A stretch of 64,000 bases of DNA from Iphinoe sp. HA4291-MV1 (lineage in GTDB: Bacteria; Cyanobacteriota; Cyanobacteriia; Cyanobacteriales; Nostocaceae), in assembly GCA_019359415.1 (NCBI GenBank), contig JAHHHH010000028.1, positions 1-64,000 of the forward strand, read 5' to 3'. The translations under genes and the position numbers were made by a program. Of the stretch, positions 1 through 64,000 are shown in pieces. Below the pieces are notes generated by a model that saw only the letters and a program-made list of their open reading frames with translations, was not told the DNA's origin and made no database searches. Numbering within the stretch: the first letter of the stretch is position 1; every line of letters begins with the position of its first letter.

Positions 1-1
1 T

Positions 2-91
2 TGGTATGAACTCCAAAGAAATTTATCTCTTCAAGTGGCTCGTGATTTTATTTTAGAACACCTAACACAGAAGTTGAACTTAACTGCATAG
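2..91 (+). CDS. C-terminal end of an unidentified protein (partial)
   Basis: The first bases hold an open frame of 29 codons ending in TAG at 89-91, so a gene enters from the left edge. The residues read as an ordinary amphipathic helix (VARDFILEHL). That would suit the tail of a LysR-type regulator, but this is only an impression. The stop lies 2 bases from the stop of the convergent histidine kinase gene, which supports it being a real gene end. The product cannot be named from this fragment. Confidence 0.45.
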   Translation, partial: WYELQRNLSLQVARDFILEHLTQKLNLTA

Positions 92-93
92 TA

Positions 94-2475
94 TCAATGT
101 TCTGTCAATGCGTAAGTTCTATTAACGTTCAATACCGAGTGTAAGGTTTTCAGTAATTCCTGCATTGTGTAGGGCTTAGATAAAAATGCTTTAACACCAA
201 TCCCAGATATTTCAGCTATCCTTTTGTTTGATGACAGTCCACTAATGGCAACGATTTTTACAGATGGGTTAATTTTCTGCAAAGCACGAATGGTATTTAT
301 ACCATCTAGAGATGGCATCATGATATCCGTCACGACTGCTTGAATTTGTTGTTGATGTTGGGCGTACAGCGCGATCGCCTCAATCCCATCACTAGCAGTG
401 AGAACCTCGTAGTTATGTGTTGAGAGTAAGGTCTTGCTAATCTCTTGAATAGCAAGTTCGTCATCTACAAACAGAATTAATTCTCCATTACCTGTCAATA
501 ACTCGATATCTTCTACTGACTGAGAAATAGTTCCTTCTAGTGCTGGCAAGTACACCTTAAATTCGGTTCCTTGTCCAATTTCACTGTACACCTTAACAAA
601 CCCGCCATAGTTTTTTGTGATACCAAACACTGTTGAAAGACCTAATCCTGTACCTCTACTCACCTCCTTAGTCGTAAAAAATGGCTCAAAAATTCTATCT
701 ATTATTTCCGGACTAATACCAATTCCCGTATCACAGACAGTAACTACAATGTAAGAACCAACTTTGGCATCTGGATTCATCCTGACAAAGTTTTCATCAA
801 TAAAAAGATTCTCCGCAGAGATACTCAGCATACCCCCATTTGGCATTGCATCGCGGGCATTAAGGCAAAGATTCATGAAAATCTGTTGCAGTTGAGTGAC
901 ATCTCCTAAAACTGTCCAAAGATCTGGGGCTATATTTATGTAAATTTCAATGGATTTGGGAAATGTCTCAAGGGTCACTTGCTTAAATTCTTGAAGTAAA
1001 TGCTCAAGTTGAACGATAGTGCGCTGACTTTCAAACCCCCGTGCAAACTGTAGAACTTGCTTTACCAAAGCAGCCGCCCGTTTTGCGCTTGATTCCACTA
1101 TTGTCAAATATCTCTGCCTCTTCTCCTCAGAGAATTCTACATGTAGAAGGAGTTGAGTAGAAGCAATAATTGGCGTTAACACATTATTTAAATCATGAGC
1201 AATACCACTGGCAAGAGTGCCAATACTCTCCAATCGTTGTGCACGCAGAAACTGCGCTTCAAGTTCTTTCTTCTCTGTGATATCAGTATTTACGGTTAGA
1301 ATTGATGTTGGTTGCCCTGACCAGTCAGACATCAAAGTCCACCGACTTGAGACAATGATTTCTTTGTTAGACTGCGTGAACTGATGCAATTCCCCATGCC
1401 ACTCACCCGTCATTGTAACCGTTCTCTTAGCATCTTCAAAATTCGGTAAAATTTCCTCATCATATAACAAAACATTGGCATCCTTACCTAATGCCTGTTC
1501 TGCCTTCCATCCGTAGAGACTCTCGCCACCTTTATTCCAAAATAGAATTTTGTTATCGTTTAGGGAGTGGACTACAATGGCGTCTTTTGTTATATCTAAC
1601 AGAGCAGCTTGTTCGCGAATTTTCTGCTCTGCTCGCTTGCGTTCTGTAATATCCATATTTACACCAATCATCCGCAAAGGCTTTCCGGTGTTATCACTGA
1701 AGACTTGAGCTTTGGCTGCAATCCAGCGTTCGCTACCGTCTCGCCAAACAATGCGAAACTCAGTGTCTAGTTCTGAGCTTTTATTGATAGCACGTTGAAT
1801 TTCTTGTTCCGTTTTAGCCAAGTCACTAGGATGAACTGCTTGCACCCAGTTGTCATATTTATTGCCAAAACCACCAGGGACGAGTCCATACAAAGCTTCC
1901 AATTCTTCCGTCCACATCGTCTCCTGTGTTTGAATGTTCCATTCAAAGGTTCCAATTCTTCCAATCTTTTGAGCCAACTCTAGCCGCGACTGGCTTTTTT
2001 TGAGTAATTCCTCATTAGCTTTTTGCAGAGCATCTTCTGCAAAGAGGCGCTCTGCAATTTGTTGTTGTAGTTCGCAGTTGATCGCCTCTAGCTGTGCTGG
2101 ACTGGGGAGAGCAAGTGCTTTTGGAATCAATGGCACTAATGCCAGCGCTGTGTATACTGAGATCACAGCGGTGACGATTTTCAACCATCCCGATAGCCAA
2201 TAAGTGGGATGCCAAAGCGTCCAAATTTCCATCACATGAGTAGTGCCACAAGCGAAGATGAATGCCCCGAAAAGCCAAACTATCCCGATAAAGGGAAAAT
2301 CGTTACGCTTGTTGATAAAATATACTAGCGAGATTGGAATTGAATAATAGGCAAGCGTAATCAAAGCATCGGATATGAGATGGACCGAAACTAATTCTGT
2401 CTTCCAGAGATAGCAATGTCCATGAGGAATAAATGCAAATAAAGTCACAAGACTTTGTAGTGTTGTAAACAGCAT
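94..2475 (-). CDS. Ethylene-receptor-like hybrid sensor histidine kinase
   Basis: A 793-residue membrane hybrid kinase. Residues 1-120 form three membrane helices closely resembling the plant ETR1 sensor domain: SDALITLAYYSIP near 35-47, then Cys76 and His80 in FACGTTH, the pair that holds copper and ethylene in ETR1. A coiled linker (125-165) leads to two PAS/PAC domains (about 165-280 and 286-402). The kinase core follows: H box with His427 (IAHDLNN), N box near 535-545, G boxes DTGIG (582) and GTGLGLS. A C-terminal receiver has DD at 671-672, Asp717 (VVTDIMMP) and a conserved Lys in SKP. It probably autophosphorylates and passes phosphate to its own receiver. No partner regulator lies beside it. 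The ligand could be ethylene, but that is inferred from the family. The family call is firm. Confidence 0.93.
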   Translation of the reverse strand: MLFTTLQSLVTLFAFIPHGHCYLWKTELVSVHLISDALITLAYYSIPISLVYFINKRNDFPFIGIVWLFGAFIFACGTTHVMEIWTLWHPTYWLSGWLKIVTAVISVYTALALVPLIPKALALPSPAQLEAINCELQQQIAERLFAEDALQKANEELLKKSQSRLELAQKIGRIGTFEWNIQTQETMWTEELEALYGLVPGGFGNKYDNWVQAVHPSDLAKTEQEIQRAINKSSELDTEFRIVWRDGSERWIAAKAQVFSDNTGKPLRMIGVNMDITERKRAEQKIREQAALLDITKDAIVVHSLNDNKILFWNKGGESLYGWKAEQALGKDANVLLYDEEILPNFEDAKRTVTMTGEWHGELHQFTQSNKEIIVSSRWTLMSDWSGQPTSILTVNTDITEKKELEAQFLRAQRLESIGTLASGIAHDLNNVLTPIIASTQLLLHVEFSEEKRQRYLTIVESSAKRAAALVKQVLQFARGFESQRTIVQLEHLLQEFKQVTLETFPKSIEIYINIAPDLWTVLGDVTQLQQIFMNLCLNARDAMPNGGMLSISAENLFIDENFVRMNPDAKVGSYIVVTVCDTGIGISPEIIDRIFEPFFTTKEVSRGTGLGLSTVFGITKNYGGFVKVYSEIGQGTEFKVYLPALEGTISQSVEDIELLTGNGELILFVDDELAIQEISKTLLSTHNYEVLTASDGIEAIALYAQHQQQIQAVVTDIMMPSLDGINTIRALQKINPSVKIVAISGLSSNKRIAEISGIGVKAFLSKPYTMQELLKTLHSVLNVNRTYALTEH

Positions 2476-2851
2476 GGCGTTGCCGATTTCACTTCAAATA
2501 TCATCTCAAAGAGATATTTTGAATTTAGGTATAGATTATATATACAGAGCAATTGTATTCTTCTTTGAAAAAATGTTTGAAAAGTTACAAAAGAGAATGG
2601 GCAATGGGCAATGGGCAATGGGCAATGGGCAATGGGTAATACTCGATTCCCAGTTCCCAGCTCTTTTGTTCCCTATTCCCTATTGCCTTTGAAATTCTAC
2701 GGGTTTGGCAAAACTTGGGTATACAAGAAGGTGCGCCGATAAAAAGAGCGATCGCAAACGTACTATAGCAGTTTTTGATACAAATAAATAAAACTCTTGC
2801 TATGCAAGAGTTTTGGTTGCAGTTATTGCGGCACTAGTAGTGAAATCTAAA
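2476..2851. other. Spacer with heptamer array and a hairpin
   Basis: No credible gene. At 2597-2637 there are about six copies of ATGGGCA, a heptamer STRR array, followed by degenerate relatives such as TTCCCAG and CCCTATT. At 2790-2814 AAAACTCTTGC and GCAAGAGTTTT form a perfect 11-bp stem with a 3-base loop. It could end transcription from either side: it is 38 bases beyond the stop of the DUF423 gene. Confidence 0.6.
2790..2814 (-). terminator. Probable terminator hairpin of the DUF423 gene
   Basis: Perfect 11-bp inverted repeat (AAAACTCTTGC / GCAAGAGTTTT, loop TAT). On the minus strand the stem ends in a run of T, placed just after the DUF423 stop codon. Being symmetrical, it may act in both directions. 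Confidence 0.5.
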
Positions 2852-3238
2852 TTATTTCAAACTCCAAGCGGCAAAAGCTAAAGCACCCCAACCTGCAATA
2901 AACGCTGCTCCCCCCAATGGAGCGATCGCTCCTAAAGATTTAACACCGCTTAAGCTCAGAGCATATAAGCTTCCTGAAAAGATGACAATACCAATGATGA
3001 AAAGCCATCCACTAGCGACAAGAGTAGGCGGGGGTGACTCGACGCGACTGAGGAGTAGTGCCACTACTAGCAGTGCTAAGGCATGATACATCTGATAACG
3101 AGCACCAACTTCAAAAATTTCCAGGGAGGAATCGCTGATTTTCTCTCGTAAAGCATGGGACGCAAAAGCACCCGCAGCAACGGATAAACCACCTAAAATG
3201 GCTGCTAAACTCAAAAAAAATTGTGTCATGGGGTGCAT
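2852..3238 (-). CDS. DUF423 family small membrane protein
   Basis: A 128-residue protein of four hydrophobic helices. Residues near the start read LAAILGGLSVAAGAFASHAL, and a middle helix has YQMYHALALL, both typical of the DUF423 family (E. coli YgdD type). The family sits in the inner membrane and has no established function. ATG at 3238 is used here; a second ATG three codons later is equally possible. It stands alone, with a palindromic terminator-like hairpin on its 3' side and heptamer-type repeats on its 5' side. Confidence 0.88.
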   Translation of the reverse strand: MHPMTQFFLSLAAILGGLSVAAGAFASHALREKISDSSLEIFEVGARYQMYHALALLVVALLLSRVESPPPTLVASGWLFIIGIVIFSGSLYALSLSGVKSLGAIAPLGGAAFIAGWGALAFAAWSLK

Positions 3239-3324
3239 TATTTAGCCAATTTGCTTTTTAACAGTTATCAGTTATCAATTTGAAGAAGAATTCACCAATA
3301 CAGGAATTCTTGATTCAGAAGGAA

Positions 3325-3402
3325 GAAATAAAGAATTTAGTTTTCTGACTTCTGACTTCTAACTCCTGACTCCTGACTCCTCCCTGTTCCCTGTTCCCTG
3401 AT
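3325..3402. repeat. Degenerate heptamer STRR tract
   Basis: Runs of CTGACTT, CTGACTC and CCTGTTC heptamers fill the space between the DUF423 gene and the next gene. The 5' side (3279-3320) begins with TTGAAGAAGAATTCACC, a sequence that recurs after purE at 6979 and before the Uma2 gene at 57973. Confidence 0.6.
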
Positions 3403-3903
3403 TTAAACGTCAAAATGGTAAGAGACTCCCCCTTCTTCACTGACCTTAAAATTAGCATTAAATAGTTTAGCTTGCTCATCAAGATATTGCTTTGCAGTGG
3501 CTGGTGGCAATTGTGACTGCATTGCAAAGCTGATCAGAGTGATGCGCCCATTATTATCTTGAATCATACGATAGAAAGTCGATTGCAGCACTTCGTTTGC
3601 CTGTGACTTAATTGCCTTTCTTTCCTGCTGAGATTGACGGTATACTCCCAATGCTAACCATACTCCCAGTACTGATGTAGGAACACCAAAAATTAGACTT
3701 TGCAGCGCAGTATTATCAAGTACATTAACTGCAGCTTCATTACGAAAATCATAATCATAAGGAGAATCTACAATTGGTCTTAAACCTGGTAGGATTGGCT
3801 TCTGCATGGAATTTTTCTGCATTACTGCAGAAGCTGATAACGACAAAAACATGAATCCAAGTGTGAGCAGCCAACCAGCAGCCAATTTTTCAGCAGTCTT
3901 CAT
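3403..3903 (-). CDS. Conserved membrane protein, function unknown
   Basis: A 166-residue protein. Residues 5-28 form a signal-like or membrane helix (AAGWLLTLGFMFLSLSASAV), a second hydrophobic stretch lies near 68-88 (LIFGVPTSVLGVWLALGVY), and the C-terminal 70 residues are soluble and charged. The last part (TLISFAMQSQLPPATAKQYLDEQAKLF) looks like a small helix-turn-helix fold ending in a beta hairpin, a pattern I know from unnamed cyanobacterial proteins. No enzymatic motif is visible. It is not obviously linked to its neighbours. Confidence 0.7.
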   Translation of the reverse strand: MKTAEKLAAGWLLTLGFMFLSLSASAVMQKNSMQKPILPGLRPIVDSPYDYDFRNEAAVNVLDNTALQSLIFGVPTSVLGVWLALGVYRQSQQERKAIKSQANEVLQSTFYRMIQDNNGRITLISFAMQSQLPPATAKQYLDEQAKLFNANFKVSEEGGVSYHFDV

Positions 3904-4163
3904 AGTTGTTATCTTTGTGATTCAGACCTTGCTTGTGATTCTAACCTCACTTTCTACAAGCTTCCACTCACTAGTAAAAATAGTAACAATAGAAGTTGCA
4001 ATAACTTTTCACTTTCAAACGAATTGCTTCTCTTTGTGTAAGAGAAAACACTTTTATTAATAAATAAATGGAAGAAAAGCTTTAAAATCGCAGTAGAAGA
4101 TAGAGCTTATCTTGCCACGATTTTATAGCAGTTTTCGATTGTGTTAAACACAGTCAAACTAGG

Positions 4164-4184
4164 GGCAAAGGCATTACCTTTGCC
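4164..4184 (-). terminator. Hairpin directly after chlM stop
   Basis: GGCAAAGG and CCTTTGCC form a perfect 8-bp stem with a 5-base loop, starting one base past the chlM stop codon. The bases after the stem are not T-rich, so it may stabilise the mRNA end rather than terminate. Confidence 0.4.
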
Positions 4185-4185
4185 T

Positions 4186-4869
4186 CTACCGTGTCGCTTC
4201 TAGTAGGCGAGAGAAATAGAAGCGAGTTCGTGTCATAGACTGACGTTGCACAAAAAAGCCATTCCTTGCCAAAATTTTCACCACATCAGCCTCCCGATGC
4301 AGATAGGCGCGAGTCGCCTTACTCGCACCTGGAAAGAAACTACCTATTTTCTTCAATAAACTAAGAGCGAAAGTTTTTGGTGCGAAACTAAGAATAAGCC
4401 GTGACTGTCCCAAAGAACAGAGGTGAGAAATCATCTCATCTGCTTTGTGCTGAGGGTAGTGAATGAGAACATCCAAGCAAATCACCGTATGGTAGCTACC
4501 GCTTAAGGTTTCTAAATCCTGTACGGCAAATGTAGGATTTTCAGCATTTCCTAAAATTTGTAAGGCTCTTTCCTTGGCTTCTCCCACCATTTTTTCAGAA
4601 ATATCGCTGCCATAGACTTTTGCTCCAGCTTCTGCAAGGGGTATGCTGAGACTACCTGTTCCACATCCAGCATCGCAGATAGATAGACCTGTCAAATTGT
4701 TATCAGCTTTGAGCCAGCCTAGTACCGTATCTACTGTTTGCTGGTGTCCGGTGCGAATGTCTAGCTGGACTTTGTTGACTTCACCATCACCATATATCCG
4801 TCTCCAGCGGTCAAAGCCTGTGGAATTGAAATATTCTTTAACAATCGTTTTATCGTCAGTTACGTTCAT
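4186..4869 (-). CDS. chlM: Magnesium-protoporphyrin IX methyltransferase
   Basis: Transfers a methyl group from S-adenosylmethionine to the C13 propionate of Mg-protoporphyrin IX, a committed step of chlorophyll synthesis at the thylakoid or envelope membrane. The protein has 227 residues from the ATG at 4869, giving the expected start MNVTDDK; a TTG three codons upstream also keeps the frame. The class I methyltransferase motif CDAGCGTGSLSIPLA is near 60-75. The family signature FNSTGFDRWRRIYGDGE lies near the N-terminus, and DVLIHYP marks post-motif II. The gene follows nagA by 86 bases, with no functional link visible. The call is firm from the signature at the N-terminus. Confidence 0.95.
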   Translation of the reverse strand: MNVTDDKTIVKEYFNSTGFDRWRRIYGDGEVNKVQLDIRTGHQQTVDTVLGWLKADNNLTGLSICDAGCGTGSLSIPLAEAGAKVYGSDISEKMVGEAKERALQILGNAENPTFAVQDLETLSGSYHTVICLDVLIHYPQHKADEMISHLCSLGQSRLILSFAPKTFALSLLKKIGSFFPGASKATRAYLHREADVVKILARNGFFVQRQSMTRTRFYFSRLLEATR

Positions 4870-4955
4870 GAAACTCAATTTTCAAGGTTTCCCAATGCTT
4901 AAAAGTACCATGTGTACAACCACCAAGAATAATCTTTGCGCCTTTGTGTACAATT

Positions 4956-6251
4956 TTAAGCAAACAACCTCTGCCATGAAAGTTCTTGTGTAGATTCATC
5001 CAAATGCCAACGCAATAATTGACTAGCACAAGTACCAGAGATCATTGCCGATAAACCGATACCTTGTGTAAGCTCCGCTAACAACGCACTTCGTGGTGCA
5101 ATAGTTGAGAGTGCGATCGCTGTTTGGACATCACATATTCCCCACTTCACCAAATTTTGCACACCGACTAATAAAGGTAGAGTCGTCCCCGATAAAGTTC
5201 CATCCAGAAGCCGTGCAGTTCCGTTTTTCACTTCAATTTGCCGATTATCCCAAGGATACACCCCATCAGGCAATCCCAGAGGTGCAAGGGCATCACTCAC
5301 AAGGAAAAGTCCTTGTTCACGTGTCTCTCCTTCCTTCTGTTGAGAAAGCACAGGAGTGCTGGCGCGTAGTAGAATTTGCAGCATCGTTGGTGAGACGTGT
5401 TGACCATCAGCAATAAAACCACACATAACACGAGGATGGACAATTGCCGCTCCCAATAATCCGCTTTCGCGGTGGTGTAATGGTGGCATAGCATTAAAAG
5501 CATGAGTCACCATTGTTGCACCTAGTTCAAAAGCACGTTGCGCCTCTGCTGCTGTGGCTTGGGAATGTCCTAAACTGACAGTGATACCCAAAGAACGTAA
5601 ATATGGAATCACCTCACCCGTTGGATCTAACTCCGGTGCTAGAGTCATGACTTTCACAATATGAGCATAATTTCCCAAAACTCTCTTGACTTCATCAAGA
5701 TTAAGTGGTAAGAGATACTCTGCTGGATGTGCGCCACGCTTTTGAAAATTCAGAAATGGTCCTTCGAGATGCACTCCCAGAATTTTGGCGCAACCCCTCT
5801 TTACAGACAAAGAGGGATTGGGAGTGAAGTTTATACAATCAGCGATTGCCCAAGGGGCAGTGGCAGAGCCAATCGCAGCAAGCGCACGCTGAATATTGTC
5901 TACCGAAGTTGTGACTAGGGTAGGTAAAAAAGCGTCTACCCCTGCATCCCACAAAAATTGACAAATGTCTAGCAGTTGATGAGAATTTTCCGTTGATAAA
6001 TCAGGAAACGCCAATCCCAACGCACCGTTAATCTGTAAATCTACACCACCTAGTGAAATCCAATCGCCACCAACATCCAACACCTGCAAGTCAATTGGCG
6101 GAACACGTTTGAGAACTTTAGACATTGGCAGGATTTGTTCAACTATGCCCTGCGGATTAACTGAGAGTATCTGCAAATCTGTGTAACCAGGTACTCTAGC
6201 GTTGATAATGTCTACAGAAGTACCAGTGTAGCTCTGTGTTGCTTCAGTCAT
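4956..6251 (-). CDS. nagA: N-acetylglucosamine-6-phosphate deacetylase
   Basis: A 431-residue amidohydrolase of the NagA type that removes acetate from GlcNAc-6-phosphate during amino-sugar and cell-wall recycling. Visible motifs in order: GGVDLQINGA (family start of the barrel), HLEGPF with the metal-binding Glu, SLGHSQATAAEA, VTHAFNAMPPLHHRE with metal and substrate His residues, and LVSDALAPLG with the catalytic Asp. The N-terminus carries a somewhat variable extension of about 65 residues before the barrel, as in other cyanobacterial members. No nagB or transporter gene is adjacent, so it probably acts as a stand-alone recycling enzyme. Confidence 0.92.
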   Translation of the reverse strand: MTEATQSYTGTSVDIINARVPGYTDLQILSVNPQGIVEQILPMSKVLKRVPPIDLQVLDVGGDWISLGGVDLQINGALGLAFPDLSTENSHQLLDICQFLWDAGVDAFLPTLVTTSVDNIQRALAAIGSATAPWAIADCINFTPNPSLSVKRGCAKILGVHLEGPFLNFQKRGAHPAEYLLPLNLDEVKRVLGNYAHIVKVMTLAPELDPTGEVIPYLRSLGITVSLGHSQATAAEAQRAFELGATMVTHAFNAMPPLHHRESGLLGAAIVHPRVMCGFIADGQHVSPTMLQILLRASTPVLSQQKEGETREQGLFLVSDALAPLGLPDGVYPWDNRQIEVKNGTARLLDGTLSGTTLPLLVGVQNLVKWGICDVQTAIALSTIAPRSALLAELTQGIGLSAMISGTCASQLLRWHLDESTQELSWQRLFA

Positions 6252-6445
6252 TACGTCAGCAATAAAGATAGTTCAATCTGACCTGATTTTAGAGGCAACA
6301 GGTGGCGATGAATCAAAAATCCTGTCACAGATGTCATCTCATACACACAGTTTGGGAGAATTGTAAATAGCTAAGTTAAATAGTGTGTGCGATTTCTTCA
6401 CTTTCTCCAATTTTGAACTTTGAATGAGCGAATTTTGAATTGCTT

Positions 6446-6973
6446 ATGACTCCTCTTGTCGGCATCATTATGGGTAGTGACTCTGATTTGCCAACCATGC
6501 AAGGTGCGATCGCACTTTGTGAAGAATTTGGTGTGACCACAGAAGTCGCAATTATCAGTGCTCATCGTACTCCTGAACGCATGGTAGAATATGCTAAATC
6601 TGCTCACAAGCGAGGTATTAAGGTCATTATCGCTGGGGCTGGTGGTGCTGCTCATCTTCCGGGAATGGTAGCATCTTTAACTCCTCTACCTGTTATCGGT
6701 GTTCCTGTTCCTAGCCGTCACTTACAAGGAGTTGATTCGTTGTATTCTATCGTACAAATGCCGGCTGGTATACCAGTAGCAACTGTTGCTATAGGCAATG
6801 CTAAAAATGCTGGACTTTTGGCGGTACAAATTCTTGCAACCCAGCAAAGCGAATTACTGGAGAAGGTACAGCAGTACCGTCAAACCTTGTCTGAATCAGT
6901 CATGGCAAAGCAAGCAAGACTAGAACAACTTGGCTACGAGCAATATTTAAGGCAAATGCAATCAGCAGAGTAA
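6446..6973 (+). CDS. purE: N5-carboxyaminoimidazole ribonucleotide mutase
   Basis: Converts N5-CAIR to CAIR in purine synthesis. The 175-residue class I PurE has the complete signature: [12 protein letters not shown] at 7-18, [24 protein letters not shown], and PVIGVPVPS. The ATG at 6446 gives MTPLVG, matching the family; a TTG two codons upstream is also in frame but less likely. It is divergent from nagA, with about 190 bases between them. A strong hairpin lies 85 bases past the stop. purK is not in this window. Confidence 0.96.
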
Positions 6974-7057
6974 TAAAATTGAAGAAGAATTCAGCAAGCC
7001 CTGATTCCGGAGTTCAGGAAGTAGACTTGACGGTTTCGTAAACGACATAATAATTTT

Positions 7058-7096
7058 ATGAACTACCCCGCCGCGTAGGCGGACGGGGTAGTTCAT
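7058..7096. repeat. Perfect 13-bp hairpin, IS200/IS605-end-like or terminator
   Basis: ATGAACTACCCCG at 7058-7070 and its exact complement at 7084-7096 flank a GC-rich 13-base loop (CCGCGTAGGCGGA). GC-rich hairpins beginning AACTACCCCGCC are reminiscent of ends of IS200/IS605 elements in cyanobacteria, so this may be a solo end. It also lies where a purE terminator would be expected. There is no transposase nearby. Confidence 0.5.
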
Positions 7097-7303
7097 GAAT
7101 ATTCTTAATCGCTACAGAGGTAGCATCAGTTTTATAACTGCTCTTGCAAGTTATTTGACATTCTGATTTTCACGCCAACCGCTTACTGGTCATGAAAGTC
7201 AGTGAGTTTACAAAAGACAGCTTGCCTGAATAACAAATATCACAAACGGCTTGTTTAGCTTCAGGCGTTAGCTGTTGATACTCAACGTTTTTTCCGGTTC
7301 AGG

Positions 7304-8935
7304 ATGGTTGAGAAAATGATGATAAAAATCACAAACAAAAACAAATCGAGAAGAAAAAATAGGTGGCGCTCGCCAAAGTTGCCAGGTACCACTGCACAAT
7401 ATAACTCAGTTGTCAAGAAATTGAATGTCGTCATTAAGCAGTTATCTCCTAGCTGGCAAGCCTGCATTCCTCTGGCTTGTCTGATTGTATTGGCATGGGG
7501 TTATGCAGCAGTTGCCCAAAACCCTACCTCAGCAGGACCAACCACAGCAGAACTCAAAGTTGCGATTGACACTCTTTGGGTAGCGATCGCTGCTTTTTTG
7601 GTATTCTTCATGAACGCCGGTTTTTGTATGTTGGAAACTGGCTTCTGTCGTCAGAAAAACGCTGTCAACGTTCTTGCTAAAAACTTGATTGTGTTTGCTC
7701 TGGCTACCGTCGCTTTTTGGGCGATTGGTTTTGGCTTAATGTTTGGCGATGGCAATGACTTCATTGGTTTGAATGGCTTCTTCCTCCAAGGCGTAGATAA
7801 TAGTCCCGCAACAGGAGATGCTTACAAAGGTATATTTAGCGCTCTCAATTGGACTGGTGTTCCTTTAGCCGCGAAATTTTTGTTCCAGCTCGTGTTTGCC
7901 GGAACCGCAGCAACGATTGTTTCTGGCGCGGTTGCTGAACGGATTAAATTTCTTGACTTCTTAATCTTCAGCCTCTTACTTGTGGGTATTGCCTACGCAA
8001 TTACCGGACACTGGATATGGGGTGGTGGCTGGCTAGCAGACATGGGCTTCTTCGATTTTGCTGGTTCCACAGTCGTTCACTCTGTTGGTGGTTGGGCAGC
8101 TTTGATGGGAGCCGCATTCCTGGGACCACGCATTGGTAAATATCAAGATGGGCAAATTGTTGCCTTACCTGGGCACAACATGAGCATTGCCACCTTGGGC
8201 TGTTTAATTCTGTGGTTGGGCTGGTTTGGTTTCAACCCTGGTTCTGTGATGGCTGCCGATCCAAATGCTATCACTCACATTGCCTTGACTACAAACTTGG
8301 CAGGTGCTGTTGGTGGTATTGCTGCTACAATCACAGCCTGGTTGTATTTAGGTAAGCCAGATCTTTCCATGATTATTAATGGTATTTTGGCTGGCTTGGT
8401 TGCTATTACAGCACCTTGTGCTTTTGTCAATCTGGGCAGTGCTTTCATCATTGGTTTGGTTGCTGGAATTTTAGTCGTTTTCGCTGTCACCTTCTTTGAT
8501 AAAATCCGTATTGATGACCCCGTGGGAGCAGTCTCAGTTCACCTCGTCTGTGGTATTTGGGGTACTCTGGCAGTTGGTTTGTTTGCTGTCGGTCCTGGTA
8601 AATATTCGTGGATGTTTGATTTGGCTGGTAAACCAGTAGGACCACACGGCTTATTCTTTGGTGGTGGGTTGGTAACACTCATTCCTCAAATCGTTGGTAT
8701 CGTCTCAGCCGGTGGTATGACCGTTCTCCTCAGCTCCATCTTTTGGTTAGCACTCAAAGCTATTCTGGGTATCAGAGTTCCTAGAGAAGAAGAGATTGAA
8801 GGCTTGGATATCGGTGAACACGGTATGGAAGCTTACAGCGGATTTCTCAAAGAAGCTAGTGCCAATGGATTTGCTGATTCAGGTAGCCCCAGTGGAGGAG
8901 TTTCGCATACGGGAGATTTACCTACAACTTTGTAA
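7304..8935 (+). CDS. amt: Ammonium transporter (Amt family), first copy
   Basis: A 543-residue ammonium channel with eleven membrane helices, moving ammonium into the cell. Key motifs: [16 protein letters not shown] near the first helix, [18 protein letters not shown] (the pore His of the twin-His pair follows the AGSTVVH motif), [31 protein letters not shown] with the second pore His. The C-terminus has [13 protein letters not shown], the cytosolic tail that gates Amt and binds GlnB/GlnK. The annotated ATG gives about 50 basic residues before the first helix and signal-like segment, longer than usual, so the true start may be internal. It is followed at 296 bases by a second amt. It has no NtcA box that I could find. 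Confidence 0.94.
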
Positions 8936-8971
8936 GGCTTTAGTCTCACACTCTCGTACTAATTAGTTAAA

Positions 8972-9013
8972 TGCCCGTCCCCTTTGACTTTTGTTTGTGA
9001 AATGGGGGCGGGT
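8972..9013 (+). terminator. Hairpin after first amt gene
   Basis: CCCGTCCCC and GGGGGCGGG pair with one wobble, separated by a T-rich loop, about 40 bases after the amt stop. The downstream bases are only weakly T-rich, so termination efficiency is uncertain. Confidence 0.45.
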
Positions 9014-9181
9014 ATTGCTAAATTTTGACAAATAATATAGTAACAAATACTTATTCAATAGTACAAGGTCTTGCATTCTTACAGATGAATTTATGTGTTG
9101 CAAAGACTTATACTATATATTTATTATTCTTTCCATTATTTCAGATAAATAAATTTTGAGTAATTTTGAATGCACAAAGAA

Positions 9182-9195
9182 GTATCGAAAGTTAC
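9182..9195 (+). promoter_or_regulatory. Candidate NtcA box upstream of second amt
   Basis: GTATCGAAAGTTAC fits the NtcA consensus GTA-N8-TAC exactly. It lies 36 bases before the annotated start of the second amt gene. NtcA activates ammonium transporter genes in cyanobacteria under nitrogen limitation, so the site makes sense. I do not see a clear TAN3T -10 box 22-23 bases further on, so it could instead be fortuitous or work at an unusual spacing. Confidence 0.45.
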
Positions 9196-9231
9196 TCAAA
9201 TGGATTGACTTGACACAAACGAGTTGGTGCT

Positions 9232-10686
9232 TTGGAACAAAAACAAGTGTTGAAAAAAGTATTGATAATTGGGGGTAGCGCTCTACTGCTTTTGGGCGGA
9301 CCGCTAATAAGTAACGCCTTTGCTCAAACGGTCACTCCTGATGACCTGAAAAAAGTGACAGATGCAGCCGCAGCTGCCCAAACCTCAGGAGATACGGCAT
9401 TTATGCTGTTAGCAGCAGCTTTGGTGTTGTTGATGACACCTGGACTCGCGTTTTTCTATGGTGGATTTGTGCGATCGCGCAACGTCCTCAATACCCTCAT
9501 GATGAGCTTTGTGCTCATGGCGATCGTGGGAGTCACCTGGATTTTGTGGGGCTATAGTCTCGCTTTTGCTCCAGGTAACCCCATCATTGGTGGGTTGCAG
9601 TGGTTGGGTTTGAATGGGGTGGGTACAGAAATAAACAACTACCTGCCAAAGATGGCATACGAAGGGGAAACAGTTATAACTTCTTATACTCTGAACAATT
9701 CAGTTCCCCACTTGGCATTCATGATTTATCAAGCCATGTTTGCCGTCATCACCCCAGCACTCATTTCTGGAGCGATCGCTGAGCGGATGAGCTTCACCGC
9801 TTACTCTTTGTTTGTGCTGCTGTGGTCAATGTTTGTTTACGCTCCCCTAGCACACATGGTATGGGCTAAAGGTGGATTGTTGGGCTTGTACGGTGGTTGG
9901 GGTGCCCTAGACTTTGCTGGCGGCACAGTTGTCCACATCAGCTCTGGTGTTTCTGCTCTCGTAGCAGCCATGTTTCTCAAATCTCGGAAAACCTATCCCG
10001 ATCGTCTCAGCCCTCCTCACAACGTTCCCTTTATTTTACTGGGTGCAGGCTTACTGTGGTTTGGTTGGTTTGGCTTCAACGCTGGCAGTGCCTTGGCTTC
10101 TGGTGGATTAGCAGCAACCGCTTTCGTTAACACCAATACTGGTGCGGCAGCTGCTACTTTAACCTGGCTAATCCTAGAAAAGGTATTGCGGGGGAAATCA
10201 ACGGCAGTCGGAGCAGCTACAGGAGCAGTTGCAGGCTTGGTAGGCATTACTCCAGCCGCAGGATTTGTCCCACCGCTAGCAGCGATTCTCATAGGTAGCA
10301 TTACCGCTGTTGCTTGCTTTTATGCTATTAGCTTTAAGCACAAATTACGAATTGACGATGCCTTAGATACATTTCCCGTGCATGGCATAGGCGGTACAGT
10401 GGGTGCAATTCTCACAGGCGTATTTGCTGCGAAAGTCGTCAATTCAGGAGGTGCAGATGGTTTGTTGTTTGGCAATTCTCGTCAAGTGATTACACAAATC
10501 GGAGCAATTGCTGTTGCCTACATCATCGCTGCAGCTGGTACCTGGGTTATTTTGAAAGTCCTAGATGTCACGGTTGGTTTGCGAGTTAAAGATGAAGCCG
10601 AACTACAAGGTTTGGATATCAACGAACATGGGGAAGAAGGTTATAACGAGGAGTTTGGAGACCAGATCAATGTCAGCAGCAAGTAG
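9232..10686 (+). CDS. amt: Ammonium transporter (Amt family), second copy
   Basis: A 484-residue Amt channel with a cleavable signal peptide (hydrophobic to about residue 30, then SNAFAQ). It has FFYGGFVRSRNVLNTLMMS, the canonical second-helix signature, AGGTVVHISSGVSALVAA with a pore His, GWFGFNAGSA, and DALDTFPVHGIGGTVGAIL with the second His. The tail GLDINEHGEEGY matches the first copy's regulatory tail. It is closer to the bacterial AmtB/Amt1 type than the upstream copy, so the pair are diverged paralogues and not a recent duplication. The start codon is TTG at 9232; no good ribosome-binding site is visible. A candidate NtcA box is upstream. Confidence 0.94.
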   Translation: MEQKQVLKKVLIIGGSALLLLGGPLISNAFAQTVTPDDLKKVTDAAAAAQTSGDTAFMLLAAALVLLMTPGLAFFYGGFVRSRNVLNTLMMSFVLMAIVGVTWILWGYSLAFAPGNPIIGGLQWLGLNGVGTEINNYLPKMAYEGETVITSYTLNNSVPHLAFMIYQAMFAVITPALISGAIAERMSFTAYSLFVLLWSMFVYAPLAHMVWAKGGLLGLYGGWGALDFAGGTVVHISSGVSALVAAMFLKSRKTYPDRLSPPHNVPFILLGAGLLWFGWFGFNAGSALASGGLAATAFVNTNTGAAAATLTWLILEKVLRGKSTAVGAATGAVAGLVGITPAAGFVPPLAAILIGSITAVACFYAISFKHKLRIDDALDTFPVHGIGGTVGAILTGVFAAKVVNSGGADGLLFGNSRQVITQIGAIAVAYIIAAAGTWVILKVLDVTVGLRVKDEAELQGLDINEHGEEGYNEEFGDQINVSSK

Positions 10687-10817
10687 TAGGATTGATCAGC
10701 GTATACATCTAGGTCAAAGATGTGGTAATTTTCACTACTCATGTTTACTCTTGCAAAAACTTTTCCAATCTGGGTATTTTTCTTCAAACTGTCTTTGGGG
10801 AGGCGATCGCTATTCCA

Positions 10818-10989
10818 CAACAAGCTGTCGTTAGGAATGCACAAGTTGTCGTTAGATCACAACAAGCTGTCGTTAGGAATGCACAAGCTGTCGTTAGATC
10901 ACAACAAGTTGTCGTTAGGAATGCACAAGTTGTCGTTAGATCACAACAAGCTGTCGTTACATCTCAACAAGTTGTCGTTACGACACAAT
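10818..10989 (+). repeat. 21-bp tandem repeat, locus A (8 units)
   Basis: Eight 21-bp units built on CAAGCTGTCGTTA alternate between two spacer variants (GGAATGCA and GATCACAA). The array begins just after a HIP1 octamer followed by TATTCCACAA. Because 21 is a multiple of three, two frames stay open (7-residue repeats reading QQAVVRN or HNKLSLG), but no start or ribosome-binding site makes a protein convincing. A sister array with the same unit and the same HIP1 flank lies at 58863-59010 on the other strand. Confidence 0.85.
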
Positions 10990-11020
10990 AATTTACAGCC
11001 ATTTTCAAATGCGTGGAATA

Positions 11021-11432
11021 CGGGTATTGTAGGGGCACAATATATTCATTAGTATCAACTTAACTTCAAGCTTTGATTTCACGTTAATTTGACCCCACCC
11101 CCTACCCCTCCCCTTAGTAAGGGGCTACGGTGTACACACCGGATCGCTTTTTACCTCACCCTCGCTTTAGGGTGCGCTAAAATCTTTCCCTCTCCGAACT
11201 CGCGGAGAGGGATGCCCGAAGGGCAGGGTGAGGTTCCGAAGGATTTTTGAGCAACTCGATGACTTGTGTGTACACCGTAGTTACTAAGGGGAGGGGTGGT
11301 TTTGGCGCAAGACAAAACCGGGGTGGGGTTATGCGACAATTGTGAACGAGTACAATATGGCATAATGTAACGTTCTTGACTTAGGTTTCAGCTTAAGTTG
11401 ACACGCATGAATATATTGTGCCCCTACACCCG
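11021..11432. mobile_element. 412-bp nested palindrome, MITE-like element
   Basis: The outer arms include a perfect 22-base inverted repeat (TGTAGGGGCACAATATATTCAT at 11028-11049 versus 11407-11428), continuing inward with diverged arms (TATCAACTTAA / TTAAGTTGACA). Inside it is a second inverted pair (CCCTCCCCTTAGTAA...CTACGGTGTACACAC against GTGTGTACACCGTAGTTACTAAGGGGAGGG), and inside that CCTCACCCT / AGGGTGAGG and CCCTCTCCG / CGGAGAGGG. It has no transposase. The right half shares long stretches with the element at 62231-62400, so the centre probably grew by insertion of one palindrome into another. Confidence 0.7.
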
Positions 11433-11810
11433 TGGTCTACCGAAGTAAAAAACGCTGTAATGTTTCTACTTGTGAAAGTCTTGAAAAGCGCATTAAGTAT
11501 GAGAAAATTTAACCATCGCTCTTCTTATTCCAAAATTGTTTAGTTAATAAGGTGGGCACTGCTCACAATGTAAAAATAGCAGTTTTAGCGAACGGTAAGC
11601 AGTGCCCAATGCCCTTCTCCTAAGGGAGACGTCGGTGCAGCGCTGGTCTCACCAGATACCTCTGTCGGGAAACCCTCATCAAGTACTGGCTCCCCTACAA
11701 AAATTGCAATAAATCAACTGGTGCAAAATGTAAGCAAAGAGATTCTTCGCGCTTTGCGTCTTTGCGCGAGAAAATAAGAAATGGCAATTTGAAACGAAAG
11801 AGAAAAAACA
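11433..11810. other. Spacer upstream of ispH
   Basis: No gene seen. It holds an inverted pair TGGGCACTGCT (about 11553) and AGCAGTGCCCA (about 11598), and a patch (CCTAAGGGAGACGTCGG...GGAAACCC) of a kind of dispersed repeat also seen near 52580 and 55740. The ispH promoter must lie here, but I could not assign it. Confidence 0.5.
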
Positions 11811-13019
11811 ATGGATACCAAAGCTTTTAAACGTTCACTCCAACATTCAGAAAATTATCATCGTAAAGGATTTGGTCACCAAGCAGAAGTCGCGACTCAG
11901 TTGCAGTCTGAGTATCAAAGCAATTTAATTCAGGAAATTCGCAATAACAACTATACTCTGCAAAAGGGAGACATTACCATCCACTTAGCACAAGCCTTTG
12001 GCTTTTGTTGGGGTGTAGAACGTGCTGTAGCAATGGCTTATGAAACCCGCAAACACTTCCCCACTGAACACGTTTGGATTACGAATGAGATTATTCACAA
12101 TCCTTCTGTCAATCAGCGTATCCTGGAAATGGAAGTAGGATTTATTCCCGTAGAAGGAGGTCAAAAAGACTTTTCTGTTGTTGATTCTGGAGATGTTGTT
12201 ATTTTACCTGCTTTCGGAGCAAGTGTTCAAGAAATGCAGTTGCTGAACGATAAAGGTTGCAAAATTGTTGATACAACTTGCCCTTGGGTTGCTAAGGTTT
12301 GGAATACTGTTGAGAAGCACAAAAAAGTCGATTACACATCAATTATTCACGGCAAATATAAGCATGAAGAAACCATCGCTACAAGTTCCTTTGCAGGGAA
12401 ATATCTGATTGTGCTGAATATGCAGCAAGCAGAATATGTTGCTGACTACATTTTGAATGGAGGAAACCGGGAGGAATTCTTAGCAAAATTTAGTAAAGCT
12501 TGCTCTGTTGGATTTGACCCTGATAAAGATTTAGAACAGGTTGGCATTGCTAACCAAACCACGATGCTCAAAAGTGAAACTGAGCAAATTGGAAAACTCT
12601 TTGAGCGGACGATGATGAAAAAGTATGGTCCCACTGAGTTGAATCAGCATTTCCAAAGCTTCAACACCATTTGTGATGCAACTCAAGAACGTCAAGATGC
12701 GATGTTGGAGTTAGTACAACAAAAGCTAGATTTAATGATAGTCATTGGCGGGTTTAATTCATCAAATACGACACAATTACAACAGATTGCAATCGAGCGA
12801 GAAATTCCTTCTTATCACATCGATAGAGAAGCGCGAATTTTGTCTGGAAATCGGATTGAACATCGACAATTGAATGGTGATTTGAAAATCACAGAAAACT
12901 GGTTACCAGATGGAGAAATTGTCGTAGGAATTACGTCTGGTGCGTCTACACCGGATAAGGTTGTGGAAGATGTGATTGAAAAGATTTTGGAATTAAAGGC
13001 GACAGCGGCGGTAGTTTAG
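11811..13019 (+). CDS. ispH: 4-hydroxy-3-methylbut-2-enyl diphosphate reductase
   Basis: The last enzyme of the plastid-type MEP pathway, making IPP and DMAPP with electrons from ferredoxin. The 402-residue protein is the long cyanobacterial and plant form, with about 50 extra N-terminal residues compared with E. coli LytB. The three [4Fe-4S]-binding cysteines are visible: Cys66 in GFCWGVERA, Cys157 in DTTCPWV, and Cys288 in NTICDAT. Substrate-binding His and Glu residues occur in NEIIHNP and [17 protein letters not shown] near the end is the family's diphosphate site. The gene is monocistronic and followed by two hairpins that could end transcription. Confidence 0.96.
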
Positions 13020-13126
13020 AAGAACTCCACTTCCATCCCCTAATAATATCTGCCAATTTGGCAACAACTCCAATGAGGGAAAAGTATTATATCAATCAGT
13101 CATCTTTAGTTTGACGACTCATACCA

Positions 13127-13155
13127 AGCCCAGCTTTAAAGCTGGTGCTTTTATT
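13127..13155 (+). terminator. Likely ispH terminator
   Basis: A 16-base perfect palindrome (CCAGCTTTAAAGCTGG at 13130-13145), extended by AAGC/GCTT with one bulged base and followed by a T-rich run. It lies about 110 bases beyond the ispH stop. Confidence 0.55.
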
Positions 13156-13204
13156 TTGTGTGGACTTGTGATCACAGTCACATACCTCACAGACGCAAAT
13201 CAAT

Positions 13205-13238
13205 GCGATAGCCCTTGGCGGGCGCTTTGCGCCATCGC
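13205..13238. repeat. HIP1-type palindromic repeat
   Basis: GCGATAGCCC...GCGCCATCGC forms a stem typical of the dispersed palindromes found throughout this window, whose ends are HIP1 or near-HIP1 octamers. Confidence 0.55.
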
Positions 13239-13278
13239 ACGCAATTATCGGAATCATCCAATTTGATACGTAACAGCC

Positions 13279-13304
13279 AAGCCCCTAATTACATGGGGCT
13301 TTTT
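13279..13304 (+). terminator. Rho-independent-type terminator
   Basis: AAGCCCC and GGGGCTT pair around a 9-base loop and run into TTTT. It may back up the first hairpin after ispH, or end a short non-coding transcript from this spacer. Confidence 0.55.
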
Positions 13305-13524
13305 CTTGCACCCAAATACGCTTCTCTTGTATCAGTTATAACTTCTGGTTCAGTTTTTTCACAATACCAACTGGTGCGTTCTCAGCGCCTGTGTGGTTCA
13401 ACTTAATTTGTCCCCTGGTAAGAGGCATTGTACCGAAATTGCAATAATAATCAAACTACGGCTCGCCACTGTGAATTTCCAATTGTACCACCGCAAGATC
13501 GAGGACAATGTAGTCACAGAAAAT

Positions 13525-13690
13525 GGGCAAGGGGCAAGGGGCAAGGGGCAAGGGGCAAGGGGCAAGGGGCAAGGGGCAAGGGGCAATGCTCGATTCACAG
13601 TTCCTAGTTCCTAGTTCCCAGATCTCAGTTCCCAATGCCCAATGCCCGATGCCCGATGCCCAATTCCCAATTCCCCATTCCCAATGAAAC
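13525..13690. repeat. Heptamer STRR arrays (GGGCAAG and relatives)
   Basis: Nine GGGCAAG heptamers run from 13525 to 13587. A second, mixed block (CCTAGTT, CCCAATG, CCCGATG, CCCAATT) follows from about 13602 to 13685. This is the classic cyanobacterial STRR pattern. Both strands stay open as apparent short proteins, which are artefacts. Confidence 0.9.
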
Positions 13691-13926
13691 CACCCTGCTG
13701 TTCCTCTGGCAACAAAGGGTTTTCACTAAGTATTTTTTCCTACTATAAGAGTGGTTTTTAGTGAAACAATTGCCCTTTTTTCAAAAAAAATCCTGAAATC
13801 TATATAAATTAATGGTTTCATCTGTTCACTTCAGCCTCGGACACTTTAGAATGATTCATTGAAAAGTCGAGCCTATGGGAATTACAGCCGCCTTAGGCAT
13901 AAATACTCAAAAAAGCCGACTTTTGT

Positions 13927-13972
13927 AAATCTCTAAACAGAGATTTAAGTAACGATGCATCAAAAATGCATC
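13927..13972 (+). promoter_or_regulatory. Two hairpins in the leader of the HU gene
   Basis: AAATCTCT/AGAGATTT (13927-13946) and GATGCAT/ATGCATC (13954-13972) are two perfect stem-loops 36-80 bases before the HU start. A weak promoter (TTCACT, 16 bases, TAGAAT) can be drawn near 13830-13852. The hairpins could control mRNA stability or translation, but this is inferred from position only. Confidence 0.35.
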
Positions 13973-14008
13973 TACACACAATCTCAAGTAAACCTTAAGG
14001 AGTTTGAC

Positions 14009-14293
14009 ATGAACAAAGGTGAATTGGTTGATGCCGTAGCAGAAAAGGCTAGTGTTACCAAAAAGCAAGCTGATGCCGTCTTAACTGCAGCTTTGGAAAC
14101 CATTATCGAAGCAGTTTCCTCTGGCGATAAAGTCACATTGGTGGGATTTGGCTCATTTGAATCACGGGAACGTAAAGCCCGTGAAGGTCGTAATCCCAAA
14201 ACTAATGAGAAGATGGAAATTCCGGCGACGAAGGTTCCTGCCTTCTCTGCTGGAAAACTCTTCAGAGAAAAGGTTGCACCCCCAAAATCTTAG
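14009..14293 (+). CDS. hup: HU-family DNA-binding protein
   Basis: A 94-residue histone-like protein that bends and compacts DNA. It starts MNKGELVDAVAEKA and carries the HU arm signature GFGSFESRERKAREGRNPKT at about 46-65, ending in PAFSAGKLFREKV. The ATG at 14009 is chosen because AAGGAG lies 6 bases upstream; an in-frame ATG 18 codons earlier lacks such a site and would add residues unlike the family. Its leader contains two hairpins. The next gene starts 26 bases downstream on the same strand, so the two may be co-transcribed, although their roles are unrelated. Confidence 0.95.
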   Translation: MNKGELVDAVAEKASVTKKQADAVLTAALETIIEAVSSGDKVTLVGFGSFESRERKAREGRNPKTNEKMEIPATKVPAFSAGKLFREKVAPPKS

Positions 14294-14319
14294 GTTGTCA
14301 CCGAGGTCACTCTTTTTCT

Positions 14320-15384
14320 ATGCAGCAACCAGCACACGGGGGAAATTTAGCCTGGGCAGCAGCACTAGCTGGCTGTCCCCCAAGTGCTATTCTGGATTTT
14401 TCTGCAAGCATTAGCCCTTTGGGACCACCAAAGAGTGCAATAGCGGCAATTGAGTCCCAATTGAGTCATCTCAAGAATTATCCAGATCCTGATTATCGTG
14501 AACTGAGACTTGCTCTCAGTCACTTTCATCAACTGCCTCCTGAGTGGATTTTGCCGGGTAATGGTTCGGCAGAATTACTTTCTCTAGCAGGTAGGGAATT
14601 AGCACAGTTAGCCGCAACAGCTTTGATAACTCCAGCCTTTGGCGACTACTACAGGGCGCTAGCGGCATACCACGCTGAGGTACTGGAGTTTCCTTTGTCA
14701 TTGGTTATGACTGATTTGTCATGGATTTTTGACAAAGGACAAAGGACAAAGGACGGACTATTGCTGAATAACCCCCACAACCCATCGGGAATATTATTCT
14801 CGCGGGAGGCCATTCTGCCATACCTAAAGGAATTTGCTTTGGTGGTGGTGGATGAAGCTTTTATGGATTTTCTGCCCCCAGAAGAAGAACAAAGCCTAAT
14901 ACAAGTCGTGCAGGAATATCCAAACTTAGTGATCTTGCGATCGCTGACTAAGTTCTACAGTTTGCCCGGTTTGCGACTAGGATATGCGATCGCTCACCCT
15001 GAGTGTTTGCGGCGCTGGCAGTTGTGGCGCAACCCCTGGCCCGTAAACACCCTGGCAGCAGCAGCAGCTGTCGCTGTCCTCCAGGATAAAGAGTTTCAGG
15101 AACAGACTTGGGCATGGCTACCACCGACCCGAGACCAACTCTTCGGTGGTTTAGCCTCAATACCCGGATTGCAACCCTTGCAAAGTGCTGCTAATTTTTT
15201 ACTCGTTGAATCACAGCAATCGAGTTCGCAGTTGCAGCAAAAATTACTCAAGCATCACCAGATTTTCATTCGTGATTGTCTGAGTTTTCCGGAACTTGGC
15301 GATAGGTATTTCCGAGTAGCCGTACGCTCTTGGTCAGATAACCAGCGCTTACTAGAAGCACTATCATTAGTCATTAGTCATTAA
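14320..15384 (+). CDS. cobD: L-threonine-O-3-phosphate decarboxylase-like aminotransferase
   Basis: A 354-residue class I/II PLP enzyme of the CobD (CobC) group, which makes (R)-1-amino-2-propanol phosphate for cobalamin. The start HGGNLAWAAALAGCP and LDFSASISPLGPP are characteristic, and the PLP Lys is K211 in SLTKFYSLPGLRLGY, with NNPHNPSG and VVVDEAFMDF before it. Two oddities: residues 138-145 (DKGQRTKD) are encoded by GGACAAA heptamers (nt 14731-14754), and the last codons and stop lie in a TTAGTCA heptamer tract, so STRR repeats have entered the gene without breaking the frame. A histidinol-phosphate aminotransferase role is the main alternative. Confidence 0.85.
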   Translation: MQQPAHGGNLAWAAALAGCPPSAILDFSASISPLGPPKSAIAAIESQLSHLKNYPDPDYRELRLALSHFHQLPPEWILPGNGSAELLSLAGRELAQLAATALITPAFGDYYRALAAYHAEVLEFPLSLVMTDLSWIFDKGQRTKDGLLLNNPHNPSGILFSREAILPYLKEFALVVVDEAFMDFLPPEEEQSLIQVVQEYPNLVILRSLTKFYSLPGLRLGYAIAHPECLRRWQLWRNPWPVNTLAAAAAVAVLQDKEFQEQTWAWLPPTRDQLFGGLASIPGLQPLQSAANFLLVESQQSSSQLQQKLLKHHQIFIRDCLSFPELGDRYFRVAVRSWSDNQRLLEALSLVISH

Positions 15385-15481
15385 GGACAAAGGACAATTG
15401 ACATAGAAGCCAAAACCGTGCCGCAGGCATAGGGCTTCGGGTTAGGGTAGGACAATTGACGAAAGACCAAGGACAGATAAC
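15385..15481. repeat. 12-bp direct repeat flanking a 46-bp insert
   Basis: AGGACAATTGAC occurs at 15391-15402 and again at 15449-15460. The 46 bases between include GAAGCC...GGCTTC, a small inverted pair. The arrangement looks like a short insertion into a heptamer tract with target duplication, or simple slippage. Confidence 0.4.
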
Positions 15482-16993
15482 GTGACTATTGACTACGATG
15501 TAGTGATTATTGGTGGCAGTTTAGCGGCACGCTACGCTGCCAAGCGTGCTTCTCAACTAAGAGCCAAGGTTGCTTTGGTAGAACCAATCACAAACGGTGC
15601 GTTTAACTTTGTTAACGCACCTTATGAATTCATTTATCATCATGCTCTGGGTCACACGAGCAACCTTGCCAAGCAACTGGGTGACGCAGCACTACTTGGG
15701 CTTCATACCTCATGTGCTGATACCAAAGAAAAATGTCAAATTTCTGTAGATATGCATCAGGCAATGCTGTATGCTCATAGCGTTGTTTCCAATCTCCAAG
15801 AGGAGCATTCACTCCCCGTCCTGGCAGCTCTTGGAGTGGATGTCATCGTAGGCAATGGTCAATTTCAATCGTCACCCCATCTTTCATTTGCCGTTAATGA
15901 GCGATTGGGCTTTAGCCCACCGCCCTTCGGGCGATCGCTATGTGCACGCACCTATTTACTTGCAACGGGTTCTCGTCCGGCAATTCCAGAAATTGAAGGA
16001 TTACAAAGAACTGGCTTTCTGACCATATCTCAGATTTGGCAATCCCTAAACAGTTCTACACCTCCTAAACAGTGGGTCATTCTTGGTGGTGTACCCCAAA
16101 GCATCGAACTAGCTCAAACTCTAGCACGGTTTGGTTACGATGTAACGCTGGTTGTGGAACATCGCAATCTTCTTCCCAATGTTGACTCAGAAATCGCCCA
16201 ACTGCTTTGCAGTCTGTTAGAAGCAGAAGGTGTGCGCGTCTTCATCAAAACATTAATCACTCAGGTGAGAAAAATTGAAGATAAAAAATGGCTTCAGGTG
16301 GGGGATAAAGCAATTGAAACAGATGAAATCGTCGTAGCAACGGCACAACAGCCAAATATTGAATCCTTAAATTTGGCTGCGGTAGACGTTAAATGGAATC
16401 AGCGTCGTTTACTCGTAAATAACAAACTACAAACGACAAATCCCCGCATTTGGGCTTGTGGTGATGTGATTGGTGGTTTTGAATTAGCCAATATTGCTAA
16501 CTATGAAGCAAGAATAGCCCTGCAAAATGCGCTCTTTTTCCCGAGGCTGAAAGTCAATTATCGGCATATTCCTTGGGCAGTATTTACTAACCCGATGTTT
16601 GCACAAGTCGGTTTAACAGAGGCGCAAGCCAAACGTCAATACAGTTCTGATGAAGTTATGATTTTGCGGCAGTTTTTTAAAACACTTTGTGCAGCCCAAA
16701 TCCGAGACGAAACTACGGGTATCTGTAAACTCATTGTCCTACGCAATGGGGAAATTTTGGGAGCTTCGGTTTTAGGTGCACAAGCAACAGAGTTAATTAA
16801 TGTCATTGCTTTAGCGATCGCTCAAAAAATCAAAGTCAATTTACTAGAAAATTTAGCTCCTTTGTATCCTAGTTTTTCAGAGATTTTTGAGCAAATTGTA
16901 CGAGAGTGGAAACAGCAAAAATTGAATAGTAATATTGCTTGGCAAGACTGGTTGGAAAGCTTTTTTCACTTTCGACGCAATTGGAATTTATAA
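15482..16993 (+). CDS. FAD-dependent pyridine nucleotide-disulfide oxidoreductase relative lacking the disulfide
   Basis: A 503-residue two-dinucleotide-binding flavoprotein with the fold of dihydrolipoamide and mercuric reductases. The FAD motif is VVIIGGSLAARYAA (7-20), the NAD(P) motif is WVILGGVPQSIELAQTLARFG, WACGDVIGG binds FAD, and a dimerisation domain follows. The usual CxxxxC site is replaced (Phe41 and Ala46 in NGAFNFVNAPYE), and the HPxxxE pair near the end reads YPSFSE, so the classical disulfide chemistry is absent. It may be an NAD(P)H-quinone or other oxidoreductase. A HIP1-bounded palindrome at 15901-15938 is translated within the protein (about residues 140-153). The start is GTG at 15482. 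Confidence 0.82.
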   Translation: MTIDYDVVIIGGSLAARYAAKRASQLRAKVALVEPITNGAFNFVNAPYEFIYHHALGHTSNLAKQLGDAALLGLHTSCADTKEKCQISVDMHQAMLYAHSVVSNLQEEHSLPVLAALGVDVIVGNGQFQSSPHLSFAVNERLGFSPPPFGRSLCARTYLLATGSRPAIPEIEGLQRTGFLTISQIWQSLNSSTPPKQWVILGGVPQSIELAQTLARFGYDVTLVVEHRNLLPNVDSEIAQLLCSLLEAEGVRVFIKTLITQVRKIEDKKWLQVGDKAIETDEIVVATAQQPNIESLNLAAVDVKWNQRRLLVNNKLQTTNPRIWACGDVIGGFELANIANYEARIALQNALFFPRLKVNYRHIPWAVFTNPMFAQVGLTEAQAKRQYSSDEVMILRQFFKTLCAAQIRDETTGICKLIVLRNGEILGASVLGAQATELINVIALAIAQKIKVNLLENLAPLYPSFSEIFEQIVREWKQQKLNSNIAWQDWLESFFHFRRNWNL

Positions 16994-17013
16994 TTAATAA
17001 TATAGATACACAT

Positions 17014-17112
17014 ATATAGCAATCCTAAATGATTCGTGAAAAAATACTGTTAAGAGTTAAGCGTTCCCTGCCCTCGTGAGTCAATTTACAATCTCATTTA
17101 GGACTGCTATAT
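17014..17112. mobile_element. 99-bp MITE-like element with 19-bp terminal inverted repeats
   Basis: ATATAGCAATCCTAAATGA at 17014-17032 is matched, with one mismatch, by the complement of 17094-17112. There is no coding capacity. It fills the space between the flavoprotein gene and the Uma2 gene. Confidence 0.7.
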
Positions 17113-17158
17113 TTATATTCCTTGAATTCCTGAACTCCTAATTTAAAAGGTGATTGCC

Positions 17159-17863
17159 ATGTCTCAAAACACTTTAACACCAACAAAAACAGTTCCACCT
17201 CTTGAAAACGGAGATCAACTAACGCGCATTGAATTTGAACAGCGTTATCAACAGATGCCTTATGTTAAAAAAGCCGAACTAATCGAAAGAATTGTTTATA
17301 TGGCATCACCCTTAAGAATTATTCAACATGGAGAACCCCATGCTTCAATTATGACATGGCTGGGTTTCTATAAAGCTTCTACTCCTAATGTTCAACTAGG
17401 AGATAATTGTACAGTGCGTCTTGATGCAGAAAATGAGCCTCAACCCGATGCTTTACTAAGAATTACCGTAGATGGACAATCAACGATTAGCGAAGATGGC
17501 TATGTAGAAGGTGCGCCAGAATTAATTGTAGAAATCGCAGCCAGCACTGCCTCTATTGATTTACATGATAAATTAAAAGCCTGCCGACGCAATCAAGTTC
17601 AAGAATATTTAGTTTGGCGGGTTTATGACGGAGAATTTGATTGGTTTCGGTTAAGGGAAGGAAAATATATGAAACTTCAGCCGAATGAAGAAGGCATTAT
17701 TTGTAGTGAATACTTTCCTGGTTTATGGTTGGCTCAAGAAGCTTTACTTACAGGAAATTTAGCCCAAGTATTAGCAATTTTACAACAAGGATTAAATACT
17801 TCAGAATATCAAAATTTTGTTAAAAGAATGTCCGAGAATTCTGATTCAATACCAAACACCTGA
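17159..17863 (+). CDS. Uma2 family protein (DUF820, PD-(D/E)XK fold)
   Basis: A 234-residue member of the Uma2 family, very abundant in cyanobacteria, with a restriction-endonuclease-like fold and no proven role. Motifs: LIERIVYMASP near the start, QPDALLRI (the Asp of the PD motif), and PELIVEIAASTASIDLHDKLKACRRNQVQEYLVW, with E-x-A in place of the more usual E-x-K. ATG at 17159 is preceded by AAAAGG at suitable spacing; a GTG three codons upstream is less likely. It sits at the edge of the toxin-antitoxin island. Confidence 0.88.
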   Translation: MSQNTLTPTKTVPPLENGDQLTRIEFEQRYQQMPYVKKAELIERIVYMASPLRIIQHGEPHASIMTWLGFYKASTPNVQLGDNCTVRLDAENEPQPDALLRITVDGQSTISEDGYVEGAPELIVEIAASTASIDLHDKLKACRRNQVQEYLVWRVYDGEFDWFRLREGKYMKLQPNEEGIICSEYFPGLWLAQEALLTGNLAQVLAILQQGLNTSEYQNFVKRMSENSDSIPNT

Positions 17864-17974
17864 ACTTTCCCAAACTCCTTTGGAAGAAAAGCGATCGCTC
17901 TTTTTCTGTTCTTTTCTACTCACCTGTGCCAGAGTGTAGAATCAAGGTAAATAAAATTAAAAAAAATAAATGAA

Positions 17975-18211
17975 ATGCTAAAGATTAGTGTTGAAGAAGC
18001 AGCTCGTAACTTAAAAGAACTTTTAGAACGGGTAGCCAAGGGAGAAGAGGTGATTCTGGTGGAGCAAGAAAAAGCAGTTGCTCGCATAGTCCCGTTGCAG
18101 CAAAAGGAACAGTGGTTAGCCAGCACAAAAGAATTCCGAGATTCTTTGCAAGTCAAGGGTGAGCCTTTGAGTGTAACTGTGATTAATGAACGTCAACAGG
18201 AGCGCTCTTGA
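17975..18211 (+). CDS. Phd/YefM-type antitoxin
   Basis: A 78-residue protein with the Phd/YefM N-terminal DNA-binding fold: ISVEEAARNLKELLERVAKGEEVILVEQEKAVARIVP. The C-terminal 30 residues are polar and would wrap the toxin. It overlaps the next gene by 4 bases (TTGA), the normal arrangement for an antitoxin-toxin pair. It probably represses its own promoter; no operator was identified. Confidence 0.9.
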   Translation: MLKISVEEAARNLKELLERVAKGEEVILVEQEKAVARIVPLQQKEQWLASTKEFRDSLQVKGEPLSVTVINERQQERS

Positions 18212-18645
18212 TCTATCTAGATACTAGCGTTATTGCTCCCTTCTATTGGGCAGAGGCGCTGAGTGGTACAGTTGAGCAATTACTGAGGATTGAAACTGAG
18301 CCTGGATTAAGCCAGTTGGCTGAGGTAGAATTGTTTTCGGCATTGTCCCGCAGAATCAGGATGGGAGAAATCTCTCAGGAAGATGCAAGAGGAATAGTAA
18401 AGCGGTTCCAAGCTGATATAGATAACAGCTTTTATACGTATATTACATTAGAGTCAGTCCACTACAACCTAGCACGCGATTGGATTAGTCGGTTTGAAAC
18501 ACCCCTTCGTACTCTAGATGCGCGACATTTGGCAATTGCTGCTAAGCATAACTTGCGCTTGGTGACAGCTGATGAGGCGCTAGCTGTCAGCGCCAAGATT
18601 TTCGGAGTCGAGGCTCAGATGTTAAGACCTCTGAGTGAAAGCTAA
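18208..18645 (+). CDS. PIN-domain toxin (VapC family)
   Basis: A 145-residue PIN ribonuclease and partner of the preceding antitoxin. Acidic site residues are visible: Asp4 in IYLDTSV, Glu in EVELFSAL, Asp in LDARHLAIA and Asp in LVTADEAL. The start is TTG at 18208, overlapping the antitoxin stop; there is no ATG that would keep the LDTS motif. VapC toxins usually cut tRNA or rRNA; the target here is unknown. Confidence 0.9.
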   Translation: MIYLDTSVIAPFYWAEALSGTVEQLLRIETEPGLSQLAEVELFSALSRRIRMGEISQEDARGIVKRFQADIDNSFYTYITLESVHYNLARDWISRFETPLRTLDARHLAIAAKHNLRLVTADEALAVSAKIFGVEAQMLRPLSES

Positions 18646-18696
18646 AGTCGCGATCGCGCAGAGCGATCATACTTTTTCTCCTCAACAATCCAGGTT

Positions 18697-18797
18697 GATG
18701 CATTAGCAATGCAGGTCGATGCATTAGCAATGCAGGTCGATGCATTAGCAATGCAGGTCGATGCATTAGCAATCCCAGCCGATGCATTAACAATGCA
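18697..18797. repeat. 21-bp tandem repeat, locus C (about 5 units)
   Basis: Units of GATGCATTAGCAATGCAGGTC repeat about five times, with the last two degenerate. Each unit contains TGCATT-AGC-AATGCA, a small inverted repeat, so the array can fold into serial hairpins. HIP1 octamers lie on both sides (18650 and 18866). The period is the same as loci A and B but the sequence is unrelated. Confidence 0.8.
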
Positions 18798-18865
18798 CGC
18801 CCCTTGCGTTTAGATAGCACTGCAATACAAAGACTAAACCACAAGACGTCATGAGTGGCAAGTAG

Positions 18866-18919
18866 CGCGATCGCCCCTTGGGAGCATCGCATGATTGCGG
18901 GCGTTCTGCGCGATCGCGC
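18866..18919. repeat. HIP1-bounded palindromic repeat
   Basis: Two HIP1 octamers bracket GCATCGC/GCGGGCG-type palindromic sequence. It belongs to the dispersed HIP1-palindrome family of this window. Confidence 0.5.
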
Positions 18920-18953
18920 TTTTTCTCTCCCTAGTTTTCTTGCTTCCACATTT

Positions 18954-19027
18954 CTACAACTCTACTACTACACCTAAAGCTTTGAGCGCTGCATTTTCAG
19001 CTTTGGTTATATCCATAACATCGGCTT
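18954..19027 (-). pseudogene. Relic of a NACHT/WD40-protein C-terminus
   Basis: Read on the minus strand, this gives EADVMDITKAENAALKALGVVVEL followed by TAG in two pieces: DVMDITKAE matches GVTGLTEAQ and ALKALGVVVEL matches the LKALGAVE tail of the large NACHT protein at 20702-24058. An in-frame TAA lies just upstream, so only the tail survives. It sits directly beyond the stop of the PIN toxin gene. Confidence 0.55.
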
Positions 19028-19043
19028 CTTACCTGCATATTGA

Positions 19044-19445
19044 CTAATCCACCCAATTTTCTATGACTAAATCTGGAATTTGAGAAAGTTCTCTGACATT
19101 ATTAGTTACTAAAATTAATCCTAGACTGATTGCTTGGGATGCTATTAGCATATCCATTGAACCAATGACGATACCTTTTCGCTCCAACTCTGCTCGAATT
19201 CTTCCATAGATTTGTGTCGCGTTTTCATCAAAGGGGATAATTTTCAGAGAAATTAAAAACTGACTGAGCGCTGCCTGATTTTGCTCTCGACGTTGGCTTT
19301 TGTAAACGCCATACTCAAGTTCTGCAACTGTAATGGAGGAAATGCCAACATCAAATATGTCTAGTGTTTGAAATTTATCGAATACTTTAGGTGGCTTCTT
19401 TTTAATAATGTAGATACACGTATTTGTATCCAGCAAAAATCTCAT
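19044..19445 (-). CDS. vapC: PIN-domain toxin (VapC family)
   Basis: A 133-residue VapC. It starts MRFLLDTNTCIYIIK with the first catalytic Asp, then SSITVAELEYGV with the Glu, GSMDMLIASQA and LVTNNVRELSQIPDL at the C-terminal active site, all typical of the tRNA-fMet-cleaving VapC branch. It overlaps its antitoxin gene by 4 bases. It is oriented opposite to the first toxin-antitoxin pair. Confidence 0.93.
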   Translation of the reverse strand: MRFLLDTNTCIYIIKKKPPKVFDKFQTLDIFDVGISSITVAELEYGVYKSQRREQNQAALSQFLISLKIIPFDENATQIYGRIRAELERKGIVIGSMDMLIASQAISLGLILVTNNVRELSQIPDLVIENWVD

Positions 19446-19672
19446 TCAAAAGCCTCTCTAATCTCTAAACTAGGCTGTTCTCTAGTTTCCATAAAGTCAT
19501 CAGAAAAGAGTTCAGTCGCGTCAAATAAAGTTTGCCAAGGATTTTCTTTGGAAATTAAGACAACAGCATTGCCTATCTTTTTGATATAAACTTCATTACC
19601 TTGGAACTGAAATTCCTTGGGCAAAACCACGGTCTGATTCTCACCATTCGTCAATAATTTAGCAGTGTTCAT
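19442..19672 (-). CDS. vapB: VapB-type antitoxin (AbrB/SpoVT fold)
   Basis: A 76-residue swapped-hairpin antitoxin: TAKLLTNGENQTVVLPKEFQF then GNEVYIKKIGNAVVLI is the MazE/VapB AbrB-type DNA-binding domain, followed by a polar tail (ELFSDDF...QPSLEIREAFE) that would bind the toxin. Its stop overlaps the toxin start by 4 bases. Confidence 0.93.
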   Translation of the reverse strand: MNTAKLLTNGENQTVVLPKEFQFQGNEVYIKKIGNAVVLISKENPWQTLFDATELFSDDFMETREQPSLEIREAFE

Positions 19673-19789
19673 ATTTGAATCTCTCAGTTCTGTTGATTCT
19701 TTTAACTGTCATGGATATTGGCAAAGTTCACTCAATTTCTTTGTGCAATATTATAGCTATATTGAGATGTAAGCGTTTTTGGAAGAAAA

Positions 19790-19827
19790 GCGATTGGCTT
19801 TGCTACCGCCCCGCCAAGGGCGATCGT
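19790..19827. repeat. HIP1-type palindromic repeat
   Basis: GCGATTGGCTTTGC...CCAAGGGCGATCGT, the same dispersed palindrome type as at 15901 and 42996. Confidence 0.5.
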
Positions 19828-19855
19828 GTACTGAATTAGTCTATTCTGGTTCAAT

Positions 19856-20245
19856 CTAGTTAATCCCTAAACGTCTAAAGTCTCTATCAAATGAAACTAC
19901 GCTTTCACCTGTGTGACGTGCGATTTCCGCCAGATAAGCATCAAGGAAATCAACATTTGCACTAGCCATAAGGTTGAGGGCTGCGGTGACTTGTTGTATT
20001 TCATCACAGCTAATACCGTCAGATGCAATTAACGGTAACAAAATTTCAGCTATTTGGGTGCGGGAATATCGATAAAATGAACTCAATACCCAAACGATTT
20101 CTGCAACTACAATTGGTGAAAGTTTAAGGCTCACTTCTCCTTGTTCAGCCTTTTGTATTAATCTTAAAGCACGTTCTGCTAATTCAGGTGGTTCTCCTGT
20201 AAGAAAACGTAGTAAAACATTAGCATCTACCCACAAATCTGCCAT
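19856..20245 (-). CDS. PIN-domain toxin
   Basis: A 129-residue PIN protein: LWVDANVLLRFLTGEPPE with the first Asp, VVAEIVWVLSSFYRYSR with the Glu, NVDFLDAYLAEIARHTGESVVSFDRDFRRLG with the remaining acidic residues. It starts 2 bases after its partner's stop. It is the third PIN toxin gene within 2.3 kb. Confidence 0.9.
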   Translation of the reverse strand: MADLWVDANVLLRFLTGEPPELAERALRLIQKAEQGEVSLKLSPIVVAEIVWVLSSFYRYSRTQIAEILLPLIASDGISCDEIQQVTAALNLMASANVDFLDAYLAEIARHTGESVVSFDRDFRRLGIN

Positions 20246-20247
20246 TA

Positions 20248-20484
20248 TTATTTGTTAATTATTTCTTGCGCCAAAGATTCGCCCACTATTTTACGAATTT
20301 CCTCCTTTCCTGGATAGGGTTGAGTTGTTTTTAATGCACCGTAAAATTCGCTAAGTCTTTTTTTGGGATTTGTATCAATTTTTTGAGTACGGAATTTGAG
20401 AAATTCAATAAAATCAGCTACAAGTTGAAATTGTTCTTCACTAAGCTTGTCTATTTCTTGTTTGAGACTTTCTTTCGTTGTCAT
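20248..20484 (-). CDS. Probable antitoxin partner of the PIN toxin
   Basis: A 78-residue protein with the helix SLKQEIDKLSEEQFQLVADFIEFLKFRT, seen in DUF2281 and related small antitoxins, then a polar tail (LSEFYGALKTTQPYPGKEEIRKIVGESL). It has no AbrB or Phd fold that I can recognise, so the call rests on the helix and on its place directly before a PIN gene. Confidence 0.75.
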   Translation of the reverse strand: MTTKESLKQEIDKLSEEQFQLVADFIEFLKFRTQKIDTNPKKRLSEFYGALKTTQPYPGKEEIRKIVGESLAQEIINK

Positions 20485-20530
20485 TGTTTTTTGGCTAGTT
20501 GCGTTTTCAGATTGTGTGAATATTTTAATT

Positions 20531-20668
20531 TTACATTTCCCCTTCTTCCACTGCGCCTAATGCTTTCAGCGTAGCAATGTCGTCTGAAGTTAAACCCTTA
20601 ACGCCTGTGATGTTCATGCGTTCATAAGGGGAATTCGCTCTTACTATATTAGAGAAAGGGTGGAGCGC
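20531..20668 (-). pseudogene. Relic C-terminus of a second NACHT/WD40 protein
   Basis: On the minus strand an open stretch reads IVRANSPYERMNITGVKGL then TSDDIATLKALGAVEEGEM and TAA. This aligns over its whole length with the tail of the intact gene next door (RVPRPYENMSIKGIRGLTEAAKDSLKALGAVEDGE, shown in part). A TAA closes the frame upstream, so the rest of the protein is gone. It lies 33 bases beyond the stop of the intact gene. Confidence 0.75.
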
Positions 20669-20701
20669 TTATCCAACCATAGCTTCCGTATCGTTCCAGA
20701 T

Positions 20702-23700
20702 TTATTCTCCATCTTCCACCGCACCTAATGCTTTAAGTGAGTCTTTTGCAGCTTCTGTTAAACCTCTAATACCTTTGATACTCATGTTTTCGTAAGGTCG
20801 GGGAACTCTCAATATCTTAAGGCACTCACCTGTTTCGATATCCCAAATCCTAATAGTTTCATCTTGGCTGCTACTTGCTAGAATCGAACCTTCGTAATTT
20901 AAAGCAACTGACCAAACACCTCTAGTATGTCCATGTAAAGTTTTTAAGCATTCACCGTTTTTTAGATTCCACAGTTTTATGGTTTCATCAGCACTACCAC
21001 TTACTAAATTTTGATCATCAGGACTAAAAGCTAATGATTGAACATCATGAGTATGTCCTTGTAAAGTTTGTATGCATTTGCCTGTTTTAATATCCCATAA
21101 CTTTATTGTTTTATCTTTGCTACCACTAGCTACCGTTAAGCCATCAAAACTGAACACTACTGTATGTACATCAGCAGTATGTCCTTGCCAAATGTGAATG
21201 CATTTACCTGTTTTGATATCCCATAAGCGTATCGTTTCATCAGAACTTGCACTAGCAAAGGTAACACCATCAGGGCTGAAGGCAACTGACATTGTCCAAC
21301 TTATATGTCCTTTAAAGTTAAAAATTTCTTTCCCATCAGCAACTTGCCAAACACGAATTTGACCATTTGCGTCACTTGCGACTAAATATTTACCATCAGG
21401 GCTAAATGCTGCTGACTGAACACTTCCAAAGGCTTGAGTAAAGACAGAATAAACTAAGTTGGCTTCATTAAAATTGGTACTTTGCAAACTAGCATCAGTA
21501 AAATCAGCCCCCTTAATCACTGCACTACTCAAATTTCTGCCCTCCAAAGCCACCTTGTCTACCTTCACAGCCAAAGTTGCTGCATTCCCCCCAACATAGC
21601 TCGCCTCATCTTCACTTTTACCCCGCGTCGCCTCAATAACACTAATTAGAAACTCGTTATCACCTAACACCGGCAAAAGCAAATCCATCACTGCTTTTGT
21701 CAAGAGCGCTTTCCCAAAACTCTCCCTCAACTTCTCCAACGACTCACTTGCAAATCTCCTCAGCGGCGCACTTGGCAAAATCTTCCCCGCCTCATCCACC
21801 CGCCGACGAAAATAAGATGACCAAGTATAATCAACAGGTGCATCATTATTTATATGCGATCGCCCTTGGGCGGGTGCTCCGCACCATCGCGCCTGCGCCA
21901 ATTCGATAAAATCATCCGCCAACGCCCCCAACTCAGCCGCAAACTTATAAGCCACAAAAAACTCTAACAGCGAACGATGCGCCGGAGTATAATCACCATC
22001 GGCATTTCGGATAAGTATCGTCTGACCCATCATGTCATAATGCCAGTGGTCTAAATCCTTCTCCTCTTGAACAACATCACCAAACAAGCGACGAATTCTG
22101 TCGGGAAAAAGGCGATAATTTAAACTCATCTGGTCAGTAGACAACATTTCCCAGGAAAGCTCACACAAAAAGTAGAGCTTATCTGCCAAAGAAGTAAAAG
22201 TACGCTCCGCTTTGATGTCCCGTTCCATCTTCCGCCGCACCGCATACAGGTAAACCCGCGACATATCCACTGGCTTACCTGCTTCAATATCTGGCAATGC
22301 TTCTAAAATTAACTCAGTCATCACAGGACGACGTGCCAAATCCAACAAATGTGGATTGTCCATCACCTGCTCAACTGTGGTAGATTCAGCTTGGAATGAC
22401 AACACTCGCCGGATTTGCTCGTCGTTGAATTTCTCCAGTTCCAGCACTTCAAACTGGGGCGTTTCACCTGTCAGGTTGGCGGTAGACGCTTGCAATTCTG
22501 CGTTGAGTAAAGCACGTCCTTCTTTTGCTTCTGGAAAATGTTCGGTGCGACAAGTCAAGATAACCTTCGCACCGGGAACGACGACTTTCGCCAACTCCCA
22601 AAAGTTGTTGATCATTTGTTGGCGATCGCACTTTGCTGCCATTTCGTCAAAACCATCGAAAATCAGCAGCAGTTTCCCCATGCTGTTGAGTTGATCAAAA
22701 ACCTCGCTGTTTAAGCGAATATTATGTTGCGTAAAAAAGAAACCCGCCAAAACGTTCTCAACATTCAGTGCTTTGGCATAGTCGCGCAGCGTAATTATCA
22801 AAGGAAGACGCGGACGTTCAACGCCACGTTTTTGAGCATCTCGGTACCGTTGCAGTGCAATCCACGCATAATGAAAAGCAAACCAAGTTTTTCCAGTGCC
22901 AAATTCCCCTAAAATAGAGATATGCTCCTTTGCAGGGTCATCTAACCACACATCAAGATAACCATCAATCCAGCCGTCGCGTTCATCGTAGTGACTGACT
23001 CCTATCCGGCGCTTGCTCACTGAGTCAAATTCTTCTTTAGTGCAAGCTAACGGCACATATTTTTGGTCAATTTCTCGGCGCTTGACTTCTGCTTCTAGCC
23101 AGTCGAGATAATCACTGAAGTCAGCATCTTGATCTATCAGTTCGTCGAAAGTATAACAGTCAAGGTGACGATTTTCTTCTTTCTCCACTTCATCACGTGC
23201 TGCTCGTGAAATTCGCCTTGCTGTGACTAACCAACCTTCATCAGTTTTTTGCGTTTCCACCGACTGACGCAAAGCCATCACATCACCTAGTCCCGCCTCA
23301 CCTTCAATTCCACGCACAAGAATTCGGTCATATCGATGACGTCGTGCGGGAATGTCAATAATCCACTCAAAATAGTTGTCTTCCCAAACTTCATACTTCT
23401 CAAAGCGGTAGCCCAAGGTTTCAAACCAACCTTGCATCTGTTGAGCTAAAGCTATGGCTCTACATTTCTTTTCATTTAGATTTTCATTTAGAGACGTTGC
23501 ATTCGACGTCTCTACACTCTGCGCTGCTAACCGGGCTATCTCTGTTCTCATTCCTTCCAGCGTCGGTAGCCTTTCCAACTGTTCTTGAATGCTGACTATT
23601 TTTTTATGTAATGAGCCGAGCTGATGGCTCATCAAAATATCATTAGGTGTACGCGATCGATTGACAACTTCAATAAAAACAGTCGCAAAGACAGTCACTT

Positions 23701-24058
23701 CCCGCTTCACATCAATTCCCATTGCTCTAACTTCATCTCCCAAAGCATAAGCATCGAGAAAAACTTCTATTTCAGATAAAAGAATTGAAATGTGATTGTG
23801 ATCGTACGCTTTGCGGAAAGCCTGTTTGATTTCTTCTTGGCGGAAAAGTTCGAGGAATGGCTTGGGTTTACCTACACCGTATTCTACCAGGGTGTAGGCG
23901 TAAACTCCACTGAAATCAGCAGGTGGATGCTCTGGATCAAGGTTAAATTGTTTTAATAATTTAATGACAGTCTCATTACGCTGAAGCTTTTCTTTAATGA
24001 TTGGGTTAGCAATACCAGTTATGGCGCTGATGAGTGAGTCAAGATTAATTGGTATCAC
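20702..24058 (-). CDS. NACHT-type STAND NTPase with REase-like region and WD40 repeats
   Basis: A 1118-residue NLR-like protein. Residues 1-180 are helical, like an N-terminal NACHT-associated domain. Residues 205-310 resemble an Mrr-type restriction-endonuclease fold (WIIDIP, RILVRGIEGEAGLGDV, GWLVTARRISRAARDEV, CYTFDELID), but the usual (E/Q)xK is not clear. The NTPase core follows: P-loop GEFGTGKT (384-391), Walker B LLIFDGFDE (464-472), and sensor TCRTEHF (502-508). A short pentapeptide-like stretch (FTDASLQSTNFNEANL, about 850) precedes five WD40 repeats (about 880-1083), and the tail is GLTEAAKDSLKALGAVE. A HIP1 palindrome is translated near 720-735. Such proteins sense phage or stress and oligomerise; a defence role is inferred from this architecture and the adjacent toxins. 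Confidence 0.9.
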   Translation of the reverse strand: MIPINLDSLISAITGIANPIIKEKLQRNETVIKLLKQFNLDPEHPPADFSGVYAYTLVEYGVGKPKPFLELFRQEEIKQAFRKAYDHNHISILLSEIEVFLDAYALGDEVRAMGIDVKREVTVFATVFIEVVNRSRTPNDILMSHQLGSLHKKIVSIQEQLERLPTLEGMRTEIARLAAQSVETSNATSLNENLNEKKCRAIALAQQMQGWFETLGYRFEKYEVWEDNYFEWIIDIPARRHRYDRILVRGIEGEAGLGDVMALRQSVETQKTDEGWLVTARRISRAARDEVEKEENRHLDCYTFDELIDQDADFSDYLDWLEAEVKRREIDQKYVPLACTKEEFDSVSKRRIGVSHYDERDGWIDGYLDVWLDDPAKEHISILGEFGTGKTWFAFHYAWIALQRYRDAQKRGVERPRLPLIITLRDYAKALNVENVLAGFFFTQHNIRLNSEVFDQLNSMGKLLLIFDGFDEMAAKCDRQQMINNFWELAKVVVPGAKVILTCRTEHFPEAKEGRALLNAELQASTANLTGETPQFEVLELEKFNDEQIRRVLSFQAESTTVEQVMDNPHLLDLARRPVMTELILEALPDIEAGKPVDMSRVYLYAVRRKMERDIKAERTFTSLADKLYFLCELSWEMLSTDQMSLNYRLFPDRIRRLFGDVVQEEKDLDHWHYDMMGQTILIRNADGDYTPAHRSLLEFFVAYKFAAELGALADDFIELAQARWCGAPAQGRSHINNDAPVDYTWSSYFRRRVDEAGKILPSAPLRRFASESLEKLRESFGKALLTKAVMDLLLPVLGDNEFLISVIEATRGKSEDEASYVGGNAATLAVKVDKVALEGRNLSSAVIKGADFTDASLQSTNFNEANLVYSVFTQAFGSVQSAAFSPDGKYLVASDANGQIRVWQVADGKEIFNFKGHISWTMSVAFSPDGVTFASASSDETIRLWDIKTGKCIHIWQGHTADVHTVVFSFDGLTVASGSKDKTIKLWDIKTGKCIQTLQGHTHDVQSLAFSPDDQNLVSGSADETIKLWNLKNGECLKTLHGHTRGVWSVALNYEGSILASSSQDETIRIWDIETGECLKILRVPRPYENMSIKGIRGLTEAAKDSLKALGAVEDGE
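21856..21890. repeat. HIP1-bounded palindrome inside the NACHT gene
   Basis: GCGATCGCCC...GGGTGCTCCGCACCATCGC is of the dispersed palindrome family and is read in frame, encoding about RWCGAPAQGRSH between two conserved helices. Confidence 0.6.
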
Positions 24059-24606
24059 AGGCGCTATTTTGTATCAAAGGGAAGTTTTTATCTTGCTTAT
24101 ACTTATGTTAACGCTTGCTAATATTCGAGCTTTGGTGAAACACTAGTACTCGACCACACAAGTTTTGACAGGTGATCAGAAACCCGGTTTCTAGCTTCCA
24201 CGAGTCGTCAGGCGTTACTGTGGTGGACTACTCTCAAGGAGAGCATCCCAAATGTACAAATTTATTTCGTCTTCTTGCGCAGAACAGTTAGCAGCTTTTC
24301 ATCCAGCACGGTAGTATTAGTAATACGTTAAAAGACTTGCAACAATCGTTTACAAGTCTTAAAAACAGAAGTAACAAGTTTTAGAGTAGCTAACTGCTAC
24401 CCTGCTTGATATGCATCTATCCGCATTAAGTAGAAAAATCGCTGGGTTTGCCGCAAAAAACATGTACTTTTGCGGCACAAGCTAAACTACACGCCATAGT
24501 GGACAGTTATTCACAGCATCTTGCCCGTCAAGCAAGAAACAAGAGCGGCAAAAAGTACCACTCCAAACTGCACAAAACTGTCCTCACATTTGACGAATCT
24601 ACTAGT
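24059..24606. other. Spacer with a possible diverged MITE
   Basis: No gene. AGTACTCGACCAC (24145) and GTGGTGGACTACT (24220-24232) are an imperfect inverted pair around AGAAACCCGGTTTCT, a core also found in the elements at 32762 and 58671. AAGACTTG/CAAGTCTT (about 24330-24361) forms a small hairpin. An ATG-less in-frame extension of the next gene runs back to 24448 but looks non-coding. Confidence 0.45.
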
Positions 24607-25380
24607 ATGAGTACCAATAAAAGAAGTTCCACTTGCCTAAAAAAGGAGAATAGGGGCTTGGCAATCAATCGCTGGAAACAGGACCTTAAAAATGACCTAA
24701 TTGCTGGGTTGTTGGTCGTGATTCCGCTCGCAACTACCATCTGGCTTACAATTACCGTTGCATTGTGGGTCATCAACTTTCTCACCCAAATTCCCAAGCA
24801 ATTGAATCCGTTTCAGGAAATGCATCCCATTTTGGTCAATCTACTTAATCTCTTAGTGGGACTGATGGTACCACTACTGAGTATACTCCTGATTGGCTTG
24901 ATGGCTCGCAATATTGCGGGACGATGGTTGCTAGATGTCGGTGAGCGGCTGTTGCAGGCAATTCCATTAGCTGGACAGGTTTACAAAACTCTCAAGCAAC
25001 TTCTAGAAACACTATTAAAAGACACAAATGGCAAGTTTCGCCGTGTTGTTTTAGTAGAATATCCTCGTCGGGAAATATGGGCGATCGGCTTCGTTACGGG
25101 TATCATTAGCAGCGAGATCCAGGCTCAGATGTCTCACCCCGTGTTGAGCGTTTTCATCCCGACAACCCCCAATCCCACCACTGGTTGGTATACAGTCGTT
25201 CCAGAAGACGAAGTTGTTAACCTGTCACTATCAATTGAAGATGCGTTTAAAATTATAGTCTCTGGCGGCATTGTTGCTCCCAATACTTCCCTATCTCCGT
25301 TAGTTATCCCTAAAGAACACAAACTAGAAGTATCACCCCTAGAAGCAAAGCGGCAGATTATTCCTCTTGAAGAAACTTAG
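24607..25380 (+). CDS. DUF502 family membrane protein
   Basis: A 257-residue protein with two strong membrane helices: LIAGLLVVIPLATTIWLTITVALWV near 30-55 and HPILVNLLNLLVGLMVPLLSILLIGL near 80-105, joined by a periplasmic loop. The rest matches DUF502: GERLLQAIPLAGQVYKTLKQL, VVLVEYPRREIWAIGFVTG, VFIPTTPNPTTGWYTVVPEDEV and FKIIVSGGIVAP. The family's role is unknown in cyanobacteria; plant relatives (LCV) bind vesicle components. ATG at 24607 is chosen over an upstream in-frame start that would add residues without family similarity. It is followed by a heptamer array and nusB. Confidence 0.88.
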   Translation: MSTNKRSSTCLKKENRGLAINRWKQDLKNDLIAGLLVVIPLATTIWLTITVALWVINFLTQIPKQLNPFQEMHPILVNLLNLLVGLMVPLLSILLIGLMARNIAGRWLLDVGERLLQAIPLAGQVYKTLKQLLETLLKDTNGKFRRVVLVEYPRREIWAIGFVTGIISSEIQAQMSHPVLSVFIPTTPNPTTGWYTVVPEDEVVNLSLSIEDAFKIIVSGGIVAPNTSLSPLVIPKEHKLEVSPLEAKRQIIPLEET

Positions 25381-25492
25381 TAGTCATTAGTCATTAGTCA
25401 TTAGTCATTAGTCATTAGTCATTAGTCATTAGTTTTGTCCTCCACTCCCCCTATCCCCCTTGCCCCTTGCCCATTGCCCATTGCCCCTAACT
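25381..25492. repeat. TAGTCAT and CCCATTG heptamer STRR arrays
   Basis: Seven TAGTCAT units (25381-25429), then CCCCTTG/CCCATTG units (about 25457-25489) between the DUF502 gene and nusB. Confidence 0.9.
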
Positions 25493-25500
25493 TAACTTTT

Positions 25501-26166
25501 ATGCAAGAACGTAAACCTCGTCAAATCGCTCGTGAATTGGCTCTTTTAAGCCTCAGCCAACTGCCAGTTAATCCAAAGAAACTAGAAAAGATACCACAAG
25601 AGCAACTCGTATCAAAGTTGGTGCTAGCAGCAGTACGTACCCTGCGATCCGAAGTTCAAGATACCTTAGACAATGCTGCTGGCGAACTGCAACGCAGTAA
25701 TGATCGCCTTCTAAGTAGCCAAACACGCGCCAATGACCTAAATACTGCTAGAACAATGCTCAAAGAAGCAGTTGTATATACGCAAACGGCAATCAACAAA
25801 TTAGCTGCAGCTGTTGAATTTCCTGAACTCATTCAACTCGCTAATCAAGATAGAGAAGTCCGCGAGTACGCGAAAGACATTATCATTGCTGTAAATGACA
25901 ACCGAAACGCCATAGACGAGCAAATTTCCAATGCCTTGGTAGATTGGCAAGTCACTCGCCTTGCTCACATTGACCGAGATATACTGCGAATTGCCGTAGC
26001 AGAAATGAAGTATCTTCAAATTCCACAGAGCGTGGCAATCAACGAAGCTGTAGAGCTTGCTAAACGCTACAGTGAAGAAGACAGCCATCGATTTATTAAT
26101 GGCGTTCTGCGCCGAGTTACGGAGCAAACAAAGTTGACATTTTCCCCACCTTGCCCTTCGGGTTGA
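25501..26166 (+). CDS. nusB: Transcription antitermination factor NusB
   Basis: Binds boxA RNA with NusE to stop premature termination in rRNA operons. The 221-residue protein starts [20 protein letters not shown], the cyanobacterial NusB start. It carries a long insertion in the middle (about 40-100) typical of this phylum, and ends in [28 protein letters not shown] and [12 protein letters not shown], the conserved NusB fold. ATG at 25501 is right, because upstream codons are heptamer repeat. ftsY follows after 42 bases in the same direction, a common cyanobacterial pairing. Confidence 0.94.
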
Positions 26167-26208
26167 AGGTTTAGATAAAAACTTAAGTTTCATAACACGC
26201 TAGCTGCA

Positions 26209-27939
26209 ATGGTTTTTAATTGGTTCCGCCGTCAACATAATGAGCCTTCTGATACTCCCTCTCAACAGAAGCAGGAAGAAACCCCTGGTGCAAAAGAACC
26301 TCAACCACAACCAGCCGAAACGTTAACGGCAGAAACTGCACCTGAGGTAGCAACGGATCTGTTGGCTTATGCTAAAGCTGCCTACAAAAATATTCAGCAA
26401 AGGCAACAATCTCAATCAGTAGAAACTCCAGCATCTGAGGTAACAGCCGAAGTACCACCAGAAAAACCTGAAACAGAACCAGTCCAAACAGAAACGGCAC
26501 AACCAACAGAAGAAGCTGATGTAACTGTATCTGTTGAGGTAGAAACAGCACAACCACAACCAGCAGCACAAACAACACAACCCCTAGAAGAAGCTGATGT
26601 GACTGCGGCTGAAACGACTGCTGAAGAACCAGAAGGTACAGATGAACTCAGCATAGCACCAGCAGTAACCGTAATTGCCGAAGAACCAGATGCTGAAAGT
26701 GTCACTACAGAAAGTGTTATTCCATCAGAACCCACCGAACTACCGACAACAGAAGAAGTTACTCAACCAACAGTACCTGCAACTTTATCCTTTTTAGAAA
26801 GAGCAGCAGCAGAACGACAAGCAAAGCAGGAAAGATTGATAGCTACCGCCATTGAAGTGACAGAACCAGAGGTCACACAGCCTGCTGCAACAACTACCGC
26901 GCCAGAAGTCACAGAGGAAATTGCTGGATTTGATTTTGATGAGGGGTTTTTGTGGTCAGCAGAAGTTCTTGCAGCACAAGGTAGGCGTCCAGAAGATATT
27001 TCTTTTGAAGAAATTACTTGGCTGAAAAAGCTGCGCCAAGGCTTAGACAAAACCCGCCGTAATATCGTCAATCAACTGAAGGCAATTGTCGGACAGGGTC
27101 CACTGAACCAAGCAGCGGTGGCGGAGATTGAGGCATTGCTTTTGCAAGCTGATGTCGGTGTCGAAGCAACAGATTACATCATCGGCACTCTACAGAAAAA
27201 GCTCCGCGAAGAAATCCTGCCACCAGAGGAGGCGATCGCTTACCTCAAAGGAATCTTGCGAGATATGCTGGATGAACCAGTGAAAAAATCTCACAAGCCT
27301 ATCTTTGTTCCAGAAAAAGAAACTCTCAATGTTTGGTTAATTACTGGAGTGAATGGCGCTGGTAAAACGACCACTATCGGTAAAATTGCCCACCTGGCAT
27401 ATAAATCCGGCTACAAATGCTTGATTGGCGCAGCGGACACCTTTCGCGCCGCAGCCGTAGAACAGGTCAGGATTTGGGGCGAAAGAAGTGGTGTGGAAGT
27501 CATTTCTAATCCTGCCAAGAACGCAGATCCAGCAGCAGTTGTGTTTGATGCCATCTCTGCTGCCACAGCACGAGAAATAGAATTACTTCTAGTGGATACC
27601 GCAGGACGACTACAAAATAAGAAAAATTTGATGGACGAACTCAGTAAAATCCGTCGCATCATTGATAAAAAAGCCCCCAATGCTAAAATAGAGTCCCTTT
27701 TGGTTTTAGATGCAACTTTAGGTCAAAATGGATTGCGGCAAGCTGAGGTCTTTTCCCAAGCAGCACAACTGAGTGGTGTTGTTTTGACTAAGCTTGATAG
27801 CACTGCTAAAGGAGGCGTTGCCCTTGCGGTTGTGCAGCAGTTAGGCTTACCTATTCGTTTTATCGGTGCTGGAGAAGGAATTGAAGACCTGCGTCCTTTT
27901 TCTAGCTACGAGTTTGTGGAAGCACTTTTGAATGGTTAG
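26209..27939 (+). CDS. ftsY: Signal recognition particle receptor FtsY
   Basis: A membrane-associated GTPase that receives SRP-ribosome complexes. Residues 1-240 form a long Pro/Thr/Glu/Ala-rich acidic domain. The N domain follows (WLKKLRQGLDKTRRNIVNQLKAI), and the G domain has GVNGAGKTTTIGKIA (G1), DTFRAAAVEQ (G2), LLVDTAGRLQNK (G3), TKLDSTAKGG (G4) and IGAGEGIEDLRPF (G5). At 576 residues it is longer than most FtsY because of the acidic part. It follows nusB on the same strand and may be co-transcribed. Confidence 0.96.
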   Translation: MVFNWFRRQHNEPSDTPSQQKQEETPGAKEPQPQPAETLTAETAPEVATDLLAYAKAAYKNIQQRQQSQSVETPASEVTAEVPPEKPETEPVQTETAQPTEEADVTVSVEVETAQPQPAAQTTQPLEEADVTAAETTAEEPEGTDELSIAPAVTVIAEEPDAESVTTESVIPSEPTELPTTEEVTQPTVPATLSFLERAAAERQAKQERLIATAIEVTEPEVTQPAATTTAPEVTEEIAGFDFDEGFLWSAEVLAAQGRRPEDISFEEITWLKKLRQGLDKTRRNIVNQLKAIVGQGPLNQAAVAEIEALLLQADVGVEATDYIIGTLQKKLREEILPPEEAIAYLKGILRDMLDEPVKKSHKPIFVPEKETLNVWLITGVNGAGKTTTIGKIAHLAYKSGYKCLIGAADTFRAAAVEQVRIWGERSGVEVISNPAKNADPAAVVFDAISAATAREIELLLVDTAGRLQNKKNLMDELSKIRRIIDKKAPNAKIESLLVLDATLGQNGLRQAEVFSQAAQLSGVVLTKLDSTAKGGVALAVVQQLGLPIRFIGAGEGIEDLRPFSSYEFVEALLNG

Positions 27940-27988
27940 CCGTGACGGCAAATGAAGGTACGACGAATGAGTCACTCTGATTTTATGA

Positions 27989-29110
27989 CTATCCACCAAA
28001 ACCGGGAATTAGGCGCTTGAGTGCGCGACCAGTCACTTCACCGTAACGCAGTTCGCCACACAAAATCTTGCCCATAATCTGGACAGATGCAGGACGCCTA
28101 ACGCCCACCTTGTAACCAATACCGGGGAAACGGTAAAATGCTCCGGCGAGTTTTTGCGCCCAAGACATATCACTACCCCATTCTTCATTGATGGTGTTAG
28201 TGTATTTTTCCAAGGCGTTGATATCGCCACCGAGAGCTTGGTTGATCGCTTCTGCAGCTTTCATACCACTAAAAATTGAGGGACGAATCCCTTCTGCTGT
28301 GAAGGGGTCAACAACACAAGCAGCTTCCCCAGCTAAAACCGCATTTTCAGTGTGCAGCTTTTGATTGCCATTCCATAAGCACAGAGCATGACCATATTGC
28401 TTGCAGGTTTTGATATCCAAACCAAACAAGCCACCATACTCACTCAAAATGCTCTTGAAGTCCTGAGGTTCACCGCCAACAAATGTGCCAACACCAATGG
28501 AATATCCATCGGCTTTGGGAAAGTTCCAGAGGTAGCCATTTTTGACCAAGCCAAACTCAAAGTGGGCAATATGACCATTTTGGACTTTGGCTGTTGCTTC
28601 TGCTTCTAAGGCTCCAGCTAGACGGCGTTTGCGCTCTTTAAAACCTAGCAATTTTGCCATTGGTCCTTTTGCACCATCAGCAGCAATCAAGTAACGTCCT
28701 GTGATAGGTCCATTTGCTGTATTGACTTGCCAATAGTCACCTTTAAATTCAACGCCTGTGACTTCTGTGTTTTCTTTCAATTCAACCCCCTGCTTTTGAG
28801 CCTGTTGAATTAAGAAATGGTCAAATACATCTCGCCTAACCATCCAAACTGGTTCGGGAGTTGATAGTTCCGCTTCCACGGGTTCTCCCATTTTCCAGGT
28901 GCAGCGAATTGTGTCTGCTTTGATGGAAATTGCAGGGCTAAAGTCAAAGTCAAACCATTGAGCGATCGCTGGCGATACTCCACCCCCACACGGTTTATAT
29001 CTTGGCAGGGTTTCTTTTTCCAAAACTAATACTGAGCGTCCCTGCTTGGCTAAATGATATGCAGCTGTTCCACCCGCTGGTCCCGCGCCGACGATAATGC
29101 AGTCGTACAT
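27989..29110 (-). CDS. Geranylgeranyl reductase family flavoprotein
   Basis: A 373-residue FAD-dependent reductase of the ChlP/DGGR family, which saturates double bonds of isoprenoid chains. The FAD motif is CIIVGAGPAGGTAAYHLAKQG at the N-terminus, with PCGGGVS soon after. IAADGAKGPMAKLLG is the second FAD-contact motif, and VLAGEAACVVDPFTAEGIRPSIFSG the third. Its sequence differs from the standard cyanobacterial ChlP (which starts VAVVGSGPAGSSAA), so it is probably a paralogue with another isoprenoid substrate. The ATG at 29110 gives MYDCIIVGAG; an extra 38 upstream codons in frame have no family similarity. It is convergent with ftsY. Confidence 0.85.
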   Translation of the reverse strand: MYDCIIVGAGPAGGTAAYHLAKQGRSVLVLEKETLPRYKPCGGGVSPAIAQWFDFDFSPAISIKADTIRCTWKMGEPVEAELSTPEPVWMVRRDVFDHFLIQQAQKQGVELKENTEVTGVEFKGDYWQVNTANGPITGRYLIAADGAKGPMAKLLGFKERKRRLAGALEAEATAKVQNGHIAHFEFGLVKNGYLWNFPKADGYSIGVGTFVGGEPQDFKSILSEYGGLFGLDIKTCKQYGHALCLWNGNQKLHTENAVLAGEAACVVDPFTAEGIRPSIFSGMKAAEAINQALGGDINALEKYTNTINEEWGSDMSWAQKLAGAFYRFPGIGYKVGVRRPASVQIMGKILCGELRYGEVTGRALKRLIPGFGG

Positions 29111-29853
29111 ATGGCTCTTGTCTTTGCTCCTGAATTTGTTAGCTTTCCAGTTTTTTACTCTCTCAATAGACAATCTGACGACTTTAACTGTTTCTATTAT
29201 TTGCTGTTTGAAATAGCACAGCATTTGGTCAGACTTGTCTAAATCTTTATTCCTAACAAACTATGTTTATCCGTAAATATTGGTACATAAAGCTACTGTC
29301 TTCATTTATTCTTATTGATTAAGTTTCTGGTCTTTATTATTAAATAAACACCCATAATTTTTATTAATACAACGCTTTTTTTTACCTACACATAACTTGT
29401 CTATGTTTTGTCATTTCATACTAAAATACAATTCATTTGTTTTCTGTTGTACGAATTTTTTGCCAAGCTTTTCACATACTTTATAAAGTTTTAGTAAATC
29501 TTCTGGTAATTTTTTAGTTGCAAATTTGAAGAAGCTTGTATAAATTTTAAACAGTCACACCGTTTCACTTTAATTTTGATACAAATGGAAATTGCCCATT
29601 GCCCATTGTCCATTCTATGCCCCAGAAACTGTAAGATGCACTGACGCGGTTTCTCGCAGTGCGCGTGTATGCGCAGAAGAGAAGACATAGCAACACTGTT
29701 GATAATAATGTGAAGATAACTAGACACTGTGACGCGGAGAGTTTTTGGTAAAGAATTTCCCCGTGTTTGGTTTGTCCCTTTATCCTCTTATCCTCATGTC
29801 CCCCTTGTTTTTGAGAACCGCGTCTCCCTGATAAGCATTTTCTCGTGTTCTTT
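29111..29853. other. Long AT-rich spacer without a recognised gene
   Basis: I see no gene. The 5' half is AT-rich. A short CCCATTG heptamer run lies at about 29588-29610, and GC-rich patches (CGCGGTTTCTCGCAGTGCGCGTG) near 29640-29665. The promoter of the preceding reductase gene must lie in the first part. Confidence 0.5.
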
Positions 29854-30402
29854 CTAGACAGTTGTGATGTCTTTTTCTTTTTCTGTCAATAATTCGTCGA
29901 TTTTGGCAGTATGCTTATTTGTCAATTTTTGCAGTTTATCCTGCTGATCGCGTGACTCATCCTCAGATATTTCGGCGCTTTTTTCTAGTTTGCGAATTGT
30001 ATCTAAGGCATCGCGGCGGATGTTGCGAATAGCAACGCGCCCTTCTTCGGCATACTTGGCGGCGATTTTGACTAATTCTTTACGGCGATCGCTCGTCAAA
30101 GGTGGAATGTTAAGCCGAATGAGGGAACCATCATTGCTAGGGGTTAAACCCACATCTGACAGAGATATTGCCTTTTCAATGAGATTTAAGGTATTGCGAT
30201 CATAAGGCTGAATCAAAATTGTTGTGGCATCGGGTGTACTAACATTTGCCAGTGATTTTAAGGGCGTTGGCGAACCATAGTAATCCACCATCACCTTATC
30301 CAATAAACTCGCGTTAGCGCGACCAGTACGAATTGTGTTAAAAGCCCGTTGAGTTGCCTCTACGGTTTTTTGCATTGTACTCTCAGCTTCAGCTAATTTC
30401 AC
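29854..30402 (-). CDS. frr: Ribosome recycling factor
   Basis: Splits post-termination ribosomes together with EF-G. The 182-residue protein has the family motifs: [70 protein letters not shown] and [12 protein letters not shown]. The start is GTG at 30402, with GGAGG five bases upstream, rather than an ATG five codons earlier. It overlaps the end of pyrH by 14 bases, so the ribosome-binding site lies inside pyrH and translation is probably coupled. pyrH-frr is a conserved bacterial pair. Confidence 0.96.
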
Positions 30403-31117
30403 AAGAACCTCCCACAAGCGTGCCGATGGACTCTCCCATGACTGCTCGGCGGATGTTACCCCGCACAGTTAAGTCAAATATAAGAATAGGAATATTGTTC
30501 TCCTTACATAAGGCTATCGCGGTACTGTCCATTACCCGCAAATCTTTTGCTAAAACGTGTCCATATGTCAAGCTTTTGTAACGTTTGGCATCAGGGTATA
30601 TATGAGGATCAGCATCATATACGCCGTCTACCTTAGTGGCTTTAAAAATGACTTCAGCATCAATTTCTGCGGCTCTCAATGCTGCGGTGGTATCGGTGGT
30701 GAAGAAGGGATTTCCAGAACCAGCACCAAAAATAACCACCCGCCCTTTCTCTAAGTGACGGATGGCACGACGACGAATATACGGTTCGGCAACTTCTTGC
30801 ATAGAAATCGCGGTTTGAACCCGCGTCTGTACCCCTATGCGTTCTAGTGAATCTTGCAGTGTCATGGCATTCATTACCGTCGCAATCATCCCGATGTAGT
30901 CAGCTGTTGCTCGATCCATCCCCGCCGACGCCGCCTTGACGCCACGAAAAATATTGCCGCCTCCAACGACGATGGCAGTCTGAACGCCAGTTGACATCAC
31001 CTCTGCTACTTCTTCAGCTATTTCTTTGACCACTTCTGGATCAATTCCATAACCCATATTGCCCATGAGGGCTTCACCACTCAGTTTAAGCAAAACCCTT
31101 CGGTAATGTGTTCCCAT
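30389..31117 (-). CDS. pyrH: UMP kinase
   Basis: Phosphorylates UMP to UDP in pyrimidine synthesis. The 242-residue protein shows [13 protein letters not shown] at the start, [11 protein letters not shown] (nucleotide-binding), [53 protein letters not shown] and [14 protein letters not shown], all typical of the bacterial UMP kinase. It is the first gene of the overlapping pyrH-frr operon. A start at 31117 is preceded by a long AT-rich leader with no clear box. Confidence 0.97.
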
Positions 31118-31833
31118 GAAGTTACGCTTGATTAAAAATTTGTAATTACCTCCAATTTAAGATAGCAATACAGTGGCACTGGTGTCTCTAGTTTTTCTCT
31201 ACTAAAGAAGTATCAATTAATTCTGTCTTTTTGCGACAAATTTCTTAGCCTTGCAAAAAGAGGCGATTGTTCATATGTGCTTACTGCCTAAGTCCCATGT
31301 CCTCCGGACACACTACGCGTGATTCACAAGCTCTCCAAGAGAAGGTACACAGAACAGGCGATAAGCGGAGCGATTGAGCCTTTTCTACAGAACGCACTCG
31401 CGTTCGGCTATCGCACGATTTTTGATAATTCTCACCCACAGCTTCTTGATTTTACGGGTTATCATCATCTGTGCCCTTGACGCATGTCGGCAATATAGTC
31501 ATAACTATAAATGATAACCTTGCATCTCGTTTCTTTTTCTAATCTTTTATCGTAGTATTTTACCTAGTGGAATCACAAAAGTAGAAGATTGTGCCGACAT
31601 GACGAAAACCCTGTTTGCATGACAACATAACCTAATTTCCTATTTTGGCTTACTCTGAAGAAAGATAGCATTATCTCTACCATGAGAGGGAATAGAGAAT
31701 AGGGAAAGCTTTTTTATTATACCCAATGCTTAACACTTCAGGCTCATCATTGTCAAGTACTACAACAATAAAAACAGTCGTGCCTGCAGCAAGCGGCTGC
31801 ATATCTACTCCTTGTACCAATCATTAATCTTCC
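31118..31833. other. Spacer with dispersed-repeat fragments
   Basis: No gene seen in this 716-base gap. At about 31295-31430 are repeat patches (CCTCCGGACAC, GCTCTCCAAGAG, GCACTCGCGTTCGGCTATCGCACG) of the same family as those near 52600 and 55690, here in a decayed state. The rest is AT-rich. It must include the divergent promoters of pyrH and the hydrolase gene. Confidence 0.5.
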
Positions 31834-32733
31834 ATGACCACCTCTGCTTTCACTCCAGCATTTACCTCAACAAAAACCTGGATTTGGCAAGGCTTTCCTA
31901 TTTGCTACCAAACCCAAGGAACTACTGGACCTGCTATTATCCTTGTGCATGGCTTTGGTGCTTCTTGGTGGCACTGGCGGAAAAACATTCCTGTGCTGGC
32001 AGAATATTGCCGTGTCTATGCCGTTGATTTGATTGGCTTTGGCGCTTCAGCTAAACCAAAGCCGAATGAGAGGATTACCTACACAATTGAGACTTGGGGA
32101 CAGCAAGTAGCAGATTTTTGCCGTGAAGTTGTGGGTGAACCAGCTTTTTTAATTGCTAACTCCATCGGCTGTATTGTGGTGATGCAAGCGGCGGTGAGTT
32201 ATTCGGACATAGCATTAGGAATTGTGTTGCTCAACTGTTCCTTGCGGCTGTTGCACGATCGCAAGCGGGCAACTTTACCCTGGCATCGGCGTTTTGGAGC
32301 GCCAATACTCCAACGTATACTATCTGTAAAACCAATTGGTGACTTCTTTTTCAATCAAGTTGCAAAACCCAAAACAGTGCGGAAAATTCTCCTGCAAGCT
32401 TATGCCAGTTCAGAAGCAGTCACAGACGAGTTAGTAGATATACTGACTTCCCCAGCACGCGATCCGGGAGCTGTAGCTGTTTTCCTCGCCTTTACCTCTT
32501 ATTCCTCAGGTCCTTTACCAGAAGAGCTTCTACCTCAACTGCCCTGTTCTGCAATTATCTTGTGGGGAACAGCAGATCCGTGGGAAAGCGTTGAGCTAGG
32601 TAGAGAGTTAGCCAATTTTCCGCAAGTGCAAAAGTTTATTCCTCTAGAAGACGTTGGGCATTGTCCTCAGGATGAAGCCCCAGAAGTGGTGAATCCAATT
32701 ATACAGGACTGGATTTGGAAGCAAACTCAATAG
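31834..32733 (+). CDS. Alpha/beta hydrolase
   Basis: A 299-residue hydrolase of the alpha/beta fold. The oxyanion region is LVHGFGASWWHWRKN (38-52), the nucleophile Ser110 lies in IANSIGCIVVMQ (elbow N-S-I-G rather than G-x-S-x-G), the acid is probably Asp in GTADPWE, and the catalytic His is in VGHCPQDEAPE. The lid region contains FGAPILQRI. Relatives in plants and cyanobacteria include chlorophyll- or pheophytin-related esterases and haloperoxidases; the substrate cannot be told here. It is a stand-alone gene with a MITE-like element downstream. Confidence 0.88.
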   Translation: MTTSAFTPAFTSTKTWIWQGFPICYQTQGTTGPAIILVHGFGASWWHWRKNIPVLAEYCRVYAVDLIGFGASAKPKPNERITYTIETWGQQVADFCREVVGEPAFLIANSIGCIVVMQAAVSYSDIALGIVLLNCSLRLLHDRKRATLPWHRRFGAPILQRILSVKPIGDFFFNQVAKPKTVRKILLQAYASSEAVTDELVDILTSPARDPGAVAVFLAFTSYSSGPLPEELLPQLPCSAIILWGTADPWESVELGRELANFPQVQKFIPLEDVGHCPQDEAPEVVNPIIQDWIWKQTQ

Positions 32734-32761
32734 AAGGCAGAGGAGCCACTGCGTTGGACAT

Positions 32762-32863
32762 AGGACTTACGCACCATCTGCTGTGAAACCCGGTTTCTTC
32801 GTTCATATTTGGTTGCGAAACAGACGATTTTTGGTATAAACCGGGTTTCTTTGCGTAAGTCCT
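32762..32863. mobile_element. 102-bp MITE-like element with 12-bp perfect inverted ends
   Basis: AGGACTTACGCA at 32762-32773 and its exact complement TGCGTAAGTCCT at 32852-32863 bound a 78-base core. Inside, TGAAACCCGGTTTCTT and AAACCGGGTTTCTTT are again an inverted pair. It has no coding capacity and follows the hydrolase gene. Confidence 0.75.
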
Positions 32864-32932
32864 GGGACAGTTTTGAATAATCATAAAGGGATAAGCAGTT
32901 AATTATAATTAACTGCTTAATACTTCTTAGAT

Positions 32933-34351
32933 CTATGGTTGAACAGGGTTCTCATTGATTTTTCTTTGTTGCAACCAGTCCTTACCCACTTGGATACTGA
33001 TATCAGAGCCGAGATTGCCAGTGCTTTCTACCCGCACTTCCCCAAATCCTAAAGTGCTACGAATTGATTCAGCACTATTACCGTCTCCTTGCTGGGCAAC
33101 AATATGAGTCACTTTTAGAGGTTCACCCGAACTTCTGGCTACATAGACGTTGGTATAGCCAGCTCTTTGCAAAGCTCTTATCAAAGGTCGGAGATTGGCA
33201 TTATCGTTACCCGTGCTGTCTTGAATAGCGACTCGCAAAGAAGTTGGAGCTACTACACCAGATGTAGAATCTGTTTGTGAATCAAAATACCGAGCCATTA
33301 TACCATGAATGCGTTGGCTATCTGGAATCCAGTAGCTGGTATTAAACTCGCCTTTTTGACTGAATCGACCAGGCACCATTAACATCTGCATATTGGAGCG
33401 ATTTGTTCTTACCCCAAAACCTAGCAGTGTTAATAGCTCTTCAACTGTCAAGTTAGTATCAATGTGTTCTTTAACAACATTAAGAACTTTGGGCAATTGA
33501 GTGACAGTCGCTGGGTTGAGAGACTGATCCATCAATGCTCGCATGACCATTTGCTGGCGTTGAATCCGACCAATATCGCCATTTTCGTCATGTCGGAAGC
33601 GTAGAAGTTGCAATGCCTGATCGCCATTGAGATGCCGTTTTCCTTTCTTTAAATTGATATATAAGTGCTGAGAGTCATCCTGATATTTCATATCCTTGGG
33701 TACGTAGACTGTGACTCCACCCAAGGTATCGATGAGCTTACCAACTCCTAATACGTTAATTCGGATATAGCGGTCAATTCCAACACCGCCCAACAAATTA
33801 CTAACAGTTTTGGCAGTTAAAGCTGGTCCACCAATTACATTTGTGGAATTAATTTTTTTGGTACCATGTCCATCTATTTCCGTACGGGTGTCTCTGGGAA
33901 TAGAAAGCATCATGACTTTTTTGTGCTCTGGATCAAATCTGACCAAGAGCATGACGTCAGCAAGACCATCAAAGGAGTTGACTTGGGGCAGATATCTCAG
34001 ATTTTTGGTTTCAGTGGGAGGGTTTCGGACATCAGGAGGGAGTACGCTCATCCCCATGATTAAAATATTCACGGGGCGAGTTAATTCGCTAAATTGCAGT
34101 CCATTTCCAGAAATGCGATCGCTATCAAACACGGCTGCTTCATCTGGACTTAAAGAAGCTTGCATTAAAGGCGTACTTGTTAAAGAAACTGCCAACAGCG
34201 CTCCTGCAGTTGCTGACACCATTGCGATACCGCTCATACCTACCCAAAACCACAGCCAACGTCCAGATTTGTGAGTGTTAGCAATTTTATCACTTGAGTT
34301 GTTGGTATCTTTAGAATGGTTTTCTTGCGCCGAAGTTCTTTGAATAGTCAC
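32933..34351 (-). CDS. LytR-CpsA-Psr (LCP) family protein
   Basis: A 472-residue membrane protein that attaches polymers to the cell wall or envelope. It has a cytosolic basic tail, one membrane helix (WLWFWVGMSGIAMVSATAGALLA), then the LCP domain with VMMLSIPRDTRTEI, KINSTNVIGG, GGVTVYVPKDM and RFRHDENGDIGRIQRQQ, the Arg and Asp residues that bind the polyprenyl phosphate. A LytR_C domain ends it (SLRVAIQDSTGNDN...GFGEVRVES). GTG at 34351 is chosen because GAGGAG lies four bases upstream; another GTG four codons earlier is less well placed. Its single helix suggests periplasmic action. Confidence 0.9.
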   Translation of the reverse strand: MTIQRTSAQENHSKDTNNSSDKIANTHKSGRWLWFWVGMSGIAMVSATAGALLAVSLTSTPLMQASLSPDEAAVFDSDRISGNGLQFSELTRPVNILIMGMSVLPPDVRNPPTETKNLRYLPQVNSFDGLADVMLLVRFDPEHKKVMMLSIPRDTRTEIDGHGTKKINSTNVIGGPALTAKTVSNLLGGVGIDRYIRINVLGVGKLIDTLGGVTVYVPKDMKYQDDSQHLYINLKKGKRHLNGDQALQLLRFRHDENGDIGRIQRQQMVMRALMDQSLNPATVTQLPKVLNVVKEHIDTNLTVEELLTLLGFGVRTNRSNMQMLMVPGRFSQKGEFNTSYWIPDSQRIHGIMARYFDSQTDSTSGVVAPTSLRVAIQDSTGNDNANLRPLIRALQRAGYTNVYVARSSGEPLKVTHIVAQQGDGNSAESIRSTLGFGEVRVESTGNLGSDISIQVGKDWLQQRKINENPVQP

Positions 34352-35114
34352 GCTACTCCTCACACTTACTGAATAAAATCTGGAAAATTTTCTGCTATAG
34401 AAACAGATAAATCAACCCATAATAGCTAATTCTTAGATTATCAGTGGCAAATTTGCCACTTTAGTGTCAACCACAACACTAATTGCAGTCATTCTCATAT
34501 TTTTTGGTAAATCCGGAGAGGCTTTCTTGAAGTATGACAATCTCAAAAGAGATTTGACTAGAGCTGTTAGAAAGAAAATGCGTATTTTTTTTGGCAAATT
34601 AAGTAGAAACACTGTCAGTTGCCTTAAACTATAGAGAATTATGACAGGTATTTGCCAAGCATTCTTTCAAGCATTACGACTCACGAGCGTGGCAATCGTT
34701 TTGATTTGCCTTTCATGACACGAACAATTAATTAGATACTAATCAAAAAGTAGCCAGATGTGAGAAAGCGATTAATGATGAGTAGACGCAGTGCTAAAAA
34801 CTCTGAAGTAGCCACTCCGGTTGCCAGTAAGAGTAACCTAAAAACCAGGTAAATACCAAAGTTATTGACAGACAACTAACAGCAACTTGTTCCCGACTTC
34901 CTTGTCCCCCTGTCCCCCTGTCCCCCTGTCCCCTTGTCCCCCTTATCTGTTCTTCTTTGGCTGAGTCTTCACTATGATGAAAATTGTCAGATGGTTCAAA
35001 ATTTTTCATTTGGGTGAGTGCAATCCTAAACAAGAGAGATGAATCGTAGTGATGTAGTCAGAGATAATAGGCTTTAAAGAAAAATTCTATTTAGTTGTAT
35101 CCGACAATTGGCAG
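34352..35114. other. Spacer with octamer array
   Basis: No gene recognised. At 34903-34942 about five TGTCCCCC octamers repeat. The remainder is AT-rich with no convincing ORF; divergent promoters of the LCP gene and the permease should be here. Confidence 0.55.
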
Positions 35115-36401
35115 ATGCAGACACGCACACGCAAGCTCTTAGACTGGTGGGAAACACTAACACCTCTAGCACGATTCTTGGCGATCGCTCTGTTCGCTCC
35201 ACTGCTAGTGCTCAATGGTTGGGCGATTTCAGCAATTTTTCATTACTTTCACTCGCTAATTGTCATTCTAGTCGGAGCGTCAGTGCTAGCATTTTTGCTC
35301 AACTACCCTGTCAGCTGGATGGTGCGTCGAGGTGCTAGGCGAGAGCAGGTTGCTATCTTAGTCTTTCTACTCGCTTTATCAATTTTACTAGCGTTGGGTG
35401 TCACCCTCGTCCCGCTTGCTCTAACGCAAGCTCAGCAACTGGTGGCGCGCATACCAGAGTTAATTGATTCTGGGCGATCGCAGTTGATGATGCTCAACGA
35501 GAAAGCAGAAAGTCTCGGTTTACCGATAAATCTTGATGCTCTTGTTGTACAAATTAACGACCGTGTTAAGGGACAATTGCAGGCGATCGCTGGACAAGTT
35601 TTAAATTTGGCTGTCATTACAGTCACCAGCCTGCTTGACTTTGTTTTGACAATGGTGTTAACTTTCTATCTCCTACAGCATGGGGATGAACTGTGGCAAA
35701 GTTTAGTATACTGGCTACCTGCAAAATTCCGCGATCCTTTTTCACAAACAGTACGCCTCAGCTTTCAAAATTTCTTCATTACCCAGTTAATTTCATCCAC
35801 CTGTATGGCATCAGCCTTGATTCCTACCTTTTTGTGGCTGAAAGTGCCATTTGGTTTACTATTTGGTTTGACCATTGGTATCATGGCACTAGTCCCATTT
35901 GGTGGTACTGTAGGTATTGCTTTAACGACGTTAATAGTCGCACTACAAGACTTTTCGATGGGGGTAAGGGTCTTGATTGCAGCGGTTATTGTGCAACAAA
36001 TTTTGGAAAACTTCATGGTTCCTAGAATTTTAGGGAGTTTTACAGGTTTAAACCCTGTTTGGGTGCTAATTTCGGTTTTGACAGGCGCGAGAGTTGGTGG
36101 ACTTTTGGGTGTTATCGTAGCGGTACCCAGCGCTGTTGTTATCAAGACAGCTTTAAGCGCTATACGTCCTTCTTCTACATCCAGTAGCAATAATAATGTA
36201 CAGGTCCTTCCTCAAGGAAGTGCAGAATCTTGCAATACACAAATCGATGACACTGCTCACCAATGTCTAACTCCAGATTCAGAGGCTCATTCTGCTGAGG
36301 TAGCTGCACCCGTTTCTGTTGAAGCATCACCTCCAACTGCTCAAACAAATCATCCTGGGGTAAATCCCTCTAAGACTGTGGCTCCACAATTGAACCCATA
36401 A
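35115..36401 (+). CDS. AI-2E family transporter (UPF0118)
   Basis: A 428-residue membrane protein of about eight helices. The first pair (FLAIALFAPLLVLNGWAISAIFHYFHSLIVILVGASVLAFLLNYPV) and PFGLLFGLTIGIMALVPFGGTVGI are typical of the YhhQ/TqsA/PerM-type AI-2E family, which export autoinducer-2 in enterics but in cyanobacteria have no defined substrate. The C-terminal 70 residues are a polar Ser/Pro-rich tail. Its last 32 bases overlap the end of the serpin gene on the opposite strand. Confidence 0.88.
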   Translation: MQTRTRKLLDWWETLTPLARFLAIALFAPLLVLNGWAISAIFHYFHSLIVILVGASVLAFLLNYPVSWMVRRGARREQVAILVFLLALSILLALGVTLVPLALTQAQQLVARIPELIDSGRSQLMMLNEKAESLGLPINLDALVVQINDRVKGQLQAIAGQVLNLAVITVTSLLDFVLTMVLTFYLLQHGDELWQSLVYWLPAKFRDPFSQTVRLSFQNFFITQLISSTCMASALIPTFLWLKVPFGLLFGLTIGIMALVPFGGTVGIALTTLIVALQDFSMGVRVLIAAVIVQQILENFMVPRILGSFTGLNPVWVLISVLTGARVGGLLGVIVAVPSAVVIKTALSAIRPSSTSSSNNNVQVLPQGSAESCNTQIDDTAHQCLTPDSEAHSAEVAAPVSVEASPPTAQTNHPGVNPSKTVAPQLNP

Positions 36402-37698
36402 ACAACATGCTTCCTGTTTGATTATCCCGAATCGCACAGAAGAAGGGACGGTCAATAATCATTCGGAATGGCTCTTTTGGTGGCTCTACTGCTGATAATG
36501 GTACTATTCCCACAGAAGTTGCAGCAGCAGCTTCTGTACCTTCCTCATTAACCTCAACAAAAGTTTTATGCTTGACTTCGCTCATTTTTAAATTCTTACC
36601 CATGGCAGAAAAATTTGCCTTGTTGCTAAAAGCCTCGCCCATACCTAAAGCTGTCAGAGCATTATTGAGCGTTATGTCATAGTCCATCTTAAAACGGGGC
36701 AAGCGAACAGATCCCTCTCGTTTACTGAACTGAGTCATCCAATTCTCCCAGTTCTCTGCATTCAGGTTTTGATAAAAGCTCTGTAGGCTAGAGTTTTGTT
36801 TGGGTAAGAAAATATAAAAGCTAATCTTACCATTTTTACCATAAGGTAAACTGACTGCCTGAAATTGTTGATTCTCATAGTATCTATAGTCACCTGATTG
36901 TGACATCATTGGGTGTTGTTTCTGTTTACTTGAGGAGAGATAGAAAGGATATTCTGCTGTTTGCTGTTTGTCAAATTCATTTGTCCAGCTACCTTTAAAA
37001 TAGATAGCGTTGATGAGAAATAGCACTTGGTTAGGTTCTATTTTTTCAACTATCTTATTGATTTTTCCGCGTGTATTCTCATTAACCCAGTTATTAATAA
37101 TTGTAGGGGCACCTGTATCTGTAAAGTTTAGATTGGTAACCCTAGCTGTATAAAAATCTCTATTTCTTTGGAGAAAATCTGGATTAAAGCTAGCCTCTTT
37201 ATTTGCCCAAAGCGAATTAGCAATTGTCAGTTGAACTTTTGGGTCTGGGTTTTCTAATAATTTTTTCAGCACCGCGTTAGAGGAATTGATTTGTTGTAAA
37301 TTCAACCCCTTTAACTCCAGTACTTTAGCCATCGCTTCTTTTGTGCTACCACTAGCACCATTGTAGGTCATGGCAAGGGCAATTGCGACACTAGAAGGTG
37401 AAACAAAAATGTTTTTGCTATTGTCGTTTTTCAAAACTTCTGAAAAGAGTTTAAAGCCAAACTTTGTGTTAGCAGTAATAAGTTTACTATCAGGATTTGA
37501 TGCTGGTTTTGATATAGGAGATTCTGAGTGAGGTAAACGCGATTGGGCAAAAGCACTCGTGTTACTATTAACTTGAGAGCATCCTATGACACCCATCAAG
37601 ACAACGCTAGCAGCAGCCAAAGCGTAACGTCTGCCCAAACGAACTCCGTAACGCCTTTGCAGGAAATTTTCCCGAACATTACTGAATTTCTGCTTCAT
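36370..37698 (-). CDS. Secreted serpin (lipoprotein-type)
   Basis: A 442-residue serpin, a suicide inhibitor of proteases. The N-terminus is lipoprotein-like: a basic head, hydrophobic ALAAASVVLMGVIGC with lipobox Cys. The serpin core starts near 75 (NTKFGFKLFSEVL) with NIFVSPSSVAIALAMTYNGASG and ends with DRPFFCAIRDNQTGSMLFMG. The hinge before the reactive loop is KTFVEVNEEGTEAAAAT (385-394), small residues as in inhibitory serpins. The predicted P1-P1' pair is Leu401-Ser402 in VPLSAVE, similar to antichymotrypsin, so it probably inhibits chymotrypsin- or subtilisin-like enzymes. A subtilase gene lies upstream on the same strand. Confidence 0.95.
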   Translation of the reverse strand: MKQKFSNVRENFLQRRYGVRLGRRYALAAASVVLMGVIGCSQVNSNTSAFAQSRLPHSESPISKPASNPDSKLITANTKFGFKLFSEVLKNDNSKNIFVSPSSVAIALAMTYNGASGSTKEAMAKVLELKGLNLQQINSSNAVLKKLLENPDPKVQLTIANSLWANKEASFNPDFLQRNRDFYTARVTNLNFTDTGAPTIINNWVNENTRGKINKIVEKIEPNQVLFLINAIYFKGSWTNEFDKQQTAEYPFYLSSSKQKQHPMMSQSGDYRYYENQQFQAVSLPYGKNGKISFYIFLPKQNSSLQSFYQNLNAENWENWMTQFSKREGSVRLPRFKMDYDITLNNALTALGMGEAFSNKANFSAMGKNLKMSEVKHKTFVEVNEEGTEAAAATSVGIVPLSAVEPPKEPFRMIIDRPFFCAIRDNQTGSMLFMGSIVEPQS

Positions 37699-37861
37699 CT
37701 TACCACCATTATCGCCAGAGTCTGTGTTTTGACTATGGCATTTGAGGTGACATAATCTCTGATCGGTTACAGTTTTGGCAACAGTGATTGTACAGTTTTA
37801 GATTATTTTTGGTAAATTGTAATTGATGCCATTTGTCAATAAGTATTAGTTACTAGTTTTT

Positions 37862-39454
37862 CTATTTTACGGGTGCAGTCCACCAAGCCAAAGCGTAAGA
37901 CTGAGTTGCTTCGTTGACTTTGTTACGAAATTGAACACGGATTTTGTAGTTTCCTGTCGCAAGAACAGGACAGAAAATATGTTCTACGCTGTCAACTTGA
38001 CTTATTGAGGAACAGACAGCGTCAGCATTTGCATCTCTATCGTCGTCTTTGACAAGGGTTAGGTCGAGGTTATTTAAGCCGCGATCGCGAAAATCTTCTC
38101 CTGCATCAAACTGACCGTTTTTATTCTTGTCGTTTAGCTCTACTAATCTATCCCAAGTTAAGGTGAGAGAAACAAAACTCCCCTCCTTTAAAGGTTTTGC
38201 TAGCTTGTATTCTACAAATGCTTCTGCATTGACTGTACCATAGTCCCAACCAATAGCTGGCACAGGTTGCGCTGGATGCCATTGAAGAGCACTAAATTGT
38301 TGATAAGCGCGAAACGCATTCAAATGACCAGTTCCCATTTGAGAATCCAAGGGAATTTTTGGGTCTTTGTATGCATCAGAAGCTAACCAGTTTTTGTTTT
38401 GTTTATCAATGAGCGTCCGCATCATTCCTAAGCGCAAACCGTCGCCATTATCTTGAAGTTTCTCGGCTGAGTTGAGCAGTACTGCTTTCATGACTTCATG
38501 TCTGCGAGAATCAATACTCCAGTTGAGTTGTTTTTTTCGCAGTTGTCTGTCACCAAACTCCTGCAAGAGAGCTACTGTCGCTGTCACTTGAGGCGCTGCA
38601 AAACTTGTACCTGTCACTTTGTTCTTTTTCCCATCTGGATTGAGCAAGGAAATATTATTCCCAGGAGCAACTATACCAATAGCACGACGTGGACCACGAT
38701 TAATCTCCTTTCCAGCAAGCCGCATCGCTAGTCCTTCACTGACAGCAGCCAAATTAGAAACGTCAACTTTATTAAAAATTCCTCCTCGACGGGATGAAAA
38801 AGCTACATTCACTCCATTATAATTATCAGTAGGTATGGGAATGCCGCCTTTTCCCTGATTACCTGCGATTATGTAGAAAGTCTTGTGAACGCGACTAGAC
38901 CAGTCAATACATAAAGTGAGTAAGGCGTTGCCATCTAAAATAGCCTCTGGTCGTGGGTCACGGTTTAAAGGTTCGCCAAAGCTAAAGTTAATTGCGCGGA
39001 TATCTCCCCCATTTTGTAGTGCTATGTGCTGTGCAGACAAACACTCTTCTGGTTGACCTAAGCTTCTTCCATAACCCACTGCAGATGAGTACAATCGCGC
39101 ACCTGGGGCAATTCCAGGAAAAGCTTTATCTGTACTAACCATGATACTAGCGACATTATAGGCGTGGGAGTCAACACCGCTATTTGACTTTGCAGGTCCA
39201 TTGCGTAGGAACGCTCCTGCTAAAGATACTGAGCGATTTTTAGAAACTGCTTTATCCAACCCAAACCGACCCGGACGCCCAATCTCTACCTGACCAATAG
39301 CAATCTTGCGGCCGATTAAATTATATGGGGGTTGGTGTAGTCTAAGAGCATCCATACCGTTAGTTCCAAAAGGAGATTCAACAGCAGCAAGGACTGGTAC
39401 ACTCAAGCAGCAAGCACTTAATCCCCAAAATATCCAAGTTTGTTTGTTCGCCAT
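37862..39454 (-). CDS. Secreted subtilisin-like protease (S8)
   Basis: A 530-residue secreted subtilase with a signal peptide (IFWGLSACCLSVPVLAA). Active-site motifs: SHAYNVASIM with His97 in place of HGTHVAG, GTSFAAPQV with Ser284, and AGNQG with the oxyanion Asn199. The expected catalytic Asp (V-x-D-T-G) is Glu57 in IGQVEIGRPG, an unusual change. A C-terminal beta-rich domain (about 415-530) includes EDFRDRGLNNLDL, possibly a pre-peptidase or calcium-binding fold. It sits 163 bases upstream of the serpin gene, in the same direction, so the pair may be a protease and its inhibitor. Confidence 0.88.
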   Translation of the reverse strand: MANKQTWIFWGLSACCLSVPVLAAVESPFGTNGMDALRLHQPPYNLIGRKIAIGQVEIGRPGRFGLDKAVSKNRSVSLAGAFLRNGPAKSNSGVDSHAYNVASIMVSTDKAFPGIAPGARLYSSAVGYGRSLGQPEECLSAQHIALQNGGDIRAINFSFGEPLNRDPRPEAILDGNALLTLCIDWSSRVHKTFYIIAGNQGKGGIPIPTDNYNGVNVAFSSRRGGIFNKVDVSNLAAVSEGLAMRLAGKEINRGPRRAIGIVAPGNNISLLNPDGKKNKVTGTSFAAPQVTATVALLQEFGDRQLRKKQLNWSIDSRRHEVMKAVLLNSAEKLQDNGDGLRLGMMRTLIDKQNKNWLASDAYKDPKIPLDSQMGTGHLNAFRAYQQFSALQWHPAQPVPAIGWDYGTVNAEAFVEYKLAKPLKEGSFVSLTLTWDRLVELNDKNKNGQFDAGEDFRDRGLNNLDLTLVKDDDRDANADAVCSSISQVDSVEHIFCPVLATGNYKIRVQFRNKVNEATQSYALAWWTAPVK

Positions 39455-39634
39455 AGTCAGTTATGAGTTGTCAGTTGTTAATAGTTAATAGTTAGTTATT
39501 GGTTATTAGTTATCAAAAACTTCCACTAACGAATAATCAATCTCCACTCTTTAACAAGCGGGGAATAAAACAGATGAGAGCTTGCTCAAGTTTTGTTACA
39601 ATGCTGACAGAGGAAGCTTTAAAACCCACTAGCC

Positions 39635-40342
39635 ATGACCCAAACGCAATCTAAAAAGCCCATTGTAATAGCTCCATCCATACTATCAGCAGATTTTAGT
39701 CGTCTGGGAGACGAAGTGCGTGCTGTAGACAAGGCTGGCGCAGATTGGATTCATGTCGATGTAATGGACGGTCGCTTTGTACCTAATATTACGATAGGTC
39801 CTCTGATCGTGGAGGCGATTCGCCCAGTGACCCAAAAGCCTCTGGATGTCCATTTGATGATTGTGGAGCCAGAAAAGTACGTAGAAGATTTTGCTAAGGT
39901 AGGTGCTGATATTATCTCTGTTCATTGCGAACACAACGCTTCACCTCACCTGCATCGTACTCTAAGCCAAATTAGAGAACTTGGCAAACAAGCTGGTGTT
40001 GTACTCAACCCATCAACTCCCTTGGAACTCATTGAGTATGTCTTGGAGCTTTGCGATTTGGTGTTAATTATGAGTGTCAACCCAGGTTTTGGTGGTCAAA
40101 GCTTTATCCCAGGAGTCGTGCCAAAAATCCGCAAGCTGCGTCAAATGTGCGATGAACGTAGCCTTGACCCTTGGATTGAAGTTGATGGCGGACTGAAGGG
40201 AAATAATACCTGGCAAGTTTTGGAAGCTGGGGCTAATGCGATCGTCGCTGGTTCAGCCGTATTTAAGGCAAAGGATTATGCTGAAGCAATAACTGGTGTT
40301 CGCAACAGCAAGCGTCCTACTCCACAATTAGCAACTGCTTAA
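39635..40342 (+). CDS. rpe: Ribulose-phosphate 3-epimerase
   Basis: Interconverts ribulose-5-phosphate and xylulose-5-phosphate in the Calvin cycle and pentose-phosphate pathway. The 235-residue TIM barrel has [35 protein letters not shown] (metal and catalytic Asp), [33 protein letters not shown] and [10 protein letters not shown] with the catalytic Asp, all standard. A MITE follows the stop. Confidence 0.97.
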
Positions 40343-40380
40343 ACTGTTCATTGACGAATAATAATTAACTCTATTTATTT

Positions 40381-40494
40381 TCTCGTTCCTTGCCTCTGGC
40401 AGGGAATGCATAACTATGGGCTGCTTACCTCAATATAATCATTGGGAGGCAGAGCCTCCTTTTAAGCATTCCCATGCGGAGCATAGGAACGAGA
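40381..40494. mobile_element. 114-bp MITE-like element (TCTCGTTCC ends)
   Basis: TCTCGTTCC at 40381-40389 and GGAACGAGA at 40486-40494 are perfect inverted ends. Inside are GGGAATGC / GCATTCCC and GGAGGCAGAGCCTCC, so it folds on itself. It is non-coding and lies between rpe and the HpsJ gene. Confidence 0.75.
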
Positions 40495-40534
40495 GAAAAC
40501 GAGAGAAGAAATCTCTAGATATCCCGGCGTCATA

Positions 40535-41251
40535 TCAGTTTCTTGCCCAACGGGTTCCCTTCCAAATACTGATAAGCAAAGTTCCTGCAACTACAGCGCC
40601 AAGATTCCACTTTGCAGAAGTCTTAATTAAGTTTAGACCTCGAAGAGACTGAGTTGCTTGTGCTTGAGATTTTATCTGTTGTTTAGCTTTTGAGACATTC
40701 GATAATAATTGCTCCTTTAATTCCTGAGGATTTTGACCATCTATTTTACGACCTTGACTCTTGAGAAAATTACCTATCTGTTCGGGCGAAGCTTGACTCA
40801 CCTGCTGTTCCAATTTTTCAGCTTGAGAGATATGTTGAGTGGATAAAGTTTTAATTTGAGCCTCATTTTGATTGTTTAACCGAATAGTGCTAACAAGTCC
40901 TAGAGGTATCATGAGAAAAAATAATATTCCAAATAATAAAGTTAACCAAGATAAAAACTTTAAAATATGAATCTCCCATTTTGTTCTCGAATGTAGCTCT
41001 CCAAAAAACACTAATACAAGCCCAATTAAAGGTACTGGTACTCTTTCAACTAGTGTTCCTATTGTTTGAAATTCCCAAACAGGATTCATAAAGTTGGGCG
41101 GGAGAAATATCTCAATGATGTCGAACAATGCAAATAACAACAAACCGTAGCCCAACGTTCGTAAAATTGCCATTGAGCCTTGCTGACTGAAGGCAAACTG
41201 TTGTAGTTCTTGGATTACGGGAATCAATTTATCACTATTTGATTTTGTCAT
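40535..41251 (-). CDS. HpsJ-like protein (cyanoexosortase locus)
   Basis: A 238-residue membrane protein with N-terminal helices (LGYGLLLFALFDIIEIF, VPLIGLVLVFFGEL, LSWLTLLFGILFFLMIPLGL) and a long polar, coiled-coil-rich C-terminal half with TQHISQAEKLEQQVSQ, then a final helix (WNLGAVVAGTLLISIW). This matches the HpsJ family, which in Nostoc takes part in hormogonium polysaccharide secretion and in other strains sits beside cyanoexosortases. The ATG at 41251 gives MTKSNSDK; a longer frame exists but runs into the preceding gene. It is the third gene of this locus. Confidence 0.85.
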   Translation of the reverse strand: MTKSNSDKLIPVIQELQQFAFSQQGSMAILRTLGYGLLLFALFDIIEIFLPPNFMNPVWEFQTIGTLVERVPVPLIGLVLVFFGELHSRTKWEIHILKFLSWLTLLFGILFFLMIPLGLVSTIRLNNQNEAQIKTLSTQHISQAEKLEQQVSQASPEQIGNFLKSQGRKIDGQNPQELKEQLLSNVSKAKQQIKSQAQATQSLRGLNLIKTSAKWNLGAVVAGTLLISIWKGTRWARN

Positions 41252-41289
41252 TTTGCTATCAGAGTAAAACAGAAAAAATTGACAATAGT

Positions 41290-41955
41290 TTAAGACTTGG
41301 GAAAGCGTGGTTTCCACCACTGATACCAAGAAAACCAAGCGTTTTCTAAAACTTGATAAGCCACTTCAGGAGAAGAATTTTTTAAGGGAACCGATAAATG
41401 CGCCCAAAGACAACGCTTGTCTTGAAGTCTTTTATGACCCAGTACCCAGGACAGTAGACGTTGAGGCTGTATCGCGTGGATATATTGATTTTGATGAAAT
41501 TGTTCATTAGTAAACGTACTGCCACCTTGAGAGTTGATACATGCACTCAGGTAAGCTCGTTGCTTTTCTACTCCCAACCCATAGTAGCCGACTCCTTCTC
41601 GCTGACGCACAACAGCAGAGGAAGAGATGAAAGTAAAATCTCGCAGAAGCTGAACAACATCTCCGTCCATCAAATAACGCATTTCGATATCTAGAACCAG
41701 GTTATTTGTTTTGTCATTTTTTATGTATTGATAATGCTGCTGGGCGATGAGTCTGTAAATCTTTTTTGTTGGCTTTGGTAGTGGACGATTTGCAGTAAAT
41801 TGCCATTGTGGTAAAGGAACCTCCTTAGGAAACATAAACGAAGTCACTGTCTTTTTGTCTTTTGTGGGAAACAACACTACATTTCCCAAGACAAAGAGCA
41901 CACCACTAAGCGTTAAAGCCAAAAGTGGTACGCGGAATTGTTTGTGGATCATCAC
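41290..41955 (-). CDS. Cyanoexosortase B system-associated protein
   Basis: A 221-residue protein with an N-terminal membrane helix (FRVPLLALTLSGVLFVLGNVVLF) and a soluble domain with PLPQWQF, YRLIAQQHYQYIKN, EMRYLMDGDV and LGVEKQRAYLSACINSQGGSTFT. I recognise this as the EpsI-like partner of cyanoexosortase B. Its start overlaps the exosortase stop by 4 bases, so translation is coupled. It probably helps in processing or in polysaccharide export, as inferred from EpsI. Confidence 0.85.
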   Translation of the reverse strand: MMIHKQFRVPLLALTLSGVLFVLGNVVLFPTKDKKTVTSFMFPKEVPLPQWQFTANRPLPKPTKKIYRLIAQQHYQYIKNDKTNNLVLDIEMRYLMDGDVVQLLRDFTFISSSAVVRQREGVGYYGLGVEKQRAYLSACINSQGGSTFTNEQFHQNQYIHAIQPQRLLSWVLGHKRLQDKRCLWAHLSVPLKNSSPEVAYQVLENAWFSWYQWWKPRFPKS

Positions 41956-42794
41956 TTTGATGACTCCGTGGTGTCTTTATTTCTTAATTCAGACTGTCCA
42001 AGGGAAAACCAGCAAAATAATCCAAAAAGTAAGACAGCAATCAACGAAAATACTAGGGAACCGTCTCCGTCATGCCAGTAATCAAAGACTCCCATTTGTC
42101 CTTGCGCTACCAAGACAGCCATAAGAGCCACTCTTAGACCATTAACAATAAACGCCAAAGTGGCTGCTACAAACGATATGAGAATTTTTTGCTTCCAAGT
42201 TTGAGGAAACATTAAGAGAAAAAGTAGAGCTAAGCCCAGTAGCTGGAATATGAGTTCCATTCCAGAACAGCCATGATAAACTTCTACGCTTCCAGCAGGA
42301 AGATAAATGAGAGTTCCTTTTCGAGTCACTTCAAAACCTGTGTACCAAAGAATTAAAGTTGCAAATTTGGCAGTCAACAGGGATATATCAATGAGCGATG
42401 AAGGTAATAATTTAGGTACACTCAGAAAAAAGAGAATGAATAATTCCCCTTTGTACTGCTTTAATCCCTTAAAGCCAGAAGCCACCAGAGCAAGACCAAT
42501 GGCAAAAATCACTGGGTAAAAATATAAGAAAACACCAAAACTTGTGAGGGATATACTCTTTATGAGTAACAGTGCAATTAGTGATAGACCAAAAAAGCTG
42601 GAGAAAATTCCACTTTCTAGATTGAAACTGTGGCGCTTTTCCCAAATTAGAGAAGATAAAGCTGCCCAAAATAAGAAAGTCATCCCTAAGAGGCTAGAAT
42701 TATTGGCTTTCCACAGCAAAACCAGGTGAATTGCAATTAAACTTGCTCCTATAGCTAATAGCCAGAACTCTGGATATTTTAGTCGTGATACCAT
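41952..42794 (-). CDS. crtB: Cyanoexosortase B
   Basis: A 280-residue integral membrane transpeptidase or protease that cleaves PEP-CTERM signals. It has about eight helices. The catalytic triad residues are Cys176 in VYHGCSGMELI, Arg221 in VNGLRVALMA, and His241 in FDYWHDGDGS. It starts the three-gene operon. The gene symbol is the family name for cyanoexosortase B and must not be confused with phytoene synthase. A PEP-CTERM protein gene lies 305 bases upstream on the same strand, a likely substrate. Confidence 0.9.
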   Translation of the reverse strand: MVSRLKYPEFWLLAIGASLIAIHLVLLWKANNSSLLGMTFLFWAALSSLIWEKRHSFNLESGIFSSFFGLSLIALLLIKSISLTSFGVFLYFYPVIFAIGLALVASGFKGLKQYKGELFILFFLSVPKLLPSSLIDISLLTAKFATLILWYTGFEVTRKGTLIYLPAGSVEVYHGCSGMELIFQLLGLALLFLLMFPQTWKQKILISFVAATLAFIVNGLRVALMAVLVAQGQMGVFDYWHDGDGSLVFSLIAVLLFGLFCWFSLGQSELRNKDTTESSK

Positions 42795-42816
42795 TTCACG
42801 AAATGCCTAATACAAA

Positions 42817-42960
42817 ATGGGCAATGGGCAATGGGCAAGGGGCAAGGGGCAAGGGGCAAGGGGACAAGAAGGACAAGGAGGACAAGGGGACAAAACTAAT
42901 GACTAATGACTAATGACTAATGACTAATGACTAATTCCCAATTCCCATTTGTATCAACCT
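42817..42960. repeat. Mixed heptamer STRR arrays
   Basis: GGGCAAT/GGGCAAG units (about 42817-42867), GGACAAG-like units, then six TAATGAC units (42896-42937) fill the gap between the exosortase and PEP-CTERM genes. A HIP1-type palindrome follows at 42996-43030. Confidence 0.88.
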
Positions 42961-42995
42961 TAAAGTGAATAAACTTTCATGTCGTGATGACTATA

Positions 42996-43030
42996 GCGAT
43001 TGGCTCCGCCAGTGCCCTTTGGGCAATCGC
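42996..43030. repeat. HIP1-type palindromic repeat
   Basis: GCGATTGGCTCCGCCAGTGCC...GGGCAATCGC, same dispersed family as at 15901 and 19790. Confidence 0.55.
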
Positions 43031-43099
43031 TCAGAGGTAATAAATTCCTGGTGAGCGATAAAATGGGTATAGAATGTAGATTCTACATATGTAGTTTTC

Positions 43100-44023
43100 C
43101 TACACTTTTGCAGTATCTTTTTGTTGCTGCTTGTATTTGCGACGCAGAGCGACACCAAAACTACCTGCTGCTAACGAACCAAGTATAGTCAAAGGTTCAG
43201 GAACAGGGTCAGAAGGCGGTTTGACAACTCCCACAGAGTTACCTTTGATAAATACAGCAGAATCATAGATACTATCACCCACATCTCTAATCGCGATACT
43301 AAGAGTGTTGGTGGCGTTCCTGTTGAGCGCACCCTCAAAGGTTAGAGCATTAGTATAGCCGTCTAATTGAGTGGCGTTGCTGGCAATACCACCTGTATTG
43401 TTAATGAAGGCAGGGTCAAATGGACCATCGGGACTTGCTGCCAAATTGTTGACAGTGACTGGTTGACCATTAGCTAGCAGTGCTAAATTGGTTCCGTTTA
43501 ACGAAAGTTCAAAAGAGTCATTAAACTGGCTGCCAGCAAATTCCAGAAACTCTTCCGAACCAAATATGTATTGGAAGTATAACCTATCCGTTGTGCTATC
43601 TGCATCAAAGGAAATATCTATCTGAGCTAGCTCTCCAGGACCACTTGTGGTTTCGCTATTATTGGGACCGACTACATCGGCGACTTGCCCGGTACTCAAA
43701 ACCACTCCGCTACCTAAGCCAAAGGGGTCGTTATTGAAAGTACCAAATGCACTAGGCTCACCACTGGTTGTGATAGTGAAATTGCTCAGTCCGCTAGTTT
43801 CACCTAATAAAGAATTTAGCAGAGTGTTACTATCGTTATTCTGTGTCACACTGAAAGCCATTGCCGAGGTTCCAGCCATACCCAAAGCAGTAGTCGTAGC
43901 AGCGACTGTTGCAACAGCTTTGACGGTTTGACGAACTTGTCCATTAGCAAGTGTTTCCAAAGCAATGTATTTTGCTTGAGAACAAGCTTTGCGTAACTTT
44001 TCTCTAACCTTAAATTTAGTCAT
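43100..44023 (-). CDS. PEP-CTERM protein with choice-of-anchor L domain
   Basis: A 307-residue exported protein. A Ser/Ala-rich N-terminal membrane-like segment (AVATVAATTTALGMAGTSAMA) is followed by the choice-of-anchor L domain, with YFQYIFGSEEFLEFAGSQFNDSFEL near 150-175, and ends in the PEP-CTERM sorting tail: VPEPLTILGS, a hydrophobic helix, RRKYKQQQK. ATG at 44023 has AGGAG eight bases upstream; a GTG three codons earlier is less likely. Exosortases cut before this tail, and the cyanoexosortase B gene 305 bases away fits this. Confidence 0.92.
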   Translation of the reverse strand: MTKFKVREKLRKACSQAKYIALETLANGQVRQTVKAVATVAATTTALGMAGTSAMAFSVTQNNDSNTLLNSLLGETSGLSNFTITTSGEPSAFGTFNNDPFGLGSGVVLSTGQVADVVGPNNSETTSGPGELAQIDISFDADSTTDRLYFQYIFGSEEFLEFAGSQFNDSFELSLNGTNLALLANGQPVTVNNLAASPDGPFDPAFINNTGGIASNATQLDGYTNALTFEGALNRNATNTLSIAIRDVGDSIYDSAVFIKGNSVGVVKPPSDPVPEPLTILGSLAAGSFGVALRRKYKQQQKDTAKV

Positions 44024-44106
44024 TGGACTCACTCCTAAAACAGGTAAAGGTTGATGGTAGATTTACCCTGGAGTGAGATTCGCAAGCACCTCAAAATAAT
44101 TGCACA

Positions 44107-44152
44107 TGAGAAAAGCTGCGACGGGTTATGAGCCAACCTGTCGCACTTCTCA
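44107..44152. repeat. Long hairpin in the PEP-CTERM gene leader region
   Basis: TGCGACGGGTT and AACCTGTCGCA are a near-perfect 11-bp stem around a 7-base loop, extended by TGAGAA/TTCTCA. It lies 84 bases upstream of the PEP-CTERM start, so it may be in its 5' leader. The rest of the 44024-44496 spacer is AT-rich. Confidence 0.45.
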
Positions 44153-44433
44153 CAAGTAAACATCTGTAAAATAATGGTAGCAACTCCTACCTTGCTTTCC
44201 TTTTTGAGGTACTAGCGGTGTCTTCAGTAATGATTATTTTGAAAAAAGCCTAGCGATAAGTTTTACTGTTTAAATAGGCAAAATCAACTAACTCTATCCG
44301 TCTTAACGCAAAATTTAAAGTCATTAATGTTACAAGCGAACATTAATGACTATGAAAAATAGTTTGTATAAAGCTTTCAGATGATTCGTAACCTAAATTA
44401 CTATATAAAGATTTTGTAAATTTACAGCTACTA

Positions 44434-44464
44434 AATAAAAAAAGGTGGACATTATTGCCCACCC
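44434..44464 (-). terminator. Rho-independent-type terminator of the following minus-strand gene
   Basis: On the minus strand GGTGGGCA and TGTCCACC pair (one wobble) around a 4-base loop and run into seven T. It lies 33 bases past the stop of the gene ending at 44497. Confidence 0.7.
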
Positions 44465-44496
44465 TATGAACCAAAGAACTCAACACTCAACTTTTA

Positions 44497-45018
44497 TCAG
44501 CGGTGTCTGCCTAACCATTTAGCTGCGGCTATGCCTAAAATAGCTGCGACAACTGGATTGCTGAGAAACTTGATGATACCCGGTTGCTCCGCCAACACCT
44601 CACGGAAGATATCGGGATGATTGTGATAGGCGAAGGAGGCGAGTTTGCTCACATCATCAGCACTCATACGATTAGGAGCGTGGGTGGAAAGACCTAGTTG
44701 TTGCTCCAGATGGCGATCGTCCAATCCTCTTTGCTTGAAGTGCTTAAAGAAGGCGCGGGCGACATCATCCCGTTCATTGGGCTTAATTTGAGCGATCGCC
44801 TTTTGCAATTCTGGCTCCATTTGGTTGGCAGGAATGTTATCGTGATTTAAAGACCGACCAAATAACTGACGGCGTTCGTCGTGTGTTGAGCGCTGGGCAA
44901 AATCATCAAAATTCTCGTACTCTGTGGTTGAATCGGCTGGAGCATTATCTAGAGATTCAGTATCTCCCTGAGCCAAATCTCTCATGACTTGACGTCTGTA
45001 TTGATCGCTGCTGCTCAC
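44497..45018 (-). CDS. Conserved cyanobacterial protein of unknown function
   Basis: A 173-residue protein. Most of it is polar and helical: QYRRQVMRDLAQGDTES, DERRQLFGRSLNHDN, ELQKAIAQIKPNERDDVARAFFKHFKQRGL, HLEQQLGLS, DVSKLASFAYHNHPDIFREVL. A hydrophobic helix (FLSNPVVAAILGIAAAKWLG) ends it, suggesting a membrane tether at the C-terminus. It is probably a stress-related accessory protein, but I do not recognise the family. Confidence 0.72.
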   Translation of the reverse strand: MSSSDQYRRQVMRDLAQGDTESLDNAPADSTTEYENFDDFAQRSTHDERRQLFGRSLNHDNIPANQMEPELQKAIAQIKPNERDDVARAFFKHFKQRGLDDRHLEQQLGLSTHAPNRMSADDVSKLASFAYHNHPDIFREVLAEQPGIIKFLSNPVVAAILGIAAAKWLGRHR

Positions 45019-45095
45019 TTTACTTATCTCCTTTTTCTCATCAAAATTTTCAGATCAACTAACTTCGCTCAAGCTTTCCATACAAATAAGTGCGA

Positions 45096-45536
45096 TTATG
45101 TGTACTGAACTTGATTGGTTTGCATATCGTACTGAGCTGTCAAAATCAGTTTTTTATCAGGCGCATACACCAAAACTTTCAAGTCTTGATTGGGAAAGTT
45201 CCGGCGAAAACCTTCTACTAGGGATTTTGCTAAGGGACGCACGTCACTGGGAGGAACTCGAGAGGATATGACAACACCTAATTTGTTGTTGTCACGCACA
45301 TAAGCGTCTGTAACTAATCCCTTCGATGTTTGCACAACCCAATTACCAAAACTTTGCCCTGTTGGAGTGTTTCCTCGCTCTAACTCTCCATAAGTAACAT
45401 TTCGACCAGTCACTGGTAAGCTCGTTGTGCGGTCAGCTTGTGTCACGTTGCTACCACCACAAGCAGTCGTCAACGTTAAGACTAAAATCAAGACACAAGC
45501 TATAATGATTTTGCGACTCTGCTGAAGCAGACTCAT
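45096..45536 (-). CDS. Small lipoprotein of unknown function
   Basis: A 146-residue protein. The signal (KIIIACVLILVLTLTTAC) ends with a lipobox Cys. The mature part is a compact domain with GNWVVQTSKGLVTDAYVRDNN, LGVVISSRVPPSDVRPLAKSLVEGFRRNFPNQDL and VLVYAPDKKLILTAQYD. ATG at 45536 has GGAGG eight bases upstream. No catalytic motif is visible. Confidence 0.8.
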   Translation of the reverse strand: MSLLQQSRKIIIACVLILVLTLTTACGGSNVTQADRTTSLPVTGRNVTYGELERGNTPTGQSFGNWVVQTSKGLVTDAYVRDNNKLGVVISSRVPPSDVRPLAKSLVEGFRRNFPNQDLKVLVYAPDKKLILTAQYDMQTNQVQYT

Positions 45537-45670
45537 ATTTATTGCCTCCAAACAATAACTTTTAAACCAGCTTGAATAGAAGATTTCTTCAAGTAAATTG
45601 AATCTATATTTATGAAGTGTTTATGCGAACATTAAGTTAGAGTCTTGTGAATCCGAAATACTGCATTAAA

Positions 45671-45696
45671 GAAGGAAGTCCACGCGGACTTCCTTC
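45671..45696. terminator. Perfect 11-bp hairpin
   Basis: GAAGGAAGTCC and GGACTTCCTTC form an 11-bp stem with loop ACGC, 110 bases downstream of the CsbD stop. It may be a terminator or mRNA-stability element in either direction. Confidence 0.5.
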
Positions 45697-45808
45697 CCGC
45701 GTTTTGACAACGCGCATTTACTTAGTTGTCAACTCTAACAACTAGGTATTTACCTTGAGAGATTGCACTCTAATTAAACACCCAAAATCATTACAGAAAA
45801 TGTTAGTT

Positions 45809-45991
45809 CTATTCAAGCGTCTTCTTAACGTTATCTTTCACATCTTCAACACCGTGACGAACTTCACTTTCACCTTGCTTTGCTTGACCTTCTACTTTAT
45901 CTTTTGGATCGCCAGTAATATTTCCTACTGCTTCTTGAATTTTTCCTTCAACGTTTTTAGCAGCAGCTTTTGCACGTTCTTCTAAGCTCAT
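45809..45991 (-). CDS. CsbD-like stress protein
   Basis: A 60-residue, highly charged small protein: ERAKAAAKNVEGKIQEAVGNITGDPKDKVEGQAKQGESEV is the CsbD domain, seen in general-stress proteins of many bacteria. The biochemical role is not known. GAGAGG precedes the ATG. It stands alone. Confidence 0.9.
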   Translation of the reverse strand: MSLEERAKAAAKNVEGKIQEAVGNITGDPKDKVEGQAKQGESEVRHGVEDVKDNVKKTLE

Positions 45992-46326
45992 TTCAACCTC
46001 TCAATATTTTATAAATTCTGTTTCAAAGTTGATGAATTACTGCTTTGAAACTATTTGTGACTACTCTCACAAGTTAGCTTAATTTTTTGACGACAGACTT
46101 CCACCTCTAGATATATTAGTTATCTATACTAAAAGAGAGAGAATCAAGCACTAATAACTACTCCCTTGCTACTATTTAATGATTCAAGAATATATAATCC
46201 CACTACACACCAATCAATTTCATCATAAGGTGTTAAGGATAAGCTTAATGCACTCTATTTGATTAATGAAAAACCCGGTTCTCTTGCGAAAGCCGGGTTA
46301 ATAAAGTTATGTGTACGATTTTTTAT
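45992..46326. other. Spacer; terminator hairpin at its right end
   Basis: No gene. At 46268-46299, on the minus strand AACCCGG and CCGGGTT form a 7-bp stem followed by TTTTC, positioned 28 bases past the stop of the following minus-strand gene. The same AACCCGG core occurs inside three MITE-like elements of this window. Confidence 0.55.
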
Positions 46327-46752
46327 CTAATCAAGAAAGCCCATCAGAGATTCAGAATCGTCAATAATATTTGACGCTATTGGGCGAGCGCCCATAACAG
46401 AGTATGTTTCAGAAATGACGAGATCACTTGAAGCTATTGGACGAGTTCCAGACAGGTTGAGAGTGTCAACTACTTTGAAGGAGTTTGCAGCAATTGGGCG
46501 GATGCCCATTATATTCATTGTCTCTACAACTTGCAAATCACTGGAGGTTACTGGACGTATTCCAGAGATAGCTAGTGTATCACGTACTTCCAGTGTACCG
46601 GGCAATTCTACTTTCGTTGGCTTATCACTATTGGTGCTCGATTTATCCAAACTCTGACCCTGATTATTTTCCACTTCCACTGTATTTTCTCCTTTAAGCT
46701 TTAGACTTTTTTGCCGAGGACTCACTTCTTTACCAGAGCTAGTTATACTCAT
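46327..46752 (-). CDS. Protein with four internal 23-residue repeats, unknown
   Basis: A 141-residue protein. Residues 1-48 are polar. From about 55 to 130, four copies of a repeat follow: EVRDTLAISGIRPVTSSDL, VVETMNIMGIRPIAANSF, VVDTLNLSGTRPIASSDL, VISETYSVMGARPIASNI. The core is V-x-(D/E)-T-x(2)-(I/V/L)-x-G-x-RPIxSS-(D/N)-x. It resembles a beta-solenoid or repeat-adhesive. I do not know any named family with it. A terminator hairpin follows. Confidence 0.7.
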   Translation of the reverse strand: MSITSSGKEVSPRQKSLKLKGENTVEVENNQGQSLDKSSTNSDKPTKVELPGTLEVRDTLAISGIRPVTSSDLQVVETMNIMGIRPIAANSFKVVDTLNLSGTRPIASSDLVISETYSVMGARPIASNIIDDSESLMGFLD

Positions 46753-47045
46753 AACCTTTCACCTCTGCATTGTTAACTTATTTTACAATAATCTGGGAAA
46801 GTTAAATTTTTCCTTAATATCTAAGTTTAACTTTATCTAAGTTTAACTTTAAAAAATCTTGTGTAGGTATAATTATCTTCAAACTCATATATTAATAATA
46901 TAGATATAAAATTATTTTGTATATTTTAATAAAAAAGTCTTGCAAGTAAGAGTTAATTGTGATAATAGCAAGACATTTGCAACTATGCAGCATACACAGT
47001 TATTGCATTCGCTACCATGAAGTAAGGTATTTCCAGTGAAATTGT
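46753..47045. other. AT-rich spacer upstream of uvrB
   Basis: Nothing recognised apart from the expected divergent promoters. Two short direct copies of TATCTAAGTTTAACTTTA lie at about 46819-46850. Confidence 0.45.
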
Positions 47046-49046
47046 ATGACGCAATTTAATCTTCAAGCTCCCTTTAAACCAACAGGTGATCAGCCACAAG
47101 CGATCGCCCAACTCCTCACTAGTGTCAATGCAGACAACAGGTATCAAACTTTACTGGGAGCGACGGGAACAGGAAAAACTTTTACCATAGCATCAGTGAT
47201 TGAAAAAGTCGGGAGACCGACTCTGGTTCTTGCTCATAACAAAACTCTCGCCGCACAGTTGTGTAACGAGTTGCGAGAATTCTTTCCTCACAACGCAGTT
47301 GAGTATTTCGTCAGCTATTACGATTACTATCAGCCAGAAGCATATATTCCAGTCACCGATACATATATAGAAAAAACGGCTTCGATTAACGATGAAATTG
47401 ATATGTTGCGACACTCAGCGACGCGATCGCTCTTTGAACGCCGCGATGTTGTCGTTGTTGCATCTATTAGTTGCATCTACGGTTTGGGAATTCCCTCAGA
47501 ATACCTCAAAGCTGCTATTCCCTTTCAAGTAGGATTGGAAGTGAACCAACGGGAAATACTGAAAGATTTAGTATCAGTTCAATATAGCCGTAACGATGTA
47601 GAATTGGGTCGTGGACGTTTTCGCGTCCGGGGTGACGTGTTGGAAATTGGTCCAGCGTATGAAGACCGAATTATTCGTGTGGAGTTCTTTGGCGATGAAA
47701 TTGATGCTATTCGCTATGTTGACCCCGTAACAGGTGAAATCATCAAGAGTGTGGAAGCGGTGAATGTTTACCCTGCGCGTCACTTCGTTACTCCAGAAGA
47801 TAGGTTAGAGGAGGCTTGCGATGCTATAGCAGGAGAACTTAAAGAGCGAAAAGCACAATTAGAGGAAGCAGGGAAGTTACTGGAAGCGCAACGTATAGAC
47901 CAACGGACGCGTTATGATTTGGAAATGTTGCATGAGGTGGGTTATTGCAACGGCGTGGAAAACTATTCCCGTCACCTCGCAGGACGCCAAGCTGGTGAAC
48001 CACCTGAATGTTTGATTGATTATTTCCCCAAAGATTGGCTGTTGGTCATAGATGAATCTCACGTCACCGTACCACAAATACGCGGAATGTATAACGGCGA
48101 CCAAGCACGAAAAAAAGTGTTAATTGAGCATGGATTTCGTCTACCCAGTGCAGCTGATAACCGTCCATTGAAAGCAGAGGAATTTTGGACAAAGGTCAAT
48201 CAATGTATTTTTGTTTCCGCCACCCCAGGAAATTGGGAACTAGAAGTTTCTGAAGGTCATATAGCAGAACAAATCATTAGACCCACTGGAGTGATTGACC
48301 CAGAAATCATTGTCCGTCCTACAGAAGGGCAAATTGATGATTTGTTGGGCGAAATCAAAGACAGAATTGACCGTCAAGAACGAGTGCTGATTACAACACT
48401 GACTAAGCGCATGGCAGAAGATTTAACTGAGTATCTGCAAGATAACGGTATTCGGGTGAGGTATTTGCATTCCGAAATTAATTCGATTGAGCGAATCGAG
48501 ATTTTGCAGGATTTGCGCGATGGTAACTTTGATGTGTTGGTTGGCGTGAACTTGCTGCGGGAAGGTTTAGATTTACCGGAGGTTTCTCTGGTAGCAATTT
48601 TGGATGCTGATAAAGAAGGGTTTTTGCGTGCAGAACGTTCTCTGATTCAAACGATTGGGAGAGCGGCGCGTCATGTGCGAGGACAAGCGATTATGTACGC
48701 TGATAACCTAACAGATAGCATGATAAAAGCCATCTCAGAAACTGAGAGGCGTCGCACTATTCAAATGGCTTACAACCAAGAGCACGGGATTACACCACAA
48801 CCGATTGTGAAGAAAAAATCGAGTAATGCGATTTTGTCTTTCTTAGAAGTGTCGCGGCGATTAAATGTAACTGAGTTAGACGCTGTTGAGCAACATATAG
48901 ATGAATTTCCTTTAGAAGAGATTCCCGGATTGATTACCCAACTAGAAGCGCAGATGAAGGAAGCAGCGAAAAAACTAGAGTTTGAAGAGGCGGCGAAGTT
49001 GCGCGATCGCATTAAGCAGCTGCGGGATAAATTAGTAGGACGATAA
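47046..49046 (+). CDS. uvrB: UvrABC excinuclease subunit B
   Basis: A DNA-damage-verifying helicase-like protein. The 666-residue protein shows [14 protein letters not shown] (Walker A), the beta-hairpin region [47 protein letters not shown], and the helicase motifs [49 protein letters not shown] and [10 protein letters not shown]. The C-terminal UVR domain is [38 protein letters not shown], which binds UvrC. It is single and complete. Confidence 0.97.
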
Positions 49047-49084
49047 CAATTCACGCATTCACGCATTCACGCATTTGCTCATTG

Positions 49085-49582
49085 TCACCATCCCCAACTA
49101 CCAGGATCACCTTTGAAAGGTCCAACAATATCGCTGGTTATCCAACCCCCGTAGAAATTGCCTGGTTGCGGCTGCACTTTTTCTCCATTAACATAACAAG
49201 CATCCATAACATGGGCATAAAAAGCAACATAGTCTTTCATTGATGCAAAAGCGGGTGTAGGATTGGGATAGAACCATGCAGCATTCTGGACTTCTTGATC
49301 ACCGACACGGATTGTGTAGTAACCAGCGCGTCCCTTCCACTCACAAAAGCTAGATTGCGGTGTAAGCAAGAGGTATTCCATTTTGATATCTTCAGGCGGG
49401 ATATAGTAACTAGGTGGGTGGCTGGTTTCTAAAACGCGCTTGGCACGGTGAGTATCTACAATAGTGACACCGTTGAAGACAATTTCGATATGTTTGTTGG
49501 TATCCTCAAGGCGAGGCGGACGGGGATAGTCCCACACTGATTCTTGTCCGGGACTAAGTTCAATGCGTTGAGGTCTAAACAT
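49085..49582 (-). CDS. DUF427 domain protein
   Basis: A 165-residue member of DUF427, a small beta-rich fold of unknown role. Its signature includes VWDYPRPPRLED, IEIVFNGVTIVDTHRAKRVLETSHPPSYYIPPED, SSFCEWKGRAGYYTI, AAWFYPNPTPAFASMKDYVAFYAHVMDACYVNGEKV and GNFYGGWITSDIVGPFKG. ATG at 49582 matches the family's start (RPQRIELSPGQESVWDYP); a GTG at 49627 overlaps the moaB stop by four bases, so longer starts are possible. Confidence 0.9.
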   Translation of the reverse strand: MFRPQRIELSPGQESVWDYPRPPRLEDTNKHIEIVFNGVTIVDTHRAKRVLETSHPPSYYIPPEDIKMEYLLLTPQSSFCEWKGRAGYYTIRVGDQEVQNAAWFYPNPTPAFASMKDYVAFYAHVMDACYVNGEKVQPQPGNFYGGWITSDIVGPFKGDPGSWGW

Positions 49583-49623
49583 TTTGGTTTTGATGAAGAA
49601 CGACATTAGAACGCAACTTGGTA

Positions 49624-50127
49624 TCACTTACGCAATTGTTCAATCAAGTGAACGAGTTCTGGTAAAATGAGTTTTTCCATTGCCAGTCGCACTGCGTTGC
49701 TGGAACCTGGAAGGGAAAAGATGAGTTTCTGCTGATAAACACCAGCAACAGTGCGAGATGCCATAGCTCGCGAACCGATTTCTTGATAACTTAAAAAGCG
49801 AAACAACTCACCAAACCCAGGCAACGTTTTTTCCAACAACTTTTCAATAGCATCATATGTGGTGTCTCTCGGTGCAATACCTGTACCACCATTGAAAATC
49901 ACGACATCCAGACTTGGGTGCTGACCTAGTCGTTCCATTTGCTCTTGAATCTGGACAGGTTCATCCTTGACAATCGTGTATGCTTCTACTATATGATTGG
50001 CATTGCGGAGTAATTCTTGAATAAGCTGACCACTTTTGTCTGTCTGTTTTGAACGTGTATCACTGACGGTTACGACAGCGCAAGTTACTGTTATGCCTGG
50101 GGAGTCTGGGTGAGGGATGTGCGTCAT
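49624..50127 (-). CDS. moaB: MoaB/MogA family molybdenum-cofactor protein
   Basis: A 167-residue protein of the MoaB/Mog family that adenylates molybdopterin. Motifs: [29 protein letters not shown] (the MPT-binding loop), [27 protein letters not shown] and [26 protein letters not shown]. Two-domain MoeA fusion is absent. It precedes the DUF427 gene on the same strand. Confidence 0.93.
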
Positions 50128-50149
50128 AAATAACTATAGACTTTTTGCT

Positions 50150-50244
50150 ATTAGTCATTTGTCTATTTTGTTGTGTTAGTAGTTAGTGGTTAGTTTTCAG
50201 TTTTCTAACTAACCACTAACTACTAACTCATGACTCATGACAGA
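50150..50244. repeat. Degenerate heptamer STRR tract
   Basis: TTAGTAG, TTAGTGG, TAACTAC, TAACTCA-type units between moaB and psb28. Confidence 0.6.
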
Positions 50245-50580
50245 TCAAGATTTACTGAATTCCAGACCTTTTTCTTCAGCATACCTCTGCATAAACCGCA
50301 TAAAGCGCTCCCACTCATCTTTGGATTTCATGAGATAAACGGCTTCTAATTCTTCTGGCTTACCGTTGATGAATTTACCCTTGACTTCACGGGTGACAAT
50401 TTCTCCTTCTTCATCAATCATGTACATCCCAGTGATTTCTTCAGTGTAGCCGCTATCCAACGCTTTGGGATTTTGGAAGACAAACGTCGCTGTTGCACTG
50501 TCACCAGTGCGCGATCGCGTCAGGCGCACATCTGGAGTCACTTCTTCGTTTATACCTCTGGAAAACTGAATTTGAGCCAT
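50245..50580 (-). CDS. psb28: Photosystem II assembly protein Psb28
   Basis: A 111-residue soluble assembly factor that binds CP47 assembly intermediates on the cytosolic side. The Psb28 signature is complete: [21 protein letters not shown] at the start, [40 protein letters not shown] and [17 protein letters not shown]. One gene is present here. Confidence 0.97.
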
Positions 50581-50684
50581 GATGAGTGAATTTAAAGTTT
50601 TGTTATCATTAGTTTAATATTCTCTCATCATTTAGTACATAGCAGTCTAGCTGCTATTGATGTTTTCATTGACCGTATAAACCC

Positions 50685-51137
50685 TTATATTGCTTCTCGC
50701 TCTAGTAACAAAGTAACAGGACCATCATTCTCAATCGAGACTTGCATCATCGCCCCAAATTCACCTGTTTCTACCCGCAAACCGCTTTCGCGCAACTTGT
50801 CAACAAAGCGGTTATATAAATCTTCCGCTACTTTGGGAGCGGCTGAACGGTCAAAGGAGGGACGACGACCTTTGCGACAGTCACCGTAAAGTGTAAACTG
50901 ACTGACAACTAATAACTCACCGCCTATCTCTTGTACAGATTTTTGCCAACGCTCATCCCCTTCTCCTTCTGGAAACAGCCGTAATTCCAAACACTTACGC
51001 ACCATCCAGTCAAGTTCAGCATCAGTGTCAGAATCGGCAATGCCTACGAGTAAGTTTAATCCTCGTCCAATTTTGCCGATGATTTCACCATTCACAGTCA
51101 CTTGAGATGATTTCACTCGTTGAATAACGACACGCAT
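50685..51137 (-). CDS. dtd: D-aminoacyl-tRNA deacylase
   Basis: Removes D-amino acids wrongly attached to tRNA. The 150-residue DTD1-type protein has [18 protein letters not shown], the catalytic [17 protein letters not shown] motif, and the cross-subunit Gly-cisPro motif [10 protein letters not shown] at the C-terminus. It is complete and alone. Confidence 0.97.
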
Positions 51138-51225
51138 GATAATAAGTTGATCAAAGAAATGCTTGTTTTTGCTAATATTTGAGTTGTGGAACGCTGTCTA
51201 CACCGAAGGTAAGGGCAAAGGCTAG

Positions 51226-51260
51226 CTCATTGGTGTCAACAATCACGTTCAAACCTTTAT
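51226..51260. repeat. Solo end of the 62231-type MITE
   Basis: CTCATTGGTGTCAACAATCACGTTCAAACC... matches the left end of the 170-bp element at 62231-62265 in about 32 of 35 bases, but no matching right end is near. It is a decayed or solo copy in the gap between dtd and the ClC gene. Confidence 0.6.
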
Positions 51261-51389
51261 CCCAAAATGCTTGAACTTGAAATGTGATTTGTGTCATTAT
51301 CAAGCGCACTTGCGCGAATTCACAACGTAGTTCTAGTTTAGAACAAACGCCTTTTCAACATGGAGTATTTGTGCTGCAAAGAGGAGGAT

Positions 51390-54149
51390 TTAACCTGAAA
51401 TCGCTCCCCTCACCAAAATCACTGTACTATTTACACCAGAAGCGATCGCTTCTGGAATATTACCTGTAATTGCCTGTTGCAGCATCCCCTCACGCGAAGC
51501 ACCCAGAATCACCACATCGTATTGTTCTTTTTTCACCAAGTTAATCACACCTTCTGTAACTGAGTCAGATTTCACTGGGGCTGCGAAGACAGTACTGCTC
51601 AATTTGCGACGACGAATCAATTGGCGAATGGCTTCTTCCAAGACTGTCATATCTGGCTCTATTTCTGATGGCTTGAATACCCTAGTTAGACGAACTTTTG
51701 GATTATTTCCCAATGTGACTAAAGCTGGTAACAATTTTATCGCTACCCACGCATTGGGACCACCAGCCATGGGAACAAGCCAACGGTTGAATTGGGGAGT
51801 GATAGCTGATTTGGTGATATCTGATTTGGTAACAGATATTGTGGACGATGTATCCGTTACATCCGTGAACTCATCCGTTGCACCTAACTTCACCAGCACA
51901 ACATCGCAGGTGGCTTGACGGATTATTGTATCTACAACATTGCCAAAAATGCGACCTGGAGTGGAAGTGCTACCCTTCCACCCCATCAAAAGCAGGTCAA
52001 TGTGTCGTTCTTTAATTGTCTCTAACATCGCTTGCGCCACATCATGAGCAACTCGGATTTGCGTATGTACGGGAATTTTCCGCTTTTTGCCCAAAGCCTC
52101 TGCCAGCCGGAGCAAGCGACGACTTTTTGTTGTTCTGACTGGGGTTTCTGCCGGGGAACTGTGGCGAGAGATGAGCATCACTTGTATGCACTCTATTTCA
52201 TAATGGCGATCGCGAGCAATGGCAGCTGCCATCTCTAGAAGTGTCGTCGCTGTCTCAGGATTAGCTATAGGTACTAGCAATCTTCCTCTACCAGTACTGG
52301 GAGAACGCGTTTGATAAACGACATAAGAAGGTTCTGAACGCGGTCCAGATTGCCTGTTTTCACAGTTGATATGGTCTGCTTCTGCCCGAATAATATCTGC
52401 ACGGGTAATGATCCCAATCAGTCTACGCCCCTCCACGACTGGCAAGCGACTGATTTGATAGCGGTCTAACAAATACAGTACATCGCTCAGGTTATGAATG
52501 GGAGTGACCGTTAAAGGATTGCTCGTCATAATTTCCCTAAGAGTGGCGTCTTTTGGGAGGTTGCGACTCTCCTTCTCCTCTCGGAGAGGCTGCGCCAACG
52601 GAGACGCTGAGTCCTCCGGACACGCGCAAGGGACGCGAACACGTATTTTGAGTAAATCACTTTGTGTTACAATTCCTACTAGGTTGCCATCTTCTACTAT
52701 CGGAAAACCCCGATGGTGAGAACGCGAGAAAGTTTCTACAACTTCATCTAGAGACATTTCTGCCTCTAGAGTTTCTATCCGTCTTTGCATCACATCTCTT
52801 GCTGTTAACTTTGTCAACAGTCCTTCAATTGGAGCTTGTTTTTGGATAGTGATGCCACTTAAGTGTAAAAGTTTGTCATACAGCGACCCAGGCATTATCT
52901 TGTCTGCAACTAAGTAGGATGTCACAGAGCCAATCATCAAAGGTAGCACCAGATTGAAATCTGTGGTCATCTCAAACACAATCACAATTGCCGTAAATGG
53001 CACTTTAGAGACGGCGGAGAAAAACGCTCCCATTCCTACCAGTGCATAGGTTGTGGGGTTACCCTCTCCCAATAGATAGTCTTGACCTACACCAATGATG
53101 TATCCTAAACAAGAACCTAAGATGAGACTGGGAGCAAATAATCCTCCTGGCGCTCCTGAACCAAATGCAACCAAGGTCAGAATAAACTGAGCGACAAAGG
53201 CGATCGCTGCTACCAAAACAGGCACTTCACCAGTAATAACAAACTCCCGTAACCCACTATTATCGCGAAAAGAAGATGGTAGCACAGCAATCACGACACC
53301 GGACAGAAACCCAGCTAACGCCACTCGCAACGGCAAGCTGATGTGTAAGTTACGGTAAAATCCAAGACTTGCAATCAGTCCTCGATTGAATAAAGCAGCC
53401 AGTAACCCCGCCAGAACTCCTAAAATCAAGTAAAAGGGAATTTCTAGGATTGAAAAGGTGCTCGCGTAACGAGTTGCTTCCAAGTCAAGTTGCAGACTAC
53501 GACCCCCCAACAGCCGCGAGACAACACCACCAATGAACGAGGCGATAATGGCAGTTCCTAAGGTTAATCCCGATAAATCCTGAAGTAATTCCTCAACAAC
53601 AAATATCATACCCGCGATGGGGGCATTGAAAGCTGCTGACAACCCCGCACCTGCACCAGCTGCTATCATCTGTCGTCGATGATCTGGGGAAGTAGGAACC
53701 CAACGACTCATCCCAGCTGCCAAAGCAGCCCCAACATGGACAGTGGGACCTTGCCGTCCTAAAGTTAAACCTGAACCTAGGGCGATAATGGAACTAAATA
53801 ACTTGACAACCGCCACACGCCATGATAGTCTAACAGGCACATTAGCAAGAGAAGCCTTGACTTGTGGAATTCCACCACCAACTGCCTCAGGTGCCAACCT
53901 CTCCACAAGTAAGCCAGCCAAAAATCCAAAGCAAAGACCAACGACTGGTAGGACAAGCCATCCAGGGAAGAGGTAGGAAGAATGAACTCGCCATGCTCCT
54001 AACCATCCCGAGCCAAATTTGAAGAAGACAGCGCATAAAGCAGCGACAACCCCGATAACTGACGCTTCTGCGATCGCTAAACCTTTTCTAGGCTGCCACA
54101 AAGAGCGAAAGCTCTGAGTAAAAACCAAAAATAATTTATCTGCGTGCAT
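51390..54149 (-). CDS. ClC chloride channel/transporter with CBS and universal-stress domains
   Basis: A 919-residue membrane protein. The ClC core is about residues 20-440: GGGIPQVKAS (91-), LTLGRQGPTVHVGAALA (129-), FNAPIAGMIFVVEELL and GAPGGLFAPSLILG. The gating Glu of GREGP is Gln133 here and the first selectivity motif is GGGIP rather than GSGIP. CBS domains (about 453-505 and 540-590) follow, then two universal-stress (UspA) domains (about 615-740 and 765-915), as in other cyanobacterial ClC proteins. A repeat-derived insertion near residues 510-530 (ACPEDSASPLAQPLREEKES) lies between the CBS domains. The CBS and Usp parts probably regulate the channel by nucleotide binding. Confidence 0.92.
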   Translation of the reverse strand: MHADKLFLVFTQSFRSLWQPRKGLAIAEASVIGVVAALCAVFFKFGSGWLGAWRVHSSYLFPGWLVLPVVGLCFGFLAGLLVERLAPEAVGGGIPQVKASLANVPVRLSWRVAVVKLFSSIIALGSGLTLGRQGPTVHVGAALAAGMSRWVPTSPDHRRQMIAAGAGAGLSAAFNAPIAGMIFVVEELLQDLSGLTLGTAIIASFIGGVVSRLLGGRSLQLDLEATRYASTFSILEIPFYLILGVLAGLLAALFNRGLIASLGFYRNLHISLPLRVALAGFLSGVVIAVLPSSFRDNSGLREFVITGEVPVLVAAIAFVAQFILTLVAFGSGAPGGLFAPSLILGSCLGYIIGVGQDYLLGEGNPTTYALVGMGAFFSAVSKVPFTAIVIVFEMTTDFNLVLPLMIGSVTSYLVADKIMPGSLYDKLLHLSGITIQKQAPIEGLLTKLTARDVMQRRIETLEAEMSLDEVVETFSRSHHRGFPIVEDGNLVGIVTQSDLLKIRVRVPCACPEDSASPLAQPLREEKESRNLPKDATLREIMTSNPLTVTPIHNLSDVLYLLDRYQISRLPVVEGRRLIGIITRADIIRAEADHINCENRQSGPRSEPSYVVYQTRSPSTGRGRLLVPIANPETATTLLEMAAAIARDRHYEIECIQVMLISRHSSPAETPVRTTKSRRLLRLAEALGKKRKIPVHTQIRVAHDVAQAMLETIKERHIDLLLMGWKGSTSTPGRIFGNVVDTIIRQATCDVVLVKLGATDEFTDVTDTSSTISVTKSDITKSAITPQFNRWLVPMAGGPNAWVAIKLLPALVTLGNNPKVRLTRVFKPSEIEPDMTVLEEAIRQLIRRRKLSSTVFAAPVKSDSVTEGVINLVKKEQYDVVILGASREGMLQQAITGNIPEAIASGVNSTVILVRGAISG
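52562..52640. repeat. Dispersed repeat inside the ClC gene
   Basis: CTCCTCTCGGAGAGG and CTCCGGACACGCGCAAGGGACGCG patches match repeat fragments near 31300 and 55690. They are translated in frame as a poorly conserved insert between the CBS domains. Confidence 0.55.
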
Positions 54150-54186
54150 CTGCGTCCATCTGCGGTTCCAAATACTCTTAAATCAG

Positions 54187-54248
54187 TGAACAGGGAACAG
54201 GGAACAGTTATCTAGCATTACCCATTGCCCATTGCCCATTGCCCATTG
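54187..54248. repeat. Heptamer STRR tract
   Basis: GAACAGG units then three CCCATTG units between the ClC gene and the pmbA-type gene. Confidence 0.8.
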
Positions 54249-54271
54249 ATATATCAAGTTTACGACTTGAA

Positions 54272-55585
54272 TCATGTTTGCTTCCCAGTGCTAGACAGCC
54301 CTTCCACTAATAGAGATGGAGTATAGCAAGAACCATTCCAATCAGTATCGCCACCTAGTTTAACCAATTGTTTGAGAGCTGTATAGACGTTTCCAGCCAC
54401 CATCGTATCTTTAACGCGCCCAATTACGTGACCATTTTGAACACGGTATCCTAAGTCAACGTTGATGGAAAAGTCACCAGAAATACCGCCGTTACCTCCT
54501 AGCATTTGGTCTACAATTAAGCCATCATCCAGAGATTGAATCAATTCTTGTAGTGATTCAGATCCAGGCTGAATGAGGAAATTAAATAAACCAGGGGTAG
54601 GATAACTACCTAAACCAGGACGAAAACCGTTTCCTGTGGAAGCAATATTCAACTCGCGTCCAGTGGTGCGATCGCAGTAAAAATGCTGCAAAACACCATC
54701 TTGGATAAACACTAAAGACTGGGCTGGAGTACCTTCATCATCAAACGGACAGCTGTAAGGTCCTACGTGGGGATCTTGGTAAAGAGTGAGACTCGGTGAA
54801 ATAACTGGTTTACCAATGCGTTCTACCCAAGGAGACGCTTTTTCTAAGACTCGCTTGCCATTCAAAGCCGCTTGTACAGTTCCCCAAAGCATATCAGCAG
54901 CTTTAGAAGTAAATAGAACCGGGACGCGACCATTGGGAGGCATCACATTTTCTTTTGCCCAAGCCAACCGCTGTAAAATTTGGTAAGCCACTCTGTGTGG
55001 ATGAAGGCGACCTCTTTCGGTTTGACCATCAGAAACGCTCAAAAAATCGTCACCCCGTACCCACTCTGCCTCTACATAACAACTGAGAGTTGTGTCGGTG
55101 TAGTGACAATCTAAACCGTTCGTGTTTACGAGTCTGGTAGTTTCAACATCACATTCCCACTCACCTGTACAAATGACATCTGGGTAAGTATCGCGGATGA
55201 TAGCGATCGCTTCTTTGCCCCACTCCACCAACTTTTCTATCGGTACATCTTTGCCCAGATCTGGGTAGGAAGGCTTAAAATTACCATTTAATTCCACTGC
55301 TTCCGGCTGATTGAGTTGACTTAGGGCTAAAGCACGTTCCACCAAGGCTTGCGGTTCCACAGGACCATAAGCCACGGCTAAACCTGGACATCCGTTGCGC
55401 CACAGCCGCAGTGCTGTACCTTCAGATTGGCTAGTTTCCAACTGCTTGAGACGATTTGCTTCAAAAAACACGGGTCGAGACAGCGATTTTGACTGATAGA
55501 CTTCAGCAGCTTCTGCACCCGATTTTATGGATATTTCCAGCAGTTGTTCTACAAGGGAATTATTTGATAATTCTTTATACACCAT
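54272..55585 (-). CDS. pmbA: TldD/PmbA family metalloprotease-type protein
   Basis: A 437-residue member of the TldD/PmbA family, heterodimeric peptidases that process modified peptides. It lacks the HExxxH metal site of TldD, as PmbA (TldE) does. Motifs: EAAEVYQSKSLSRPVFFEANRLKQLETSQSEG at the N-terminus, DPHVGPYSCPFDDEGTPAQ (common to the family), and DGLIVDQMLGGNGGISGDFSINVDLGYRVQNGHVIGRVKDTMVAGN near the C-terminus. tldD is not in this window. It might work with TldD elsewhere in the genome. Confidence 0.9.
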   Translation of the reverse strand: MVYKELSNNSLVEQLLEISIKSGAEAAEVYQSKSLSRPVFFEANRLKQLETSQSEGTALRLWRNGCPGLAVAYGPVEPQALVERALALSQLNQPEAVELNGNFKPSYPDLGKDVPIEKLVEWGKEAIAIIRDTYPDVICTGEWECDVETTRLVNTNGLDCHYTDTTLSCYVEAEWVRGDDFLSVSDGQTERGRLHPHRVAYQILQRLAWAKENVMPPNGRVPVLFTSKAADMLWGTVQAALNGKRVLEKASPWVERIGKPVISPSLTLYQDPHVGPYSCPFDDEGTPAQSLVFIQDGVLQHFYCDRTTGRELNIASTGNGFRPGLGSYPTPGLFNFLIQPGSESLQELIQSLDDGLIVDQMLGGNGGISGDFSINVDLGYRVQNGHVIGRVKDTMVAGNVYTALKQLVKLGGDTDWNGSCYTPSLLVEGLSSTGKQT

Positions 55586-55639
55586 ATGTTTTGGCTATGA
55601 ACTTGGAAATTGGCTTGTAGTAAGCACTGCAAGCGCTGA

Positions 55640-55794
55640 CCTTTGGGGTATGTCCTGAGCCGCTATGCCCAGAGGGTATGCTCTTGCGCCAGCGCATGCA
55701 CTCGCGGGGAACGCGAACGGGTACGTGCTTTTCGTAAGCTCCTCCTAAAGGAGACAGTACTAGTCTCACTACGAACCTATTACCTCAATCAAAT
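55640..55794. repeat. Dispersed repeat patches
   Basis: TGCTCTTGCGCCAGCGCATGCACTCGCGGGGAACGCGAACG and CTCCTCCTAAAGGAG (in parts) resemble patches near 11620, 31300 and 52600. No gene in this gap. Confidence 0.5.
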
Positions 55795-56658
55795 TTACGG
55801 CAGATTGACCTCTTGCAACAGCCAAAATCCAGCAAAAGATTCTTCTTGAGGACCTGTCTGCACTGCGATAAAATGCACTCCATTAGCTTTTTGCTTTGCT
55901 TGTTCAAAGCTTTTGGCTTCTGCTAACGTTTGAGAGTTTTTGATATTTGCCAAAATCCAGCTTTGGTTTGCACCAGTTTCTAAAAGCAATCTTGCCCCTT
56001 GGCTATCATCAAATTTCAACCAAGCCAACTCCAAACCAGACATCCAGCCTGCTATTGGCAATGCTCTAGGTGAAAATATCAAAACACCAGGAATAGGGGT
56101 TTGGGGGGAAACTTGCGCCAATTCTAAGGGGAAAGCTTCACTAAAACCTATTTCCCATTCGTGCATTTCCGTGAAATCTGTAGCTTTTAAAGTCACAAAT
56201 ACCCACTGTTTTCCTTCCAAAGCATCTGGTAAGCGTTGAGGTAAGGGATTTTCCAAGCGTACAGATGGATTAGTTCCTACTTGGTACCCGCTTTCTTGAG
56301 GATAGACTTCTTCCATCCGCTGTTGCAGCCATTGGTTCAGCAGCAAAGTGCGGCGACTTGGCTGAGCGGGAATGCTCAAATCTTTGCAGGCTTTGGTAAT
56401 CATGTTATTCATTTGGCGGCGGAAAAAGCGTATTCTTCTGGGTGTTTCTCCTGCTTTGCTGATTGCTTCTTCCAACGCCGTCCGCAGCCACACTGAATTC
56501 ACCTCAGTACTGGGGCAATATTTCGTAAAGCGAAACAAAGAATCAATTTTTGTTCGGGTTTCTAAAGGACTTTCGCACACCAAGACTTCCCAAACTTTTT
56601 TCTGATTTTCGTCCAGAATCGGACGCGAGTAAAAATCAAGTTCCCAAATACTGCCCAT
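55795..56658 (-). CDS. Tab2/Atab2-like RNA-binding protein (DUF1092)
   Basis: A 287-residue protein of the Tab2 family, which in algae and plants promotes translation of psaB and photosystem assembly. The start MGSIWELDFYSRPILDENQKKVWEVLVCE is the family signature, followed by RRIRFFRRQMNNMITKAC, SRRTLLLNQWLQQRMEEVYP, LPQRLPDALEGKQWVFVTL and a hydrophobic GVLIFSPRALPIAGWMSGLELAWLKFDDSQGARLLLETG region. It acts in the cytosol or on thylakoids. The context gives no further clue. Confidence 0.9.
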   Translation of the reverse strand: MGSIWELDFYSRPILDENQKKVWEVLVCESPLETRTKIDSLFRFTKYCPSTEVNSVWLRTALEEAISKAGETPRRIRFFRRQMNNMITKACKDLSIPAQPSRRTLLLNQWLQQRMEEVYPQESGYQVGTNPSVRLENPLPQRLPDALEGKQWVFVTLKATDFTEMHEWEIGFSEAFPLELAQVSPQTPIPGVLIFSPRALPIAGWMSGLELAWLKFDDSQGARLLLETGANQSWILANIKNSQTLAEAKSFEQAKQKANGVHFIAVQTGPQEESFAGFWLLQEVNLP

Positions 56659-56970
56659 GTTATGCCGTTATGATTTGGCTACTTTCCTATATTTTCATGA
56701 TACGAGGCTATGGGTAACGTCGGGGCAATGGGCAATGGGCAAGCTCGCAATGGGACAGGGGGAATATAAATTTTTGAGTGATAATTAATTTCCAAAAATA
56801 GTATGACTCAACAGATAGATTCTCAAGTGAGAATAGAATGCGATTCGATGGGCGATCGCTCAACCATGGATACTTTTGTATTAATCATAAAAGAGCTTAT
56901 TCGTCAAGCATTTAGCTTTAAAATGAGGAATTATTATTAAAAAATAAGCTTAAACGTTTCAGGAGGTTTT
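56659..56970. other. Spacer with small heptamer run
   Basis: GGGCAAT heptamers at about 56727-56745 and a HIP1 octamer near 56851. A good ribosome-binding site (AGGAGG at about 56960) belongs to the next gene. Confidence 0.5.
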
Positions 56971-57243
56971 ATGTCCCTGACAGTTCAGGATTTGGAAAAA
57001 ATGCAGCAGCAGTATCTGCATTATCGGATGGAACTAGTCAAGGGTAACATTATTGTCATGAGTCCATCAGGTTACGAGTCAGCAGAGGTTGCTGCTGAGA
57101 TGATAGCCCAGTTACATAACTGGGTTCGACCTCGTAAAATTGGACGAGTAGCAGCTTCCAGCGCTGGTTTTAGATTACCAAACTCAAATTTACGTGCGCC
57201 TGATGCTTCTTTATTTTTTATCTTTAATAGAAAAGCAACTTAA
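56971..57243 (+). pseudogene. Truncated Uma2-family gene
   Basis: Ninety codons match the N-terminal half of Uma2: LVKGNIIVMSPSGYESAEVAAEMIAQLHNWVRPRKIGRVAASSAGFRLPNSNLRAPDASL (in part), including the PD of the fold. The usual second half with E-x-K is missing, and the reading frame ends after LFFIFNRKAT. No continuation in other frames was found. A strong AGGAGG lies upstream, so the fragment may still be translated. Confidence 0.7.
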
Positions 57244-57306
57244 TTTATCTACACTGGGCAGTGGTAAGCGAGGTTATTGTTGCGTTCTGCGGGTTTGTTC
57301 ATCCAA

Positions 57307-57948
57307 TTACAAAGCCAAATTAAAAATCTGTTGCGCGGTGAGGTTAAATTGTGAGAAGGTAGGGGAGACAATCACATCACTGTCTCTAAAAGTTGTTTTT
57401 ACATATTCCCCGTCAATTAGTTCGTATACAAAGATAGTGCGTTGTTTTGGATAGCCGATAAATTCACGCCCTCCCAAGGCGGCATAATCTACAATCCAAT
57501 ATTCGGGAATGCCCATAGCCTCATAATCACGACGTTTGTCGTAGTAGTCGTCTTGCCAATTGGTACTAACAACTTCTACTATCAATTTGACCGAAGTTGC
57601 GTTTTGAATAACTGACTCACTTTCCCAGCGTGTCTCAGTACCAATAGTTTCTTGATTCAAAACAATGATGTCCGGTTCGTACCCAGATTTGTTGCGCAAA
57701 GGTTTAACAATCGATTCTCTAGGTATTGTCCAAATGTCGCCTTTCCCCATCTCTCTAATAGCTATAAGTAGTCTTTCAGCAAGAGAACCCGTTAAATTTG
57801 AATGCTTCCCCCTAGGTTTAGGCATCTCGACAATGACTCCATCATATAATTCATACCGAACTTCCGAGTTTTCTGGATACCATTCAATAAATTCATCAAA
57901 GGTGTATAGTTTTGGTTCGGTTTGTGCTTGTGTTTGGGCTTGAGTCAT
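57307..57948 (-). CDS. Uma2 family protein (DUF820)
   Basis: A 213-residue Uma2 protein: TFDEFIEWYPENSEVRYELYDGVIVEMPKPRGKHSNL, YEPDIIVLNQE (PD), SVKLIVEVVSTNWQDDYYDKRRDYEAMGIPEYWIVDY with E-V-V in place of E-x-K, and VGETITS-like end. GGAG lies nine bases before ATG 57948. It is convergent with the truncated Uma2 gene, so the two may come from an old tandem. Confidence 0.88.
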   Translation of the reverse strand: MTQAQTQAQTEPKLYTFDEFIEWYPENSEVRYELYDGVIVEMPKPRGKHSNLTGSLAERLLIAIREMGKGDIWTIPRESIVKPLRNKSGYEPDIIVLNQETIGTETRWESESVIQNATSVKLIVEVVSTNWQDDYYDKRRDYEAMGIPEYWIVDYAALGGREFIGYPKQRTIFVYELIDGEYVKTTFRDSDVIVSPTFSQFNLTAQQIFNLAL

Positions 57949-58166
57949 AGTTGCAATCTCCACATATATTTGACTTTGAAGAAGAAGTCACCGAGTCAGA
58001 ATCGGTGGAGTCAGAATCAATTGGATGGAGATTCAAACCCCAACCAATTGTGGACAACGCCAGATCTCTACGGCCATTGAATCAGCGCAGCAATTCAATA
58101 ATTCTGTGATCTATTATAAAAAAGCGCTACGAATCTGTAGTATTGTGTATTTAAATATTGAAGACA

Positions 58167-58565
58167 CTACGCAGTTTGACTTTTCTGGGCGGATGTCTGC
58201 TCTGCACCCGCAGCTTTCAACCGTTTCACCGAGCTTCTGCGGACACGTTCGCTTTTGCGAACACCACCTGCCATCTCATATTCGCGGCTATCTTTGCCAT
58301 ACTTAAAGGCAACCCCAATCAACATTTTCTCTGAAAGTTCGCCCAAATTTTTTTCTAACTCTTGAATTTCAGTTTTAGAAGAGTCAATCACGGCTAGAGC
58401 AATATTATAAGCATCAATCTTGGTGCGTAATTGCTCAATGAGTTGTGTCATGTTTTGTAAGTTGCGAGTATCCCCAAAATTTATATTTGGATCAATCGCC
58501 TTGAGTCCAGAGGTTCTTAACTCAGCTTTTTCCAGAATGCGAGATGTGCGTTTTTGACGAGTCAT
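58167..58565 (-). CDS. Hypothetical protein, cyanobacterial
   Basis: A 132-residue, mostly helical protein rich in charges: RILEKAELRTSGLKAIDP, NLQNMTQLIEQLRTKIDAYNIALAVIDSSKTEIQELEKNLGELSEKMLIGVAFKYGKDS, then a basic tail GGVRKSERVRRSSVKRLKAAG. A coiled-coil is likely near 40-85. I recognise similar unnamed cyanobacterial proteins but no function. Confidence 0.7.
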   Translation of the reverse strand: MTRQKRTSRILEKAELRTSGLKAIDPNINFGDTRNLQNMTQLIEQLRTKIDAYNIALAVIDSSKTEIQELEKNLGELSEKMLIGVAFKYGKDSREYEMAGGVRKSERVRRSSVKRLKAAGAEQTSAQKSQTA

Positions 58566-58670
58566 AGCTATACTCCTTAAAAGTTCTAGAGTTAGGTTGC
58601 CCTAGTGAAGCTGCGTTCTGAATCAGCGATAGCATAAAATTGTATTTTTTATCAAAAAATTCTGATAATC

Positions 58671-58797
58671 CTAGAACACCGATTCATTAATGCCAAAAAC
58701 CCGGTTTCTGTTGCTGGAAAGACCGATATTTCGTTATCTCAATGAGAAGAAACCGGGTTTTTTATCACAATTGGTGAATACTGAATCGGTGTTCTAG
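58671..58797. mobile_element. 127-bp MITE-like element with perfect 16-bp inverted ends
   Basis: CTAGAACACCGATTCA at 58671-58686 and its exact complement TGAATCGGTGTTCTAG at 58782-58797 bound a core with AAAAACCCGGTTTCT and AGAAACCGGGTTTTT. It has no coding capacity. Confidence 0.8.
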
Positions 58798-58862
58798 TGA
58801 TTTCTCTTAAATCTTGCTGCTGTCTCACTTGTTTCTGAGCAGATACATCAAATTATCGTGTC

Positions 58863-59010
58863 GTAACGACAACTTGTTGTGACGTAACGACAGCTTGTTG
58901 TGACGTAACGACAGCTTGTTGTGACGTAACGACAGCTTGTTCGGATCTAACGACAGCTTGTTGTGATCTAACGACAACTTGTTGTGACGTAACGACAGCT
59001 TGTTGTGATT
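58863..59010 (-). repeat. 21-bp tandem repeat, locus B (about 7 units)
   Basis: On the minus strand CAAGCTGTCGTTA units repeat every 21 bases, with spacers GATCACAA, CGTCACAA and TCCGAACAA. The unit and the flanking HIP1 with TTCCACAA are the same as locus A at 10818-10989. Frames reading QQAVVTS and HNKLSLR remain open but lack signs of translation. Confidence 0.85.
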
Positions 59011-59030
59011 TACTTGAAGCTTCTTGTGGA

Positions 59031-59077
59031 AGTGCGATCGCTCCTCCGAAGCGGGCACTACTCCGTGCGATCGCACT
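59031..59077. repeat. HIP1 palindrome before the truncated PIN gene
   Basis: AGTGCGATCGC and GCGATCGCACT are perfect inverted 11-mers with a GC-rich loop. The truncated PIN gene begins 11 bases further on. Confidence 0.7.
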
Positions 59078-59087
59078 ACTGGCAAAT

Positions 59088-59477
59088 ATGGAAATTACGC
59101 GGGAGTGGTGGGAAAACCGCTGCAGCAATTTCAATATTTATATATCCGAAGTTGTTTTAGATGAAGCCGCACAAGGTGATGCTGAAATAGCAGCTAAACG
59201 ATTAGAGATTATTAGTAATTTTCCATTACTGGAATTGAACGATACCGTAGAATATTTAGCATCACAATTTCTTAGCAAAAGTAACCTTCCAGGCAAAGCT
59301 GCAAACGATGCGCTTCACATTGCACTAGCTACGGTTTATGGATTGGATTATTTGTTAACCTGGAACTGTAAGCACATTGCAAACGCACAAATACAGAAGA
59401 AACTATCGCAAATTAGCGTTGAATCTGGATATACACTACCAATCATTTGCACACCTTATGAACTAATTGGAGATTAA
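59088..59477 (+). pseudogene. 5'-truncated PIN-domain toxin gene
   Basis: The 129 codons from ATG 59088 read ITREWWENRCSNFNIYISEVVLDEAAQGDAEIAAKRLEIISNFPLLELN... and end with NDALHIALATVYGLDYLLTWNCKHIAN, matching the second and third acidic motifs of a VapC branch. The N-terminal strand with LDTS and the first Asp is absent, and the preceding sequence is a HIP1 palindrome. It is therefore a decayed toxin, or a shortened protein of unknown activity. Confidence 0.65.
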
Positions 59478-59479
59478 AT

Positions 59480-59656
59480 ATGTGGAAAGATGAAATTTTA
59501 GAAGAGATTCATAAATATAGAGAAGAATACGCTAAGTCTTTTAACTACGACTTACACGCAATTGTTGAAGATTTACGAAAAAAACAATCAGCTAGGGTCA
59601 AACAAATCATTTCAAAACCTATTAAGGAGTCTAAAAAACCAATGCAATCAACTTAA
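59480..59656 (+). CDS. Small protein downstream of the PIN gene
   Basis: A 58-residue ORF too short for many gene callers: MWKDEILEEIHKYREEYAKSF then NYDLHAIVEDLRKKQSARVKQIISKP, in parts. It begins 2 bases after the stop of the PIN gene. It is acidic-helical then basic, as in the small partner proteins that follow such PIN genes in cyanobacteria, and may be an antitoxin, but this is by position. Confidence 0.6.
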   Translation: MWKDEILEEIHKYREEYAKSFNYDLHAIVEDLRKKQSARVKQIISKPIKESKKPMQST

Positions 59657-59832
59657 CTACCCGATTTATTTATTGCGGTTGTTTTCTTGCTCAATTCTTT
59701 CTGTGGACTAGATAGTGCCGAGATTTCTAGACGGTTGTGATGAATTTGAACAAGATTTGGCAGACTCCCTAACCCCTATTATCGCGGAGACGGTAGAATA
59801 AACCTAATTTTCACTAGCTAAAAAGACGAAAT

Positions 59833-60582
59833 ATGACAATGCATCCGACTCTCCAAAGTGCATTTGCCAACCGCTGTGCTCTCAAAGTGATCAGCGGCTT
59901 AAATAACTTTGAGCGCGATCGCGTCGCAGCAACCGTCAAAGCAGCCCATCACGGTGGTGCGACTTTCGTTGATATCGCCGCTGATCCAGCTTTGGTACAA
60001 ATGGCGAAAAGTTTGACAAATTTACCGATTTGTGTGTCTGCGGTTGAACCAGAGAAATTTGTCCCAGCTGTTGTTGCTGGTGCAGATTTGATTGAAATTG
60101 GTAATTTTGATTCTTTCTATGCTCAGGGACTCAGATTTGAGGCTGAGGAAGTTTTAGCGCTCACTCATCAAACTCGTACTCTCCTCAGAGAAATCACCCT
60201 CTCTGTCACCGTTCCCCATATTCTGGCACTAGATCAACAGGTACAGTTGGCAGAAGAACTGGTGAAAGCTGGCGCAGACATTATCCAAACTGAAGGCGGT
60301 ACTAGCAGCAACCCAACTCACCCCGGAATCTTAGGACTCATTGAAAAAGCTGCTCCTACTTTAGCAGCAGCTTATGAAATTTCTCGTGCGGTATCAGTTC
60401 CAGTGCTCTGTGCTTCCGGTATTTCCAGCGTCACAGCACCCCTTGCTATTGCTGCTGGTGCAGCTGGTGTTGGTGTTGGTTCTGCTATCAATCTACTCAA
60501 CAGCGAAGTGGCGATGATTGCTGCTGTACGTAGTTTGGTGGAAGCGTTGGGAACTGGAAGCCATAGGAATGCGATCGCCTAA
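59833..60582 (+). CDS. DUF561 / Ycf23-like TIM-barrel protein
   Basis: A 249-residue protein of the DUF561 (Ycf23) family, also coded on some algal plastids. Its motifs are [91 protein letters not shown] and [34 protein letters not shown], all consistent with a phosphate-binding TIM barrel. The reaction is unknown. A large heptamer array follows the stop. Confidence 0.88.
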
Positions 60583-60600
60583 ACGAGGACACGGGGATGG

Positions 60601-60712
60601 GGAATTGGGCATTGGGAATTGGGAATTGGGCATTGGGCATTGGGAATTGGGAATTGGGAATTGGGAATTGGGCATTGGGAATTGGGCATTGGGCATTGGG
60701 AATTGGGCATCG
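60601..60712. repeat. GGGAATT/GGGCATT heptamer STRR array (about 16 units)
   Basis: Sixteen heptamers of GGGAATT and GGGCATT alternate between the ycf23-like gene and the DegT gene. Confidence 0.92.
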
Positions 60713-60848
60713 GGGCATTAGTCAAAAATTATTCTTCTTCCCTTGCGGTGCTCAAGAACTGTAAGCCAAGCACTTCCCCAAACTCAACGCTTCTCTAAAC
60801 TCCATTGGTTGCAGAGGATAAAGCATTGCCCATTGCCCCTTGTCCTCT

Positions 60849-61976
60849 TTAAGCCAAACAATCCTTGAGGCTATAAATCACCTGGTCTTGCTGTTCTTCT
60901 GGCAATTCTGGGAACATGGGTAAGGATAAGACTTCTTGGCAAGCTTGCTCCGCCATTGGCAATTGTCCCTCTTTGTACCCTAGATTTTCATAAACTGGCT
61001 GCAAGTGTAAAGGGCGGGGGTAATAAATCATTGTGTTTACACCCCGCTCTTGCAATAGATTCTGAATCGAATCCCTTTTATTGCCCAGTGCGCGAATGGT
61101 GTATTGATTCCAGACTCCCATACCCCCAGCCAATTCTTGGGGTGCAATCATACCAGGAACTTGATTGAGGAACTGGTGATAACGAACTGCAACTTGTCGC
61201 CGCTGATTATTCCAAATATCGAGATAACGCAGCTTAATTTGAAGAATAGCCGCTTGGATAGCATCCAAGCGGCTGTTGACACCAATTTCCTCATAATGGT
61301 ATCGATTCTTCTGACCATGATCCTTCAAGACTCGTAGCTTTGCTGCGATTTCGGGGTCGTTAGTTGTTATTGCTCCGCCGTCACCGTAAGCACCGAGATT
61401 TTTGGTAGGGTAAAAACTGAAGCAACCGATGTGTCCGATACTTCCAACCTTTTGCCCTGCCCAGTTTGCTCCTGTAGACTGAGCACAATCTTCTATCACG
61501 ACTAAATTGTGTGCTTTTGCTACACTTATCAATGCAGTCATGTCCACTGGTTGACCAAATAAGTGAACCGGAATGATTGCTTTGGTTTTAGGTGTCATTG
61601 CGGTTGCGACTTGCTCTACATCTAGATTGAACGTAGTCGCATCAATATCAACAAACACTGGTTTAGCACCCACAGCACTAATAACCTCAGCAGTAGCGAT
61701 AAAAGTAAACGGTGTCGTAATCACTTCATCGCCCGCACCAATATTTAAAGCTCTCAGTGCTAAGAAAAGAGCATCAGTACCAGAGTTACAAGCTACACAT
61801 TCAGTGACACCAGTATAAGCGGCAAACTGCTGCTCAAAGCCTGCTACTAAGGGACCGCCAATATAACGACCAGAAGCTAGAACCTCTAAGACGGCTGCAC
61901 TGACTTCTGCTTCTATGGTAGAGTATTGTTGCTTGATATCAAAAGCTGGTACGGAATGATTGAGACTTTGAATCAT
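60849..61976 (-). CDS. DegT/DnrJ/EryC1/StrS family aminotransferase
   Basis: A 375-residue PLP-dependent sugar aminotransferase. Motifs: YIGGPLVAGFEQQFAAYTG, ACNSGTDALFLALRAL (PLP phosphate), VITTPFTFIATAEVI, VIEDCAQSTGA (Asp for PLP), CFSFYPTKNLGAYGDGGAI with the Schiff-base Lys, and RLDAIQAAILQIKL. Such enzymes make amino sugars for surface polysaccharides or O-antigens. It stands alone; no other sugar genes are adjacent. Confidence 0.93.
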   Translation of the reverse strand: MIQSLNHSVPAFDIKQQYSTIEAEVSAAVLEVLASGRYIGGPLVAGFEQQFAAYTGVTECVACNSGTDALFLALRALNIGAGDEVITTPFTFIATAEVISAVGAKPVFVDIDATTFNLDVEQVATAMTPKTKAIIPVHLFGQPVDMTALISVAKAHNLVVIEDCAQSTGANWAGQKVGSIGHIGCFSFYPTKNLGAYGDGGAITTNDPEIAAKLRVLKDHGQKNRYHYEEIGVNSRLDAIQAAILQIKLRYLDIWNNQRRQVAVRYHQFLNQVPGMIAPQELAGGMGVWNQYTIRALGNKRDSIQNLLQERGVNTMIYYPRPLHLQPVYENLGYKEGQLPMAEQACQEVLSLPMFPELPEEQQDQVIYSLKDCLA

Positions 61977-62230
61977 GAGATTTTATCTTAATTTGAAGAT
62001 AGATACCAGTGTTAGATTTGTTGCTTGCTGAGTTTTGAACTAAAAAACTAGTGAAAGTCTTTTTCCTCAAATTCACGCCATTCAAGGGTTTTTACCTAGG
62101 TTTTTTATCAAAAAGGCTACCATTTGCTAGGGTTAAAGGAATTGTCTATCCACCAAGAACCAATACTTTTCATGAAAGTTCCCAGTGATTACTTTTAGAG
62201 GGAACAGGGAATAAAGGACAGAAGAAAAAC

Positions 62231-62400
62231 CTCATAGGTGTCAACAATCACGTTCAAATCCTTATAGCACGTTGGATTTTACCCCACCCCTTAATCCCCT
62301 AGGGGATTAAGGGGTGGGGTTATGCGACAATTGTGGCGAGTACAATAGGGCATGATGTAACGTAATGACAAGGGTTTCAGCTTAAGTTGACACCAATGAG
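62231..62400. mobile_element. 170-bp MITE with CTCAT(A/T)GGTGTCAAC ends
   Basis: CTCATAGGTGTCAAC at 62231-62245 and GTTGACACCAATGAG at 62386-62400 form inverted ends with one mismatch. AAAAAC directly flanks both sides (62225-62230 and 62401-62406), a likely 6-bp target duplication. The centre has ACCCCACCCCTTAATCCCC / GGGGATTAAGGGGTGGGGT. The right half shares GGGGTTATGCGACAATTGTG...GAGTACAAT with the large palindrome at 11021-11432, and the left end matches 51226-51260. Confidence 0.8.
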
Positions 62401-62475
62401 AAAAACCTACAGTCCTAGTACCTATAACCTGTAATCTATACCTTGTAACCCGTATACACAAGAGGTAAAAAACCT

Positions 62476-63252
62476 ATGCAGGAGCTAATCAAGCTAGATT
62501 TACTCGATTTGGCTTTTGCTGTTGGATTGATGGGCGCAGCTATAGGTTTATCCGCGTGGGAAAGAATGGGATTAGAGCTAAATTTAGCTTTCGCAACGGG
62601 GAGAACCTTCCTGCAATTAGCCATATTGGGATATGTTTTGGAGTTCATCTTTGCTTTAGATAATGCTTGGGCAGTTTTGGCGATTCTAGCGGTCATGCTG
62701 ACGATTTCGGCAATTGTCGCACGAAATCGCATTACTCAAAAAATACCGCAGATGTTGCCCTTAGTGTGGGGATCAATTTTTATTAGTACAACAACAGTAC
62801 TAATTTATACAGTTTTATTGATAATTCAACCAGACCGATGGTTTGAGCCACAGTATGTGATTCCTTTAGCAGGGATAGTATTAGGTAATGCAATGAATGC
62901 TGCAGCGCTTGCTGGAGAACGTCTTGTTAGTACCATTAATGCTAGTCAGTTGGAAATAGAAACCCACTTAAGCTTGGGTGCAACTCCTCAAGTGGCGATC
63001 GCACAGTACCGTAAAGATGCTGTTCGTACTGGATTGATTCCTACTCTGAATCAGATGATAGTCATCGGTATGGTAACGTTACCAGGAATCATCACTGGTC
63101 AGTTGCTGAGTGGCATTAATGCTCGCGAAGCTGCATCTTACCAAATTTTGATTATGTTCATGATCGCTTTTGCTAATTTGCTGACAACATTGTTAGTCAC
63201 TCGGGGAATATGTCGTCAATTTTTTAACTCCACAGCGCAGCTAGTCAAATGA
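62476..63252 (+). CDS. fetB: FetB/UPF0014 family iron-export permease
   Basis: A 258-residue membrane protein with seven helices. The UPF0014 motifs are GRTFLQLAILGYVLEFIF, PLAGIVLGNAMNAAALAGERL, EIETHLSLGATPQVAI, TGLIPTLNQMIVIGMVTLPGIITGQLLSG and AASYQILIMFMIAFANLLTTL. In E. coli FetAB exports iron to resist oxidative stress. The ATPase FetA is not in this window. The next gene is succinyl-CoA ligase. Confidence 0.9.
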   Translation: MQELIKLDLLDLAFAVGLMGAAIGLSAWERMGLELNLAFATGRTFLQLAILGYVLEFIFALDNAWAVLAILAVMLTISAIVARNRITQKIPQMLPLVWGSIFISTTTVLIYTVLLIIQPDRWFEPQYVIPLAGIVLGNAMNAAALAGERLVSTINASQLEIETHLSLGATPQVAIAQYRKDAVRTGLIPTLNQMIVIGMVTLPGIITGQLLSGINAREAASYQILIMFMIAFANLLTTLLVTRGICRQFFNSTAQLVK

Positions 63253-63525
63253 GGGGGCAATGGGCAAGGGGCAATGGGCAATGGGCAATGGGCAATGGGC
63301 AATGGGCAAGGGGCAATGGGCAATGGGCAATGGGCAATGGGCAATGGGCAATGGGCAATGGGCAATGGGCAAGGGGCAATGGGCAAGGGGCAATGGGCAA
63401 TGGGCAATGGGCAAGGGGCAAGGGGCAATGGGCAAGGGGCAATAGGGAATAACTTTTGACTGATGACTAATGACTAATGACTAATGACTAATGACTAATG
63501 ACTAATGACTAATGACTAATGACTT
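63253..63525. repeat. Largest heptamer STRR array (about 27 GGGCAA(T/G) units and 8 TAATGAC)
   Basis: About 27 GGGCAAT/GGGCAAG units from 63255 to 63445, followed by eight TAATGAC units at 63468-63523. All three frames on both strands stay open, giving false ORFs of MGNGQWA type. Confidence 0.93.
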
Positions 63526-63773
63526 CGAGTATTAATAAAAAGATTTGTTATCATATGTACTAGCAAATTTACTAATGTCATCAATTACATTATTTTTAAT
63601 GGAAAAAATAAATTTCTTATGATAAGAGTAAATGTATTTTATTTATTGAAATTGATGAGGAAAGATAAGTCTTCATAGCCAAGAAAAGCTTTATCCTGCA
63701 ACTAGGGGGCAGCGTTAATGTTTTCGACAACACCGCAGCAACCCTTATAACGTGGCAAAAAAGGTGTGTGTCA
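63526..63773. other. AT-rich spacer before sucC
   Basis: No gene seen. The sucC promoter must be here; no clear box was assigned. GGCAAAAAAGGTG at about 63753-63765 supplies a weak ribosome-binding site for the next gene. Confidence 0.45.
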
Positions 63774-64000
63774 ATGGATTTGTTAGAATACCAAGTGAAA
63801 GAATGGTTTGCGAAAATAGGCATCCCCGTATTGCCTTCGCAACGAATTGACCATCCTACGGATTTAAAACGTTTAAAAATTCGCTACCCAATTGTTCTGA
63901 AATCTCAGATACATGCAGGGGAACGAGCAAAAGCCGGTGGAGTCAGATTTGTAGAAACGACTATCGATGCGATCGCCGCTGCACAAAGTATCTTCAATTT
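63774..64000 (+). CDS. sucC: Succinyl-CoA ligase beta subunit (partial, 5' end)
   Basis: The window ends 75 codons into this gene. The start MDLLEYQVKEWFAKIGIPVLP and the ATP-grasp strand YPIVLKSQIHAGERAKAGGVRF match SucC, the ADP/GDP-dependent beta subunit that makes succinyl-CoA or ATP. In cyanobacteria sucC is followed by sucD. A HIP1-like GCGATCGC lies near the window end. Confidence 0.85.
   Translation, partial: MDLLEYQVKEWFAKIGIPVLPSQRIDHPTDLKRLKIRYPIVLKSQIHAGERAKAGGVRFVETTIDAIAAAQSIFN

Follow-up and report, generated by a model that had tools for sequence, protein, structure and literature searches.

Background

Bacterial NACHT (bNACHT) proteins, such as bNACHT25 (PMC12169576, in the text available), have a NACHT module of the STAND class at their centre and an additional domain at the N-terminus. 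The NACHT-WD40 protein considered here, encoded in a 64,000-nucleotide stretch of the genome of Iphinoe sp. HA4291-MV1 (hereafter the window), follows this plan. However, where bNACHT25 has an active PD-(D/E)XK nuclease, the window protein, known from its sequence alone, has a nuclease fold of an inactive family, and its C-terminus consists of WD40 repeats and a tail. A second system of similar build is the WRAP-type STAND-WD40 protein of Nostoc, Npun_R6612, described in the available part of PMC9218822 as a cyanobacterial STAND ATPase with 14 predicted WD40 blades. Proteins of the NNH5-NACHT family differ from it in their N-terminus, made up of NNH5 and an inactive restriction endonuclease (REase), and in blades that are less alike. 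In that same part of PMC9218822 we found no mention of toxin-antitoxin (TA) cassettes beside WRAP-type proteins.

The TA genes themselves resemble type II modules of the VapBC, PemIK and ParDE families, whose antitoxin and toxin genes overlap or adjoin, but here they recur behind one gene family and are framed by copies of that gene's 3' end. Chromosomal integrons likewise hold TA genes as exchangeable cassettes between repeated sequences (PMC11551772, available text), whereas in the present loci no integrase lies nearby in the contigs checked, and the repeat is the end of a protein-coding gene, the NACHT 3' end. A literature search, with subscription journals and preprints outside its range, returned in the text it covered no description of TA cassettes framed by 3' end copies of an NLR-like gene. 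The new part is structural: copies of a gene tail among TA pairs.

Results and discussion

The locus in the window

The initial annotation had described three PIN-type TA pairs beside a 1118-codon NACHT-WD40 gene, and every one of these open reading frames is present as described (Table 1). All three pairs fit the VapBC type II layout, with the PIN toxin gene overlapping or adjoining that of its antitoxin. Since three of the 32 PIN matches in this 7.36-Mb genome (G000) fall within about 2.0 kb in the window, their clustering goes beyond chance. Tail 2 and the degenerate tail 3, two further copies of the end of the NACHT gene, were absent from that annotation. Tail 3 is identified by homology to the tail region of another locus, L035, and not by a direct match to the tail, against which it scores 22, not above shuffled sequences (maximum 26).

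Within the genus, the block that holds these genes is present in G000 only, and relatives keep lysE at the site; no target-site duplication was seen by eye at the insertion. The cluster had also been proposed as a candidate defence island, but PADLOC lends no support to established defence genes adjoining the NACHT gene among the eight proteins of the block. By Pfam and PADLOC, the only defence-related neighbours among these eight are the TA pairs and the Uma2-family protein, which matches the PDC-S03/S17 families; the DUF2281-type antitoxin gives a weak SP_VI match. None of the eight matched an Avs model of PADLOC at an E-value of 0.01.

Table 1. Features of the NACHT-TA locus (positions in the window)
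Feature	Position	Strand	Evidence and remarks
Block without counterpart in genus relatives	16995..24287	.	Intact lysE there in G001, lysE remains in G004 and G005
Uma2-family protein, within the same block	17150..17863	+	Pfam 2.1e-25
Phd/YefM antitoxin	17975..18211	+	Pfam 2.9e-9
PIN toxin PIN_a, partner of the Phd-type antitoxin	18208..18645	+	Pfam PIN 4.3e-11; strand opposite to the NACHT gene
Degenerate tail 3	18897..19020 (approximate)	-	Homologous to the tail region of L035
VapC toxin, tRNA(fMet)-specific endonuclease type	19044..19445	-	NCBIfam 1.2e-54
VapB antitoxin	19442..19672	-	NCBIfam TA_anti_VapB, above cut-off
PIN toxin PIN_c, partner of DUF2281	19856..20245	-	Pfam PIN 3.9e-16; 93.8% identity to the L036 (Tolypothrix) copy
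DUF2281-type antitoxin	20248..20484	-	Pfam 1.2e-5, just under cut-off; 96% identical copy behind NACHT in L041
Tail 2, second tail copy	20534..20644	-	46-bp stop-to-DUF2281 spacer closely matches that of genus relatives
Tail 1, 3' end of the NACHT gene	20705..20800	-	RPYENMSIKGIRGLTEAAKDSLKALGAVEDGE; 3'UTR resembles locus L045 (genome G010, another genus)
NACHT-WD40 gene	20702..24058	-	GTG start, 1118 aa; NNH5 - inactive REase - NACHT - WD40 (5 blades) - C-terminal tail

The NACHT-WD40 protein

Pfam places an NNH5 helical domain at residues 5-137, NA-iREase1 at residues 203-308, NACHT (PF05729, E 1.9e-7, above cut-off) at about residues 380-552, and five WD40 stretches. The P-loop (GEFGTGKT) and Walker B (FDGFDEMAA) motifs are invariant across 39 NACHT orthologs. 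The label NLR-like suits the protein, in which NACHT and WD40 are both present. Its N-terminal region had been described as endonuclease-like; an active endonuclease there was rejected on the domain assignment, NA-iREase1 being by its Pfam name a family of inactive restriction endonucleases, and Pfam recognises no active effector domain elsewhere in the protein. Of the proposed WD40 sensor, the repeats are indeed present, but the propeller is short, with five blades where most intact relatives have 13-14 (relatives counted by eye). AlphaFold2 models this part as 20 strands, equal to five blades, with a pLDDT of about 90, although the model of the entire protein is poor (mean pLDDT 66.3, pTM 0.35). 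The best PDB sequence match is 2ymu, a WD-40 repeat protein; in PADLOC the protein matches HEAT-ARM_XIII through its WD40 repeats (4.2e-21) and, weakly, mads_8 over 41 residues round the P-loop (0.0028).

Presumably the protein acts like other bacterial NLRs, sensing through WD40 and oligomerising in an NTP-dependent manner. The window copy itself is, to judge from its sequence, a mosaic gene that has been relocated and encodes a short propeller; its activity is uncertain.

TA genes behind the NNH5-NACHT family

A TA match lies within 1.5 kb behind 36 of 90 NNH5-NACHT loci, as against one of 19 control genes (WD40 genes that share the same C-terminal tail but lack NNH5; Fisher p = 0.002), and a full-length toxin behind 20/90 and 1/19, respectively (p = 0.07), these p-values and that of the repeat test below being too small because the loci are related by descent. 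Other TA types will have been missed, because the TA reference set came from the studied loci themselves, controls included. Two samples, between which some residual overlap is possible, make up the 90 loci. The first began with 60 NNH5 loci. After removal of 21 (14 that encode short NNH5 proteins built differently, and seven that were broken, cut or lacked a usable NACHT tail), 39 remained, to which the window was added; two of these 40 have less than 1.5 kb behind the tail. The second took the best 80 of 220 loci and removed 11 without a tail, six with less than 1.5 kb behind it and 11 that duplicated loci of the first sample. Many of the assemblies are MAGs or draft contigs. Among the first 25 of 137 Pfam families listed for 104 open reading frames behind the 40 loci are nine PIN, five MazE, five DUF2281, four Phd, two ParE, two PemK and two ParD. 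The structure was seen in filamentous cyanobacteria, with TA pairs that are type II and interchangeable. An exclusive tie of a TA family to NACHT, checked for VapC_b and PemK_e, was rejected, relatives of both being found elsewhere.

The initial annotation had proposed a search for the same genes in other genomes, and this bears the association out: at further loci, and in genera besides this one, NACHT homologs are followed by the same TA proteins, which shows the association to be real. As far as these comparisons reach, the clustering of NACHT and TA genes is not due to chance, and TA pairs are evidently enriched directly behind this family, with copies of the gene's tail recurring among them.

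Such recurrence could reflect a single defence system, in which the NACHT-WD40 protein senses phage and frees the neighbouring PIN, PemK or ParE toxins as interchangeable effectors. A NACHT protein with no recognised active effector of its own, various toxin families at one place, and antitoxin genes that start some 40-60 bp behind a same-strand tail (L033, L039, L041, L150 and tail 2 of the window) would all accord with it, as would purifying selection on the NACHT core and the TA genes (dN/dS 0.07-0.38 in nine of ten comparisons, the tenth being saturated). However, 54 of the 90 loci, many with a full-length NACHT frame, have no TA match within 1.5 kb, the Phd-PIN_a pair is inverted, antitoxins stand without a toxin in L035, L041 and L145, TA genes outlast broken NACHT genes, and close VapC relatives occur in genomes without an NNH5 match (83% identical in G026, for instance). 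We regard this reading as improbable. The variation in TA families, together with the inversion, the toxin-less antitoxins and the loci without a TA match, leaves a fixed multi-gene system unsupported as well; joint action of NACHT and TA genes in defence is possible but unsupported.

Tail copies among the TA pairs

Comparison across loci reveals that the 3'-terminal tail of the NACHT gene, about 105 bp in length, is repeated among the TA pairs. In Calothrix MO_167.B12 (L229), the order is tail, VapB (with an in-frame stop), tail, PemIK, tail and Phd/PIN, and further arrays occur in L033, L034, L036/L231, L142, L224, L232, L242, L254 and L256. The distance from the end of a TA gene to the following tail is 7-91 bp in L224, L229, L231, L232, L242, L254 and L256. 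Two loci, L222 and L274, have a duplicated tail and no TA match. Direct repeats surround the toxin in 11 of 27 NACHT-adjacent cases, a subset and not the complete set, as against none of 22 other PIN genes from G000 (p = 0.0004); the window's own three toxins all lack them.

Another account is ordinary drift within a defence island, by which TA genes accumulate wherever selection is weak and the tails would be leftovers of tandem NACHT duplicates. TA and defence genes are known to cluster (PMC3506569), and decayed beta-propeller fragments to adjoin propeller genes (PMC9218822), so far as the available text of each goes, and two loci have the look of such leftovers: L183, where an apparent NNH5 relic (by eye) accompanies Phd and a tail, and L033, whose second tail includes the end of a WD40 blade. 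Yet the secondary tails of the arrays compared otherwise comprise only the last ~50-105 bp of the gene with no WD40 code upstream, and both the control genes, with their single TA match, and the PIN genes elsewhere in G000, with their lack of flanking repeats, fail to behave as drift would have it. Taken with insertions in loci of otherwise conserved synteny, which start at the stop codon or shortly after it (below), these observations make drift a rather unlikely explanation.

Exchange of cassettes and a proposed route of insertion

The segment of the window from tail 2 through DUF2281 to PIN_c is 89.3% identical in DNA to that of L036 from Tolypothrix, as against 72.7% for the 5' 2.6 kb of the NACHT genes of the same two loci. 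For DUF2281 and PIN_c, dS is 0.15-0.16, vs 0.48 for the NACHT core within the genus. L142 can be matched to L034 until its third tail ends, and to L036 starting 24 bp ahead of that tail. TA pairs have evidently been exchanged between loci and genera, with breakpoints that map in or beside tails. Where a locus exists in both a filled and an empty version, the two clearly part either right at the stop codon of the NACHT gene or some 120 bp beyond it. In L266 (Microcoleus vaginatus HSN003), 1.72 kb with VapBC start at the NACHT stop in place of the 159 bp of L264, the flanks being ~94% identical on both sides; in L256, ParDE plus a tail take up 1.70 kb, compared with 31 bp in L255.

The tail lacks conservation at the DNA level, with fourfold-site identity of 0.399 vs 0.414 for NACHT; a conserved DNA attachment site of the classical kind was therefore rejected. 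An integrase-driven element is not supported on the contigs checked. No tyrosine integrase (PF00589) was found on the array contigs G000:C42, G025:C778 or G027:C38, and in G137 the nearest match is ~130 kb from the array. The resident UTR is proximal in L036, while L254 and L256 have the look of duplications that take in the UTR, and this difference between arrays requires more than one route of insertion.

The explanation we favour, and hold to be probable, is that the NACHT gene offers, at its 3' end, a landing place to which TA cassettes are brought by recombination; the window cluster is one case. Incoming DNA with a tail and a TA pair would recombine at the resident NACHT 3' end, the substrate being perhaps homologous tails and UTRs in some loci and HIP1 palindromes in others. 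Recombination at the gene's 3' end would thereby let the NACHT frame keep a complete tail, with old tails surviving as footprints. As for the TA pairs, they are most likely maintained for their own sake, as addiction or stress modules, and may help to hold the locus in place.

A stronger form of this last point is that the TA pairs are guards, killing cells that lose the locus so that a costly NLR gene stays in the population. Stabilisation by TA genes is an established idea (PMC4963859 and PMC5543033, available text), and tight linkage with repeated gain of differing TA pairs at the same gene end is what it would predict. Addiction does not prevent point mutations, however. Among nine NACHT copies of the window type in eight genus genomes, only those of the window and G002 form one long open frame, whereas TA genes are still present beside several interrupted ones. 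Protection of NACHT function by the TA genes is therefore disfavoured, and we think guarding unlikely.

Conclusions

A further, quite speculative extension of the landing-place model is an integrase-free cassette system in which NACHT 3' ends act as docking sites, tail-TA units leaving and entering through recombination between tail copies and so supplying a constant NACHT sensor with exchangeable toxin effectors. Were this true, the locus would be a modular prokaryotic immune locus in which the weapon is swapped and the sensor left untouched. Natural filled and empty pairs, such as Microcoleus vaginatus HSN003 and Microcoleus sp. FACHB-61, allow a test of what a TA cassette does to an NLR-like gene. 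If the landing-place model is right, it describes a way for gene ends to recombine, with no integrase observed in their vicinity, and gives a concrete, testable genetic reason for the clustering of TA genes at defence-like genes: a specific accepting gene end rather than a vague island.

Gene content of the cluster

Every gene that the initial annotation had assigned to the cluster is present on contig C42, part of the 7.36-Mb genome G000, and the three toxin-antitoxin (TA) pairs near the NACHT-WD40 gene were identified with Pfam and NCBIfam. The same databases give the NACHT protein the domain order NNH5, NA-iREase1, NACHT and five WD40 repeats. Its N-terminal region, described as endonuclease-like, does carry an REase-family domain (NA-iREase1), but that family is named as inactive.

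Features of the window and of two related loci
Feature	Location	Strand	Remarks
Block including the NACHT gene	window 16995-24287		
Phd-PIN_a pair		+	Pfam/NCBIfam
VapB-VapC pair		-	Pfam/NCBIfam
DUF2281-PIN_c pair		-	Pfam/NCBIfam
NACHT gene	window 20702-24058	-	
Tandem repeat	window 18686-18797		21 bp x 5.3 copies, between VapC and PIN_a
Additional PIN match	window 59082-59360		inside a 212-aa open frame
Second NACHT copy of G000, broken	L051:7416-10073 (contig C127)		NNH5 93.6% identical to that of the window
Antitoxin ORF, single, fusion-like	L042:5198-5856 (G004)		DUF2281 in first 57 residues, VapB C-terminal, then VapC

The window protein is short, with 1118 aa and five blades; a blade-by-blade count in relatives gives about 13-14. 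Among the named loci (best 80 of 220), 64 of 69 open frames ending in the NACHT tail have 1400-1586 residues and the other five are broken and shorter; another short case is L079 (genome G025), with an open frame of 1078 residues ending in the tail. The closest NACHT core among the best 80 of 220 named records is that of Scytonema tolypothrichoides (89%), with Scytonema sp. NIES-4073 and Brasilonema angustatum at 88%. The last blades, tail and 3'UTR resemble those of L045, a locus from another genus (76% across the final 240 bases and about 77 bases of UTR), so that the window gene looks like a mosaic.

TA genes behind NACHT homologs

The suspected association of TA genes with the NACHT gene recurs at other loci, where the same TA proteins lie behind NACHT homologs: DUF2281 at six loci, Phd at three, VapB_b at three, PIN_c at one and whole PIN_a at one. 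With a single method for all loci (tblastn of 30 TA reference proteins against the 1.5 kb behind the gene's tail), matches were obtained in 17 of 38 loci of the first set, window included, and in 19 of 52 further named loci drawn from the best 80 of 220, for a total of 36 of 90 NNH5-NACHT loci; a full-length toxin lies behind 20 of the 90. Tail-bearing WD40 genes lacking NNH5, used as the control, gave one match in 19 (a DUF5615/DUF433 pair), and solo or degenerate tails gave four in 16. The tail's open frame holds at least 13 WD-like motifs in 18 of the controls, the nineteenth having an open frame of 1138. As the references were taken from the studied loci, controls included, the count misses other TA types. 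Outside the 36 counted are a PIN gene on the opposite strand in L227 (confirmed by Pfam) and L228, and a DUF5615/DUF433-like pair, seen by eye, in L221. Given 323 PIN loci in 106.6 Mb of 13 genomes, 0.41 would be expected in 90 windows of 1.5 kb, versus 15 counted, an excess for which kinship among the loci makes p-values too small.

At the older locus, TA pairs also occur upstream of NACHT, namely AbrB-VapC in five of L033, L039, L041, L042, L046 and L051, and PemK/RHH in three of them, L041, L042 and L051 (the last by Pfam).

Tail copies and exchange of cassettes

The conserved C-terminal tail of the NACHT protein measures about 33 residues (RPYExMNITGVKGLTEAEKATLKALGAVE). Each of the 24 genomes searched has 3 to 21 such tails, most of them ending long frames. 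Behind NNH5-NACHT genes, copies of the NACHT 3' end lie between or beside TA pairs.

Order of elements in loci with tail arrays
Locus	Order
L229 (Calothrix)	tail, VapB with stop, tail, PemIK, tail, Phd-PIN
L036/L231 (Tolypothrix brevis)	tail, tail, DUF2281-PIN_c, tail, ParDE inverted, tail, PemI gene remnant
L142	tail, tail, PemIK, tail, ParDE
L242	tail, VapBC, tail
L256	tail, ParDE, tail
L254	tail, PemIK, tail (709-bp repeat taking in UTR)

No WD40 code was seen upstream of secondary tails in the array set inspected; the second tail of L033 does carry a blade end. Direct repeats of at least 40 bp within 900 bp flank 11 of 27 NACHT-adjacent toxins versus 0 of 22 other PIN genes of G000; in L232 one flanking repeat is other than the tail. 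The window's own three toxins have no such repeats; there, two tails precede the first TA pair, and VapC is followed by a third, degenerate one. Tails are also duplicated behind NACHT in L222 and L274, with no TA match between or beside them. The order tail-PemK-tail followed by two genes, similar by eye, is found both in L034, with NACHT, and in L184 of another genome, with no NACHT nearby; one of the two genes matches Tox-PL-2, a papain-fold toxin.

The segment from tail 2 through DUF2281-PIN_c is 89.3% identical in DNA between the window and L036 over 832 bp, versus 72.7% for the 5' 2.6 kb of NACHT; dS is 0.15-0.16 for the DUF2281 and PIN_c genes common to both; for the NACHT core, compared between the window and L039 (same genus), it is 0.48. 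L142 matches L034 at 91% from the last blades through the end of its third tail, and L036 at 94.6% beginning 24 bp ahead of that tail. Filled and empty sites can be paired: L266 and L264 share about 94% identity on both flanks, but the 159 bp of L264 correspond in L266 to 1.72 kb that carry VapBC and start 3 bp after the NACHT stop; the 31 bp of L255 correspond in L256 to 1.70 kb (ParDE and tail) about 120 bp behind the stop. The NACHT genes of L242 and L256 are 90% identical, but their tails enclose VapBC and ParDE, respectively.

A classical att system, with the tail as its site, is unlikely, because fourfold sites of tail DNA are no more conserved than those of NACHT DNA and a search of three array contigs turned up no tyrosine integrase. 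By eye, the secondary tails of L034, L036 and L142 start at or beside a HIP1 palindrome (density 0.67 per kb in the fetched loci), with a small hairpin-like insert at five of six starts. Recombination through tail or UTR homology would account for some loci, and HIP1-assisted joining may account for others.

Position within the genus

In six genus relatives holding both flanks, 0.6-3.0 kb separate the FAD oxidoreductase gene from the DUF502 gene, and TA, Uma2 and NACHT genes had no match between them. The block is therefore, judged from these sequences, particular to G000 within the genus. G006 has a different gene upstream of DUF502, and its contig piece lacks the oxidoreductase; G001 has a LysE-family gene at the site (Pfam, 1.5e-37), remains of which are visible by eye in G004 and G005.

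The second NACHT copy of G000 lies beside Dak1 and Dak2 genes, near which a NACHT copy also occurs in four other genus genomes. Among nine copies of this type in eight genus genomes, only those of the window and G002 have a long uninterrupted frame; the rest show interruptions or gaps, or run into a contig edge. A transposase-like 517-aa ORF, recognized by eye, lies behind the NACHT remains in L051. Small inserts of about 26 bases break the NACHT frame at one common place, inside a HIP1 site (GCGATCGC) immediately after Walker B, in L035 (G012), L037 (G007) and L040 (G006); two of the three share the insert and the third differs.

Functional implications

Purifying selection acts on the NACHT core (dN/dS 0.11) and on the TA genes tested (0.07-0.38; PIN_a is saturated). 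Family resemblance (PMC12169576) suggests that the NACHT protein may act in phage defence. TA genes often persist beside broken NACHT genes and are absent next to many intact ones. This pattern favours TA cassettes that would exploit the end of the NACHT gene over an obligate joint system.
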